Positions 1 to 64,000 of a stretch of 64,000 nt of DNA are shown here, one piece after another (within the stretch, counting starts at the first letter, position 1; each line of letters begins with the position of its first letter). Source of the DNA: Gammaproteobacteria bacterium. Its GTDB lineage: Bacteria > Pseudomonadota > Gammaproteobacteria > GCA-002705445 > GCA-002716945. The notes beneath the pieces are model-generated. The model saw only the letters and a program-made list of their open reading frames with translations, did no database searches and had not been told where the DNA came from. Made by a program: the position numbers and the translations under genes. Location: assembly GCA_018667355.1 (NCBI GenBank), contig JABIVC010000007.1:62001-126000 (forward strand), in the 5' to 3' direction.

Positions 1-877
1 ATGATACTGAGTCAAAATCTAATTCAACTAACTTTCCATTTTCTCTAATCAAGGTTTTATCTAACCTATCATTCGAATAGATGCCTTCATAACCAAATCT
101 ATCTCTGTCAGATATCCATGTCTGGTTGATTGCTAAATTCTCAAATGGAACTGCTCTGACAATCTTATTGTTATATGTATGATAGTTAATATTAGAACCT
201 ATACAATCATGAGGAGAGATTCCGCAAATTTGTTTTAAATCCCATGTTCTTGCTTTATATCTATATGGTTTATTATTAAGCGCTCCTACGGGACAAAGAT
301 CAATCATGTTACCAGATAATTCAGATGTAACGCCGCTCTCGATAAAAACATCTATTTTCATATCTTCTCCACGATTCAGTAGCCCAAGTTCTTTAACATT
401 ACTAATCTCTTCGCCAAATCTAACACAGCGTGAGCAATGGATGCATCTTGTCATGTCAGTAGAAATTAACGGACTAATATCTTTATCAACGACTACTCGT
501 TTGAACTGCATATACTTTGAATGGTCGTCTCCATGTTCTAATGATACATCCTGTAATTCACACTCACCTCCTTGATCACATATAGGGCAATCTAAAGGAT
601 GATTAATTAATAAAAATTCCATTGAATTTTTTTGAGCACTCTTTGTTTTTTCTGATTTAGTTGAAATCCTCATGTCTTCTCGCAATGGTGTTGAGCAAGC
701 AGGTTGTGCGTATTTAACTCCTTCTATATCAACTAAACACATTCTACAACTAGCTACTATAGAAAGGTGTTTATGATAACAGAATCGAGGAATATGAACT
801 CCAATCTTGTCACATAGCTCAATAATCGTCTCATCAGGTTTTGCGTTATATTCTTTATTATCTATAAAAACTTTCAT
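1..877 (-). CDS. nuoG: NADH-quinone oxidoreductase subunit G (NuoG), N-terminal part; truncated by left window edge
   Basis: My reverse-strand translation from ATG at 877 gives MKVFIDNKEYNAKPDETIIELCDKIGVHIPRFCYHKHLSIVASCRMCLVDIEGV...CPICDQGGECELQD...TRCIHCSRCVRFGEE, typical NuoG Fe-S motifs; follows nuoF. Confidence 0.96.
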   Translation of the reverse strand, partial: MKVFIDNKEYNAKPDETIIELCDKIGVHIPRFCYHKHLSIVASCRMCLVDIEGVKYAQPACSTPLREDMRISTKSEKTKSAQKNSMEFLLINHPLDCPICDQGGECELQDVSLEHGDDHSKYMQFKRVVVDKDISPLISTDMTRCIHCSRCVRFGEEISNVKELGLLNRGEDMKIDVFIESGVTSELSGNMIDLCPVGALNNKPYRYKARTWDLKQICGISPHDCIGSNINYHTYNNKIVRAVPFENLAINQTWISDRDRFGYEGIYSNDRLDKTLIRENGKLVELDFDSVS

Positions 878-879
878 TA

Positions 880-2148
880 TCAGGAAACCATTGATTCTTT
901 TTTATCTACATAGTACTCAAACTCAGTCCAGAAATTTTTTAAGAAACTTCTAACTGGCATCGCTGCCGCATCGCCTAATGCACATATACAATGACCTTCT
1001 ATTTGAGTAGCTATTCGCTCTAACTGGTGGAGATCATTTTGCGTGCCATGACCTGAGACAATATTTGTTAATATTTTGTATAACCATCCAGTTCCCTCTC
1101 TGCAAGGTGTGCACTGACCACATGACTCTGAGTAGTAAAATCTAGATATTCTATGAAGAACTGATACCATACATGCACTTTCATCCATAACTATTACCCC
1201 TCCGGACCCTAGCATTGAACCAGCTTCAGAAATAGAATCATAGTCCATGTTTACTTGCATCATAATGTCTCCTTTAACTACAGGAACAGATGACCCTCCA
1301 GGTATGACTGCTTTAATTTTTTTTCCATTTAATATTCCTCCAGCCATATTTAATAACTCAGAAAAAGGTATGCCAAGAGGGACTTCAAAATTACCAGGAT
1401 TATTTATATGTCCACTCATGCAAAACATTTTAACTCCTTCAGAATTATCAATACCTAAAGACTTATACCACCCAGATTTATTTAACATGATTTTAGGTAT
1501 GCTTGCGAGTGTTTCTGTATTATTAATAATTGTAGGCTTGCCATATAACCCTTTTATAGCTGGAAATGGTGGCTTTATTCTTGGCATTCCGCGCTTACCC
1601 TCTATTGATTCGAGCATTGCTGTTTCTTCTCCAACAATATATGCGCCAGCACCGATTAAAGCATGGAGATTAATTGTAACGTTAGAGGATAAAATATTTT
1701 TACCTATTAATCTTTCTTTATATGCATCTGATAAAGCTTGTTTGAAAATTTTCCACTGTTCATCCATAAATTCGCCACGTAGGTAATTATAACCAACAGA
1801 TGCTCCTATTGCATAACTAGCTATTAGCATCCCTTCAATTATAGCATGAGGGTTGTATCTCAAAATATCTCTATCCTTGCAAGTCCCAGGCTCACTTTCA
1901 TCTGAATTGCATACTAAATATTTTTGCCCATCTATTAACGGGATAAAAGACCATTTGAGTCCTGTTAAAAATCCTGCTCCTCCCTTTCCTCTCAAGCCTG
2001 AATCTTTAATCTTCTCAATAACTTTTGATTTAGGAGTTTGGTTGTTAATAATATCTTTCCAGGCTTGATAGCCCTGATTATCAATATATGTTTTTAGAGT
2101 ATCAGGCTCTTGCATACCAAATGTTTCTGTACATAACTTAATTGTCAT
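880..2148 (-). CDS. nuoF: NADH-quinone oxidoreductase subunit F (NuoF); start moved to [10 protein letters not shown]
   Basis: GLRGKGGAGFLTGLKW, SDESEPGTCKDRDI, ESCGQCTPCREGTGW motifs; nuo synteny. ORF track starts at 2172, which overlaps nuoE further. Confidence 0.97.
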   Translation of the reverse strand: MTIKLCTETFGMQEPDTLKTYIDNQGYQAWKDIINNQTPKSKVIEKIKDSGLRGKGGAGFLTGLKWSFIPLIDGQKYLVCNSDESEPGTCKDRDILRYNPHAIIEGMLIASYAIGASVGYNYLRGEFMDEQWKIFKQALSDAYKERLIGKNILSSNVTINLHALIGAGAYIVGEETAMLESIEGKRGMPRIKPPFPAIKGLYGKPTIINNTETLASIPKIMLNKSGWYKSLGIDNSEGVKMFCMSGHINNPGNFEVPLGIPFSELLNMAGGILNGKKIKAVIPGGSSVPVVKGDIMMQVNMDYDSISEAGSMLGSGGVIVMDESACMVSVLHRISRFYYSESCGQCTPCREGTGWLYKILTNIVSGHGTQNDLHQLERIATQIEGHCICALGDAAAMPVRSFLKNFWTEFEYYVDKKESMVS

Positions 2149-2635
2149 CAAATTTCTCCAAGATTTTATCAACTCTTTCTAATGTAAGATTCTCATAGTT
2201 TTTATGATTAATCTGCATCATTGGTCCGCCATTACAAGCAGCCAAACATTCAATTTCATCTTTAAGATAGAATTTGTTATCAGAAGTTGATTCACCAACT
2301 TTGATTTTTAACTTTTGCTCAATATGGGTGAGTATCTCATCTGAACCTCTCAACATACAAGAAACATTATTGCAAACTGCGATTACATTTTTGCCTACAG
2401 GGGCTACATTTATCATTGTATAAAAAGTAGCTACCTCATAAATATCTATTTCACTAACAGATAGATAATTTGATAACGCCTTTATGATATCTTTTGTGAC
2501 ATAGCCATGGTTATCGTGTTGTAAAATTAATAAACTTTCTATTACAGCAGACCTCTTTCTATTCGAAGGAAATTTTTTTACAACATTGTCAATTAAGCTT
2601 GCTAGCTCTTTACTAATTTTAAATTCTTGACTCAT
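2138..2635 (-). CDS. nuoE: NADH-quinone oxidoreductase subunit E (NuoE)
   Basis: Thioredoxin-like 2Fe-2S subunit: [42 protein letters not shown]; nuo order. Confidence 0.96.
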
Positions 2636-3885
2636 CTGTCAATTTCTCCAAAAACTATATCTTGAGTACCTATAATAGTTACTACATCTGATAGCATATG
2701 GTCTTTGCTCATTTCATTCAAAGCAGCTAGATGAGGAAAGCCTGGTGCCCTTATTTTTAACCTGAAAGGTTTGTTTGCACCATCTGAAATCATATATATT
2801 CCAAACTCTCCTTTTGGAGCTTCGACGGCAGTGTAAACCTCATCTTTTGGTGTACAGAAGCCTTCTGTGAATAATTTAAAATGATGTATTAAAGATTCCA
2901 TTTCAACTTTCATATTCTCTCTGTTTGGAGGAGCTACTTTAGCATCATCTATCATTACTGGTCCCGGGTTATTCTTTAGCCATTCTATACATTGTTTAAT
3001 AATTTTATTTGATTGACGCAGTTCTTCCATTCTAACCAAATATCTATCATATGAGTCACCTGTCTTGCCAACTGGAATATCAAAGTTAACTTTGTCATAA
3101 ACTTCATATGGTTGTTTTTTTCTAAGATCCCAGTCTATTCCTGAACCACGTAACATTGGACCAGTAAACCCAAGCTCTATGGCTCTATCAGGTTCGACTA
3201 TCCCTATACCAACCGTCCTTTGTTTCCAGATTCTGTTATCCGTCAGGAGATTCTCATATTCATCCACGCAACTCGGAAATCTAGAAACAAAATCTTCGAT
3301 AAAATCTAGCATACTACCTTCTCGATTATAATTTTGAATATCTAGTTGATTATTGTCTTTGAAAGATGATTTTACATATTTAGGCATTTTAGATGGTAAG
3401 TCTCTTATAACTCCGCCAGGCCTATAATATGTTGCATGCATTCTAGTGCCTGAGACTGCCTCGTAACAATCCATTAAATCTTCTCTTTCTCTAAATGCAT
3501 ACAAGAAAACCGACATAGCCCCAATATCTAAAGCATGGGCACCAAGCCATAGAAGGTGGTTTAACACTCTTGTAATCTCATCAAACATAACTCTTATGTA
3601 CTTAGCTCTTTCAGGAATTTCAATATTTAGTAATTTTTCAATAGCCAGTACATATGCATGCTCATTACACATCATAGACACATAATCCAATCTATCCATA
3701 TACCCTATAGATTGATTATATGGCTTGGATTCTGCTAATTTTTCTGTTGCTCGATGGAGTAATCCGATATGAGGGTCAGCACTTTTGATAACCTCTCCTT
3801 CCATTTGCAGGACTAGTCTTAAAACACCATGAGCAGCTGGATGCTGTGGTCCAAAATTCATAGTAAAATTTTTAAATTCTTTCAT
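2632..3885 (-). CDS. nuoD: NADH-quinone oxidoreductase subunit D (NuoD)
   Basis: [35 protein letters not shown]; nuo order. Confidence 0.98.
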
Positions 3886-4538
3886 TACTTATCTTCTCTA
3901 ATTACTTTGGGGACTAGTACTCTTGGTGTTATATCCACAGGTTCTTGTATAATTTTTTTCAAAACAGGGTCATATCTGATTTGAGTATTACCGACTAATG
4001 GAAAGTCTTTTCGAAAGGGATGTCCTATAAAACCATAATCAGTCAATAGTCTTCTTAAGTCTGGATGTTCTTCGAATAATATTCCAAACAAATCAAATGC
4101 TTCTCTTTCATACCAATTGGCTGCTGGCCACAATGGAGTTAAAGACTTTATTACAGGCGGTTCGTCACTAAGATAGACTTTTACCCTAATCCTATTATTA
4201 TTTGAAATTGACAGCAGATGATATACAACACAAAACCTATTTTTCATACGAGTATGCTTTGCTTTATGTTCAAATTTTATTCTTCCATGAGATGATGGCT
4301 TGATTCCCCTGCTGTAACCTGTTGATGTTGCTTCCTTAGTACCCCATTCGGTTTCACCATAGGTATAGTAATCTACAGCACATATATCTGTCAGCTGAAC
4401 AAAATCTAATTCTTTATTATTCTTTAGAGTGCTCATTACACCCAGCAATGAGTCTTTATGAGTCTTTATTGTTAAAATATCACTAGATTCTTCTAACTCA
4501 TATTGATCGACAATATGTTTAGCAATTAACTCTTTCAT
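3885..4538 (-). CDS. nuoC: NADH-quinone oxidoreductase subunit C (NuoC)
   Basis: [40 protein letters not shown] motif; nuo order. Confidence 0.97.
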
Positions 4539-5035
4539 TTATAGGCCCTGTTAGGGGTATCAGCCACTATAATATTTTTTCTTCTTATCTTATTCTGTAG
4601 TTGCAAGATACCATACAACAATGCTTCAGCAGTGGGAGGACATCCTGGCACGTATATGTCTACAGGAACAATTCTGTCACAACCTCGTACAACAGAATAT
4701 GAATAATGATAATAACCACCACCATTTGCACACGAGCCCATTGATATAACCCATTTAGGGTCAGCCATCTGATCATAAACTTTCCTGAGAGCAGGGGCCA
4801 TCTTATTAACCAAAGTTCCAGCTACAATCATTACATCTGACTGCCTAGGGCTTGGTCTAAAAAGCATTCCAAATCTATCTATATCATATCTAGATGCTCC
4901 AGCATGCATCATTTCTACAGCACAACATGCCAAGCCAAATGTCATTGGCCACAACGACCCTGTCCTGGCCCAGTCAAATAAATTACTTGATTTGGCAAGG
5001 ACGAAACCATCTTTATGTATGTTCTCTAATCCCAT
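4535..5035 (-). CDS. nuoB: NADH-quinone oxidoreductase subunit B (NuoB); start probably [10 protein letters not shown]
   Basis: [46 protein letters not shown]. Confidence 0.97.
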
Positions 5036-5382
5036 TCCAATGCTCCTTTCTTCCATTCATAAATAAAACCAACAATTAGAATAAAGAGAAATATTGCCAT
5101 TGAAACAAGCCCATAAATACCAATATCATGAATAACAATTGCCCAAGGGAACAAAAAGGCTATTTCTAAATCAAAAATAATAAATAATATTGCTACTAAA
5201 TAATACCTAATATCAAACTTCATTCTTGTATCTTCAAATGCTTCAAAACCACACTCATAAGGCGAATTCTTCTCTACATCAGGGTTATGAGGGCCAAAAG
5301 TAAATCCGATTCCCAGCATTATACTAGCAAATATGAGCGCAAAGACTAAAAAAATAAATATTGGCAAATACTCTATTAACAT
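5026..5382 (-). CDS. nuoA: NADH-quinone oxidoreductase subunit A (NuoA)
   Basis: 118-aa three-TM protein with SPYECGFE and [15 protein letters not shown]. Confidence 0.97.
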
Positions 5383-5484
5383 AACTGTTTCATTATATCC
5401 TATAAATATATTACATACTATTATCTAGGCAATCATGTCATTTTAGTGTTATGTAACAGTTTCAAAAATGATAAAATAATATGA

Positions 5485-6060
5485 ATGCATAACACTGAAA
5501 ACCATACTAATACTAACGATATATATGAAAATATATGGGAATGTCTGGATAAAGGTGTAAAAGATAGAGTGTCGGATTATCACACCTTTTCATTAGCCAC
5601 TTCATCAAATGATATTGCTGAGATTAGAACAGTTGTTTTAAGAGGTTATGATAAAGAAAAACAGAGTATAATTTTTCATACAAATAATCTAACGGGTAAA
5701 ATTAATGAGATACGGGATAATCCAAATGTTGGAGCGTTATTCTATGATAAAAAAGCAAAAATACAGATAAGATGCAATGGTGTTGCAGTCATTAATAATA
5801 TGAATCAATTTTGCAAAGATAGATGGGATAAAATGAGTCATCAGTCAAAAGAATGTTATTACCAAAATATAACGCCAGGAAAAATTGTTGAAGACCCAAA
5901 AATAGTTAAAAACCAGTTAGAAAATAAGTTAAGTCAAAATTTTACTGTTATCACAATTAATATAAATAAAATTGATTGGTTATACCTTTCGTCTGCTGGG
6001 CATACTAGAGTCAAATTTATGAAAGAAAATCAATTCTTAGGTCAGTGGATAGCGCCATAG
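5485..6060 (+). CDS. Pyridoxamine 5'-phosphate oxidase-family (PPOX) flavoprotein
   Basis: FSLATSSNDIAEIRTVVLRGYDKEKQSIIFHTNNLTGKINEIRDNPNVGALFYDKKAKIQIRCNGVA is PdxH/PPOX-like. Confidence 0.75.
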   Translation: MHNTENHTNTNDIYENIWECLDKGVKDRVSDYHTFSLATSSNDIAEIRTVVLRGYDKEKQSIIFHTNNLTGKINEIRDNPNVGALFYDKKAKIQIRCNGVAVINNMNQFCKDRWDKMSHQSKECYYQNITPGKIVEDPKIVKNQLENKLSQNFTVITININKIDWLYLSSAGHTRVKFMKENQFLGQWIAP

Positions 6061-6065
6061 TGCTA

Positions 6066-6147
6066 TGCCGATGGCCGGACTCGAACCGGCACGACTCGCG
6101 TCACAGCCTTCTTAGGACTGCGTGTCTACCAGTTCCACCACATCGGC
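6066..6147 (-). tRNA. tRNA-Leu(AAG)
   Basis: Reverse complement GCCGATG..GGTGGAACTGGTAGACAC.G.CAGTC-CTAAGAA-GGCTG..GAC-GCGA-GTC..GCCGG-TTCGAGT-CCGGC.CATCGGC-A folds as a class II tRNA. Loop CTAAGAA gives anticodon AAG. No CCA encoded. Located beside secG, like E. coli leuU. Confidence 0.93.
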
Positions 6148-6151
6148 TAAA

Positions 6152-6475
6152 CTAAGGAAGATTCTTTGTGTCATTAGAATCTAAGGGTGCTGTATTAATT
6201 TGTGTTTTATTAGTATTATCAATCAAACTCTCACTAACAGGTGATGCATTTGAAGCAAAATAAGCGAGAGATAAGCTTGTTAAGAAAAAGGAAAGTGCTA
6301 TAACAGTTGTTATTTTTGTGAGAAATGTTGCGCTACCTTGAGCTCCAAACACTGTTGATGAGGCCCCACTTCCAAATGCTGCTCCAGCATCAGCACCTTT
6401 ACCATGTTGTACTAATATTAGAACAATCAGCGATACAGCCAAGATTATATGTATACTTAATATTATTGTTTGCAT
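6152..6475 (-). CDS. secG: Preprotein translocase subunit SecG
   Basis: [44 protein letters not shown]. Confidence 0.96.
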
Positions 6476-6487
6476 GATGTAGTTATC

Positions 6488-7270
6488 TCAAATTGAAGAG
6501 CAAATATCAATAAATTTTTTAGAATTTAATGATGCTCCTCCAACTAATGCTCCATTAACATCAGAAAGAGTTAGTATTGATGATGCATTTAGTTCATTCA
6601 CGCTGCCACCATATATAATTTTAATAGAATTTGTCTTTGTTTTTAATATTTTGCTGAGACTACTTCGTATATATCCATGAACATCGGCAATATCATCTAG
6701 ACTAGGAGTTTTTCCCGTGCCAATAGCCCATACAGGCTCATAAGCAATAATAATTCTACTATGATCAGATTTAATTAAAGCAACAGATTTTGTTAAAGCT
6801 AATTTTAACTGTCTCAAAATAACCCTTTTTGTCAAATTTTTATTATATTCAGTAATAGTTTCACCGACACATAAAATTGTATTAATATTAGATTCCAGAG
6901 ATACTCTAGTTTTGATAGCAATAGTTTCATCGTCTTCCTTGAGAATATGTCTCCTTTCTGAATGTCCCACTAATGCATAAGTACAGTCAAAATCCTTTGT
7001 CATCTTAACAGATATCTCGCCTGTATATGCTCCATTATCAAATGGTGATATATTTTGAGATCCTAAAGATATTTTTTTACGAGAAACCTTGTAATGAATT
7101 AATCTATTTAAAATAGTACCAATATATATAGATGGTGGTAATAATAAAATGTCACATTTAGGTCTAAATTTTTTATAAGATTTAATCAAATCATTAGTTA
7201 ATTTGATTAGGGATTTTGAGTCACCATTTTGCTTCCAGTTTGCAGCGATAAGATATTTTTGATTATTCAT
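6488..7270 (-). CDS. tpiA: Triose-phosphate isomerase
   Basis: AANWKQNG, YALVGHSERRHI, IIAYEPVWAIGTGKTP, IIYGGSVN, GALVGGASL. Confidence 0.97.
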   Translation of the reverse strand: MNNQKYLIAANWKQNGDSKSLIKLTNDLIKSYKKFRPKCDILLLPPSIYIGTILNRLIHYKVSRKKISLGSQNISPFDNGAYTGEISVKMTKDFDCTYALVGHSERRHILKEDDETIAIKTRVSLESNINTILCVGETITEYNKNLTKRVILRQLKLALTKSVALIKSDHSRIIIAYEPVWAIGTGKTPSLDDIADVHGYIRSSLSKILKTKTNSIKIIYGGSVNELNASSILTLSDVNGALVGGASLNSKKFIDICSSI

Positions 7271-8697
7271 ACTATGGTATTTTTATTAATATTATCATAA
7301 AAGTACTTAGAAAGTATTTCTATTTTTTCTTCATTCTGATGCTCTATTAATAATCTAATCAAGTTTTCAGTTCCGGACGCTCTTAATAACAATCTTCCAT
7401 TAGCTCCTATCATTTTTTCTAATTCTGAAAATACTTTGATATTTATCTCATCTTCTAAAAATGCTTTTTTATCAGTGACATTTGTGTTAAATAGTTTACT
7501 AGGAATAGAAATTATTTCATTTTTTAACTGATCTATATCTTTATCTTGCTTGAAAATAACTTCTAATAAATTAATTAATGTAATAATGCCATCACCTACA
7601 TATAAGTTATTTAACATAGGAGACAATACATGACCAGATGATTCGCCGCCAAAAATAGCACCGGACTTTATCATGGCATTTAAAACATTTTTATCTCCTA
7701 CATCTGCCTGTATAAATTCAATATTATTTTTTTTGTATAAATTCTGTATTCCATGATTAGTCATTTTAGTCCCAACAACTGGTTTATTACTCTTACTAAA
7801 AGATTTATGGAAGAGAGCTAAGATATATAGAGTATCATCTCCATTTATTTCCACTCCATATGGAGAAATAAATATTGCTCGATCACCATCACCATCAAGT
7901 GCAACTCCTAGGTCAATCTTTAAATCTTTAGGTTCACGAGTTTCATCATAATCAGTAGTATTTGCATTAATATTATTAAAATCATGTATAAATCTTTTTA
8001 GTGCATCTGTATGGGTAGCGCCACAATCACTATTTATATTTGTACCTGTGGGTTCGTTATAAATAGAAATTATATTAATGAAACTATCTTTAAGTATTTT
8101 ATTTATAATTTTAGATGTTGCACCATTAGCACAATCTACTAATATATTTATTTTTTTTACAGGTAGATTGATATCATTCATTTTCAACATAAAATACTCA
8201 TTGATATAATTAATATAATATTTATTAAATCTATCAGAACAATCAACTTTAGATACTCTTAAGTCTTTACTAATAATATCTTCTTCTTGATTATTATAGT
8301 TATTTTCTATGCTCTTCTCCAAAGCATCATCTATCTTATGACCATGTTGATCAAAAAATTTAACTCCATTATCAGAGTAAGGGTTATGTGATGCTGTTAT
8401 CTGAATCCCAGCATGTAATTCATTAGACAATCCTTCCATATTCATACAGATGCTCAATGCTGGAGTTGGAAACAATCCCGCATAATTAACTTTAGATCCC
8501 TGCGCTAGTATTCCGATAGATAGTGCTGATTCAATATCTGAAGCAGATTCTCTTCCATCATGACTAATATAAACATGGCCAACTTCATCACCGAATAAAG
8601 ATCTGGCGAAAGCATAGCCAATCTTTACTAAGTGCTCATAATTAATTGGTGGCTCATTGAATTTACCTCTTATACCATCTGTTCCAAATAATTTCAT
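7267..8697 (-). CDS. glmM: Phosphoglucosamine mutase
   Basis: LFGTDGIRGKFNEPPI, ITASHNPYSDNGVKFF, ALDGDGDRAIF, GGESSGH, RASGTENLIRLLIE. Confidence 0.97.
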   Translation of the reverse strand: MKLFGTDGIRGKFNEPPINYEHLVKIGYAFARSLFGDEVGHVYISHDGRESASDIESALSIGILAQGSKVNYAGLFPTPALSICMNMEGLSNELHAGIQITASHNPYSDNGVKFFDQHGHKIDDALEKSIENNYNNQEEDIISKDLRVSKVDCSDRFNKYYINYINEYFMLKMNDINLPVKKINILVDCANGATSKIINKILKDSFINIISIYNEPTGTNINSDCGATHTDALKRFIHDFNNINANTTDYDETREPKDLKIDLGVALDGDGDRAIFISPYGVEINGDDTLYILALFHKSFSKSNKPVVGTKMTNHGIQNLYKKNNIEFIQADVGDKNVLNAMIKSGAIFGGESSGHVLSPMLNNLYVGDGIITLINLLEVIFKQDKDIDQLKNEIISIPSKLFNTNVTDKKAFLEDEINIKVFSELEKMIGANGRLLLRASGTENLIRLLIEHQNEEKIEILSKYFYDNINKNTIV

Positions 8698-9512
8698 AAT
8701 TCTTTTCCAATAATATTTTCAACAATGTTTATAGCAATACTTGTTTCTCTCACGTCATGAGTTCTTATAATTTTAGCATTATTTAGTAACGCAATAACAG
8801 CACTTGCGAGTGACCCATGTAATCTATCCTTTACATCTTTATTTAACAAATTACCAATCATACTTTTTCTAGAAATCCCTATTAAGATATTCTGACTAAT
8901 AGTTTTTAGATTCTTTAATTTAAAAAGTAACTCATAATTATGATTAAGTGTTTTCCCGAAACCAAATCCTGGGTCTATAATGATTTTATCTCTTGAAATA
9001 CCATGGGATATACAAAACTTTACCTTATCATTTAAATATGATTGCACTGTGTCAACAACAGAACTATAGGTGGGATTATTTTGCATTGTTTCTGGGCAAT
9101 CAAGCATATGCATCAAACACACATAAATATTATTTGCTTTAATAATATCAATAAATCTTAAATCAGAAAGAGATGATATATCATTTATAATATCAATTTT
9201 ATAAGGTAAAAGCTCAGTTATAACTTCAGGCTTCATTGAATCTATGGAAATAGGTATCTCATAGTTTTCTCTAATTTTTTTAACAACTGGAAGAACTCTA
9301 TCAATCTCTTCTTGTGTTGAGATTCTAGCTGATCCAGGCCTAGATGACTCTCCCCCAATATCAATGATGTCCATACCTTCGGCTATCATTTGTTCAACTT
9401 TAAACATGATGTTATTAAGCGTAGTATACTTTCCACCATCATAAAAAGAATCCGGGGTTATATTCAATATACCCATGACATATGACTTTTTTTTAGTAAG
9501 ATCCAAATTCAT
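8694..9512 (-). CDS. folP: Dihydropteroate synthase
   Basis: VMGILNITPDSFYDGGKY, DIIDIGGESSRPGSA, IIIDPGFGFGKTL, GISRKSMIG. Confidence 0.97.
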   Translation of the reverse strand: MNLDLTKKKSYVMGILNITPDSFYDGGKYTTLNNIMFKVEQMIAEGMDIIDIGGESSRPGSARISTQEEIDRVLPVVKKIRENYEIPISIDSMKPEVITELLPYKIDIINDISSLSDLRFIDIIKANNIYVCLMHMLDCPETMQNNPTYSSVVDTVQSYLNDKVKFCISHGISRDKIIIDPGFGFGKTLNHNYELLFKLKNLKTISQNILIGISRKSMIGNLLNKDVKDRLHGSLASAVIALLNNAKIIRTHDVRETSIAINIVENIIGKEL

Positions 9513-9515
9513 ATG

Positions 9516-10205
9516 CTACATTTTTGAAAGTAAATTAAATTGATCAACTTTTTTCAAAAACTTTTCTTGATATTGAGTAAATTCATCTCCATCAATAATA
9601 AATTCTTGAAATAAAATATCAGGTGGTGGCGTACAAACCAATATAACTCCTTGACATACTTGCGTTTTATAGACTTTATTATGAGCCATCGCATATGCGG
9701 AAATTTGTAGAAAATAATCTTCTATCCACTCTCTTTTTTTTGGTTTATTTGACTGTTTAAAATCAAGTATACTTTGTTTTCCATTATATATACCTGATGC
9801 ATCAGCAGTCCCTGCATATAAGCCGGGGTAGGATAACGTAACTTCTGCGCCCCATAATTCATCTAAGTTAGATATACCATTCTGTATAATTTCTTCAGAC
9901 ATTAATATAGATTCATCAGTATTGACAGAATCAAGGTTTAAACTAACTTGTCCAGTCAAGTAATTCTCGATATGTTTATGCATAGCTGTACCTCTAGATG
10001 ATGATTCATGCATAATTCTATTAGCTTCTTTCTCTCCAACTTTTTGTCTCCACTGTAAAAGTGATTTTTTTTTATGTTCAGATTCAGTCGCTTTAAGTAT
10101 TTCTGTGACAGATGGTAACTTTGTATTATTAATCTCATAATACCGGGCACCATTTACTGAAGTGCGTCTACTGGATGGATAATTGAAAATTTTATTCAAA
10201 AACAT
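9516..10205 (-). CDS. PD-(D/E)XK nuclease-superfamily protein (MGME1/phage exonuclease-like)
   Basis: SSRGTAMHKHIENYL, GTADASGIYNGKQSILDFKQSNKPKKREWIEDYFLQISAYAMAHN: D-x(n)-D-x-K core plus QxxxY motif. Confidence 0.75.
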   Translation of the reverse strand: MFLNKIFNYPSSRRTSVNGARYYEINNTKLPSVTEILKATESEHKKKSLLQWRQKVGEKEANRIMHESSSRGTAMHKHIENYLTGQVSLNLDSVNTDESILMSEEIIQNGISNLDELWGAEVTLSYPGLYAGTADASGIYNGKQSILDFKQSNKPKKREWIEDYFLQISAYAMAHNKVYKTQVCQGVILVCTPPPDILFQEFIIDGDEFTQYQEKFLKKVDQFNLLSKM

Positions 10206-10287
10206 ATTAATCTAATATTCTAGATGTTATTAAATAAAAAGAAAGCATAAGTTCAAAACATTACATGAACTATATAAAAGTATTTAC

Positions 10288-12198
10288 TTATGATGCTGGT
10301 GTTGTCGCCGGACTCTCTTTGGTTGCATTTGAACTACCGCCACTCTTAGTGTCTGAGTCATCATCAGTCCAGCTTTCTGGAGCAGAAGGTACTTTACCGT
10401 CCATAATTTCATCGATTTGTTTCACATCAATAGTTTCATACTTCATTAGTGCGTCTGCCATGATATGCATCTTATCAAGATTATCTTTGATGAGTTTAGT
10501 TGCACGTTTATATTGAACATCTATTATATTTCTAATTTCTGAATCAATCGTATGAGCAGTTTCATCAGAAACAGTTTTTTGCTGGGATACTGATTTGCCC
10601 AAGAAAACTTCATTTTCTTCTTCAGCATATGCAAGAGGTCCCATTTTTGTTGATAAACCCCATTTAGTAACCATGCTTCTAGCAAGCCCTGTTGCTCTTT
10701 CAATATCATTTGAAGCACCAGTTGTAACGGCGTCTTGCCCAAATATTTCTTCTTCTGCAACTCTGCCGCCAAAGAGAGCTGCTATCATGCTATTAATTCT
10801 TTGTTTACTATTACTATACCTGTCTTCTTCAGGTAAAAACATTGTTACACCTAGAGCTCTGCCTCTTGGTATTATACTTACCTTATAAACTGGATCATGG
10901 TCAGGGACAAGTCTACCAACTATTGCATGGCCAGCTTCATGATATGCTGTCAACTTTCTTTCATCATCATTCATTACCATTGATCTTCTTTCTCCACCCA
11001 TCAAAATCTTATCTTTAGCTTTTTCAAAATCATCCATTGTAACTATTTTCTTACTAGCTCTTGCTGCGAAAAGTGCTGCTTCATTAACCAAGTTTGCTAA
11101 GTCAGCTCCTGAAAAACCTGGAGTTCCTCTTGCTAATAACTTTGGTTTTACATCATTTGCTGTAGGTGTTTTCTTCATATGAACTTTTAATATTTGTTCT
11201 CTACCTCTAATGTCGGGCAACGGAACTGTTACTTGTCTATCAAACCTTCCTGGCCTTAACAAAGCAGGGTCCAGAACATCTGGTCGGTTAGTAGCAGCTA
11301 TGACTATAACTCCTTCATTGCCTTCGAATCCATCCATCTCTACAAGTAATTGATTTAATGTTTGCTCTCTCTCATCATGACCTCCACCTACGCCAGCACC
11401 TCTATGTCTACCAACAGCATCTATTTCATCTATAAAAATTATACATGGAGCATGTTTCTTTGCTTGTTCGAACATATCGCGCACTCTTGATGCACCAACA
11501 CCGACAAACATTTCAACAAAATCAGAACCAGAAATCGTGAAGAATGGTACTTTAGCTTCTCCTGCTATCGCCTTTGCAAGCAAAGTTTTACCTGTTCCTG
11601 GAGAACCAACCATAAGAACACCCCGCGGTATTTGACCACCTAAATTTTGAAACTTACCTGGGTCTCTTAAGAAATCAACGAGTTCTTTAACCTCTTCCTT
11701 TGCTTCTTCAACTCCAGCTACATCTTTAAAGGTTACTTTCACCTGATCTTCTGTTTGTAGCTTAGCCTTGCTTTTTCCAAATGACATTGCTCCACGGCCA
11801 CCGCCTCCTCCGCCTTGCATTTGTCTCATAAAGAATATCCATACTCCAATTAGTAATAGGAATGGGAACCAATGGATAAATATTTGTGCAAGGAAAGACT
11901 GCTTCTCTGGTGCTTTACCAGCTATCTTAACTTTACTGTTCAGCAATTCACCGACTAATGCTGAATTATCTGTTTCTGGGCTAAATGTTATAAATGATTG
12001 TCCCGATTTTAGGCTTCCTGAAATCTCTCTACCAGAAATAGTAACTTCTTCAACTTGACCAGTCTGAACTTGTTGCATGAATTCTGAATAGTTATACTCA
12101 TCAGCCGCATTATTACGTCCGTTAATTCCTGTAAATAACGACAATACTACTACCGCTATCACAGTCCATATCACTAAATTTTTAATTAAATCACTCAT
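10288..12198 (-). CDS. ftsH: ATP-dependent zinc metalloprotease FtsH
   Basis: [36 protein letters not shown] region, HEAGHAIVG. Confidence 0.98.
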
Positions 12199-12280
12199 TT
12201 ATATTATTTCCCTTCTATTTAGAATTATTCTAATTTTATGAAACATCTTTGTCAATTTAATAAATCTCTTTACTACTATA

Positions 12281-12895
12281 TCAGTCTTTGAATCCAATAC
12301 AAATAAGGTAAACCTCATTACTCTTTTTTTTAGAAGAAGCTGGTTTAAAAACATTAGTTTTATTAAAGTTATTACCTAATATCTTCAATGTTGATTCAAA
12401 GCTGCTTCCTAAAAAATACTTCATAATCAGACTTCCTTCAGGTTTCAGTTTAAATCTACAAAAACCTAATATATTTGACGCAATATCAGAAAAATTACTC
12501 TGATCTATATCACTTATACCTGTAATATTGGGTGCGATATCTGACAATACAAGGTCTAAGTTAGATTTTTTTTTCTCAAATAACTTCGAATATGATTTAA
12601 AACTACTTATGTCTTGTTTAGCAAAATGTACTCCATCGATAGGTATTATGTTTAATAAATCAATTCCAACTATAAAATTAATATTCTTGTATTCTTTTAA
12701 GACTTGCAGCCAAGATCCTGGCGCGCAGCCTAGGTCAGCTACAGAAGATACTTTTTTTAAGAGATTATATTTCTCGTCTATAGCTTTTAATTTATAAGCA
12801 GCACGAGATCTATACTTATCTTGTTTAGATTTTTTTACAAAAGCATCTTCAGAATGACGCCTAACCCAATTGGAAGTTTTATTAACTTTAGTCAT
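12281..12895 (-). CDS. rlmE: 23S rRNA (uridine-2'-O-)-methyltransferase RlmE (FtsJ/RrmJ)
   Basis: SRAAYKLKAIDEKYNLLKK, VADLGCAPGSWLQVLKEY, VLSDIAPNITG; upstream of ftsH as in E. coli. Confidence 0.95.
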   Translation of the reverse strand: MTKVNKTSNWVRRHSEDAFVKKSKQDKYRSRAAYKLKAIDEKYNLLKKVSSVADLGCAPGSWLQVLKEYKNINFIVGIDLLNIIPIDGVHFAKQDISSFKSYSKLFEKKKSNLDLVLSDIAPNITGISDIDQSNFSDIASNILGFCRFKLKPEGSLIMKYFLGSSFESTLKILGNNFNKTNVFKPASSKKKSNEVYLICIGFKD

Positions 12896-12945
12896 GATTA
12901 AGATTATATCATTGAAATAGATTATTTTGATTGATATGATGCTGT

Positions 12946-13446
12946 ATGGCTGAGATTACACTACAAGGGAATAAAATCAATACTAATGGTGAAATACCTA
13001 AAGCAGGTATAGAGGCTCCAGATTTTATATTAGTAGACTCGGAACTTAACGACATAACATTATCATCATACAAAGGCAAAAATATTGTTCTTAATATTAT
13101 CCCTAGTTTAGATACTCCTGTGTGCCAAAAATCTACAAAGATATTTAATGAACGTATAGCATCTATGGATAATGCTGTAGTTTTAGCTGTTTCAGCTGAT
13201 CTACCATTTGCTATGAAGAGATTCTGTGCTGATGAAAACATAAACTCAGTTATACCTCTGTCTATGATGAGGTCTAGAAATTTTGCTAAAGACTATGGTG
13301 TCTTATTAGTTGACGGTCCGTTATCTGGAATAACTGCAAGAGCAGTTGTTGTTATTGATAGAAATAATAAAATCATTCATTCTGAGTTAGTGAAAGAAAT
13401 TGCCAATGAGCCAAATTATGATGCTGCTTTAAATTGCATATCATAG
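12946..13446 (+). CDS. tpx: Thiol peroxidase (atypical 2-Cys peroxiredoxin)
   Basis: IIPSLDTPVCQKSTKIFNE, SADLPFAMKRFCADENI. Confidence 0.95.
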   Translation: MAEITLQGNKINTNGEIPKAGIEAPDFILVDSELNDITLSSYKGKNIVLNIIPSLDTPVCQKSTKIFNERIASMDNAVVLAVSADLPFAMKRFCADENINSVIPLSMMRSRNFAKDYGVLLVDGPLSGITARAVVVIDRNNKIIHSELVKEIANEPNYDAALNCIS

Positions 13447-13450
13447 CTAA

Positions 13451-14695
13451 ATGAGTTTCACAAAAAAAGTACTAATATCGATGCTATCAGGTATAGCTGC
13501 TGGAATTCTAATTAGTAATTTTGTACTTCCAAATGAGTTTGTAGAATACTATTTTATTAACCAAATCTTGTATACTATATCTTCGCTTTTCTTAATACTG
13601 CTTAAAATGATTGTGTTACCTCTAATCTTTGTATCAATCATCTCAGGAATTGTTTCTATCAATGACGTATCTACTCTCGGAAGGTTGGGAATAAAAACAT
13701 TCTCATTATATGTTTTCACTACACTAATTGCTATTACTCTAGCATTATTTATTTCTAGTTTCGTGAGTTATGATTCTATTGGTGTAATTACAGATAGTAT
13801 TCAAAAAAATGATATAGTGAATAATAGCCAACAAAATATAATACTAGGCATATTCCCAAGTAATTTTTTTTCAGCTTTAGCTAATGGTAATGTAATTCAA
13901 GTTTTAGCATTCGCAATATTCATAGGCGTTGCATCGTCATATGTAAAAAAAGATATTCCATTATTTATAGACCTAATCGATAATTTGAATAAAGTTTTTA
14001 ATAAGATGGTTATGATAATAATACAACTAACACCGATAGCAGTATTTGCACTATTAACAAAAACTTTTGCAACTGAAGGCACAGAAGTCTTTGTTCCGCT
14101 AATAAAATATTTTCTAGTAGTTGTTATTGTATTAATCACTCACTTTGTTTTAACATACTCAATACTGCTCAGGCTTTTCTCAAATTTAAATATATACTCG
14201 TTTTATTCTAAACTTAAGGCTCTGATAATTTTTACCTTTAGCACATCAAGTAGTAACGCATCTATACCTTATACCCTGAATACAGTTATACAAAAATATG
14301 GGGTAAAAAAATCTTTTGCTTCATTTTCTATACCCCTAGGCGCAACAATCAATATGGACGGTACAGCAATAATGCAGGGTTGTGCTGCGTATTTTCTAGC
14401 ATCATATTATGGGATAAATTTAGAGTTTAGCGATATGATAACAATAATACTTACGGCAACAATTGCCTCAATAGGTACCGCTGGAATTCCAAGCGCTGGT
14501 ATTATTATGCTATCTCTCATACTCACCGAGTTGGGTATTCCTTTGGAAGGAATTACATTATTACTAGGTGTTGATCGGCTCCTTGATATGATAAGAACAA
14601 GTGTAAATGTTACTGGTGATACATGTATAACATGTATAGTTGCGAGAAGTGAAGGGTTACTTAATACTAAAGATTATAATAAATTGGACAACTAA
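13451..14695 (+). CDS. Dicarboxylate/amino acid:cation symporter (DAACS family)
   Basis: [62 protein letters not shown]. Confidence 0.93.
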
Positions 14696-17600
14696 TTAAT
14701 TGTATCATGCCTGGACTGAATATCTGTTGCATCAAAATTATCTATAAACAAAATAGCTTTACAAAAAGCTTTTGCGCCAGATATTGTAGTTGTTAAACAA
14801 ACATTATTATTATTAGCTTCTTTTCTTATTGAAAACGAATCCTTAATCGACCTTGCACCCTCTGTAGTATTTATTATTAAATGAACTTCACCATTCTTAA
14901 TCATATCAACAATATGTGGCTGACCTTCTTTGACTTTATTTACTTTATTGCATTCAATATTATTTTCTTCTAAATATGTCTGAGTTCCATATGTCCCATA
15001 AAGATTAAAGCCTATATCGAGAAGATCTCTTGCAATATCACATATAGCGGGTTTATCTTTATCTCTAACGCTGAGAAAAACATTTCCTGTTTTAGGTAAT
15101 ATTACGCCTGCGGCCCTTTGCGCTTTAAAATAAGCTTCTCCAAAACTTTTGCCAATACCCATTACCTCTCCTGTAGATTTCATCTCTGGTCCTAACAATA
15201 CATCGACTTCAGGAAATTTAGAGAATGGTAACACTGCTTCCTTAACTGAAAAATAACTAGGTGTAACTTCTTTTGTTAAGCCGAGTTGCTTTAAGCTCTT
15301 TCCGGACATAACAACTGCTCCAATTTTTGCAAGCTGTATGCCTATTGCTTTTGATACAAAAGGTGCTGTGCGAGACGCACGTGGGTTTACCTCTAACAAA
15401 AATATCTCTTGTTCTTTGATAGCAAACTGTGTATTCATTAACCCTATTACATTTAATTCTAACGCTAGTTGCTTAACTTGCTCTCTTAGTCTTGCCAAAA
15501 TATCATTCGATAATGTATAAGGAGGTATTGAACATCCAGAGTCACCTGAGTGGATACCTGCCTCTTCGATATGCTCCATGATAGCTCCAATTAGAACATC
15601 TTTGCCATCACAAACTAAGTCTATATCAACCTCAATTGCATCATTTAAAAATCTATCTAAAAGTACTGGCGAATCATTAGATACTGATACAGCTTCTTCC
15701 ATATACCTTCTTAGGTCTTGATCTGTTGTTACAATTTCCATTGCTCTACCACCTAACACATATGACGGTCTAACTACTAGTGGATAACCTATTTCATCTG
15801 CAGCTTGCATAGCCTGAGTAGTATTCGATGCAATTGCATTGTTAGGTTGCTTAAGTCCTAGTTTTTCTACTAAATCTTTAAACTTTTCACGATCTTCGGC
15901 TATATCAATAGCTTCTGGTGAGGTCCCAATAATACTTACTTTGTTAGCCTTGAGCTCTTTTGCCAATTTAAGTGGCGTTTGCCCACCATATTGAACTATA
16001 ACTCCATGCGGTTTTTCTATATCTATAATAGACATAACATCCTCAAAAGTTAGAGGTTCAAAATATAATCGATCTGAGATATCAAAATCAGTAGATACTG
16101 TTTCAGGATTGCAGTTAACCATGATAGTTTCATAACCTTCTTCTCTCAAAGCAAGTGATGCATGAACACAACAATAGTCGAATTCTATACCTTGCCCAAT
16201 CCTATTTGGTCCACCACCTAAAATCATTATTTTTTTATTGTCGGTTGGATTAGATTCACACTCTTCATCATAAGATGAGTACATATAAGCTGTAGTCGCT
16301 TCAAATTCTGCTGCACAAGCGTCAACTCTTTTGAAAACTGGGGTGATACTAAATTTTAACCGTAGGCTCTTTATCTCTTTTTCTTGACAATTCATACACA
16401 TCGAAATAAATGAGTCAGAAAATCCTTTTTTCTTAAGACTCAATAGATATTTATCCTTCAAGTCACCTATATTTTTATCTTTCAAAGCTCTTTCTTCTCT
16501 AACTAAATCTTCTATCTGGGACAAAAACCATAAATCAATATTTGTTAAATTGTGGACTTCAGATAATGAATATTTTTGTCTGAATGCTTCTGAGATATAC
16601 AAAATTCTTTCTGGGGTTGGAGACCTTAACTCATTTGTTAAAAAATCACTCTTCCCATCATTAGGCAGGCTCATTTCTTTTAAACCATCAATGCCAATCT
16701 CAAGGCCGCGGAGAGCTTTCTGAAAAGATTCCTGGAAGTTTCTTCCAATAGCCATTACTTCTCCAACCGATTTCATTTGAGTGGTTAATTTATTGTCTGC
16801 TTCTTTAAATTTCTCAAAAGCAAACCTTGGTATCTTTGTTACCACATAATCTATACTAGGCTCAAATGATGCAGGTATAACATTACCTGTAATTTCATTT
16901 CTTAGTTCATCTAGGGTGTACCCAATCGCAAGTTTCGCTGCTACCTTGGCAATTGGAAATCCAGTTGCTTTTGATGCTAAGGCTGATGATCTTGACACTC
17001 TAGGATTCATTTCTATAACAAGTACTCTTCCATCTTTGGGTGAGATTGCAAATTGTACATTTGACCCACCTGTATCGACTCCTATCTTTCTGAGTACTTG
17101 TATAGAAGCATTTCTTAATTTTTGATATTCCTTATCTGTTAGCGTTTGAGCTGGGGCAACTGTTATTGAGTCACCAGTATGTACTCCCATAGGATCAATA
17201 TTTTCAATTGAACAAATAATAATACAATTGTCATTTCTATCTCTGACAACTTCCATTTCAAACTCTTTCCATCCAATCACCGACTCTTCAATTAATACTT
17301 CACTTGTAGGTGATAAATCTACACCTCTTTTTACGATGGTTTCAAAATCTTGTATGTTATATGCAATTCCTCCCCCTGAGCCACCCAAGGTAAAAGAAGG
17401 TCTAACTAAGACAGGGAAACCAATCTTTTTCTGATGTAATAGTGCCTCCTCATAATCATGAGCAATATATGCAGTTGCAGTCTCTAATCCAATTTCTGTC
17501 ATTGCATTTTTAAATAACTCTCTATCTTCAGCCATATCAATTGAGTCAACACTGGCACCTATTATTTCTACATCATATTTGTCTAGAATTTTATGCCTAT

Positions 17601-17907
17601 TCAAGTCAAGAGTAGTATTTAGGGCAGTTTGACCTCCCATGGTAGGAAGAATTGCATCTGGATTTTCTTTAATAATAATTTTTTCTATATTTCTCCAGTG
17701 AATTGGCTCAATATAAACTTTATCAGCCATGTCAGGGTCAGTCATGATGGTCGCCGGATTTGAATTGACAAGAATTACTCTTATACCCTCTTCTCTTAAA
17801 GCTTTACACGCTTGAACACCAGAATAGTCAAATTCGCAAGCTTGTCCAATTACAATTGGGCCTGCACCAATAATTAAAACACTTCTAATTTTCTTATTTA
17901 TTGGCAT
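14692..17907 (-). CDS. carB: Carbamoyl-phosphate synthase large subunit
   Basis: 1071 aa with two ATP-grasp halves; [56 protein letters not shown]. Confidence 0.98.
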
Positions 17908-19036
17908 TTTTTCTCTCAGTCATAAATGAAGTAAACTTTTCAAAAATTAGATTGATATCTTGAGGCCCAGGACTAGCTTCAGGATGTCCCTGAAAACCAA
18001 AGGCATATTTATCTGTAATCTCAAAGCCTTGAAGTGAATTATCAAATAATGAAATATGGGTTGGTTTAATGTTATCTAAAAGAGTTTTATCATCAACCAT
18101 AAATCCATGATTCTGACTTGTAATAAATACTTTTCTAGTCACTAAATCCATTACAGGATGATTAGCTCCATGATGACCAAACTTCATTTTAATTGTTTTA
18201 CTCCCAGAGGCTAATGCAAGTAATTGAAAACCTAAGCATATTCCAAATAATGGAATTTTATTATCAAGCAATATTTTGATATTACTAATAGCATAGCTAC
18301 ATGCCTTGGGGTCCCCAGGACCATTTGATAAAAAGACTCCATCAGGCTTCATCTCTATAATTTTATTTACATCATAATCTGCAGGCACAACAGTCAAGTT
18401 ACAACCATGATCTTTAAGGATTCTAAGGATATTATGTTTGATACCAAAATCATACGCAACAACCTTAAATATATTTTGCTTTTTTTGCACTTTATTTTCT
18501 TGATATATATTAGCTAATCCTTCATCCCACTCATAAACAGACTTTGAAGTTACTTTCTTGGCAAGGTCTACACCATCTAAACCATCGAACTCTTCTATTC
18601 GTTTTTTTGCAATTTCTAAATCTATGTCACCAGACATAATGCAGCCATTCTGTGAACCAGTAGTCCGAAGAATTCTCGTTAACTTCCTGGTATCAATGCC
18701 ACTTATCGCAACAATGTTAGCGTTCTTGAGAAATTCTTGAAGAGTATTACTCTTACGCCAACTATTTGAAAGGATTTCTTTGTCTCTTAGTATTGCACCA
18801 GATGCATGTATTTTTAGTGATTCTATATCCTCATCATTTACCCCAGTATTTCCAACATGTGGATTGGTAAAAGTAATGATTTGGCTATCATATGATGGGT
18901 CTGTAAGAATTTCTTGATATCCTGTCATAGACGTATTGAATACAACTTCACCAACAGAGAGCCCTTGTACTCCAACTGAATAGCCGCTAAAGGTGCTACC
19001 GTCTTCTAATAAAAGTACTGCTTCAGATTTATTCAA
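17894..19036 (-). CDS. carA: Carbamoyl-phosphate synthase small subunit
   Basis: [61 protein letters not shown]. Confidence 0.98.
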
Positions 19037-19052
19037 GGTTATTTACGTATGT

Positions 19053-19086
19053 TAAAAAAAAAGATGGCTCTCTTTGAGTCATCTTT
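19053..19086 (-). terminator. Intrinsic terminator-like hairpin between rsmI and carA
   Basis: Stem AAGATGGCTC/GAGTCATCTT with 5-nt loop; on the minus strand a T-tract (revcomp of the A9 run at 19054-19062) follows. Confidence 0.6.
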
Positions 19087-19132
19087 AATTGTTTTTTTTT
19101 AGTTTGCATCTAAAACTAAATAATACGTGAGA

Positions 19133-19960
19133 CTAGCCTTCCTGTCTAATATTTAATACATATTTATACAATTCTTTTTTATTTACATCATTAAACAGTC
19201 GAATTATATTAACAACTTCACTTGCAGAGTATTTTTTTGATAATTCTTGTATTTGTTTTTTCATCGCTTCTACATTTTGATATTCTATGGCGCTTGTTCC
19301 AATTATCATAGTTATTTCCCCAGTCAACTGTTCATTTGAAAACTTTGATGCTAATTCACTAGCTGTACCAAAAAATATTTCTTCATGGACCTTCGTTAAT
19401 TCTCTCATTATTCCAATATTTGTATCATCACCCAATATATCGACAATGTCTGAAAGTAAGGAGGAAACCCTATGTTTACTTTCAAATACTATTCCAGGCA
19501 CTGCTAGTGTCTTAATTTTTAACAACTGAGTCCTTCTCTCCGAAGATTTCTTGGGTAAGAACCCTAAAAAGATAAAGTCATTAATGGGAATTTTGGATAC
19601 TGATAGAGCTGCTGTTAGGGAGCTAGCTCCTGGTACAGGGATGACTTTGAATGTTGAATCTATATGCTTTACTAATTCAAACCCAGGGTCAGATACTGAC
19701 GGGGTTCCGGCATCAGATACAAGAGATATACTCATACCTTCAGATAAATCTTGTATTATAGATTTTCTTTTTCTCTTTTCATTATCTTTATTAAAGGTAA
19801 TAATTTTCTTTTTAATATTATATTCATTTAATAATTTGGATGTTCTTGCTGAGCTCTCGGCCAAAATATAATCTGAGTTCTTCAAAATCTCAATTGCTCG
19901 AAATGTAATATCCTGAAGATTACCAATGGGTGTTGCGACTATATATAAAGTACCTTGCAT
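19133..19960 (-). CDS. rsmI: 16S rRNA (cytidine1402-2'-O)-methyltransferase RsmI
   Basis: GTLYIVATPIGNLQDITFRAIEILK, ISLVSDAGTPSVSDPGFELV, PGASSLTAALSVSKI. Confidence 0.96.
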   Translation of the reverse strand: MQGTLYIVATPIGNLQDITFRAIEILKNSDYILAESSARTSKLLNEYNIKKKIITFNKDNEKRKRKSIIQDLSEGMSISLVSDAGTPSVSDPGFELVKHIDSTFKVIPVPGASSLTAALSVSKIPINDFIFLGFLPKKSSERRTQLLKIKTLAVPGIVFESKHRVSSLLSDIVDILGDDTNIGIMRELTKVHEEIFFGTASELASKFSNEQLTGEITMIIGTSAIEYQNVEAMKKQIQELSKKYSASEVVNIIRLFNDVNKKELYKYVLNIRQEG

Positions 19961-20032
19961 AATTAGGAATATTTATTGTGTTTATTCTTGCTAGGTTATA
20001 TTGTAGTATAATCAAAGTCCAATGGTAAAATT

Positions 20033-20620
20033 GTGAAAAATATAGAAATAATAGAAAGTAATTTCATTGATAATCAGGGTGTTAACTCAAAGTCGGTTAG
20101 TAAAATTTTGCCTTCGATAGAGTCTGCAATAAACTCTATCATTAACATGATTGATAATTCAGGAAAACTAATGTCATGTGGTAACGGAGGGTCTTCAGGT
20201 GATGCTCAACATATTACCTCGGAGTTTGTTAATAGATTTGAAATAGAAAGAAAAGAATTACCAGCAATATCTTTAAATTCTGATACTGCAACTATAACCT
20301 CTATTGCCAATGACTATGGCTATGAATATATCTTTTCTAAACAAGTAAGTGCTATAGGAAATAAAAGAGATATCCTTATGGTTTTTACAACTAGTGGAAA
20401 TTCTAAAAATATACTAGAAGTTATTAATGTAGCGAAGAAGAAGGATATTAAAGTAATACTGATAGCTGGTTGCAAAGGTGGTGAAGCTACCAATTTAATT
20501 AAGTCTGGTGATGTCAGTATTGTAATACCTAGTAATAGAACTAGCAGAATTCAAGAAATTACATTATTAATTATTCATTCTATTTGTGAATGTATAGATA
20601 AACATTATCAGCATAGATAG
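20033..20620 (+). CDS. SIS-domain protein, DiaA/GmhA family (GTG start)
   Basis: SCGNGGSSGDAQHITSEFVNRFEIERKELPAISL, FTTSGNSKNILE; beside rsmI as for E. coli diaA. Confidence 0.85.
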   Translation: MKNIEIIESNFIDNQGVNSKSVSKILPSIESAINSIINMIDNSGKLMSCGNGGSSGDAQHITSEFVNRFEIERKELPAISLNSDTATITSIANDYGYEYIFSKQVSAIGNKRDILMVFTTSGNSKNILEVINVAKKKDIKVILIAGCKGGEATNLIKSGDVSIVIPSNRTSRIQEITLLIIHSICECIDKHYQHR

Positions 20621-21235
20621 TTACATATCTCTTTCAGTTTCGGTTAAGCTTGCCTGAAAAGATTCTCTGTTGAATATACGATCTGAATAGTCGTCTATAA
20701 TTTTTTTATTCTCAGTTATTTCAACACCTAGTGACTTAATTCTCCATAATAATGGCGCTAAGCTACAATCAACAAGACCAAAATCATCACTCATGAAATA
20801 ACTATCTGTAATTAATGGAATAATCTCTAAAAAATATGATTTTATCTTATCTACAAAAGAGTCTTCAAGTGCACCATTTTTATATGCCTTATCAAATTCA
20901 GGATACCAGGTATGCTCTATTCGATCCAATGCCAGTCTAAATTTTGCCCTAGCCACTGGGTCAACAGGCAGTAACGGAGGATGTGGAAATCTTTCGTCTA
21001 AATACTCAATAATGACCCTAGAGTTTTGTAATACAAGATCTCTATCTACAAGTGTAGGGAAATCATCATACGGGCTTATAAATTTAATTTCTTCAGTTAT
21101 ATTGGCAATATCTACCTCATGTAATTCAGCAGAAATCTCTTTTTCTTTAATAACAAGTCTTGTTCTGTGACTATGCAAGCAGTCAGGTAAAGAGAATAAG
21201 AGTATAGCGGATCTTCTGTTTGCTAGTGATGTCAT
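20621..21235 (-). CDS. sspA: Stringent starvation protein A (GST-fold)
   Basis: SLPDCLHSHRTRLVIKEKEI, YDDFPTLVDRDLVLQNSRVIIEYLDERFPHPPLLPVDPVARAKFR; downstream of petABC. Confidence 0.92.
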   Translation of the reverse strand: MTSLANRRSAILLFSLPDCLHSHRTRLVIKEKEISAELHEVDIANITEEIKFISPYDDFPTLVDRDLVLQNSRVIIEYLDERFPHPPLLPVDPVARAKFRLALDRIEHTWYPEFDKAYKNGALEDSFVDKIKSYFLEIIPLITDSYFMSDDFGLVDCSLAPLLWRIKSLGVEITENKKIIDDYSDRIFNRESFQASLTETERDM

Positions 21236-21238
21236 ATT

Positions 21239-21964
21239 TTATTTTACGTCCTTCCAGTATTCAATTTTTAGCAAAAATGCTATAAATGAAAAAATAGCTA
21301 GAAAGAGTATAACCCAAAAACCAATCCTATATCGGTCTAATTGAGCTGGTTCAGAAACATAAGCTAAGAAATTAACCAAATCAGTTACTGATTTTCTATA
21401 CTGCTTGTCAGACATGGTGCCTTTCGAGATATATTCATATTGATCTTTTTCTAGATTAACTGGTTTTTTCAAGCCTTCCATCCAAGACAAGACATGAGGC
21501 ATCCCAACGTTTGGGTATAATGCATTATTAACACCCAGTGGTCTCTTATCATCCTGATAAAATGAGATTAAAAATGTATATAGCCATTCCGTTCCCCTTG
21601 ATCTGGCAATTAATGTTAAATCTGGAGGCATAACACCAAATGCCTCTTTAGCTGAATCAGGATTTACAGCATTTAACATCAAAGATCCAATTTTTGTAGG
21701 CTCACCATTTTTGTCAGTAGTAAATATTAGATTATTTTCGATTGTTTCTTTAGAAAGCGAAAGGTGATCAATGAATTTAACATAGCGTTGGTATTTTAGA
21801 GTGTGACAACCAAGGCAGTTGTTAACATAGATTTGAGCACCTCTTTGTAGAGATGCTTTATTATTTAAATCTATTAGTACAGGTTTCAATGGAATCGAAC
21901 CTGATGCTGCGAAAGACAAGCTTGATGTAAAAATAAAAACTATTATTGCAAGTAATCTAATCAT
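21239..21964 (-). CDS. petC: Ubiquinol-cytochrome c reductase, cytochrome c1; start probably MIRLLAIIVF
   Basis: GAQIYVNNCLGCHTLKYQRY (CxxCH), C-terminal TM anchor; follows cytochrome b. Confidence 0.94.
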   Translation of the reverse strand: MIRLLAIIVFIFTSSLSFAASGSIPLKPVLIDLNNKASLQRGAQIYVNNCLGCHTLKYQRYVKFIDHLSLSKETIENNLIFTTDKNGEPTKIGSLMLNAVNPDSAKEAFGVMPPDLTLIARSRGTEWLYTFLISFYQDDKRPLGVNNALYPNVGMPHVLSWMEGLKKPVNLEKDQYEYISKGTMSDKQYRKSVTDLVNFLAYVSEPAQLDRYRIGFWVILFLAIFSFIAFLLKIEYWKDVK

Positions 21965-23174
21965 GCATTGTAACCCTGTCAGGGACATCTTTGGTTTTTT
22001 CGTTAGCACTTGTGAAATACAAAGCTACAAAGAATCCAAAGTAAATTAGTGTGAATAATCTACCCGCCCATGTTAAAAGTGGAGTAGCTGCGCTCATACC
22101 AATATAGCCAAGAGCAAAAAAACTTATGACAAAAAGAGTTAATAGTGTTTTGTATGTTGAAGATCTGTATCTAATTGATTTAGTAGAGCATCTATCTATC
22201 CAAGGCAAGAAGAATAAAACAAATATTGCTAAGCCCATCGCTAGAACACCGCCAAGCTTATCAGGTATCGCACGAAGTATTGCGTAAAACGGAGTGAAAT
22301 ACCATACAGGCATAATATGCTCTGGAGTTTTTAGAGGATCAGCTGGAACAAAGTTATCCTTTTCAAGAAAAAATCCACCAAGCTCAGGCATAAAGAAAAC
22401 AACAAATGTAAAAATTATTAAAAAGACCGATAAGCCAAATATATCTTTAACAGTATAATAAGGATGGAATGGTATACCGTCTCTAGGTATGCCATTTTCA
22501 TCTTTATTCTTTTTAATCTCAACGCCGTCAGGATTATTCGATCCAGTAGTATGAAGAGCAGCTAAATGAAGATAGATTAATGCAAATAATAGTAATGGTA
22601 ATGCTATGACATGAAATGCAAAAAATCTGTTTAGAGTAGCATCAGATATCACATAATCCCCTCTAATCCATAATGCTAACGATTCTCCAACATAGGGAAT
22701 AGCACTGAATAGAGAAATGATTACCTGTGCTCCCCAATATGACATTTGGCCCCATGGTAATAGATAACCCATAAATGCTTCTGCCATTAATAAAACGAAT
22801 ATAACCATGCCAAATAACCATAAAAGTTCTCTAGGATTTTTATAGGAACCATATAGCATAGCTCTAAACATATGTAGATAGATAACTACGAAAAAGAATG
22901 ATGCGCCAGTTGAATGCATATACCTTATCAACCAACCCCACTCTACATCTCTCATGATATACTCTACTGACGCAAAAGCTTGAGCTGCATCAGGCTTATA
23001 ATTTATTGTCAGAAATATGCCAGTAACAATCTGCAATATGAATATGAAAATAGCTAGAGCGCCAAAATAATAAAAGAAGTTAAAATTCTTAGGAGCATAA
23101 TATTGAGACAAGTGATTTCTTACAAAATTACTAACTGGTAACCTTTCATCAATCCATGCCATAAATTTATTCAT
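21957..23174 (-). CDS. petB: Ubiquinol-cytochrome c reductase, cytochrome b
   Basis: VTGIFLTINYKPDAAQAFASVEYIMRDVEWGWLIRYMHSTGASFFFVVIYLHMFR, GYLLPWGQMSYWGAQVI, PEHIMPVWYFTPFYAILRAIP. Confidence 0.98.
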   Translation of the reverse strand: MNKFMAWIDERLPVSNFVRNHLSQYYAPKNFNFFYYFGALAIFIFILQIVTGIFLTINYKPDAAQAFASVEYIMRDVEWGWLIRYMHSTGASFFFVVIYLHMFRAMLYGSYKNPRELLWLFGMVIFVLLMAEAFMGYLLPWGQMSYWGAQVIISLFSAIPYVGESLALWIRGDYVISDATLNRFFAFHVIALPLLLFALIYLHLAALHTTGSNNPDGVEIKKNKDENGIPRDGIPFHPYYTVKDIFGLSVFLIIFTFVVFFMPELGGFFLEKDNFVPADPLKTPEHIMPVWYFTPFYAILRAIPDKLGGVLAMGLAIFVLFFLPWIDRCSTKSIRYRSSTYKTLLTLFVISFFALGYIGMSAATPLLTWAGRLFTLIYFGFFVALYFTSANEKTKDVPDRVTMHD

Positions 23175-23768
23175 TTAAACACTCTCTCCGTCCTCACCTA
23201 TAATTATTTTATCTTTAGATGCAAAATAATATGGTGGTACTTCTAAATTATAAGGTGCAGGGACACCGCTATGAACTCTGCCTGATAAATCAAATTTAGA
23301 ACCATGACATGGGCAGAAAAAACCACCTTTCCAGTCAAGGCCAAGTTCAGCAGATTTAGAATTAGGCTTATACAATGGAGAGCATCCTAAATGTGTACAT
23401 ACACCAAGCAAGACTAGATATTCAGGATTTATTGATCTATATTTATTTTTCGTATAACTTGGTTGGTGATCCTCTAGAGATTTTGGATCACTAAGAATAT
23501 CATTTTCTTCTAATGTATTCTCGATCATTTCTGGTGTTCTTCTAACCACCCATACCGGCTTGCCGCGCCATTCTACAACTTTATATGAACCAGGTCTGAG
23601 GCTAGAGATATCTATCTCAATAGGAGCGCCTGCTGACTTAGCTTTTTCACTTGGTGACATTGTAGACAAGAATGGAATAACAGCGAATATTCCTCCTACC
23701 CCACCCATTACCTGAGTTAAGTTAGTCAGAAATTTCCTTCTGTTTGACGGTTTATTTGAGTCGCTCAT
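23175..23768 (-). CDS. petA: Ubiquinol-cytochrome c reductase, Rieske iron-sulfur subunit
   Basis: CTHLGCSP...FFCPCHGSKFDLSGRV. Confidence 0.98.
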   Translation of the reverse strand: MSDSNKPSNRRKFLTNLTQVMGGVGGIFAVIPFLSTMSPSEKAKSAGAPIEIDISSLRPGSYKVVEWRGKPVWVVRRTPEMIENTLEENDILSDPKSLEDHQPSYTKNKYRSINPEYLVLLGVCTHLGCSPLYKPNSKSAELGLDWKGGFFCPCHGSKFDLSGRVHSGVPAPYNLEVPPYYFASKDKIIIGEDGESV

Positions 23769-23893
23769 TTATTTTTTAAAAAAGTTGGTATCTCTTAATC
23801 GCGTATATACTATCATATATTTCATGAAGTGTCTTATAGTAATATATAATATAATTAATTAATTAATGTGATTTTTTAAGGGTATATAAGTAA

Positions 23894-24961
23894 ATGAAAG
23901 AAATACGCGGGTATGTAATTGTAGGTGTAATAACTGCTGTCATTATATATATGATTAGCCCTTACATATTTGGTAATCATATTCAAATAATAGAATCTAA
24001 TAATAAGCCGTTACAAGGCAAACCCAATAGCTATGCCGAAGTATTTCAGAAAGTAAATAAGTCCGTAGTTTCTATTTATACCAGAAAATCTGCAGATAGA
24101 AATAATGTGTATTTTATAGATCCTAGAAAAAAAGCACTTATTAAAAAAGAGCACTCTCCTTCTGGTCAAGGGTCCGGAGTTATTGTTAGCAACCAGGGTC
24201 ATGTGGTAACAAATTTTCATGTAATTGCAGGTTCAAATGAAATTTTAATCCGGGATCACAAAGGTAATGAATTTGCTACTGCTATTATTGGTATAGATCC
24301 ATTGACCGATTTGGCAATATTGAAAATTAATAAGGATACTACCCCGATTACATTAGGAAAAATTGAAAATATAAGCATAGGTGACATTGCTTTAGCAATA
24401 GGTAACCCCTTAGGTGTTGGGCAAACAATAACTCTGGGGATTATCTCTGCAACTGATAAAGAAGTTGCTCCTAATGCTTACTCCTACCAAAGATATGTTC
24501 AAACTGATGCAGCCATTAACCCTGGCAATTCTGGTGGAGCACTAGTAAATTCAAATGGTGAATTAATTGGGATAAATACCGCAATAATCTCGATTTCAGG
24601 TGGTGCTGATGGCATTGGTTTTGCGATTCCAATTGATATCGCAAAATATGTGTTGAAGGAAATAATTGAAAATGGTGAAGTGATTAGAGGCTATGTAGGT
24701 ATATCAGCAGAAATTAATTATAAAGGTGTAGGTGTATTAGTGAATGGTGTTATTCCAGATAGTCCAGCATATAAAGGTGACGTTAGGGCATACGATATTA
24801 TAAGAAAAGTTAATAATAATATTGTTACTGAAATAAAAGAAGTTCAGAAAATAATTGGCATGGTTAGGCCTGGACAAACATTGACAATGGAAATCTTGAG
24901 GGACAGGAAGATAATAAACGTCAATATTTTAGTTTCAAAAATGAGCTACCAATCTAGGTAG
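23894..24961 (+). CDS. degS: DegS/HtrA-type membrane-anchored serine protease with PDZ domain
   Basis: N-terminal TM; GSGVIVSNQGHVVTNFHVIAG, DPLTDLAILKI, AINPGNSGGALVNSNGELIGINTAI, single PDZ. Confidence 0.88.
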   Translation: MKEIRGYVIVGVITAVIIYMISPYIFGNHIQIIESNNKPLQGKPNSYAEVFQKVNKSVVSIYTRKSADRNNVYFIDPRKKALIKKEHSPSGQGSGVIVSNQGHVVTNFHVIAGSNEILIRDHKGNEFATAIIGIDPLTDLAILKINKDTTPITLGKIENISIGDIALAIGNPLGVGQTITLGIISATDKEVAPNAYSYQRYVQTDAAINPGNSGGALVNSNGELIGINTAIISISGGADGIGFAIPIDIAKYVLKEIIENGEVIRGYVGISAEINYKGVGVLVNGVIPDSPAYKGDVRAYDIIRKVNNNIVTEIKEVQKIIGMVRPGQTLTMEILRDRKIINVNILVSKMSYQSR

Positions 24962-24962
24962 A

Positions 24963-26261
24963 TTATTTATCTCTGTATTTAGCAGAAAGCGCATGGGCTT
25001 GCAAACCTTCAGACAAAGCCATGGATACTGATATTTTACTCAACTCTAAAGCTGTTTTTCTAGAAATATTAATTAAGCTCGATCTTTTCTGAAAGTCATA
25101 CACACCAAGAGGAGAAGAAAATCTTGCTGAACCCGATGTTGGCAAAACATGATTAGGACCTGCACAGTAATCTCCAAATACCTCAGGAGTATATTCTCCT
25201 AAAAATATTGCACCAGCATTAGTAATTAATTTAATTAAATCGTTTTTATTTTTAGACATAATCTCTAGATGCTCTGGTGCAATTTTATTAACAATATTTG
25301 CAATTTCTCTCATATTCTTTGTTTTGATATATATCCCTCTTGAGTTGAAAGACTTAAGAATGATATTTTTTCTAAGCATTTGGGGAAGAAGTTTTTCAAC
25401 AGATTTATGAACATCATTAATTAATTTCATATTAGAACTAATTAATATTGGTTGAGCTAACTCATCATGCTCAGCCTGAGAAAATAAGTCCATGGCAACC
25501 CAGTCTGGGTTATTAGTTGAATCAGCAATTATTACTACTTCTGAAGGCCCGGCAATATTATCAATGCCTACATCACCAAAAACAGCTTTCTTTGCCAAGG
25601 TTACATATATATTTCCAGGTCCAACAATTTTATCCACTTTATCAATATAATTAGTTCCATAAGCTAATGCAGCAATTGCATGTGCCCCACCCATTCTCAG
25701 TATCTTATCTACACCACATAAGTCTGCTGCAACTATTGCCAACGCATGATCTTCTATGTTTGATATTGGGCAAGCCATTATTATATTTTCAACACCTGCA
25801 ATTTTAGCAGGTATAGCATTCATTAAAACAGTCGATGGGTAGGAAGCTTTCCCAGCAGGAACATATATCCCTACTGTTTCGATTGCAGTGACTTTCTCTC
25901 CTAAAATAGAACCATTTTTTGAATTACTCCAACTCATGGCTTTTTGTTTTTTAGAGAAATCACGGATTCTTTTTATAGATTTCTTCAGATTAGATAGCTG
26001 GTATTTATCTATATATTTATAAGATTTTTTGATTTCATTAGGTGTAATTAAAATATTTTTGATATTTTTGATATTATAATTATCAAATTTTTTAATGAAG
26101 CTAAGTAGAGATTTGTCACCACTTTTTTTTATCTTTGATATTATCAAATCAACTTCTTTTTGAACTTTTCTATTTGTATTGCTATTAATTCCAGTCCTAC
26201 TTAAAATTATTTTTTCATAATTTCTTTTAGATGTATCTATTCTTAATGGATTAATTTTCAT
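24963..26261 (-). CDS. hisD: Histidinol dehydrogenase
   Basis: [80 protein letters not shown]. Confidence 0.98.
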
Positions 26262-26262
26262 A

Positions 26263-27321
26263 CTAAAGTTTTTTTTGATTAATAGCTTGATTTAATATTT
26301 CAATTAATTCTTCAGTTTCATTCCAACCAACACATGCGTCTGTAATACTTTGTCCGTACACAAGATCGGACATTGTACCAATATCTTGTCTACCTTCGAC
26401 TAAATTGCTTTCTATCATAACTCCACATATTGAATCATTACCTTCTATAATTTGATTAGATATATCTTCAATAACTAATCTTTGCTTGGTATGGTCCTTT
26501 TGACTATTTGCATGACTAGCATCAATCATGATATTTTTTGACAGTTTATTATCAACTAAAGAATCACAGACATCCTTTATGTCTGGCTTCTGATAATTAA
26601 CTTTCTTTCCACCACGCAATATTATATGACAATCTTTATTACCTCTCGTAGAAAAAATGGCTGACTTACCCTCTTTAGTGACGGATAAGAAATTATGTGC
26701 TTTGCTAGCAGCCTTGATAGCATCAATTGCTATCTGTATGCTGCCATTTGTACCATTTTTGAAACCTACAGGGCAAGACAAACCTGATGCCAGCTCTCTA
26801 TGACTTTGGCTTTCCGTTGTTCTAGCGCCTATCGCACCCCAACAAATTACATCAGAAATGTATTGCGGACTGATAAGGTCCAAATATTCATGTCCTGCTG
26901 GGATACCAGACTCTGCTAAATTAATTAATAATTTCCTAGCAATCTTTATACCCTTATTTATATCAAAACTATTATCAAGGTCAGGATCATTGATTAAGCC
27001 CTTCCAGCCAATAACTGTTCTTGGCTTTTCGAAATATACTCTCATTATGATTAGAATATTCTTTTCTACCTTTTTTTTTACTTCTAGTAGTTTTTTAGCA
27101 TATTCATGAGCTGCATCTATATCATGGATAGAACATGGTCCCACTATCAAAATCAGTCTTTCATCTTTACCATCCAAGATATCTATAATTTCTGATCGTG
27201 TCTTGACGACTGTTCTAATAGCTTCCTCAGTCATTGGCAACTGATTTATCAACTCACTAGGAGAAATTAGCTCTTTCATTGAAGAGATTTTCAAATCATC
27301 TGTTAATTTACTTATTGTCAT
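26263..27321 (-). CDS. 3-deoxy-7-phosphoheptulonate (DAHP) synthase, class I AroF/G/H type
   Basis: LILIVGPCSIHDIDAAHEYAKKL, MRVYFEKPRTVIGWKGLINDP, IMIDASHANSQKDHTKQ, GVMIESNLVEGRQD. Confidence 0.97.
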   Translation of the reverse strand: MTISKLTDDLKISSMKELISPSELINQLPMTEEAIRTVVKTRSEIIDILDGKDERLILIVGPCSIHDIDAAHEYAKKLLEVKKKVEKNILIIMRVYFEKPRTVIGWKGLINDPDLDNSFDINKGIKIARKLLINLAESGIPAGHEYLDLISPQYISDVICWGAIGARTTESQSHRELASGLSCPVGFKNGTNGSIQIAIDAIKAASKAHNFLSVTKEGKSAIFSTRGNKDCHIILRGGKKVNYQKPDIKDVCDSLVDNKLSKNIMIDASHANSQKDHTKQRLVIEDISNQIIEGNDSICGVMIESNLVEGRQDIGTMSDLVYGQSITDACVGWNETEELIEILNQAINQKKL

Positions 27322-27323
27322 TC

Positions 27324-27953
27324 TTAGTCCAATTTTAATTTGTTAAATAATTTATCTATCTGTTCTCTATTAACCTTATATGATGTTTTATTAGCAATTA
27401 GTACAGATGAAATTTTTTCAATAGTTTCTATCTCAGCAAGACCATTTTGTTTTAGTGTTTGTCCTGATTCAACAAGATCGACTATTACATCTGACATACC
27501 AAGCACTGAAGCTAGCTCTATTGAACCATAAAGTTTTAGTATAGAACATGGTAATCCCTTGCTCTGAAAATATTTTTTTGTTATTGCAGGATATTTTGTC
27601 GCAACTTTCATATTATTTATCAGCTTTGTACCTCTTTTACCAGCTACAACTAATTTACAAGAAGCAATATTTAGGTTTTTGATTCTTAAATGATTACTAA
27701 GGTCAGTCTCTAACAAAGTATCTTTCCCAACAATCCCAAAATCAACTTTGCCAGATTCAATATAAATAGGTACGTCACTTGCTCTCACAATTATGATATC
27801 CAAGCCTGTGTAATTAGTTTCAAAAATAAGTTTTCTAGATTTAAATGGTGACTCTATACACTCTATTCCTGAAGTCTTTAAGATTTTTAAAGCTTCCTCT
27901 AGAATCCTTCCTTTTGATATCGCTAGCAATAGTTTCTTCATTTTAATATCCAC
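27324..27953 (-). CDS. hisG: ATP phosphoribosyltransferase, short-form HisG
   Basis: LLAISKGRILEEALKILK, VDFGIVGKDTLLE, IVDLVESGQTLKQNGL; about 205 aa, without the long-form C-terminal domain. Confidence 0.95.
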   Translation of the reverse strand: MDIKMKKLLLAISKGRILEEALKILKTSGIECIESPFKSRKLIFETNYTGLDIIIVRASDVPIYIESGKVDFGIVGKDTLLETDLSNHLRIKNLNIASCKLVVAGKRGTKLINNMKVATKYPAITKKYFQSKGLPCSILKLYGSIELASVLGMSDVIVDLVESGQTLKQNGLAEIETIEKISSVLIANKTSYKVNREQIDKLFNKLKLD

Positions 27954-27959
27954 TTATCC

Positions 27960-29222
27960 CTAAACTGGGACCCTACTAATATTTGCTCCAAGCTGCTGTA
28001 ATTTCTCTTCAATACAATCATATCCTCTGTCAATATGATAAATTCTCTCAATCTCTGTTATTCCAGTAGCTACTAATCCAGCTAAAATTAAACTTGCAGA
28101 AGCCCTGAGGTCAGTAGCCATCACTGATGCACCAATAAGTTTCTCACTGCCAGATATCTTTGCACAATTATTCTCTACCCTTATATCTGCTCCCATTCTA
28201 GTCATTTCCTGCACATGCATAAAGCGATTTTCAAAAATATTTTCCTTAATAATACTCTTACCCTTTGCAACAGTGTTCAATGCTGTCAATTGAGCTTGCA
28301 TATCCGTAGGAAAAAGCGGATATGCTCCTGTCTCGATATCAACGGCTAGCGGCCTCTTCCCTTTCATATCTAAAGTAATAGAGGTGTCAGTTAAAGTAAT
28401 ATCAGCTCCAGAAAGCTTAAGTTTTTCAATAATTGTGCTCACATGAGAAGAAATAGTATTTTTTACAGTTACACATCCTCCCGTTATGGCTGCTGCAACC
28501 AAAAATGTCCCTGTTTCAATTCTATCTGGTAAAGCTGAATAAGATACTCCTCTTAATTTTTCCACTCCTGTAACTTCTATTATATCTGTGCCATGACCAG
28601 TAATTGATGCCCCCATTTTATTAAGAAAATTTGCGAGATCAACAACCTCAGGCTCTCTTGCGGCATTCGATATAATTGTTTTACCTTCCGCGAGAGTAGA
28701 TGCCATTAATATATTTTCTGTACCAGTTACAGTTGTTTTTGAAAACCTTATTTCTGCACCAATAAGTTTTTTACATGACGCTGTGATATAACCATTATCT
28801 ATGCCAATTGATGCTCCCATTTGAGTTAAAGCATCAAGATGCATCTCAACCGGCCTAGTTCCTATTGCGCAACCACCCGGCAATGAAACCTTGGCTGAGC
28901 CAAATCTTGACAATAACGGTCCTAGAACCAAGATTGATGATCTCATGGTTTTCACCAAGTCATATGGTGCATAATAGTTTTTGATTGTAGAAGGATCTAA
29001 TTGAATATTCATGTTGTCATCCAATGTAACGCTAACACCCATTTGACGTAACAATCTTACAGTAGTGGTGACATCATGAAGATGAGGTATATTTTTCAGT
29101 ATTACATGCTTATCACTAGCCATAACAGAAGCGCATAGCATTGGTAATACAGCATTTTTTGCTCCAGAAACAGATACTTCACCGTTCAATGGTACTCCGC
29201 CTCTTATAATTAATTTATCCAT
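27960..29222 (-). CDS. murA: UDP-N-acetylglucosamine 1-carboxyvinyltransferase
   Basis: [62 protein letters not shown]. Confidence 0.98.
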
Positions 29223-29281
29223 ATTTTTCTTTTAAAAACTTCTTTGATTCGATATTCTAAAATCATATAAAGAATAATGCC

Positions 29282-31747
29282 ATGATTAAAAATATTTCAC
29301 ACTTATATTTACATTTGATTCTCAAAAATCCTAAAAGAGTGCTTGTTGTTTTGCTTATTATACTCTTAGGGATGAGTTCATATGCTTCAAATTTTAAACT
29401 TGATGCCTCTGCAGACTCATTAATCCTGGAAAATGATAATGACCTTCTAACATATAGAGAGAGTATTGAAAGATACTCGACCAAAGAATTTATTGTCATG
29501 ACCTATACTCCATTAGAAGGGGAAATATTCGATAAAAATAATCTTTCTCTAATTAAAGAGCTAAAAGAAGAATTATTGTCTATAAAAAATATATCGTCAG
29601 TTGTATCAATAATTGATATTCCTTTAGTAAAAAGCTCTGAAATACCATTAGAGGAAATGATAAATAATGTACCAACTATACTTTCAAGTGATGTTGATAT
29701 AGTAAAAGCTGAAAATGAGATACTCAGTAGCCCTATATATAAGAATCTTATAATTAGTAGTGATGGAACAACAACTGCAATACAAATTAATCTAAACAAT
29801 AATAAAGAGCTCTTAGAACTAAATAATCAAAAAAGAATACTGACTAAGAAAAAAATAGATAATAATATTACTCTTGAAGAAAGTATTTTCCTCGAAGAAG
29901 TGTTAGAAAAATATCTAAAGGCAAAAGAGTCACATGATAAGGAAACGCATAATTTACTTAAATCAGTAAGACTAATCCAAAGTCAATTTTCTGAAAAAAA
30001 CAATGTTGAATTAAGAATTGGTGGGATACCCATGATTGCTGATGATATGATCACATATGTTAAAAATGATTTAATCAATTTTGGACTAGGTGTATTTGTC
30101 TTCATATTAATAACTTTAATAATTATTTTTAGAGAACTTAAATGGGTGGCTTTACCAATATTAAGCTGCACTTATGCAGTATTATTCATGATTGGTTTTT
30201 TAGGCTTATTAAATTGGCAGGTAACTGTAATCTCCTCTAATTTTATTTCCCTTATGTTAATTTTAACCTTATCAATGAATATTCATCTAATCGTTAGATA
30301 TAGACAGTTATCTGCATCTAGCTCAACTCAATATGATGCAATTAGTATGACAACTCAACAAATGGTCTGGCCATGCTTGTATACAGCACTTACTACAATC
30401 GTAGCATTTGCTTCTTTGATATTTAGTGATATAAAGCCAGTAATTGATTTTGGTTATATGATGACGTTTGGATTGATAGTTACTTTTCTAACATCATTTA
30501 TTCTTTTGCCATGTATACTATCATTATTGAAAAAAGAAGAAAGTAATGTCAAAGCAGAGAACTCTTTTATATTCACAAAAATTCTTGCTGATCTAACAAT
30601 TAACAAAGGAAAATATATTATTGCGGTCACCGTTATAATTTTATTTTCAACAATTTATGGAATCTCACAACTACGTGTCGAAAATAGTTTTATTAATTAT
30701 TTTAAATCTGATACAGAAATTTATAAAGGGATGAAGCAAATAGATGAAAAGTTGGGTGGAACAACACCATTGGATATAATTATAAAATTTGATAATCCAG
30801 AACAAATTTTAGATGATGATGAGTTTGGAGATGGTTTATTAGAAGAAGATGATGGAGGTTTAGAGGCTCAATGGTTTACCACTAAAAAAATAGAAAAAAT
30901 TAAAAAGGTTCATGATTACCTAGATTCACTTCCAGAAATCGGAAAAGTACTGTCCTTTGCATCAACAATTAGAGTTGCTGAAGAATTAAATAATGGCGAA
31001 GTATTAAATAGTATGGAAATGGCTCTACTCTATAAAAGAGTGCCGGAAGAAGTCAAAAGTATGGCGATAAACCCATATATTTCAATTGAAAAAAATGAAG
31101 CTAGAATTAGTGCAAGAATACTTGATTCAAAAGAAGATTTAAGAAGAAATGACTTAATCAACAAGATAGAATATGATATTGAAAACAAACTAGGGTTAAA
31201 AAAAGAATCATATTTCCTAACAGGTGTATTAATACTTTATAACAATATGTTGCAAAGTTTATTTAACTCTCAAATATTATCTCTAGGTTTTGTCATGTCA
31301 GGGATTTTCTTTATGTTCTTAGTTTTATTCAAGTCTATAATATTATCTGTCATAGGTATAATACCAAACTTACTGGCAGCAACTTTTGTTTTAGGCTTGA
31401 TGGGATTAATAAATCTTCCTTTAGATATGATGACTATAACTATAGCAGCCATAGCAATTGGTATTGCTGTGGATAATAGCATACATTATATTTATAGATT
31501 TAGAGAGGAGTATAAATCTGCTAATGATTATAAGTCATCGCTATATAATGCTCATAATAGTATTGGCAGGGCAATTTTCTTCACAAGCATTACAATTATA
31601 TTTGGATTCTCAATTCTTGTTATGTCTAACTTTATTCCAACAATAATTTTTGGCCTATTAACAGGGCTGGCCATGTTTATAGCTTTATTAGCTGTATTGA
31701 CACTTCTACCTAAACTGCTTATTCATTTCAAACCATTTAAAGGATAA
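29282..31747 (+). CDS. MMPL/RND-superfamily transporter (predicted lipid exporter)
   Basis: 821 aa with two TM bundles and duplicated periplasmic domains; TITIAAIAIGIAVDNSIHYIYRFREE, GRAIFFTSITIIFGFSILVMSNF. Confidence 0.88.
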   Translation: MIKNISHLYLHLILKNPKRVLVVLLIILLGMSSYASNFKLDASADSLILENDNDLLTYRESIERYSTKEFIVMTYTPLEGEIFDKNNLSLIKELKEELLSIKNISSVVSIIDIPLVKSSEIPLEEMINNVPTILSSDVDIVKAENEILSSPIYKNLIISSDGTTTAIQINLNNNKELLELNNQKRILTKKKIDNNITLEESIFLEEVLEKYLKAKESHDKETHNLLKSVRLIQSQFSEKNNVELRIGGIPMIADDMITYVKNDLINFGLGVFVFILITLIIIFRELKWVALPILSCTYAVLFMIGFLGLLNWQVTVISSNFISLMLILTLSMNIHLIVRYRQLSASSSTQYDAISMTTQQMVWPCLYTALTTIVAFASLIFSDIKPVIDFGYMMTFGLIVTFLTSFILLPCILSLLKKEESNVKAENSFIFTKILADLTINKGKYIIAVTVIILFSTIYGISQLRVENSFINYFKSDTEIYKGMKQIDEKLGGTTPLDIIIKFDNPEQILDDDEFGDGLLEEDDGGLEAQWFTTKKIEKIKKVHDYLDSLPEIGKVLSFASTIRVAEELNNGEVLNSMEMALLYKRVPEEVKSMAINPYISIEKNEARISARILDSKEDLRRNDLINKIEYDIENKLGLKKESYFLTGVLILYNNMLQSLFNSQILSLGFVMSGIFFMFLVLFKSIILSVIGIIPNLLAATFVLGLMGLINLPLDMMTITIAAIAIGIAVDNSIHYIYRFREEYKSANDYKSSLYNAHNSIGRAIFFTSITIIFGFSILVMSNFIPTIIFGLLTGLAMFIALLAVLTLLPKLLIHFKPFKG

Positions 31748-31759
31748 ATAATAATAGTT

Positions 31760-32350
31760 TTATTTTTTTTCTTCCAGGACATTTATTAAAGAAACAATGC
31801 CTTGTTGTTCAATATGATTTCTGAAATCAGCACGGTAGTTTTTAAGAAGACTAATACCATCTATATTAATATCATATACTTTCCACTGATCATCTTTGTT
31901 TAGTTTAAGACTATAATTTACTGAAATTTCACCCTCTGATAATAAATATTTCGACTGAACTCTGGCTACATCAGGTCTTTTACCTTTAGCATACGGTAAG
32001 AAGAAAATCTTCTCTCCGTCGAAAGCTGTAAGAGATTTCATATAGGTCCTAACCATTAATCCTCTGAAAGCTAGAACAAACCTGTCTCTCTGATGTTTAT
32101 TCAATGAGAGCCAGTTTTTCTTACCTAAGACTATTTTTGACATTAATAATATATCAAGCTTTGGGATAATTAACCCATCAACCTTTGATTGTAAAAAGCT
32201 TTGATCATTCTCTAGCATGTCCTTATTTTCTGAAATAAATTGAGACACTTCCCTGACGCTATCTTTTAAAAACACATCCGGAGCGCTCGCAGCATGGATT
32301 GCCGTGGAAAAAAATAGAAAAAAAGTTATTATGTATTTAATTATTTTCAT
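31760..32350 (-). CDS. mlaC: MlaC/Ttg2D-family phospholipid-binding periplasmic protein; start probably MKIIKYIITF
   Basis: Signal peptide; LLMSKIVLGKKNWLSLNKHQRDRFVLAFRGLMVRTYMKSL, WKVYDINIDGISLLKNYRADFRNHIEQQGI. Confidence 0.88.
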   Translation of the reverse strand: MKIIKYIITFFLFFSTAIHAASAPDVFLKDSVREVSQFISENKDMLENDQSFLQSKVDGLIIPKLDILLMSKIVLGKKNWLSLNKHQRDRFVLAFRGLMVRTYMKSLTAFDGEKIFFLPYAKGKRPDVARVQSKYLLSEGEISVNYSLKLNKDDQWKVYDINIDGISLLKNYRADFRNHIEQQGIVSLINVLEEKK

Positions 32351-32407
32351 AGTTATATGTATACTATATATTATATTAAGTTTCACTATGGATACAGAAT
32401 ATATACC

Positions 32408-33151
32408 ATGAATTACAAATTTTTCCCCATTGACAAATTTAGAATTACATTGCCATTAGCCATGGTTATACTACTTATCCTCTCGGGTTGCAGCACTACG
32501 GGTGCGGCTAAAAATGATCCTTTCGAACCTATGAATAGAGCTATATTTAGCTTCAATGAGGTTGTAGATGATAATATTCTTAAGCCTGTCGCAAAAACAT
32601 ATAAATATATAACGCCAGATCCTATAGAAACAGGAGTATCTAATGTTTTCAGTAATATTGGAGAAGTTAGCACGATAGCAAATGATGTGCTTCAGTTAAA
32701 ATTTAATCAGGCTGGTCATGATATCTTAAGGTTTTCAATAAATACGACTCTCGGTGTTTTGGGGATATTTGATGTAGCTACATCCATGGGTTTAACAAAA
32801 AATAAAGAAGATTTTGGACAAACATTAGGATACTGGGGTATGCCGCAAGGCCCATATTTAGTTCTTCCTTTTTTAGGAGCAAGTAGTTTTAGAGATGCTC
32901 CTGGTCTTTATGCTGATATGCAAATATCTCCGGTGGAACAACTTCATAATAAAGAAGAGCTAGCAGCAAATACACTAAATATAGTTAATCTCAGAGCGAG
33001 ATTATTAAGAGCTTCAAAAATTCTAGATACAGCTGCTAAAGATAAATATATATTCATCAGGGAATCATACTTGCAAAAAAGAGAATTACTGGTTAATGAT
33101 GGTGAAAATGCAGAAACTTTTGAGATTGATGTTGACGGGGTTGACTACTAA
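32408..33151 (+). CDS. mlaA: MlaA/VacJ-family outer-membrane lipoprotein; start probably MNYKFFPIDK
   Basis: Lipobox LILSGCS; DPFEPMNRAIFSFNEVVDDNILKPVAKTYKYITP, EDFGQTLGYWGMPQGPYLVLPFLGASSFRDAPG. Confidence 0.93.
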   Translation: MNYKFFPIDKFRITLPLAMVILLILSGCSTTGAAKNDPFEPMNRAIFSFNEVVDDNILKPVAKTYKYITPDPIETGVSNVFSNIGEVSTIANDVLQLKFNQAGHDILRFSINTTLGVLGIFDVATSMGLTKNKEDFGQTLGYWGMPQGPYLVLPFLGASSFRDAPGLYADMQISPVEQLHNKEELAANTLNIVNLRARLLRASKILDTAAKDKYIFIRESYLQKRELLVNDGENAETFEIDVDGVDY

Positions 33152-33171
33152 ACTTAATACAATTCTTCTCT

Positions 33172-34137
33172 ATGTCTAGCTTAGTTTATCTTTACTTAAT
33201 TATTGGCTTGGTGCTAATTAGCTATGGTGCGAATGTACTAGTTTCCTCCACTGAGGATATATCTAAAAAATTTAATATATCAAAATTTATTTCAAGCTTT
33301 ATCTTTATTGGGCTTGCAACATCATCTCCAGAAATATTTATCTCTATAATTTCTAGTTTAGAAGGGAAAGGCAATATAGCAATTGGGAATGCTCTTGGGT
33401 CAAATATAGCTAATATAGCTCTAGTATTTGCATTAACTATCCTATTGTTTGGATCCAATATTACTGAAAAAAACAAAATACTATCTAAAGAGATTAAAGG
33501 TTTTATGATTATTGCACTATTACTATCCATATTAGTTTATCCTGTTCTAATAGATGGTACTGTTTCAAAAAATGAGTCAGCAAGTCTTCTGTTATTTTTT
33601 GTTATATCATTTTATTTTTATAATAAATATTTTTATTCAAATGGTGGCATGAAGATAAATCAAAAGCATATACATGGTGTACTTGTTTTCATATCCTTAA
33701 TTTTTGGTCTTTTTTTACTCTTGATTGGAACAAATATATTTCTAGATAACAGTATAACTATCGCAAAATCATTTGGTCTAACTGATTATGTGATTGGGTT
33801 GTCAATAACTGCAATTGGCACAAGTATACCTGAATTAGCATCAAGCATAGAATCAGCTAGAAAAAAGAATTTTGATTTTATTGTTGGCAATATTTTAGGG
33901 TCTAATATATTCAATATTGCTATCGTAATAAGCGTTGTTGGGATAATAGATAATCATCTGACTCAGGCTTTATCTATAATAGATGTAATGAGAGATATAC
34001 TTATGATCCTGATTACAACGGCAGTGTTTTATATTATAATCAAGAACTATAATCAATATATAACTAAAATGTTATGCTCGTTACTGCTACTTTCTTTCGT
34101 GCTTTACCAGTTTAACCTGTATGGAATTAATATATGA
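33172..34137 (+). CDS. yrbG: Calcium/sodium antiporter family protein (YrbG-like)
   Basis: Two alpha-repeats (GLATSSPEIFISIISSLEGKGNIAIGNALGSNIANIAL; AIGTSIPELASSIESARKKNFDFIVGNILGSNIFNIA); upstream of kdsD as in E. coli. Confidence 0.92.
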   Translation: MSSLVYLYLIIGLVLISYGANVLVSSTEDISKKFNISKFISSFIFIGLATSSPEIFISIISSLEGKGNIAIGNALGSNIANIALVFALTILLFGSNITEKNKILSKEIKGFMIIALLLSILVYPVLIDGTVSKNESASLLLFFVISFYFYNKYFYSNGGMKINQKHIHGVLVFISLIFGLFLLLIGTNIFLDNSITIAKSFGLTDYVIGLSITAIGTSIPELASSIESARKKNFDFIVGNILGSNIFNIAIVISVVGIIDNHLTQALSIIDVMRDILMILITTAVFYIIIKNYNQYITKMLCSLLLLSFVLYQFNLYGINI

Positions 34138-35102
34138 AAATGACAGATAAGATATCTATAGCCAAGAAAGTGATTCTTTCCGAAGCAACAGCACTCAAAA
34201 GTATAGCTAATAGATTAGATAAAAACTTTACCCTAGCTTGTGAAGCTATACTTAATTGTAGAGGGAAAGTCATAACTATTGGGCTTGGAAAATCGGGGCA
34301 TGTAGCCACTAAGTCTGCCGCAACATTATCGAGTACTGGTACTCCATCAGTGTTTCTGCATGCAGCAGAAGCTTTGCATGGAGATGTTGGCCTAATTGGA
34401 AAGCTAGACTTAGTAGTCTGTTATTCTAACTCTGGTGAAACAAAAGAGTTGTTACTTCTATTACCTTTAATAAAAATTTTGAAAGTCACATTAATTACCA
34501 TTACGGGTAATAAGAAATCTACATTAGCAAAATCATCGGATATAGTTTTAGATTCTAGTGTTAAATCTGAAGCTTGTCCTCTAAATTTAACTCCTACATC
34601 AAGTGTAATAAGTGCTATTGGTTTATCTGACGCATTAGCAATAACACTTCTTAAAAGCAGAGGTTTTACATCCAAAGATTTTGCAAAATCCCATCCTCAG
34701 GGGGAATTAGGGAAACGACTTTTGAAGAAAACAGAAGATATCATGATAACGAAGGGGCTTCCTTTTACTTATTCAGATATGAAACTAGTCAAGGCTATAG
34801 ATATTATTACAAAGTATAATTATGGAATCATCATATCCTTAACTAGAGAGAAAAGATTATTGGGTATATTTACAGATGGAGATTTAAGACGGACTTTAAA
34901 AAGAGATAATGATATATCCACTCTTCAACTATATAAAGTAATGAGAAAAAAACCTTTTATAGTATCTAGAAACATAATGGCAGCTGAAGCATTAAATATT
35001 ATGGAACAAAATCAAATCACATGTTTACTTGTTGCTAATGATGACAAAACAGTTGCAGGTTTATTAACTCTTAATCACCTACTTAAGTCGGGCATAGAAT
35101 AA
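34134..35102 (+). CDS. kdsD: Arabinose-5-phosphate isomerase KdsD
   Basis: SIS domain plus CBS pair; ITIGLGKSGHVATKSAATLSSTGTPSVFLHAAEALHGDVGLI. Confidence 0.95.
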   Translation: MKMTDKISIAKKVILSEATALKSIANRLDKNFTLACEAILNCRGKVITIGLGKSGHVATKSAATLSSTGTPSVFLHAAEALHGDVGLIGKLDLVVCYSNSGETKELLLLLPLIKILKVTLITITGNKKSTLAKSSDIVLDSSVKSEACPLNLTPTSSVISAIGLSDALAITLLKSRGFTSKDFAKSHPQGELGKRLLKKTEDIMITKGLPFTYSDMKLVKAIDIITKYNYGIIISLTREKRLLGIFTDGDLRRTLKRDNDISTLQLYKVMRKKPFIVSRNIMAAEALNIMEQNQITCLLVANDDKTVAGLLTLNHLLKSGIE

Positions 35103-35647
35103 TGGATTATAAAGAATATTCAGACTATATGCTTTCTATTGATCAATCAGTTATTGATAAAGCTAAAAATATTAAATTATTGATTTTAGACGTAGACGGA
35201 GTAATGACTGATGGTGGAATAATTCTCTCGGATACTAATTCTGAGTCAAAGAAATTTTTTGCACAAGATGGTCATGGCGTCATGATTATCAGAGAATTGG
35301 GTATTGAGGTTGCAATAATCAGTGGTCGCTACTCAAAGGCTGTAGAACATAGAGGAAAAGAACTTGGTTTTAAAACTATAATACAAAACTCAAGGAATAA
35401 ATTAGAGGACTATGAGAAAAACTTTTCAGAGAAATATAATCTAAAAGATGTTTGTTTTGTGGGTGATGATATCGTTGATATTAATTTATTGAAGAGTGTT
35501 GGTTTAGCCATAACAGTTCCAAATGCAAACTATAATAAGTTATTAGAATATACAGATTGGATGACTCCTAGAAAAGGAGGTTGTGGGGCTGTAAGAGATG
35601 TATGTGATTTAATATGCTTAGCAAAAAATAATAATGAAATTAGCTAA
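35102..35647 (+). CDS. kdsC: 3-deoxy-D-manno-octulosonate 8-phosphate phosphatase KdsC
   Basis: KLLILDVDGVMTDGGI, CFVGDDIVDINLLKSVGLAITVPNA. Confidence 0.95.
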   Translation: MDYKEYSDYMLSIDQSVIDKAKNIKLLILDVDGVMTDGGIILSDTNSESKKFFAQDGHGVMIIRELGIEVAIISGRYSKAVEHRGKELGFKTIIQNSRNKLEDYEKNFSEKYNLKDVCFVGDDIVDINLLKSVGLAITVPNANYNKLLEYTDWMTPRKGGCGAVRDVCDLICLAKNNNEIS

Positions 35648-36374
35648 CAATCTAATTAAGAAATTCTCTAGAAAAAATGTTATTACCCTTAGCATATTAT
35701 TAATACTAATAATTTGGATTAATCACTTGTTATCTAGCGCTCTAAATTATAATAATTTAGATTTAGACGAGAATGTCTCTAATCATTTTATAAATAAATT
35801 TAAAATGGTGGAAACTAATATTCATGGGAATACAGCATGGACTCTTCTTGGTGATAGATTAGAAAAGTTTCCGAATAGCCTTAGATCGGAAGTGATGAAT
35901 CCCGTAATGGAGATTAATTCTATAGGAGATGAAAAGTGGATTATAAAAGCTAAGCATGCCCTTGACCCTGACTCTCTTTTCAAGTCTATATACCTAACTG
36001 ATGATGTAGAATTCAATAAGTATAGCGAGAATAAAACGAATGAAGTCAATATAATAACAACAGAAGCAGTAATATATCCAGATACTGAAATAATTGAAAC
36101 AACTAAGTTTGCAGTAATTACAACACCGGATTCAAAAACAAGCGGAGATGGAGTCATAGCTGATATGAAAAATGGTCAAATAAAGATATTATCAAACGCT
36201 AAACGATTGTCTTATACAGGCGAACAATCTCAGCAGCTAGAAGGTGATAGGATGTTATATGATTTAACTAAAAAAACTTGGATTTTACTTAAAAAAGAAA
36301 ATCAAGATGATAAAGTAAAGATAAAGGAAAGAGTTAAAACAATTTTAAAAACAAAAAAAAGCGAAGTGAAATAA
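35634..36374 (+). CDS. lptC: LPS export system protein LptC, with C-terminal extension
   Basis: Between kdsC and lptB; single N-terminal TM and LptC-like beta region; extra C-terminal segment EQSQQLEGDRMLYDLTKKTWILLKKENQDDKVKIKERVKTILK. Confidence 0.8.
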   Translation: MKLANNLIKKFSRKNVITLSILLILIIWINHLLSSALNYNNLDLDENVSNHFINKFKMVETNIHGNTAWTLLGDRLEKFPNSLRSEVMNPVMEINSIGDEKWIIKAKHALDPDSLFKSIYLTDDVEFNKYSENKTNEVNIITTEAVIYPDTEIIETTKFAVITTPDSKTSGDGVIADMKNGQIKILSNAKRLSYTGEQSQQLEGDRMLYDLTKKTWILLKKENQDDKVKIKERVKTILKTKKSEVK

Positions 36375-36375
36375 T

Positions 36376-37101
36376 ATGGCTGGACTAGATTGTATAAACC
36401 TCAATAAAAATTATGATGGGAAGACTGTAGTTGATAATATTAGCATTAGCTTGCAAGAGAATAATGTAATAGGACTCCTAGGCCCTAATGGTGCTGGTAA
36501 AACAACAACATTTTATATGCTGGTTGGTCTAATAAAATGTAATGGTGGTGTTATAAAAATAAATGGTAAAGATATAACTTCTTTGCCAATGCATATGAGA
36601 TCTGACTTGGGTATTAGTTATCTACCCCAAGAAGCATCAATATTCAGAAATTTATCTGTAAAAGATAATATATTGGCAATTTTGGAAACAAGAAAAGAGC
36701 TTACTTCTAATGAACTTAATGATAAATTTGAATCGTTAGTCAATACATTACAAATAGAGCATATTTTATCAAATAAAGGAGCAAGTCTATCAGGCGGAGA
36801 AAGAAGAAGAGTTGAGATTGCAAGAGCATTAGCAACAGAACCAAAATTTTTACTATTGGATGAACCATTTGCTGGTATAGATCCTCTTTCAGTCATAGAA
36901 ATTCAGAAAATTATTAAGCAATTAGTAGAGGCAAACATAGGAGTCCTTATAACTGATCATAATGTCAGAGAGACCTTAAAAGTATGTGATCAAGCATATA
37001 TTATCAGTGATGGAAAAGTTATTGCTCACGGAAAACCCTCTAAAATCATAAAAGATAAGATTGTGCAAGATGTGTATCTTGGTGATAATTTTACATTATG
37101 A
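36376..37101 (+). CDS. lptB: LPS export ABC transporter ATP-binding protein LptB
   Basis: LGPNGAGKTTTFYMLVGLI, YLPQEASIFRNLSV, SLSGGERRRVEIARALA, LLLDEPFAGIDPLSV. Confidence 0.97.
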   Translation: MAGLDCINLNKNYDGKTVVDNISISLQENNVIGLLGPNGAGKTTTFYMLVGLIKCNGGVIKINGKDITSLPMHMRSDLGISYLPQEASIFRNLSVKDNILAILETRKELTSNELNDKFESLVNTLQIEHILSNKGASLSGGERRRVEIARALATEPKFLLLDEPFAGIDPLSVIEIQKIIKQLVEANIGVLITDHNVRETLKVCDQAYIISDGKVIAHGKPSKIIKDKIVQDVYLGDNFTL

Positions 37102-38465
37102 ATGTAAAAGGAAAGCAGAGTTTATCCCTCAATAATAAACTCACAATGACATTACAGATTCAGCTAGCTATTAAGCTATTACAGCTAAACTCAGTTGATT
37201 TACAAAAAGAGATAGATGAAAAAATATTGGAAAATCCCTTCTTGGAAAATGAAAATTCTTCAGAATCCACGGAAGTTACATCAGAAGTACCACTCATGTC
37301 ATCAAATTATTCTGAAAGAAACAATACTAGTGATTATGATGCATATGAGCAGCTACCTAGCACTCATCAATCATTACGTGAATATTTAATGTGGCAAATA
37401 GGATTATCACCCATAAATCAAAATGACCAATTTATAGCATATAATATAATTGACTATATTAACGATGACGGGTTTCTAACAGAAAGTATAGAAGATTTAT
37501 ATATACTATTGAAAAAAAATATTGAGATTACATTTCAGGAGATATTTGCGGTTCTTCATAAAATTCAACATTTAGACCCAATAGGGGTTGGGGCTACATC
37601 TCTAAAAAATTGTTTATCTCTTCAGCTTAATCATTATCATAAGAATCATGACTATTATAGTTTAGCAGATATTATAATTAACAAGCTTGAGGATGATATA
37701 AAACCATCTACAATTAGCTTTGATGCCTTTACTTCTGAATTTGATAAAGAAGATGATAAATATATAGCTGCAACAGAGCTCGTGAAATCATTGAATCCTA
37801 AACCTGGTAACATAATTTCCAAATCATTACAGCAAGAGCATATAATTCCTGATGTTATAATATCTAAAAAGGATGATAAGTGGCTCACTGAACTAAATCC
37901 ATCTATTAATCCAAAGATTAGGATCAATAAGACATATGAAGGTTTAATGAAAAATATTTCTAAGGAAGAGGACCAAGAGTACGTAAAAACAAACTTACAG
38001 AGTGCTAAGTTTTTTCTCAAAGCATTACAAAATCGTAATCTCACTATACTTAAAGTTGCTAAAATTATATTTAGGAAACAGGTTAACTTTTTAAATCAAG
38101 GCGATATATCTATGAAGCCTTTAGGCTTAAAAGATATAGCTGCGGAAGTTGATATGCATGAGTCCACTATCTCAAGATGTACAAACAACAAATATGTGCA
38201 AACGCCAAGAGGTGTGTATGAAATGAAACATTTCTTTTCATCAGAAATTAATACAGATTATGGTAAAATGATTTCGTCAACAGCAATTAAATCAATGTTA
38301 AAAAAAATAATATCAAAAGAAGATAAGAATTTCCCATTAAGTGATTCTCAAATAGCTGATAATCTAAAAGAAAATGGTATAAGAGTGGCAAGGAGGACTA
38401 TTGCTAAATATCGTGAGGCTTTAGAGATACCTCCATCAAAAAAAAGGAAAATAAGAGGTATATAA
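37098..38465 (+). CDS. rpoN: RNA polymerase sigma-54 factor
   Basis: LTMTLQIQLAIKLLQLNSVDLQKEIDEKILENPFLE; RpoN box ARRTIAKYREALEIPPSKKRK. Confidence 0.97.
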   Translation: MNVKGKQSLSLNNKLTMTLQIQLAIKLLQLNSVDLQKEIDEKILENPFLENENSSESTEVTSEVPLMSSNYSERNNTSDYDAYEQLPSTHQSLREYLMWQIGLSPINQNDQFIAYNIIDYINDDGFLTESIEDLYILLKKNIEITFQEIFAVLHKIQHLDPIGVGATSLKNCLSLQLNHYHKNHDYYSLADIIINKLEDDIKPSTISFDAFTSEFDKEDDKYIAATELVKSLNPKPGNIISKSLQQEHIIPDVIISKKDDKWLTELNPSINPKIRINKTYEGLMKNISKEEDQEYVKTNLQSAKFFLKALQNRNLTILKVAKIIFRKQVNFLNQGDISMKPLGLKDIAAEVDMHESTISRCTNNKYVQTPRGVYEMKHFFSSEINTDYGKMISSTAIKSMLKKIISKEDKNFPLSDSQIADNLKENGIRVARRTIAKYREALEIPPSKKRKIRGI

Positions 38466-38921
38466 ATGGATTTAAATGATTTATTTTCGGAAGAAAGCAT
38501 TGTCATGGAATGTGCATCTAAAAGCAAAAAGAATGTTTTAGAATTAATTAGCAAAATGGCTTCAAGCCTAGGTCAAACTGATGAAAATAAAGTTTTTGAA
38601 AAACTTTATGAGAGAGAAAAGCTTGGAACTACTGCTTTTGGAAATGGGATTGCTATACCACATGCCAGAATTGATAATTTAGCTGATGCTATGATAATAA
38701 TACTCATGCTTAAAACACCAATTGACTTTGATTCAAGTGACGGACAAAAAGTTGACTTGATTATATCGTTACTTGCTCCAAATAATGAAAATGAAATGCA
38801 TGTAAATATTTTATCTAAAATTGCAGAAATGCTTGATGATGCTACTTTTAGAGAAAAAATAAGGAGTTGTGCTGATAAGCTAGAAATTAAGTCAGTAATT
38901 AGTAGCTACCAAAAAAATTAG
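38466..38921 (+). CDS. ptsN: Nitrogen-regulatory PTS EIIA (PtsN)
   Basis: EREKLGTTAFGNGIAIPHARIDNL (active-site His), follows rpoN. Confidence 0.95.
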   Translation: MDLNDLFSEESIVMECASKSKKNVLELISKMASSLGQTDENKVFEKLYEREKLGTTAFGNGIAIPHARIDNLADAMIIILMLKTPIDFDSSDGQKVDLIISLLAPNNENEMHVNILSKIAEMLDDATFREKIRSCADKLEIKSVISSYQKN

Positions 38922-38931
38922 AGAATATATT

Positions 38932-39813
38932 TTGAAACCTGTAAAACCAAAATTAGTAATCATCACTGGCCTATCAGGATCTGGCAAATCAATTGCGCTG
39001 AGATCTCTTGAAGACTTGGGTTATTTCTGTATTGATAACCTTTCACCAAAAATGATCATACAAATGTTGGAAGTAATTAAGGTATCAAGGCAAAAAATAT
39101 ACAAAAAAATAGCTATCAGTATTGATATCAGGTCAATTAAAATGGATGTAGACTATCAAAATTCTATTGATTCCTTGTATATAGAGTTACATAAACTAGA
39201 TTTTAAAAGTACAACTGTATTCTTGCACTCTTCTCCTAATATTTTATTATCAAGATTCAATGCTACAAGAAGACTCCATCCTCTGACAAATGATAAAGTA
39301 GATTTAAAAACTGCTATATCAAATGAAGCTGATATTATGCAACTGTTGAAAGAAAAGTCTAATTTAATCATAGATTCGGATAAATTATTACCATTGGAAT
39401 TAAAAAAAGAAATTGCCTCAAAGATTTCAGTTATAAAGAATAATAAAGACATGCTTATACAACTGCAATCGTTTGGTTATAAGAATAGCATCCCTAATGA
39501 GAGTGATTTTGTTTTTGATGTAAGATGTTTAAAAAATCCATTCTGGGATAAGTCGCTAAGGAAATTATCAGGTAAAGATAAAAAAGTAATATCTTTTATA
39601 GAATCTGATCAGACATCTGGAGAAATGCTATCAAGTATTACTAGGTACTTAAATAAATGGATACCACATTTTCGCCAAAGTGATCGTAATTATCTTACAA
39701 TCTCAATAGGATGCACAGGTGGGCAACATAGATCTGTATATATGACAGAAATGGTTTCTAGACATTTTATAACTAAATATAATATCCTAGTGAAGCATCG
39801 GGATTTAAAATGA
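38932..39813 (+). CDS. rapZ: RNase adapter protein RapZ (TTG start)
   Basis: IITGLSGSGKSIALRSLEDLGYFCIDNL, IGCTGGQHRSVYM; start codon TTG at 38932. Confidence 0.96.
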   Translation: MKPVKPKLVIITGLSGSGKSIALRSLEDLGYFCIDNLSPKMIIQMLEVIKVSRQKIYKKIAISIDIRSIKMDVDYQNSIDSLYIELHKLDFKSTTVFLHSSPNILLSRFNATRRLHPLTNDKVDLKTAISNEADIMQLLKEKSNLIIDSDKLLPLELKKEIASKISVIKNNKDMLIQLQSFGYKNSIPNESDFVFDVRCLKNPFWDKSLRKLSGKDKKVISFIESDQTSGEMLSSITRYLNKWIPHFRQSDRNYLTISIGCTGGQHRSVYMTEMVSRHFITKYNILVKHRDLK

Positions 39814-40226
39814 CAATAGGATTACTACTCATAACACATAATGACATCGGAGCACAATTATTATTAGCTGCTAAATCTACCTATGGCTCTATCCCTATAA
39901 GAACAGAAGTCCTATCTATTGATCATTATGATCAGCCATCAGATCTGACTAAGCTCACAAAACAATATATAAAACTACTAGATCAAGGAAATGGTGTATT
40001 AATATTAACTGATATGTTTGGATCAACTCCAAGTAATATCGGTAAAGAATTTTCTCATTTAAAATCTGTTAATATTGTCTCTGGAATTAACTTATCTATG
40101 TTACTGCATATATTTAATTATCCTAAATTTAATCTAAAAGAATTGACGGCAAAAGCTATTGAAGGTGGGAAAAATGGGGTAATACAAATTAAGAATGAAA
40201 GAAAAAAAAGTAATAATATCAAATAA
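39810..40226 (+). CDS. PTS EIIA component, mannose/fructose family
   Basis: GLLLITHNDIGAQLLLAA (His9-type site), VLILTDMFGSTPSNIG. Confidence 0.92.
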   Translation: MTIGLLLITHNDIGAQLLLAAKSTYGSIPIRTEVLSIDHYDQPSDLTKLTKQYIKLLDQGNGVLILTDMFGSTPSNIGKEFSHLKSVNIVSGINLSMLLHIFNYPKFNLKELTAKAIEGGKNGVIQIKNERKKSNNIK

Positions 40227-40464
40227 GCTTGGTTTACACGCAAGAGCTGCTGCAAAAATAGTGACACTCACTAATAAATTTCAATCTATAATAGAAATAG
40301 TTAATAATGGAAAGAAAGCAGATGCAAAAAGTATTATGAAAATCTTAATGTTAGCCGCCCCTAAAGGGACAGAAGTAACGATAACTGCTTCTGGAAAAGA
40401 TGAAATAGCAGCAATAAAAAGTTTAGAGAAACTTATTGAGGCAAAGTTTGATGAAGAATCCTAG
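40195..40464 (+). CDS. ptsH: HPr family phosphocarrier protein
   Basis: ISNKLGLHARAAAKIV (His15), KKADAKSIMKILMLAAPKG (Ser46 region). Confidence 0.94.
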   Translation: MKEKKVIISNKLGLHARAAAKIVTLTNKFQSIIEIVNNGKKADAKSIMKILMLAAPKGTEVTITASGKDEIAAIKSLEKLIEAKFDEES

Positions 40465-42199
40465 CTCAATTATATTAAAAGGCCTGCCGGTATCAAAAGG
40501 GATAGCGATAGGGGCATGTCATGTAATAGAACATGGTAATAATATTGTAGAAGAAAGATATATTAGTAAAAGTTCTATAAAAAAAGAAGTCAAGCGCTTA
40601 GAAATAACTTTTAATGAAACACTGGATGAGTTAAATATTATAAGGGCTAAGATAAGCCCATCTATTAGAAAAAATATAGGTTTGTTTCTAGATACACATA
40701 TACTTCTTGTCAGTGATAAAACATTCTTGGATAGTATAAAGTCTCGTATAATAGATAATCTATGCTCATCTGAATGGGCAATTCATAGCGAATACTTAAA
40801 TATCAAAGATTCTTTCGAAAATATAGAAGACTTATATATTAAACAAAGAATAGATGATGTGAGTCATGTGGTAAAAATGCTTCTGAAAAATCTCATTACA
40901 AAAAAGACTAATATGAATGTAGTATCTAAAAGCTTTAATAATGTTATTGTGGTGACAGATGATCTTAGTCCGGCAGATGTCATAATAGCACATGAATCAA
41001 AAGGTCTAGGCTTAATATCAGAATACGGCGGTAGGTCATCACATAGTTCAATTCTGACTAGAAGTTTAGAAATACCTTCTATTGTTGGAGTGAAGAATGG
41101 CTTGGATATTATCAAAAATAATGATTACTTAATCTTAGATGGTAATGAAGGTTTAATATTTATTAATCCTGAAAAAGATTTGATAAAACATTATCAAGAC
41201 TTAAAGAAAAGCTCCCTTAAAAAGAAAAGACTTTTGTCTAATGTATTGACTAAAAAGAATATTTCTCTAGATAAAGAAAAATTAGAAATCATGGCTAACT
41301 TAGAACTACCTCAAGAATTAAAGATTATAAAGGAAAAAAATATTGATGGGATTGGACTTTTTAGGACAGAGTATTTGTATACCGACAGGAATGATTTTCC
41401 TACAGAAAACGAACAGTTTATAGCCTATAAACAAATAGTTAAGAAAATGAAAAATAACCCAGTTATTTTTAGAACATTAGATATAGGTGCCGATAAAGAA
41501 GTCCCTGATAACATTAAAACAGGCTCAATAGCACGTAATCCAGCATTAGGATTAAGAGGTATCAGATATAGTCTGAGCGATCAATCAGTCTTTATTAATC
41601 AAATTAAAGCAATACTCAGAGCTAGCAATTATGGAACTGTAAAAATAATGCTTCCAATGATTACAAATTTTATGGAAATATCTGATGCAAAAAAACTAAT
41701 TAATGTTGCTAAAGACAAACTTAAAAAAGAAAAGAGGAAATTCAGTGATAATGTCTCTGTGGGTATAATGGTTGAGATACCGTCATGCGCAGTACTCGCA
41801 GATAGGTTTGCCAAAAATGTTGACTTCTTTTCTATTGGTACAAATGATTTAGTCCAATACACTTTAGCGATAGATAGAGTGGATGACGAGGTCAACTATT
41901 TGTATGATCCTATTAATTCAGCAGTTCTTAATCTTATTAAAATAGTTATTGATGCAGGCAGTAAGAATAAAATACCAGTCTCTTTATGTGGAGAAATGGC
42001 TGGCGATCCTAACTATACAAGATTATTATTAGGCCTTGGTCTTAAGTCATTTAGTATGCATCCAAGCGCCATTCCAGAAATAAAAAATATTATGCTGAAT
42101 TCAGACATAAAAAAACTAAAAAGGATTTCAAGGGATATTATTAATTGTGATTCTATTGCTGAGAAAAATAAATTGCTTGATAAAATCAATAATATCTAA
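40436..42199 (+). CDS. ptsI: Phosphoenolpyruvate-protein phosphotransferase (EI)
   Basis: EYGGRSSHSSILTRSLEIPSIVG (active His), IGLFRTEYLYTDR, FSIGTNDLVQYTLAIDR, SLCGEMAGDP. Confidence 0.96.
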   Translation: MRQSLMKNPSSIILKGLPVSKGIAIGACHVIEHGNNIVEERYISKSSIKKEVKRLEITFNETLDELNIIRAKISPSIRKNIGLFLDTHILLVSDKTFLDSIKSRIIDNLCSSEWAIHSEYLNIKDSFENIEDLYIKQRIDDVSHVVKMLLKNLITKKTNMNVVSKSFNNVIVVTDDLSPADVIIAHESKGLGLISEYGGRSSHSSILTRSLEIPSIVGVKNGLDIIKNNDYLILDGNEGLIFINPEKDLIKHYQDLKKSSLKKKRLLSNVLTKKNISLDKEKLEIMANLELPQELKIIKEKNIDGIGLFRTEYLYTDRNDFPTENEQFIAYKQIVKKMKNNPVIFRTLDIGADKEVPDNIKTGSIARNPALGLRGIRYSLSDQSVFINQIKAILRASNYGTVKIMLPMITNFMEISDAKKLINVAKDKLKKEKRKFSDNVSVGIMVEIPSCAVLADRFAKNVDFFSIGTNDLVQYTLAIDRVDDEVNYLYDPINSAVLNLIKIVIDAGSKNKIPVSLCGEMAGDPNYTRLLLGLGLKSFSMHPSAIPEIKNIMLNSDIKKLKRISRDIINCDSIAEKNKLLDKINNI

Positions 42200-43114
42200 C
42201 TATTTAGATTCATTTAATAAAAACTCAATTAGAGCTTTGCTAGTGAATAATCTGTTATGCGCTTGTTGCCATACATGGCTCCTCGGACCATCGATTACCT
42301 CTGCATCCACCTCTTCACCTCTATGGGCAGGGAGGCAATGCAAAAATATTGCATCTGATTTAGCTTTTTCAAACAAGCTTTGGTTTATTTGATAACCTTT
42401 AAACAAATGTTTTCTTTTTTCAGACTCACTCTCATCACCCATACTAGTCCATACATCTGTTGTCACTAAATCGCAGTTTTCAACTGCTTGCCCAGGAAGG
42501 TCACATAGTTCAACGTTATCTTTCGCTAATGACAATGTTTTTTCATCTGGTTCAAAACCTGATGGTGTTGCAATCTTGAGTTTAAAATTTAAAATCTTAG
42601 CTGCATTAATATATGAATTACACATATTGCATCCATCTCCAATCCATGCAATTGTTTTGCCTTCGATTGGACCTCTTTGTTCATGATAAGTCTGCATATC
42701 TGCTAGCAACTGACAAGGATGATATTTTTCAGTTAAGCCATTAATAACTGGAACTAGAGAATTTTTTGCTAGTTCCTCGAGTTCATTATGGTCATGGGTT
42801 CTAATCATAATTATATCGACCATTCCTGATAAAACTTTTGCTGTATCAGCTAAATCTTCTCCCCGATTTATCTGCGTCGTATCTGATGAAAGAAAAATTG
42901 CATGTCCACCCATTGTTGTCATCGCAGTTTCAAAAGCAACTCTTGTTCTGGTTGAGTTTTTCTTAAAGATCATAGCCATGGTTTTATTTTGGAAAGTATT
43001 ATTAATAACCTTGTTTTTGGACTCCTCTTTAAGCTCGATAGATCTCTCTATTAGTTTAATGAATTCATTTTTATTTATATCTAAAAGAGACTTAAAATGT
43101 CTTGCTTTATTCAT
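42200..43114 (-). CDS. argF: Ornithine carbamoyltransferase
   Basis: FKKNSTRTRVAFETAM, YHPCQLLADMQT, DVWTSMGDE, FLHCLPAHRGEEV. Confidence 0.97.
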   Translation of the reverse strand: MNKARHFKSLLDINKNEFIKLIERSIELKEESKNKVINNTFQNKTMAMIFKKNSTRTRVAFETAMTTMGGHAIFLSSDTTQINRGEDLADTAKVLSGMVDIIMIRTHDHNELEELAKNSLVPVINGLTEKYHPCQLLADMQTYHEQRGPIEGKTIAWIGDGCNMCNSYINAAKILNFKLKIATPSGFEPDEKTLSLAKDNVELCDLPGQAVENCDLVTTDVWTSMGDESESEKRKHLFKGYQINQSLFEKAKSDAIFLHCLPAHRGEEVDAEVIDGPRSHVWQQAHNRLFTSKALIEFLLNESK

Positions 43115-44291
43115 ATTTAATTTCGCCTATAATTTTTTCTAAGGTAGTTACAATTACATCAGCCTGTTCTTTGTTTAAAATCAATGGAGGGAGCATTCTA
43201 ATAGTATTCTCCTTTGTTACATTAATTACTAGTCTATTCTCTAATGCATTCTGAGCAAGGTGCATACAATTTACTTTTAATTCAATTCCTATCATTAAAC
43301 CTATGCATCTAATTTCTTTGATAATATCCAGGTGTGCTAGTTTTTTATTCAATTCTGATTCTAAGTATACACCCATGTCTCTAGCATTTTTACATAAGCT
43401 TTTCTTCTTCATGATATTTAATACTTCTAAACCCACAGATGTTGATAAAAAATTGCCACCGAATGTTGACCCATGACTCCCAGGAACAAGCACTTTAGCT
43501 GCATCATTGCTAGCGAGGCAAGCTCCAATAGGAACCCCATTGCCTAGCGCTTTTGCTACAGATATTACGTCTGGGATAATTGAGCTATGCTGAAAACCGA
43601 ACCATTTCCCAGTTCTGCAAAAGCCAGATTGCACTTCATCTATCATTAACAACCATTTAAATTTATCACAAATTATCCTTAGTTCTTTCAAATAACTTCT
43701 GTCGGGTATAATTATACCTCCTTCGCCTTGAATGGGCTCAAGTAGTATAGCCACGATATCTTTATGCTTTTTGGATAGTATTTTGATTGCATCAACATCA
43801 TTATACGGTACTCTAAGCAAGCCATCTAGCAAGGGATGGAAGCCTTTATGCGCTTTCCCTCCTCCAGTTGCTGATAGTGCGGCCATTGTTCTTCCATGAA
43901 AACTATTTTCCATGACAATAATTTTTGGATTATTAATTTTTTTATCATTACCATATTTTCTTGCAATCTTAATAGATGCTTCTACAGCCTCTGCTCCAGA
44001 GTTACAAAAGAAAGCTGATTGCATACCTGATAATTTACATAGCTTTTCGCCTAGTTGTTCTTGCTGTTGAATCATAAATGCATTAGATGTGTGAATTAAT
44101 GTCTCAGATTGTTTCGATATAACATATGAGATGTCTGGATCAGAATGCCCCAGACTTGTAACAGCTAAACCGCATAATGCATCTAAATATTTATTATCAT
44201 CTGTATCCCATAAATACACTCCTTTACCTTTGGTAAAGGATACATTCTTACGATTATACGTATCCATTAAATAGTTCTTCATAATATCCAT
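43107..44291 (-). CDS. argD: Acetylornithine/succinylornithine aminotransferase (start may be 44282, MKNYLMDTYNR)
   Basis: Class III aminotransferase: AFFCNSGAEAVEASIKIARKYG, FHGRTMAALSATG, MIDEVQSGFCRTGKWFGFQ; directly upstream of argF. Confidence 0.95.
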   Translation of the reverse strand: MDIMKNYLMDTYNRKNVSFTKGKGVYLWDTDDNKYLDALCGLAVTSLGHSDPDISYVISKQSETLIHTSNAFMIQQQEQLGEKLCKLSGMQSAFFCNSGAEAVEASIKIARKYGNDKKINNPKIIVMENSFHGRTMAALSATGGGKAHKGFHPLLDGLLRVPYNDVDAIKILSKKHKDIVAILLEPIQGEGGIIIPDRSYLKELRIICDKFKWLLMIDEVQSGFCRTGKWFGFQHSSIIPDVISVAKALGNGVPIGACLASNDAAKVLVPGSHGSTFGGNFLSTSVGLEVLNIMKKKSLCKNARDMGVYLESELNKKLAHLDIIKEIRCIGLMIGIELKVNCMHLAQNALENRLVINVTKENTIRMLPPLILNKEQADVIVTTLEKIIGEIKYE

Positions 44292-44324
44292 TCAGCAAAA
44301 ATATAATATCCATTCAGCAAAAAT
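44281..44324. repeat. Perfect 22-bp tandem duplication (ATAATATCCATTCAGCAAAAAT x2) over the argD start region
   Basis: Two exact adjacent copies, 44281-44302 and 44303-44324. Confidence 0.97.
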
Positions 44325-44383
44325 AAAGGAATATTTTAATACAATAATAGTAATAAACATAACAGTTTTAAGTTTATTGTACT

Positions 44384-44402
44384 ATGCACAATCTTGGTGC
44401 AT
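44384..44402. promoter_or_regulatory. NtrC-like palindrome ATGCACAATCTTGGTGCAT
   Basis: Inverted repeat ATGCAC-N7-GTGCAT; matches the classical NtrC site TGCACCA-N3-TGGTGCA at all but one conserved base; in the argD/porin divergent intergenic region. Confidence 0.55.
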
Positions 44403-44513
44403 TAATGTATAACCAATGCCCAAAACTACTCAATTAATATTAAAAACCCTTGTTTTTGACTCATTATATGTCAAAATACTTCCTAATAGACAATAATAAA
44501 AACCGGGGAAAAT

Positions 44514-45584
44514 ATGAATAAGTTATTTACTGCAGTTACGTTTTTGACTGCGTCATCACTAGCAATTGCTGGCGGTCATGGTGGAAGTATGGATCATTCT
44601 TCACATGCGTCGGCTGCAAAATCAGGGAGCGGGGTACACTTTTTTGGTCGTTTATACTTAGGGTATGACAACAAAACAACTGGTGCCGCTGATTCTGTTG
44701 ACAACATTAGAGATAATGGTGGTAAAAGCAGATTAGGAATTAAATTTAAAGAAAATCTAGGCGCTATAAGTCTAATTGGACATGCTGAATGGGAATTTGA
44801 TATTGCTGATGGTACATCTGGTGCAGATAGTACTACTGCATGTACTGGCGCGAGAGATTGCCGTACATTTGATTTACATGTTGGTAACTTAGGTTTCTTA
44901 ACACCACTTGGTTATCTTGGAATGGGTTCTTATGAATCTCCATATAAAACAATGGGTATGTATGATTCAAATATGGATACTGCACTTGCGCTAAACAGTC
45001 ATGGTGGTACAAGTGATGGTGCATTTGGTATAGCAAGTACATGGGATTCTTCTGTATCATATCATGGTGCAATGGGACCAATGGAAATTGCTTATATGCG
45101 TGGTATGGCTGACGATGTCGGTGGTAGTAATGCTGCTAATGTTGCAAAAGGTGACTATGCATTTGGTCTGAGATTAAAACATATTATGCCAGGCTTAGAG
45201 TTTGGTTTTGCTAGAGCACATGACAAGAGTGGTGCTAGTAACTATGGTACAAGTAATGATAAAATCTTTGCTTCATATAAAGTAATGCCAGGTGTTGGTG
45301 TTTTCTATACAAATGAAGACATTGAAATTGCTGGTACTAATCATGGAGCAGGTGATATTACAACTATGGGTCTTCATTACACTATGGGTAATAATATGAT
45401 TCAATTAGTTGCAGCAAGTGGTAACATGGATACAGCAACTACAGACTATGATACTTACAGTATCTCAAACCAAATGAACTTAAGTAAATCTACTAATTTA
45501 GTAATAGGATATACTAGAAAAGGTATTGAAGGAGCAGGTAATGCTGTCCGTACTTATGGTCTTGGTTTAACACATAAATTCTAA
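44514..45584 (+). CDS. Gram-negative outer-membrane porin
   Basis: Signal peptide MNKLFTAVTFLTASSLAIA; FFGRLYLGYDNK start of beta-barrel; SRLGIKFKENLG; terminal Phe (LGLTHKF). Confidence 0.92.
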   Translation: MNKLFTAVTFLTASSLAIAGGHGGSMDHSSHASAAKSGSGVHFFGRLYLGYDNKTTGAADSVDNIRDNGGKSRLGIKFKENLGAISLIGHAEWEFDIADGTSGADSTTACTGARDCRTFDLHVGNLGFLTPLGYLGMGSYESPYKTMGMYDSNMDTALALNSHGGTSDGAFGIASTWDSSVSYHGAMGPMEIAYMRGMADDVGGSNAANVAKGDYAFGLRLKHIMPGLEFGFARAHDKSGASNYGTSNDKIFASYKVMPGVGVFYTNEDIEIAGTNHGAGDITTMGLHYTMGNNMIQLVAASGNMDTATTDYDTYSISNQMNLSKSTNLVIGYTRKGIEGAGNAVRTYGLGLTHKF

Positions 45585-45606
45585 AGCTTAATAGCCTGAG
45601 TTTTTG

Positions 45607-45636
45607 AAAACCCACCTTATATGAGGTGGGTTTTTT
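45607..45636 (+). terminator. Rho-independent terminator after porin
   Basis: AAAACCCACCTTATATGAGGTGGGTTTTTT: perfect stem ACCCACCT/AGGTGGGT followed by T tract. Confidence 0.93.
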
Positions 45637-47407
45637 ATGCATCAATATTTAATTGAAACCATCTTTCGAGTAATGCTAAATGCCAAAGCTTGTTACCATT
45701 TAACTTGGTAAAATGTGAATTTGGATTAAGTAATAAAGTATTTATATTATCTTGATTATATAGTCCTCTTTCAGAACAACTTTTAGAGAGTAAAATAGCT
45801 TTAATATAATCGAGAAATTTACCTTCTAGTATCTTTAATGGAGGTACTGGAAAATAAAACTTATCTCTATATATTAGTTCTTTACTCAAATATTTTTCGG
45901 CTATTTTCTTCAAATAGTATTTTCCATTATTTTTTAGCTTTTGAGTAGATGGTAGTGATGATAAAAACTCAACTAAATCAATATCTAAAAAAGGGACTCT
46001 TGTTTCTAATCCATGGGCCATAGTCATGCTATCAATTCTTTTGACTGGATCATCAGTAATCAAGGTAGATAAATCAATTCTTAGTACTTTGTCTATATAA
46101 CCAATATCATCTCTTTGATCTTTAAATAGTATTTCTATTAATTCTTGACTATAATTATTCAGAACATACTGTTTGTTAATGGTATTGCAATAATCATTAT
46201 GAGTACGATCAAAATAATGTCTCATAAATCTCTCTGAATCACTACCAGCAGTTTCGTTCATTTTCTCATACCAAAAATATCCACCAAATAACTCATCAGC
46301 TCCTTGACCACTGAGTACTACTTTTTGATTTTTTGAGACTTCTTTAGCAAGTAAGTAAAACGCAGAAGAATCTTGACTAAACATTGGTTCAGGCATTTCT
46401 CTGATAACATCATCTAGTGACTCAAATAAACTATTTTGATTTATATGATATTTATGATGTTTAGTCTTAAATTGTTTAGAAACTATATCTGAATAATAAA
46501 ATTCATCTCCAACTTCATCACTGATTGTTGGAAATCCAATAGAAAAAGTATTTACTTTAGATAATTTATTTTCAGCAGCCATCGCCACAATTAAGCTTGA
46601 GTCTAATCCTCCAGAAAGCAATACACCCACATTCACATCGGCAGTATAAAATCGTTTTTCAATTGCTTTTAGTAATAATCTCTCAGATTCTTCTAAAATT
46701 TCATTTTCTGAAATATTACTGTTAATCTTGATATCATTAAATGAATAATATTTATCTTTAGATACTTCACCTTTATGATTGATTATCATAGAATGTCCTG
46801 GCTCTAATTTATATAAGTTTTCAAAAATTGTATTTGGGGCAGGTACAACTGAATGTAGAGTAAACTGATAATGAAGACTTTGATGACTAATTATATTATC
46901 ATCTTTTCTAGTAAGAGCCCTTGTGTTTGATGAAAAAGAAAAATATTCATTATTGATTTTATAGTATAAGGGTTTAATACCCAATCTATCTCGTGCCAGG
47001 AAAAAATCTTTTCTTTCTAAGTCATAGATACAAAATGAAAAAACACCATCGAGATACTTGACGCAATCACGACCATAATAATCATAGCTCTTTAAAATTA
47101 CCTCTGTATCACCATCTGAAGAAAACCTATACCCTTTCTTTTTTAGTAGCTCTCTCAATTCCTTGTAATTATAAATAACCCCATTAAAAACTATAACTCT
47201 GCCTGATTTAGCATCCATCATTGGTTGGTTTGATTTACTTGATATGTCAATTACTGATAATCTGCGATGTCCCAGATAAATATTGCCATGGCGATATTCA
47301 TCTCTATGATCTGGACCTCTTTTTGCTATGCTATCCATCATATTATGCATTTTTGACTGATTTGGCTTGTCACCATCAAATCTCATTTCACCACAAATTC
47401 CACACAT
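45635..47407 (-). CDS. asnB: Glutamine-hydrolysing asparagine synthetase family; resembles N-acetylglutaminylglutamine amidotransferase
   Basis: MCGICGEMRFDGDKP, GHRRLSVIDIS, FNGVIYNYKELRELLKKKGYRFSSDGDTEVILKSY, VGVLLSGGLDSSLIVAMA, SGQGADELFGGY. Confidence 0.92.
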   Translation of the reverse strand: MCGICGEMRFDGDKPNQSKMHNMMDSIAKRGPDHRDEYRHGNIYLGHRRLSVIDISSKSNQPMMDAKSGRVIVFNGVIYNYKELRELLKKKGYRFSSDGDTEVILKSYDYYGRDCVKYLDGVFSFCIYDLERKDFFLARDRLGIKPLYYKINNEYFSFSSNTRALTRKDDNIISHQSLHYQFTLHSVVPAPNTIFENLYKLEPGHSMIINHKGEVSKDKYYSFNDIKINSNISENEILEESERLLLKAIEKRFYTADVNVGVLLSGGLDSSLIVAMAAENKLSKVNTFSIGFPTISDEVGDEFYYSDIVSKQFKTKHHKYHINQNSLFESLDDVIREMPEPMFSQDSSAFYLLAKEVSKNQKVVLSGQGADELFGGYFWYEKMNETAGSDSERFMRHYFDRTHNDYCNTINKQYVLNNYSQELIEILFKDQRDDIGYIDKVLRIDLSTLITDDPVKRIDSMTMAHGLETRVPFLDIDLVEFLSSLPSTQKLKNNGKYYLKKIAEKYLSKELIYRDKFYFPVPPLKILEGKFLDYIKAILLSKSCSERGLYNQDNINTLLLNPNSHFTKLNGNKLWHLALLERWFQLNIDA

Positions 47408-47513
47408 AAATTGTTGTTCCTCTAAAACACTTAAATTTTTAAACTTACTGATAGATAAAATAGCTTACATCATTTATTATATCATCCATAATATAATTAT
47501 TTTTGAGGCACAC

Positions 47514-48092
47514 ATGAACCCACTATTATCAATAAAAGGAACAATAATTTCAGGATTTGTATTATCGGCGGTACTTGTACTCGCCATTGGCGGAAAATTG
47601 GTTGATATTGAGCATTATCTAAGATGGTTTCATTACCTCTCAGGTATAACCTGGATTGGCTTGCTGTACTATTTTAATTTTGTGCAAGTTCCAGCTATGG
47701 CATCAGCGATTGCAGATAAAGAGCCTGGTCCAGCAGCTATTGGTAAATATGTAGCTCCTCTAGCTCTTGTTTGGTTTAGGTGGGGTGCTGTTGTTACATG
47801 GGTAACAGGTGCATTATACTTGCAACATTATGGAATGTTACATGCTGCATTTACACTATCTGATGGAGCTGCAGGAATAGGTATAGGAGCATGGCTCGGT
47901 ACGATAATGTTGTTTAATGTATGGGTTTTAATCTGGCCAAACCAAAAGAAAATTCTTGGTATGGTATCAGCAACCCCAGAAGAAATAGCTAAAGCTAAAA
48001 AAGTTGCATTACTAGCGTCAAGAACAAACACTCTACTCAGCATACCAATGTTATTATTTATGGGTTATAGCCATAATGGATTAGGTATGTAA
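47514..48092 (+). CDS. Urate hydroxylase PuuD-type N-terminal membrane domain protein, without cytochrome c domain
   Basis: HYLRWFHYLSGITWIGLLYYFNFVQVPAMASA, PLALVWFRWGAVVTWVTGALYL, VWVLIWPNQKKILG; ATG at 47514 preferred over the track start. Confidence 0.75.
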   Translation: MNPLLSIKGTIISGFVLSAVLVLAIGGKLVDIEHYLRWFHYLSGITWIGLLYYFNFVQVPAMASAIADKEPGPAAIGKYVAPLALVWFRWGAVVTWVTGALYLQHYGMLHAAFTLSDGAAGIGIGAWLGTIMLFNVWVLIWPNQKKILGMVSATPEEIAKAKKVALLASRTNTLLSIPMLLFMGYSHNGLGM

Positions 48093-48170
48093 ACAAAATT
48101 TAAATTTATGCCTGGCTTTGGTAGTCAGGTATAAACAAATGGTAAATATATCAAATTGAAGGAGAAGTAA

Positions 48171-48485
48171 ATGTCAGCATTAGATAGAATTAAGAAGCAA
48201 GTCACAGAAAATCCAGTCATGTTGTATATGAAAGGTACGCCAGAAATGCCTATGTGTGGATTTTCATCTAGAACAGTAGATGCGTTAAAACAGTGTGGCA
48301 AAGAATTTGGCTATTGTAATGTAATACTTGACCAAGAAGTCATGAGAGACTTACCTAGTTTCAAAGATTGGCCAACATTTCCTCAACTTTATATCAAGGG
48401 TGAACTAGTTGGTGGATGTGACATCACCTTGGAACTTTTCGAGTCTGGAGAATTAAAGAAACTGATTGATCAAGCTGTAGTTTAA
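48171..48485 (+). CDS. grxD: Monothiol glutaredoxin Grx4 family
   Basis: NPVMLYMKGTPEMPMCGFSSRTVDALK (CGFS), WPTFPQLYIKGELVGGCDI. Confidence 0.97.
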   Translation: MSALDRIKKQVTENPVMLYMKGTPEMPMCGFSSRTVDALKQCGKEFGYCNVILDQEVMRDLPSFKDWPTFPQLYIKGELVGGCDITLELFESGELKKLIDQAVV

Positions 48486-48489
48486 AGCA

Positions 48490-49113
48490 CTACTTATTAT
48501 TTGTTGCGTGTATTATGTTCCAATAATCGAATATATTAATCTTTGACATTTCTTGTACATCTAAATCTGCATATTCATTGAATTCAGAAAATGGAAAGTA
48601 TGGTTTCCAACCTAATAATTTGCTTATGGGCATCAAACCTTTTTCAAACATCTTAACAAACTTGTTGTCAGATTCGTTGCTAAAATGATTCACAATATAA
48701 ATATCACCATCATTCTTGCAAACTCTTTTCATTTCTTCGATAAGTCTTTTAGGATTCTGCGTAACCGATACAACATACATGCCGACCACTTTATCAAAAC
48801 TATTGTCAGCAAAAGTCAGTTGTTCACCATTCATTAATAAAATATGTTTATTCTGAGTCTGATCTTTAATAATTCTCTTTTTTGCTACATCCAGCATATC
48901 TGGTGATAAATCTATGCCTACTACTTTTGTATCATCAGGATAGTATTGTAATGATGAACCTGTACCTATACCAATCTCAAGAACGTTATCGGTGCTGCTG
49001 CAGTCCATTTTTTTGATTATTGCTTTCTGACCTGGTCTAAAGACTTGTCCAAAAGTCGCATCATAAAACCCAGAGACTCTCTTATAAGATTTGATTATCG
49101 AGTTTTCGTCCAA
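48490..49113 (-). CDS. Class I SAM-dependent methyltransferase, PmtA (phosphatidylethanolamine N-methyltransferase)-like
   Basis: YDATFGQVFRPGQKAIIKKMDCSSTDNVLEIGIGTGSSLQYYPDDTKVVGIDLSPDMLDVAKKR. Confidence 0.75.
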   Translation of the reverse strand: MDENSIIKSYKRVSGFYDATFGQVFRPGQKAIIKKMDCSSTDNVLEIGIGTGSSLQYYPDDTKVVGIDLSPDMLDVAKKRIIKDQTQNKHILLMNGEQLTFADNSFDKVVGMYVVSVTQNPKRLIEEMKRVCKNDGDIYIVNHFSNESDNKFVKMFEKGLMPISKLLGWKPYFPFSEFNEYADLDVQEMSKINIFDYWNIIHATNNK

Positions 49114-49160
49114 TATGTTATCCTTAGTATAGTTATGAAGGTATTAATTATAGCATTAAT

Positions 49161-49685
49161 ATGATATTAAATTTAAAGATTTTTCTAGATATTCTAATGT
49201 TTTCTCGAGGTCCACAAGACCTCCCTTCAAGCTCTTTGCTTCTAAAAATGATTATCTTTATGAACATAGCTATTGGGCTCATTTCAGTTGATCCTAACGT
49301 TAGTTTTACGGTCAATATGTTATTTACAATTATATATATCGCGGTAACACTCTTATTCATAAAGTCATGTCTAGGAATAAAAGATAGAAATAATGGAACT
49401 CCTGATTTGTTTGTCTCTCGTCATACGCAGGTTTCTTCGAGTATTCTAGGTATACATGCCATCATAGCTTTATTTACCAGCATGATTGCGATAAGTAGAA
49501 TTACAGACGAGAGTTCTACATTATTTATTTTCTTAATAGTTTCATTATATGCATGGTTTGTAAATGGCTATATATTTAAAAATGCTTTTGATACTACAAT
49601 GTCAATTGGGCTTGCAATTTCATTACTACATAGCATTGCATGTGTATTTGTTATGATGATCTTCATCCAGGTATTAGCAATATGA
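49161..49685 (+). CDS. Uncharacterised integral membrane protein
   Basis: 174-aa ORF with several hydrophobic segments; stop overlaps the mpl start (atga-type coupling). Confidence 0.7.
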   Translation: MILNLKIFLDILMFSRGPQDLPSSSLLLKMIIFMNIAIGLISVDPNVSFTVNMLFTIIYIAVTLLFIKSCLGIKDRNNGTPDLFVSRHTQVSSSILGIHAIIALFTSMIAISRITDESSTLFIFLIVSLYAWFVNGYIFKNAFDTTMSIGLAISLLHSIACVFVMMIFIQVLAI

Positions 49686-51022
49686 AAATACATATTTTAG
49701 GAATTGGCGGAACATTTATGGCTGGTATAGCTATTATAGCTAAACAGTTAGGTCATCAAGTTACTGGTTCAGATAAAAATTTATATGACCCTATGAAATC
49801 TGTCCTGGAGAAAGAAAATATTAAATTTACCGAAGGGTATAATCCCAAAATATTAGATAAGAAATTTGATTTAGTAATTGTCGGTAATGTAATGTCTCGT
49901 GGAATGAGCATAATAGAAAGATTACTTGAAAATAATATTAAATATATTTCTGGTCCGCAATGGTTATATGAAAATGTATTATGCAAAAAAAAAGTTATAG
50001 CTATATCGGGAACTCATGGTAAAACAACAACATCCTCTCTTGTCACGTGGATATTGAAACATGCAAAACTAAACCCAAGCTATCTTATAGGAGGGCAACC
50101 AATTAATTTAATCTCCCCAGCAAAATTAACAACATCAAAATATTTTGTAATTGAAGCTGACGAATATGATACTTCTTTTTTTGACAAGAGATCAAAGTAT
50201 ATACATTATCGCCCAAATATATTAGTAATAAATAACATAGAATTTGACCATGCAGATATATTTGAAAATATAGACGCTGTGATTAAAAATTTTCACCACT
50301 TAGTGAGAATAGTGCCAAAAAATGGAAAAGTTATTTATAATAAAGACGATAAAAATATTAAAAAGATGATTAAAAAAGGTATTTGGTCAAAAGAACTTTC
50401 GCTCACATCTAAAAATAATAAAAATGCAGATTGGTCACTTTCTAAAGATGGTATTAACTTTTTTCTTGAAAAAAATAAAATGAAATCGAATTATAAAAAG
50501 AAAATAGAGTCTAGCCTCATGGGGATACATAATCATAAAAATATTTCGTTAGCAATTCTGGCTTCGATTCAAGCCGGAGTCTCTTTTTCAGCATGTATAG
50601 AGGCAATAAAAAAATTTAAAGGGGTTAAAAGACGAATGGAAAAAATTGAAAACAGTGGCATATGGAGGATTTATGATGACTTTGCACATCATCCAACAGA
50701 GATTGAAAGCTCAATTAAATCATTGAAAGAAAACTTTAAGGGCAAGAAGATTCTGTCAATATGTGAGATAAAATCTCACTCTATGATATCTGGTGCTCAT
50801 AAAAATAATCTTCCTATAGCATTGGGTAATTCTCATTATAGTATAATAATAAAATCACCATTATCTAAATGGACCATTGTTAATAAAAATAGAAATTTAT
50901 GTATTGTAAACTCTTATGCTAAAGCACTAGAGTTCATGAGAAAACTTGAAAACAAAATAGATATTATATTGCTAATGAGTAATAAAAGTACAATAGGTAT
51001 TCGTAATTATATTAAAAAATGA
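49682..51022 (+). CDS. mpl: UDP-N-acetylmuramate:L-alanyl-gamma-D-glutamyl-meso-diaminopimelate ligase; start at MKIHILGIGG
   Basis: MKIHILGIGGTFMAGIAIIAKQLGHQVTGSDKNLYDPMK, AISGTHGKTTTSSLVTWILKHA, FVIEADEYDTSFFDKRSKYIHYRP. Confidence 0.96.
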   Translation: MKIHILGIGGTFMAGIAIIAKQLGHQVTGSDKNLYDPMKSVLEKENIKFTEGYNPKILDKKFDLVIVGNVMSRGMSIIERLLENNIKYISGPQWLYENVLCKKKVIAISGTHGKTTTSSLVTWILKHAKLNPSYLIGGQPINLISPAKLTTSKYFVIEADEYDTSFFDKRSKYIHYRPNILVINNIEFDHADIFENIDAVIKNFHHLVRIVPKNGKVIYNKDDKNIKKMIKKGIWSKELSLTSKNNKNADWSLSKDGINFFLEKNKMKSNYKKKIESSLMGIHNHKNISLAILASIQAGVSFSACIEAIKKFKGVKRRMEKIENSGIWRIYDDFAHHPTEIESSIKSLKENFKGKKILSICEIKSHSMISGAHKNNLPIALGNSHYSIIIKSPLSKWTIVNKNRNLCIVNSYAKALEFMRKLENKIDIILLMSNKSTIGIRNYIKK

Positions 51023-51414
51023 AAAAAATTAATAAAACAGATGGTGAGTGGCAAGAAGAGCTTTCTGCGTCTGCATATACTGTTACAAGAAAAAAAGGAA
51101 CGGAGACTCCATTTAGTGGTGATCTTTACTTCAATCTAGATAATGGTGATTATAATTGTATCTGCTGTGGGAATACTTTATTTAAATCTGATGATAAATA
51201 TGACTCTGGTACAGGTTGGCCAAGTTTCTTTAGTGCAGCTTCTAATGAATCTATTTATACCAAAGCTGATATGTCTCTAGGCATGTCTCGAGTTGAAGCA
51301 TTATGTATCAATTGTGATGCGCATCTTGGTCATGTTTTTGATGATGGCCCTAAGCCAACAGGAAAAAGATACTGTATTAACTCAGTTGCTTTAAAATTTA
51401 TTAAAAAGGATTAA
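51019..51414 (+). CDS. msrB: Peptide-methionine (R)-S-oxide reductase MsrB
   Basis: CICCGNTLFKSDDKYDSGTGWPSFF, CINCDAHLGHVFDDGPKPTGKRYCINSVAL. Confidence 0.97.
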   Translation: MKKINKTDGEWQEELSASAYTVTRKKGTETPFSGDLYFNLDNGDYNCICCGNTLFKSDDKYDSGTGWPSFFSAASNESIYTKADMSLGMSRVEALCINCDAHLGHVFDDGPKPTGKRYCINSVALKFIKKD

Positions 51415-51416
51415 TA

Positions 51417-52031
51417 ATGAAAAATAAATCAATACCTTTTTTTCCTCTACAAAGCATAGTATTGCCCGGCGGTATATTTCCCTTGAGAATATTTGAAAGA
51501 AGATATTTAGACATGGTAAGGGATTGTATTAAAGATGAAACTGGATTCTGCATTACACTGATTCGCAATAATTCTCAGGAAGAGTATATAACTAATATAT
51601 ATAACTATGGATGTTATGTAAAAATAACTGACTGGAATCAACTTGATGATGGTTTATTAGGCATAACTGTTGAAGGGATAAATAAAATAAAAGTACTAGA
51701 CAGTAATCTAGATGAAACTAATTTACTTACAGGAACAATAGAAAATATAGAAACTGAAAAAGAGTATATGATACCTCAGAAGTATTTACTATTGTCTAAA
51801 TTTTATAAAAAAATATATCCAGGCATTAAACATATTATAAGGTTCAAAAAAGAAAAATATGCAGATGCATCATGGGTAGGCTTTAGATTGATTGAGTGTT
51901 TGCCTCTAGATTCTTCTTCTAAAAATAAATTGATTGCTATGAATAATGCAATAGATCGACTAGATATGCTTTACAAGATAGTTCAAAAAATATATAAAGC
52001 TGAAGTAAACGACTTAATGACTAATCAGTAG
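51417..52031 (+). CDS. LON peptidase substrate-binding (N-terminal) domain protein
   Basis: IPFFPLQSIVLPGGIFPLRIFERRYLDMVRDCIKDETGFCI; no AAA or protease domain. Confidence 0.88.
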   Translation: MKNKSIPFFPLQSIVLPGGIFPLRIFERRYLDMVRDCIKDETGFCITLIRNNSQEEYITNIYNYGCYVKITDWNQLDDGLLGITVEGINKIKVLDSNLDETNLLTGTIENIETEKEYMIPQKYLLLSKFYKKIYPGIKHIIRFKKEKYADASWVGFRLIECLPLDSSSKNKLIAMNNAIDRLDMLYKIVQKIYKAEVNDLMTNQ

Positions 52032-53688
52032 TAATTGCCCCTTCATCTGCTTGTTTTACTAGCTTTGCATATTTGGATAATACACCTGGTATAGTCTTTC
52101 TAGATGGCTTCTTCCAAGCACTCAATCTCTTATTAATCTCTGCTTTACTAAGTTTGAGAGATAGTTTTTGAGTGATTGCATTAATCTCAATCATATCTCC
52201 ATTTTTAATAATAGCTAAAGGTCCACCTATATATGCTTCTGGTGAAATATGTCCTACTACAAAGCCATGGCTTCCCCCAGAAAACCTCCCATCCGTAATA
52301 AGCGCAACATCTTTTCCTAAACCTTTACCCATTACTGCTGATGTAGGCGACAGCATTTCTCTCATACCAGGTCCACCAACAGGACCCTCATATCTAATGA
52401 CTATGACCGTTCCCTTTTTTACCTTATCACTAAGTATATCTTTAAGAGCTAATTCTTCTGAATTATATACCTTAGCTTTTCCAGTAAATTTAGTACCCTC
52501 TTTACCAGATATTTTTGCAACTGAGCCTAATGGGGATAGATTCCCTTTAAGGATAATTAGATGACCATTATCTTTGATTGGGGCATCAAATGGCATAATA
52601 ATTTTTTGTTTTTTATTATAATGTTTTATATTTTTTAAATTTTGTTTCAATGTCTTGCCAGTGACAGTTAAGCAATCACCATGAAGGAGCCCTTTTTCAA
52701 GAAGCATTTTCATTAATGGTGCTACACCTCCAATTTTAACTAATTCTGACATTGAATATTTTCCACTTGGTTTAAGGTCCGCTAAAACAGGGGTTCTTTT
52801 ACCGACAGTATCAAAATCACTTAAATTAATATCTACTCCTGCGGAATTAGCTATGGCAAGCAGATGGAGTACAGCATTAGTTGACCCTCCTAATGCCATA
52901 ACTACAGTTATTGCATTCTCAAGTGATTGTTTTGTGATAATATCTTTCGGCTTAATGTCTTTTTTCACACATAGCATTAGTGCTTTAGCTGAATCTTTGC
53001 AGTCATTTTTTTTAGAATTAGATATTGCTACTTGCGCAGAACTATTAGTTAAACTCATCCCCAAAGCTTCAATGGCACATGCCATAGTATTTGCAGTATA
53101 CATTCCTCCGCATGATCCTGGACCCGGGATTGCTTTTTTTTCAATTGCATATAATTCTTTATCAGACATTTTATTATTTGCATTTTTACCTACAGCTTCA
53201 AAAACAGAAACAATATCTATTTTTTTAGATTCATGTACTCCTGGTAGAATTGTTCCTCCATATACAAAAATAGAAGGTCTATTTAATCTAGCCATAGCCA
53301 TAATGCATCCAGGCATATTTTTATCACACCCCCCTATTGTCAAAAAACCATCAAAGCCTTCACATCCAACAACAGTTTCAATAGAATCAGCTATAACTTC
53401 CCTAGAAACTAGAGAATACTTCATCCCTTCTGTACCCATAGATATACCATCAGATATAGTTATCGTATTGAAAATGACAGCCTTTCCTCCATTAGAATCA
53501 ATTGAATTAGCTGTAACATCTGCAAGCTTATTTATGTGCATATTGCAAGGTGTGACCATGCTCCAAGTCGAAGCAACACCTATCTGGGGAAGCTTAAAAT
53601 CTTTGTCTTTGAAGCCAACGGCTCTTAGCATTGACCTACTCGGAGACCTATCTTTACCATCAACTACTTTTGAAGAATATTTACGCAT
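52021..53688 (-). CDS. ilvD: Dihydroxy-acid dehydratase
   Basis: DGISMGTEGMKYSLVSREVIADSIE, GGCDKNMPGCIMAMARLNRPSIFVYGG, GPGSCGGMYTANTMACAIEALGMSL. Confidence 0.97.
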   Translation of the reverse strand: MRKYSSKVVDGKDRSPSRSMLRAVGFKDKDFKLPQIGVASTWSMVTPCNMHINKLADVTANSIDSNGGKAVIFNTITISDGISMGTEGMKYSLVSREVIADSIETVVGCEGFDGFLTIGGCDKNMPGCIMAMARLNRPSIFVYGGTILPGVHESKKIDIVSVFEAVGKNANNKMSDKELYAIEKKAIPGPGSCGGMYTANTMACAIEALGMSLTNSSAQVAISNSKKNDCKDSAKALMLCVKKDIKPKDIITKQSLENAITVVMALGGSTNAVLHLLAIANSAGVDINLSDFDTVGKRTPVLADLKPSGKYSMSELVKIGGVAPLMKMLLEKGLLHGDCLTVTGKTLKQNLKNIKHYNKKQKIIMPFDAPIKDNGHLIILKGNLSPLGSVAKISGKEGTKFTGKAKVYNSEELALKDILSDKVKKGTVIVIRYEGPVGGPGMREMLSPTSAVMGKGLGKDVALITDGRFSGGSHGFVVGHISPEAYIGGPLAIIKNGDMIEINAITQKLSLKLSKAEINKRLSAWKKPSRKTIPGVLSKYAKLVKQADEGAITTD

Positions 53689-53691
53689 TGC

Positions 53692-54756
53692 CTATTGTAC
53701 CAACTTCCCAAATATTTTAAATCTCCAGCCTTGTAAAAATCTAATATCTTTCTTTCCTCTTGCAAATAAATCAATATCACGTTTATTCGCAATTAATGAA
53801 GGAGCAACCTTATATTCTTCACATACAATCTCTAATGTTTGATGACATATATTAACTTTTTTGTTGTACATTGAAGGGTCAAATTTTTCAAACTCAATTT
53901 GTGCATCATTACATTTAATCTTTAAGACAGAAAGAATATGCTTAACATCTTTTTCACTAGGTTGATGCTTCAAATTATCCAAGATGAGCATTAACTTATT
54001 AGGTCGAGATAAAGTTATCTTAATAAGTTCGCTATCACTAAAAATCCATCTTTTCGGCATATCATGGTTAATAGCTTTTTCCTCTCTCCATTTAGATAAA
54101 ATTTTTAAATGATTTAATTGTGTACTGGTAATCTTAGATGGTAAGTTAACTTTCTGCCAAGAAATATCTGGTTCTGTTACTATATTAGACTTTTCAAGCT
54201 CAAGCTTCTGCTCTTCAAGAAACCAATCATATCTATTTAGTCCTATCAGCTGATTTTTCAAAATCTCATATAGACCTATCAAATACTTTACATCATTTCC
54301 AGCATATTCAATTTTATCATCTGAAATAGGTCTTTTGAGCCAGTCAGTTCTCCATGAACCTTCTTTAAGTAAAACACTAAAGTGTCTTTTTACAAGATTC
54401 GAATAACTGATACTTATTTCTGGGTTAATAAAATTATCAGCTAATTGTGTATCAAATATATTCTCAGGATAACATCCATAATAATGATTTAAAACTTCAA
54501 GATCCTGTTTAGAAGAATGAATTATCTTAACAATATTTTTATCTTTTAATAAATCTATGACTAGTTCTTTATTATTTAATGCAAGTATATCTATGCAGTA
54601 TGTATGTTTTTTATCACTGAGCTGTAATAAAGCCAAGATTGGATAATAAGTAGATTCTCTAATAAATTCTGTATCCAGACCTATTGCACTTGAAGACTTG
54701 AGGTCTTTAATGATATTTTGTAACTTTATATCTGTATTAATTAAAAAGTTTGGCAT
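53692..54756 (-). CDS. rnd: Ribonuclease D
   Basis: AIGLDTEFIRESTYYPILALLQLSD, VKIIHSSKQDLEVL, FDTQLADNFI, YAGNDVKYLIGLYEIL; HRDC-like C-terminus. Confidence 0.94.
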   Translation of the reverse strand: MPNFLINTDIKLQNIIKDLKSSSAIGLDTEFIRESTYYPILALLQLSDKKHTYCIDILALNNKELVIDLLKDKNIVKIIHSSKQDLEVLNHYYGCYPENIFDTQLADNFINPEISISYSNLVKRHFSVLLKEGSWRTDWLKRPISDDKIEYAGNDVKYLIGLYEILKNQLIGLNRYDWFLEEQKLELEKSNIVTEPDISWQKVNLPSKITSTQLNHLKILSKWREEKAINHDMPKRWIFSDSELIKITLSRPNKLMLILDNLKHQPSEKDVKHILSVLKIKCNDAQIEFEKFDPSMYNKKVNICHQTLEIVCEEYKVAPSLIANKRDIDLFARGKKDIRFLQGWRFKIFGKLVQ

Positions 54757-54808
54757 AATTAGGAATAGTTAACATGATATCAGCGAATGATGAGTTCTTA
54801 TATAAAAA

Positions 54809-55351
54809 ATGTTTAAAATTAATAGAAATTCTCACTTAATAGAGGGTATTACATATCTTCCTTCAGATAATTACGACTCTAGGCCAGATAATACAAGCAT
54901 TGATACGATAATCATACATTGTATAAGTTTGCCAGCAGGCGTTTATGACAATGATAATGTTAGCAACCTATTTACAAATAATTTGGATATTTCTGAAGAT
55001 AAATCGTTTGTTTCATTGAAAGATCTTAAAGTATCAGCACATTTATTTATCAAAAGGGATGGCAAAATAATACAATTTGTTCCTTTAAACTTGAGAGCTT
55101 GGCATGCAGGAATCTCAAAATATAAAGGGAGGGAGAATTTTAATGACTTTTCTATTGGAATTGAGCTAGAAGGCACATCAAACTCATCATTTACTGAAGA
55201 ACAGTATAATAAATTAAAAGAAATTATTAAAACAACAAAGACTTTCTATCCTGAAATTGTAGACGATAACATAATAGGTCATAATAAGGTTTCACCAGAA
55301 AGAAAAGAGGATCCTGGAAAATTCTTTGAATGGGATAAAATTAAAGGTTAA
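54809..55351 (+). CDS. ampD: 1,6-anhydro-N-acetylmuramyl-L-alanine amidase AmpD
   Basis: RPDNTSIDTIIIHCISLPAG, VSAHLFIKRDGKIIQFVPLNLRAWHAGISKYKGRENFNDFSIGIELEG, IIGHNKVSPERKEDPGKFFEW. Confidence 0.95.
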   Translation: MFKINRNSHLIEGITYLPSDNYDSRPDNTSIDTIIIHCISLPAGVYDNDNVSNLFTNNLDISEDKSFVSLKDLKVSAHLFIKRDGKIIQFVPLNLRAWHAGISKYKGRENFNDFSIGIELEGTSNSSFTEEQYNKLKEIIKTTKTFYPEIVDDNIIGHNKVSPERKEDPGKFFEWDKIKG

Positions 55352-55354
55352 AAG

Positions 55355-56203
55355 ATGATTACAGCTTTACTAATATTTTTTGCTTTAGTTCTTGAATATG
55401 TATATGATCCGATATCACATATGAAGAATACTACAGTTATAAGTATTACATTTGAAAAATATAAAACATTAGTAAAAAAATATATATATGATAAATATTA
55501 TATTTACTTAGTTTTTCCTATTGCTGTAATCGTGCTCTATTCATTAATAACATATGTAATAGATAATTATTTTCATAGTATATTTACATTTATTCTAGAT
55601 TTGACAGTACTTCTTTATTGCTTAAAACCTAGCGAGTTTAATAGAAAAGTAGAAGAAATTAAGTTTTCTCAAGAGAATGAAGTGAAAGACATTAGCTCTC
55701 CAAGATTCAATTATATTCTTCCTAATCATAAGGGTAGAAAATTTTTTGAAAATATATTTTATAATTCTACAAGAAATATATTTACAGTACTATTTTATTT
55801 TCTTATTTTAGGGCCATCTGGCTCGCTGGCATTCATTATATTAGATAACTACATATATAATGACAAGATGAAAATCAATCAAAAATCTAAAAAAGAATTA
55901 AAAATCATTTTGTCCATAATTGAATATATCCCTATAAGGCTATGTATATTCTCATTTGCAGTAGTTGCTAACTATGAATTATGTAGTGAAGCATGGAGGA
56001 CATCAAAAAAAGAAAAAAATTTGTATGACTCAAATATTGCTCTTATAAACACTGTTGGAATGGCATCATATGAAAAATTAGAGATTGACTCGAAAGATGC
56101 AGATGAAGAAAAAATTATATTTATACAATCAATTATATATAGAGCTTTCCTCTCATGGCTAAGCTTGATAGGTTTTTTAATTATCGGTGGTATCTTTATC
56201 TGA
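55355..56203 (+). CDS. ampE: AmpE-like membrane protein
   Basis: Directly downstream of ampD; NRNIFTVLFYFLILGPSGSLAFIILDN-like AmpE/CobD signature; multiple TM segments. Confidence 0.82.
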   Translation: MITALLIFFALVLEYVYDPISHMKNTTVISITFEKYKTLVKKYIYDKYYIYLVFPIAVIVLYSLITYVIDNYFHSIFTFILDLTVLLYCLKPSEFNRKVEEIKFSQENEVKDISSPRFNYILPNHKGRKFFENIFYNSTRNIFTVLFYFLILGPSGSLAFIILDNYIYNDKMKINQKSKKELKIILSIIEYIPIRLCIFSFAVVANYELCSEAWRTSKKEKNLYDSNIALINTVGMASYEKLEIDSKDADEEKIIFIQSIIYRAFLSWLSLIGFLIIGGIFI

Positions 56204-56848
56204 ATGAGAGTAGAATTTTTTACCAATTTCTATTATGGGTTTCATATTTTTCTCTCTCCAGGTATTTGTATCTCTTAGTGAATATACGCACCCACAGTAT
56301 TCTTGCATATAGAATTTCTCATCCTTTGATACTTCTATCATCCGCTGAGAACCATTCTCTTTTCTCCAATTAAAAGTCCAGTATTCAAGATCTTTGAACT
56401 TCGAAGCAGCATTAATTCCTGATAGATTAATCTGGCTCATATCTTTCCACCTTGAAATTCCAAGAGTGCTAGAAATTATATCAAATCCATTTGTAGACGC
56501 ATACTCAGCTGTTTTAAAAAACCTCATATCAAAACAAACAGAGCACCTTTTTCCTCTTTCAGGTTCTTGTCCCATTCCCTTCGTCAGATCGAACCAAGTT
56601 CTCGGATTATAATCAGCATCAATAAATGGAATATTGTTTTTAATTGAGAATGACATATTTTCTTCCTTGCGAAGAAGATATTCTTGATGGGGGTGGATGT
56701 TAGGGTTATAGAAATAAACAGTATAATTTATATTAGAGTCTATTAATCTTTTCATGATATCGCCAGAACATGGTGCGCAACATGAATGCAAAAGCAAATT
56801 ATTTTTACCGCTTGGTAATTGTAATTTAGTAGTAAAATTATTACTCAT
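56177..56848 (-). CDS. queH: Epoxyqueuosine reductase QueH
   Basis: LLLHSCCAPCSGDIMKRL, YFYNPNIHPHQEYLLRKEE, GKRCSVCFDMRF, SSTLGISRWKDMSQIN, MQEYCGCVYSLRD. Confidence 0.93.
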   Translation of the reverse strand: MSNNFTTKLQLPSGKNNLLLHSCCAPCSGDIMKRLIDSNINYTVYFYNPNIHPHQEYLLRKEENMSFSIKNNIPFIDADYNPRTWFDLTKGMGQEPERGKRCSVCFDMRFFKTAEYASTNGFDIISSTLGISRWKDMSQINLSGINAASKFKDLEYWTFNWRKENGSQRMIEVSKDEKFYMQEYCGCVYSLRDTNTWREKNMKPIIEIGKKFYSHSDKDTTDN

Positions 56849-57636
56849 ATCGAAAAGAACCTCTTAGTATTACTAATAGTAATTTCTTTTATATAGCTTA
56901 TATCCTTATTTAAGCATTCAGCAACACATTGGGCAACATAATTTAAATGTGAAGGTTCGTTAACGCCATTAGTTTTAAACGGTATATTTTTAGGTGTTAA
57001 GTAAGGAGCATCTGTTTCAATCATTAGTTTATCTTCTGGGATATATTTTATCATATGATGTAAGTGCTCTCCTCTACTGAGATCAGTTATCCATCCGGTT
57101 ATGCCTATATAACATCCCATGTCTAAATATGTTTTTAGTTCATCCTTAGTTCCTGTAAAACAGTGCACGACGCTCTTATTGATGTCTAAGATATGTTTTT
57201 TTAGTGTATTAACGAAATCCTTATGAGCTTCTCTTTCATGTAAAAAAATAGGCAACCTTATAGCCTTAGCTACTTCCAATTGTTCTTCAAAACAAAATAG
57301 CTGGTCATCTTTGGATGAATATTCTCGATAATAATCAAGACCACACTCACCTATAGCTAATACCTTGTTATTTTTTGTATATTTAATAATTAAGTCAATA
57401 TCATCATGTGAAAAATCTTTTGAATTATGAGGGTGGTACCCCACTGTTGTATAAAAAAAATCTGGATATGCTTTTATAATATCTAATGCTGTTCTTGTAT
57501 CTCCAAGATTGGAGGAAGTAATTATGGCTTTAGAGATTCCCTTGCTTCTCATATTCTCAACTACTTTGTCTAATTGATTATATAATTGAGGATGAGTTAT
57601 GTTAGCTCCTATATCAATAAGACCTAGAGGATTCAT
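56845..57636 (-). CDS. TatD-family hydrolase/DNase
   Basis: LIDIGANITHPQL, VGYHPHNSKDF, AIGECGLDYYREYSSKDDQLFCFEEQLEVAKAIRLPIFLHEREAHKDF, MIETDAPYLTPK. Confidence 0.95.
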   Translation of the reverse strand: MNPLGLIDIGANITHPQLYNQLDKVVENMRSKGISKAIITSSNLGDTRTALDIIKAYPDFFYTTVGYHPHNSKDFSHDDIDLIIKYTKNNKVLAIGECGLDYYREYSSKDDQLFCFEEQLEVAKAIRLPIFLHEREAHKDFVNTLKKHILDINKSVVHCFTGTKDELKTYLDMGCYIGITGWITDLSRGEHLHHMIKYIPEDKLMIETDAPYLTPKNIPFKTNGVNEPSHLNYVAQCVAECLNKDISYIKEITISNTKRFFSI

Positions 57637-57643
57637 TTTATTA

Positions 57644-58528
57644 TTAACTTTTAAGAACTGAGGCTACTGTGTCACCAATCACAGAGGGGTTCTTAGCAAT
57701 AGTTATTCCAGCAGCTTCAAGAATTTCTACTTTATCTGCTGCAGATTCACCTTTAGAGCTAACAATTGCCCCTGCATGTCCCATCCTTTTACCTTTAGGT
57801 GCAGTTAGTCCAGCTATGTAAGCAATGACAGGCTTAGATACATTCTCTTTCGCATACTCAGCAGCTTCTGCTTCTTGTGGTCCGCCAATCTCTCCAATCA
57901 TGAGTATCACTTCTGTCTCTTCATCTTGTTCAAATTTTGCTAAATGATCTTTGAAGGCACTGCCATTTATCGGGTCTCCACCTATGCCTACACTGGTTGA
58001 TATACCGATTCCTAAATTTTTCATTTGTTCAGCAGCTTCATAACCCAAAGTCCCTGATCTTCCAATAACTCCCACATTACCTTCTTTATATATATGACCA
58101 GGCATGATACCTAACATGCATTTTCCTGGGCTAATAACTCCAGCGCAATTTGGTCCAACCATTGTCATTCTTTCTTCATTTTTATAACGTCTCATATAGC
58201 GTTTTACTTTAATCATGTCATGAGCTGGGATTCCATCAGTAATCGCAACGAGAGTCTTTATTCCGGCATCAGCCGCTTCCATTGCAGAGTCCGCAGCAAA
58301 GGCTGGTGGAACAAATAATATACTGCAATCTGCTCCTGTTTCTTCAACTGCTTCTTTGACTGTATTAAAAACAGGTCTGTCTAAATGCTTTTGTCCACCT
58401 TTACCGGGTGTGACTCCACCAACAACATTTGTTCCATACTCAATCATTTCTTCCGCATGAAAACTTCCAATCTTTCCTGTAAAGCCTTGTACAATTATTT
58501 TTGATTCTTTATTAATTAATATAGCCAT
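57644..58528 (-). CDS. mtkB: Malate-CoA ligase (malate thiokinase) alpha subunit, SucD-like
   Basis: IIVQGFTGKIGSFHAEEMIEYGTNVVGGVTPGKGGQKH, GPNCAGVISPGKCMLGIMPGHIY; next to mcl and an MtkA-type subunit. Confidence 0.88.
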   Translation of the reverse strand: MAILINKESKIIVQGFTGKIGSFHAEEMIEYGTNVVGGVTPGKGGQKHLDRPVFNTVKEAVEETGADCSILFVPPAFAADSAMEAADAGIKTLVAITDGIPAHDMIKVKRYMRRYKNEERMTMVGPNCAGVISPGKCMLGIMPGHIYKEGNVGVIGRSGTLGYEAAEQMKNLGIGISTSVGIGGDPINGSAFKDHLAKFEQDEETEVILMIGEIGGPQEAEAAEYAKENVSKPVIAYIAGLTAPKGKRMGHAGAIVSSKGESAADKVEILEAAGITIAKNPSVIGDTVASVLKS

Positions 58529-58530
58529 TA

Positions 58531-59706
58531 TTATTTATTCTCCAAATCTTTAAGTGCTTTAACAGCCTTGTTAGCAGCTTCTTCTAATGTTGAAGCTTCA
58601 ATATAATCAATATTACTATCTTTTAAGATCTTCATGCCTTCATCGACATTTGTTCCTGCAAGTCTAATAACTAAAGGTTGTTCAATTGTTATTTGAGCTA
58701 AAGCATCAACAATGCCCTGGGCAACCCAATCACATCTATTAATACCTGCAAAAATATTAATCAAGATAACCTTAACATTTGGATCACTTGATATAAGCTT
58801 AAATGCTTTAACAAATTTTTCTGGTGTTGCGCCACCACCTACATCTAAGAAGTTTGCAGGTTTGCCTCCAGCTAATTGAATCATGTCCATTGATGCCATA
58901 GCCAGACCTGCACCATTAATTATATTACCAATATCTCCATCTAGAGCTATATAGTTTAATCCTCTATCATGAGCATATGTTTCTTTAGAATCTTCTTGCG
59001 TTTTATCTCTAAGTTCTGCAATTTGTGGAATTCTATATAAAGCATTATCATCAAACGACATTTTACAATCTAGTGCAAGAATATGGTCATCTCCAGTGAG
59101 AACTAATGGATTTATTTCTACCATTGTTGCATCTGAAGTAGCAAATGCTTTATAGCATCCAAGAATTGCTGAAGCACATCTTGATATTGCTTTGGCTTCT
59201 AACCCTAATGCAAAGGCAATTTCTCTTGCTTGAAAACTTTGCATGCCAACAGCTGCTTCAATTTTTGCACGAATTATTGTCTCTGGTTTTTCTTTTGCTA
59301 TTTCCTCTATACTCATGCCACCTTCAGATGATGCCACGACCATAATGCTTTCTGTGCTTCTATCAAAAACTAAACCCAAATAATATTCCTTTTTTATGTC
59401 TGATGCCTCTTCTACATAAATTCTTTGAACTGTTAGCCCTTCAGGACCAGTTTGATTGGTAACCAGAGTTTTGCCAAGTAGTTCATTCGCAGCATCTGAA
59501 ACTTCTTGATGGCTCTTACATACTATAATCCCACCTGCTTTACCTCTTGCTCCAGAATGAATTTGAGCTTTTACTACCCACATATCACCGCCAAGCTCAT
59601 TAGCTCTATCTTTGGCATTTTCTGGACTGTATGCTATTCCGCCTTTTGGAATTGCTACTCCAAACTTAGTTAATATTTCTTTTGCTTGATATTCGTGTAT
59701 ATTCAT
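58531..59706 (-). CDS. mtkA: Malate-CoA ligase (malate thiokinase) beta subunit, SucC-like
   Basis: [63 protein letters not shown] (MtkA-type; SucC generally has GGIVRCD). Confidence 0.88.
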
Positions 59707-60647
59707 TTTTTCTTCGACTGTATTAAGTTATTTATATTTATAATGTTTTCTGCCATCTTCTCAGAAGCTGCATCTATCATTCTACCGTCTAGTTGTGCAG
59801 CACCTTTTCCTTCAGCAGCGGCTTTTGCTAGCTCTTCTATAATTCTATGAGCCTTTTCAACTTCCTTCTCAGGAGGAGAAAAAACATTATTGGCATGCTC
59901 GATTTGAGAAGGATGTATCGCCCATTTACCCTCGATACCAATTGCAGCTCCTCTTTTTGCTGCATTAATGTAACCATCTGGGTCATTGAAGTCACCAAAG
60001 GGTCCATCAATTGGTCTTAAGCCATATGCGCGACATGTTGCTACAAGTTTGGCTAGACCATGATGCCATTGATCACCAGGATAATCTGGGTTTAGTCCGC
60101 CGATAACAACAGTTCTTGCCCTCAAACTTGCTGCATAATCTGCTACCCCAAAATGGAGCGCTTCTAATCTTTTCGATGATTGAGCGATTTCTTCAATATT
60201 AACCATGCCTAGAGCAGTTTCTATTAAGCATTCCAGCCCAACTTTATTCTTTAATCCTCTTTCTTGTTCGATTTGATTTACCATGCAATCAACCATATAT
60301 ACATCGCCCTGAACGCCGACTTTAGGTATCAACAAGGTATCGACAAACTCACCAGCTTGACACATAATCTCGACAACATCTCTATACATATAATGTGTAT
60401 CAAGACCATTTATCCTGACTGAGATGGTTTTACCATTTCCTCTCCAATCCATTTCTTTAAGGGCCTTTATGACGTTCTCACGGGCTGTTACCTTGTCATT
60501 TGGAGAGACTGCATCTTCTAGGTCTAAGAAAATAAAATCTGCTGTTGAATTCAATGCTTTTTCAAACATTTTTGGTGAAGAACCCGGAACTGCTAGCTCG
60601 CTTCGTTGGACTCTTGCTCTTGCGTTTTCATAAGATGTATGGCTCAT
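59703..60647 (-). CDS. mcl: Malyl-CoA lyase (CitE-like superfamily)
   Basis: [90 protein letters not shown]. Confidence 0.9.
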
Positions 60648-60785
60648 ATTTGTATCTCCATATGCGATTTGTCATTATAGACTTGATAAGCACGTTGTTT
60701 ATCTGTTATAACTCGATAAGTTTACGGAAGTATATAATATTGTCAATGAATTTAAGGAAAAAACAGTTCTTTTTAAGTTGTTATT

Positions 60786-61709
60786 ATGGATAAAGCATTA
60801 GAAATTATAGAGCTCAACAAAATTTATAAAAATGATGTGCAAGCGCTTGAAAATATAAATCTAATAGTTGAAGAAGGTGATTTATTCGCTTTCCTGGGGC
60901 CGAATGGTGCTGGTAAATCAACAGTTATAGGAATAATTTCATCTTTGGTTAGAATTACATCTGGAGACGTGTATGTTCTTGGAAAAAATATTAAAAAGAA
61001 TCCAGATTTCGCAAAAAGAAATATTGGATTAGTACCTCAAGAATATAATTTATGTCAATTTATACCAATTGAAGAAACAATGATAAATGTAGCTGGCTAC
61101 TTTGGAATCAATCGCAAGGATGCAGAAAAAAAAATATATACTCTTTTTAATCAATTAGGAATCTGGCATAAAAGAAAAAATACACCAAGAGAATTATCTG
61201 GTGGTATGAAAAGGAGACTAATGATTGCAAGAGCTCTCATACATAGTCCTAAAATATTAATCCTAGATGAGCCAACGGCTGGAGTAGATACTGAATTAAG
61301 ACTTACAATGTGGGATTTTTTTCAAGAGATTAATAGACAAGGAGTGACAATTATACTTACAACTCACTATTTAGAAGAAGCTGAAAGATTATGTAAAAAT
61401 TTAGCAATAATTCATAAAGGAAATATAATACAAAATTCATCAATGAATGAAGTATTTAGCATGAAAAAGAAACATACGTATATAGTAAAAACTTTAGAAG
61501 AAATACAATCAGATATAAAATCTAATGGTCTATTGTTCAAAAGAATTGATCATAATACTTGTGAAATAACAGTTGATGATAGTATCTCTGTCACGCATAT
61601 AATTGAAAAAATGAAATCATATAATCTTAATGTTGTAAACATCATAAGTAAAAGAAATAGACTTGAAGAATTATTCATGGATCTCACAAAAGAGGAGATC
61701 TCGATATGA
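60786..61709 (+). CDS. ABC-2 type transporter ATP-binding protein (YadG-like)
   Basis: FLGPNGAGKSTVIGIISSLVRITSGDVYVLGKNIK, LSGGMKRRLMIARALIHSPKILILDEPTAGVDTELR. Confidence 0.94.
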   Translation: MDKALEIIELNKIYKNDVQALENINLIVEEGDLFAFLGPNGAGKSTVIGIISSLVRITSGDVYVLGKNIKKNPDFAKRNIGLVPQEYNLCQFIPIEETMINVAGYFGINRKDAEKKIYTLFNQLGIWHKRKNTPRELSGGMKRRLMIARALIHSPKILILDEPTAGVDTELRLTMWDFFQEINRQGVTIILTTHYLEEAERLCKNLAIIHKGNIIQNSSMNEVFSMKKKHTYIVKTLEEIQSDIKSNGLLFKRIDHNTCEITVDDSISVTHIIEKMKSYNLNVVNIISKRNRLEELFMDLTKEEISI

Positions 61710-62476
61710 GCAATGGATTACTTATTGCATATCAAACCATCGTGCGAAAAGAGTTTGTGAGATTTGCTAGAATTTGGATACAAACAATCTTGCCATCTGT
61801 AATCACTATTTTTTTATATATAACCATATTTGGTAACTTTATCGGAGATAGGATAGGAAATATAGAAAGTTTCAACTATATAGACTATATCATTCCTGGC
61901 TTGATAATAATGCCGATCATTTCTAACTCTTATATGAATGTAGTTGGTTCATTTTATAGTTCCAGATTTCAAAAAAGTCATGAAGAACTATTGGTATCTC
62001 CAGTACCGGATTACATAATACTTTTAGGTTATGTAACAGGTGGTGTGATGCGAGCTTTTGTGGTTGGGTTTTCTGTATATTTAGTAACTACGTTATTCAC
62101 AGAAATACCAATTACAAATATTCCTTTAGTCATACTCGTGACTTTTTTAACTGCCTTTTTATTCTCAATTGCAGGATTCATCAATGCAATTTATGCAAAA
62201 AGCTTTGATGATATAAATATTGTTACAACTTTTATACTTACCCCATTAACATATCTGGGGGGTACATTTTATTCAATAGATGCACTGCCACAAGTATGGC
62301 AGGATATTTCAATATTCAACCCGATTGCCTATATAATTAGCACCTATAGACTAGCTTTCTTAGGCATAGAAGAAACAAATCTATTTCTATCGTTATCAAT
62401 TATAATTATTCTTATAGTATTTTTATTTTCTTTAGCTTTAATGTTATTATCCAGAGGTACAGGAATTAAAAATTAA
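61706..62476 (+). CDS. ABC-2 type transporter permease (YadH-like)
   Basis: 256 aa, six hydrophobic segments, YIIPGLIIMPIISNSYMNVVGSFYSSRFQKSHEELLVSPVP, TPLTYLGGTFYSIDALP; overlaps the ATPase gene by 4 nt. Confidence 0.92.
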   Translation: MSNGLLIAYQTIVRKEFVRFARIWIQTILPSVITIFLYITIFGNFIGDRIGNIESFNYIDYIIPGLIIMPIISNSYMNVVGSFYSSRFQKSHEELLVSPVPDYIILLGYVTGGVMRAFVVGFSVYLVTTLFTEIPITNIPLVILVTFLTAFLFSIAGFINAIYAKSFDDINIVTTFILTPLTYLGGTFYSIDALPQVWQDISIFNPIAYIISTYRLAFLGIEETNLFLSLSIIIILIVFLFSLALMLLSRGTGIKN

Positions 62477-62479
62477 CTC

Positions 62480-62645
62480 ACTCATGAAGTTGGGAAAGTC
62501 AGTAAACAAATTCTGACGCTGCCCCCGCAACGGTATAATAGCCCGAATGCCAACAAGATGAGATTAAACCCAAAAAGCGGCGGATGCTTTTATAGTGGGT
62601 ATATTTACCATTGCCATGGTGATCTACCGCATATCTGTGTCCTTT
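62480..62645 (+). promoter_or_regulatory. Cobalamin (AdoCbl-type) riboswitch
   Basis: GGGAAAGTCAGTAAACAAATTCTGACGCTGCCCCCGCAACGGTATAATAGCCCGAATGCCAAC matches the conserved B12-box layout (GGGAA...CTG...GC.CCCGCAAC.GTA...GCCCGAA.GCC), directly upstream of a btuB-like ORF. Confidence 0.9.
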
Positions 62646-62659
62646 TCCAGAGGAACAGA

Positions 62660-64000
62660 ATGTTAAAAACTAGAAATATAATCATATTAGTGAGTTTACT
62701 ATTATCAAATAGTCTAGTGTTTTCAGAATCGAATCTTAACGAAATATTAGTGAGTCCAGAATCAAGAAGTACAACAATTTTTGACTCTCTCAGTTCTGTG
62801 GAAGTTATAACTTCTGCTGATATAGAATTATTAGGATATTCAACTGTTGATGAAATCTTAAGTCACTCTAGTTCTATTAATATTGGAAGTAATGGTGGAT
62901 ATGGCCAGACTAAATCAATATTTATGAGAGGTACAGAGAGCAATCATACAAAAGTTTTAATTAATGGAGTTGAATTAAATCCAGGCACCCTTGGTGTCGC
63001 TTCAATTCAACATATCTCTGTAGAAATGTTAGACAGAATAGAAATTTCCAAAGGTAGTATGTCTACACTATATGGGAAAAATACCATTGGAGGTGTAATT
63101 AATATTATTTTGAAAAAAGATCTCAATTCAAACAAAGGAAAACTATATTTTAAAACCGGAAGAGATAAAACTAACAAGATAGGCTTTCAAAAAAATTTTA
63201 GTTATAAAAATCATAATATAATGGTTAATTTCATGAGTACTAAAACTAATGGTTATAAAGCTAAAGTTACTTCTACAAAAAATCATGGTTATGAAAATAA
63301 GAACATAGATATTAACTATTTTTTTAATGAAAATAATAATTTATTTAATATTAATTTTTACCAAAGTGATGGAAATACAGAGTATGATAGTTTTGGTAGT
63401 AATTTAAACCAAGATCATAAAGATGCTCATATAAAACTATCATGGAACAAAAAATATATTGAATCAGAATCTATTATAGTCTTAATTCATAAACAAAATA
63501 AAATAAATCAGAATGCATTTAGTGCAACCGATTATACTCATACTGAAAATTACCAAATTAAATTAGAAAAAAATTATTATAATCTGAATGGAGCCAATAC
63601 ATTACTAGGGATGATGTATACAAATGAAACATTATATGAACTCTCCTATGGGACAAGATTTAATAAAAGCAATATAACTACAGAGTATTATGCTCAATCA
63701 GAATATTATATGGGTGATGCATTATATAATATTGGGTCAAGATACATTAATCATAGTCAATATGGTGGTTTTTTAGCTGGTAACTTTAATATTGGATATA
63801 ATTTGACTAGCAATTCAAAAATAATTGCTGGCATAGGTAAGTCATTTCGATCGCCAGATGGTACGGACTTATTTGGTTATGAGGGTAACCCAAATTTAGA
63901 GCCCGAAGAATCTATTTCAAGAGAGATTAGTTTGAAATATAAAATAAATGATAATTCTGGCCTTATCATAACTTTATTTAATAATAATATTAGCAATCTA
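62660..64000 (+). CDS. btuB: TonB-dependent outer-membrane receptor, BtuB-like; truncated by right window edge
   Basis: My translation from ATG at 62660: MLKTRNIIILVSLLLSNSLVFSESNLNEILVSPESRSTTIFDSLSSVEVITSADIELLGYSTVDEIL...SIFMRGTESNHTKVLINGVELNPG...DRIEISKGSMSTLYGKNTIGGVINIILKK: plug domain of a TonB receptor. Not in the ORF track because it has no stop in the window. Confidence 0.9.
   Translation, partial: MLKTRNIIILVSLLLSNSLVFSESNLNEILVSPESRSTTIFDSLSSVEVITSADIELLGYSTVDEILSHSSSINIGSNGGYGQTKSIFMRGTESNHTKVLINGVELNPGTLGVASIQHISVEMLDRIEISKGSMSTLYGKNTIGGVINIILKKDLNSNKGKLYFKTGRDKTNKIGFQKNFSYKNHNIMVNFMSTKTNGYKAKVTSTKNHGYENKNIDINYFFNENNNLFNINFYQSDGNTEYDSFGSNLNQDHKDAHIKLSWNKKYIESESIIVLIHKQNKINQNAFSATDYTHTENYQIKLEKNYYNLNGANTLLGMMYTNETLYELSYGTRFNKSNITTEYYAQSEYYMGDALYNIGSRYINHSQYGGFLAGNFNIGYNLTSNSKIIAGIGKSFRSPDGTDLFGYEGNPNLEPEESISREISLKYKINDNSGLIITLFNNNISNL

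Follow-up and report, generated by a model that had tools for sequence, protein, structure and literature searches.

The window analyzed here is a 64,000-nucleotide stretch of gammaproteobacterial DNA, in which the genes for an MMPL/RND transporter, a MlaC homologue, and a MlaA homologue are flanked by murA-hisG on one side and by yrbG-kdsD-kdsC-lptC-lptB on the other, as determined from the window genes and Pfam profiles. The features of the locus are as follows.

27324..27953, minus strand: hisG, flanking gene
27960..29222, minus strand: murA, flank of the canonical mla slot (translation and conserved neighbour)
29282..31747, plus strand: MMPL/RND inner-membrane transporter, 821 aa (PF03176, E = 1e-32, 113.8 vs 20.5 bits)
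31760..32350, minus strand: MlaC homologue with a signal peptide, periplasmic phospholipid shuttle (PF05494, E = 2.7e-39)
32351..32407, no strand: divergent mlaC-mlaA intergenic region, 57 bp (from the sequence)
32408..33151, plus strand: MlaA homologue, outer-membrane lipoprotein with lipobox LSGC (PF04333, E = 5.2e-77)
33172..34137, plus strand: yrbG, Na/Ca antiporter, flank of the canonical mla slot (PF01699)
34134..35102, plus strand: kdsD, flanking gene
35102..35647, plus strand: kdsC, flanking gene
35634..36374, plus strand: lptC, with lptA not next to it (PF06835)
36376..37101, plus strand: lptB ABC ATPase, the LPS-export ATPase and not MlaF (PF00005 and position behind lptC)

These coordinates and Pfam matches confirmed the first-pass annotation, which had placed an 821-aa MMPL/RND protein together with MlaC and MlaA between murA and yrbG-kdsD-kdsC-lptC. 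The MlaC gene runs on the minus strand from the ATG at 32350, where the signal peptide starts, to a stop at 31760, and its ORF is open to 32386. For MlaA, a start at 32408 is likelier than one at 32357. The window MlaC also matched solved MlaC/Ttg2D structures. Because mlaC converges with the MMPL gene across 12 bp and is transcribed away from mlaA across 57 bp, the trio forms a cluster rather than one operon, and the 57-bp gap is likely the site of both putative promoters. Farther along the locus, lptC abuts lptB (36374-36376) with lptA missing between them, and the same arrangement was observed in six of six relatives (L050, L051, L052, L054, L056, and L057); a three-sequence model, which is a weak one, detected no LptA in the window's genome.

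Compared with the known Mla pathway (MlaA-OmpC/F, MlaC, and MlaFEDB), the window has homologues of MlaA and MlaC, and the trio lies in the same slot, between yrbG-kds-lpt and the murA-his genes, but the window's genome has neither MlaD/MCE nor MlaE and carries an RND protein at the site. The genome is 1.03 Mb in size, with a GC content of 31.5% and a completeness of 94%. Genome-wide profile searches with PF02470 (MlaD/MCE) and PF02405 (MlaE) returned no match in it, extending to the whole genome the earlier claim that the window contains no MlaD or MlaE. A local scan, which covered the assembly except for 2 kb and one 2772-bp contig (C2) reading as N, also found no MCE in nearly all of the 1.03 Mb, and it showed MlaC, MlaA, and the RND/MMPL of the family in question to be present in a single copy each. 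Neither mlaF nor mlaB was found in the slot, a result for this locus only; MlaF is not separable from other ABC ATPases.

The same gene content was observed across the window's family. MCE was missing in all 25 sampled genomes, including one that is 99% and one that is 100% complete. The first-pass annotation had made its reading depend on conservation of the gene grouping, and MMPL and MlaC were adjacent in 22 of these 25 genomes, with MlaA beside them, indicating that the grouping is not due to chance. The three other family genomes (69-87% complete) had neither MMPL nor MlaC, and two of them (G011 and G015) also had no MlaA.

The MMPL protein is a member of the RND/MMPL superfamily, with a PF03176 score above the cut-off and an RND fold. 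Its AlphaFold2 model (pLDDT 86.5, pTM 0.83) has two periplasmic domains and matched MmpL3/4/5, HpnN, and NPC1 in Foldseek, and the nearest solved protein by sequence was HpnN. In the membrane core, H335, D731, and H735 are invariant in 85 homologues and are candidates for the charged TM4/TM10 residues of a proton relay. The mycobacterial lipid and siderophore exporters MmpL3, MmpL4, and MmpL5 share the RND/MMPL fold with the window protein (TM-score (query) of about 0.65-0.70), but the identity is 11-14%, the envelope is different, and they have no MlaC/MlaA partners.

We consider it probable, with some reserve, that the MMPL protein is an RND lipid transporter that draws on the proton-motive force and fills the role of the ATP-driven MlaFEDB, namely that of the partner of MlaC in the inner membrane. 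According to this proposal, MlaA would take misplaced phospholipid out of the outer membrane, MlaC would ferry this presumed substrate across the periplasm, and the RND protein would receive it from MlaC by physical handover, replacing MlaD/MlaE, in a step powered by the proton-motive force rather than by ATP. The geometry of such a MlaC-to-RND transfer may be likened to that of NPC2 passing sterol to NPC1, in which a soluble carrier likewise gives lipid to a membrane protein of the RND fold; however, the NPC2-NPC1 pair is eukaryotic, and the analogy would be one of mechanism, not of carrier descent.

The window's genome also encodes an AcrB-type RND, LptD, and YhdP, the last two of which indicate an outer membrane of the LPS type. 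MlaA in Escherichia coli removes outer-leaflet phospholipid. Because MlaA is retained and YhdP, a candidate for anterograde transport, is present, a retrograde direction is modestly favored for the RND-MlaC-MlaA route. There is a smaller yet appreciable chance that transport is anterograde, with the RND protein extracting phospholipid from the inner membrane and loading MlaC for delivery toward the outer membrane, in the manner of lipid export by MmpL3 or HpnN. MmpL3 and HpnN, RND lipid transporters that have been characterised, are exporters and share the fold of the window protein, and a proton drive would suit extraction, whereas the retention of MlaA and the presence of YhdP as another anterograde candidate argue against this direction. 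In the same genome, a 910-aa ORF on contig C15 (C15:236211-238940; L245:16211-18940, minus strand) encodes BamE (aa 62-129), LptD_N, and LptD domains in this order and may represent a fusion of BamE with LptD.

The gene contexts of the transporter were compared in relatives by scanning GTDB species genomes for MMPL homologues, of which the best 80 of 580 were kept. The MMPL gene was followed by mlaC in at least 11 proteobacterial MAGs, mostly gammaproteobacterial, and the run continued to murA in 10 of these 11, indicating that MMPL occupies the mlaFED slot in ten MAGs. Within these MMPL-mlaC-murA runs, ibaG/BolA usually lay between mlaC and murA, and hisG-hisD lay behind. Of the 11 slot MlaCs, eight nested among those encoded by canonical mlaFEDC operons (98/95 support), and the remaining three formed a separate clade. 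Four of the ten genomes with an MMPL-mlaC-murA run were MCE-null; the other six held an MlaD-type MCE elsewhere, with a MlaC close by, and the notion that all such MAGs are without MCE was rejected. Two of these six MCE-positive slot genomes were examined, and both had an mlaFED module to which a convergent MlaC of its own belonged. Since each system has its own MlaC, MMPL and MlaFED have separate shuttles in these two dual-system genomes. In addition, three genomes (G456, G461, and G465) carry five MlaC genes each, which suggests that several parallel MlaC-dependent lipid routes may exist in them.

In the SAR11 group, the MMPL orthologue occupied a stable position between dnaB (or alr) and cvpA-purF (L087, L113, L064, L073, L102, L118, and L165). 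All 13 MMPL-positive genomes of this group that were tested were without MCE, and MlaA was present in 12 and MlaC in 11 of them; in all 11 genomes with MlaC, mlaA and mlaC were side by side and apart from MMPL. Neither mlaC nor mlaA adjoined MMPL in SAR11, G026, G027, and G055. This separation, like the convergent orientation of mlaC and MMPL in the window's family, counts against the proposed partnership. In six genomes from three families, an MMPL of a sister clade, which shares about 31-35% identity with the window protein, formed an operon with mlaA in which the MMPL gene overlaps the end of mlaA (L049, L149, L151, L160, L167, and L168). The co-occurrence of RND, MlaC, and MlaA without MlaFED in relatives, which the first-pass annotation had proposed to look for, was thus seen in the window's family and in the SAR11 group, both MCE-null. 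The combination of an RND protein with MlaC/MlaA and without MCE is confirmed; it is conserved and occurs more widely than the window alone showed. As gene content rather than demonstrated function, a replacement of MlaFED in the window's family and in SAR11 is well supported.

The association between MMPL and MCE absence was further quantified at two scales. Within the class, sampled as one genome per family (33 families), MCE was missing in 5/6 MMPL-positive vs 1/27 MMPL-negative families (Fisher p = 1.5e-4). In a draw of 399 genomes from the phylum, MCE was missing in 2/21 MMPL-positive vs 9/378 MMPL-negative genomes, a difference that was not significant (p = 0.11). These results indicate that the association is strong in diverse, often streamlined gammaproteobacteria but weak in larger genomes. 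At the phylum scale, the idea that MMPL and MCE strictly exclude each other was rejected, as 19 of the 21 MMPL-positive genomes also hold MCE, many of these dual-system genomes being large. One genome that is 100% complete (G400) has an intact mlaA-mlaC pair with no MCE and no MMPL of the family at E<=1e-60; a local reading of 559 kb, about half of this genome, gave one distant RND match and no MMPL of the family, and G400 is likely a counterexample to the rule that MlaC without MCE is always accompanied by MMPL. G400 is one of nine MCE-null, MMPL-null genomes in the phylum draw; among the others, MlaC was matched weakly in G422, was decayed in G326, and was intact in G313, a genome that is 70% complete. 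The earlier proposal that an RND pump replaced the MCE-ABC machine as the partner of MlaC and MlaA was partly supported: it gained from the absence of MCE and MlaE, the conserved grouping, the MMPL-mlaC-murA order, and the mlaA-MMPL operons, but it did not hold as a general rule of exchange, given the dual-system genomes, the phylum-scale result, and G400/G422.

These exceptions also bear on a further explanation, which we consider rather unlikely, namely that the MMPL protein is an unrelated exporter of a drug, a fatty acid, or another envelope lipid, that its closeness to the mla genes reflects positional inheritance, and that MlaC-MlaA have another partner or are relics. Such an exporter would fit the frequent distance of MMPL from the mla genes, the joint occurrence of MMPL and MCE in large genomes, and the retention of mlaA-mlaC in G400, where no MMPL of the family was found. 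However, MMPL is linked to Mla genes in separate ways, through the mlaFED slot beside mlaC, the sister-clade operons in which it overlaps mlaA, and the trio in the window's family, and MlaC is intact in streamlined 1-Mb genomes in which no other inner-membrane partner was found.

HpnN has been tied to hopanoids through gene co-occurrence (PMC2698682), and the HpnN/HpnM system likewise pairs an RND transporter with a periplasmic protein of the MlaC family. The window pair was therefore also evaluated as a possible carrier of hopanoids or sterols resembling HpnN/HpnM or Bst, HpnN being the closest solved relative of the MMPL protein by sequence and HpnM also belonging to the MlaC family. The MMPL protein scored 133.7 bits against a cut-off of 751.85 bits and 102 against 1100 bits with the HpnN equivalog models, and the MlaC scored 65.6 bits against 160.1 bits for HpnM. 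BstA, a sterol transporter, is a distant RND relative of the window MMPL, but its equivalog model gave 26.4 bits against a cut-off of 1400 bits. No squalene-hopene cyclase was found in the window's genome or in 14 other family genomes scanned, nor in 33 of 36 genomes scanned, a result in favor of the first-pass annotation, which had named a linked hopanoid gene set as contrary evidence. With scores far under the equivalog cut-offs and the cyclase missing, the MMPL protein is not HpnN; the hopanoid identity was rejected, and a hopanoid or sterol carrier of any of these types is very improbable. The window pair is instead tied to MlaA and the mla slot, and it is a variant of the known RND-plus-MlaC arrangement, new in its tie to the Mla route instead of hopanoids. 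It is still more improbable that MlaFED is present and escaped detection because of assembly gaps, masking, or divergence. Although the window's genome is 94% complete and one 2.8-kb contig is all N, relatives that are 99-100% complete and the single-contig G412 genome are also MCE-null, and MlaE is missing too.

Some LPS-bearing phyla are without Mla, and an alternative retrograde transporter or degradation has been suggested for them (PMC10665443). In the open-access literature, we found no paper pairing MlaA/VacJ with MMPL, or MlaC with MMPL and RND. Both SAR11 and another streamlined lineage have retained MlaA and MlaC but are without MCE, and their genomes encode members of a specific RND clade, which makes this clade a definite candidate for the inner-membrane partner that is missing. 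Naming it renders the question of the MlaC partner testable. SAR11 bacteria are among the most abundant cells in the ocean. In small-genome ocean bacteria, including SAR11 relatives, a single RND-type lipid pump probably took over the job of the lost MCE system. More tentatively, and with somewhat less than even confidence, a proton-motive force-driven, MCE-independent Mla route could be the principal system for lipid asymmetry in SAR11 and in streamlined marine gammaproteobacteria; such a route would have arisen when an RND gene was inserted into the mla operon and was passed from one class to another.

The root of the MMPL tree is unsure, as this is a quick tree with long branches next to the mlaA-linked clade. 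In this tree, the mlaC-slot MMPLs formed one clade (99%), and the MMPLs of the window's family were sister to those of SAR11 (99% SH-aLRT). Because the window's family is gammaproteobacterial and SAR11 is alphaproteobacterial, this sisterhood points to a possible transfer of MMPL between classes. The MlaA sequences also differed at their N-termini. The lipobox cysteine is missing in family relatives (L007, L010, L012-L015, L017-L019, L021, and L022) and in SAR11 loci L184-L186, and a comparison of N-termini showed that the lipobox-less MlaAs appear to have a type I signal peptide and that the window's genus retains the lipobox.
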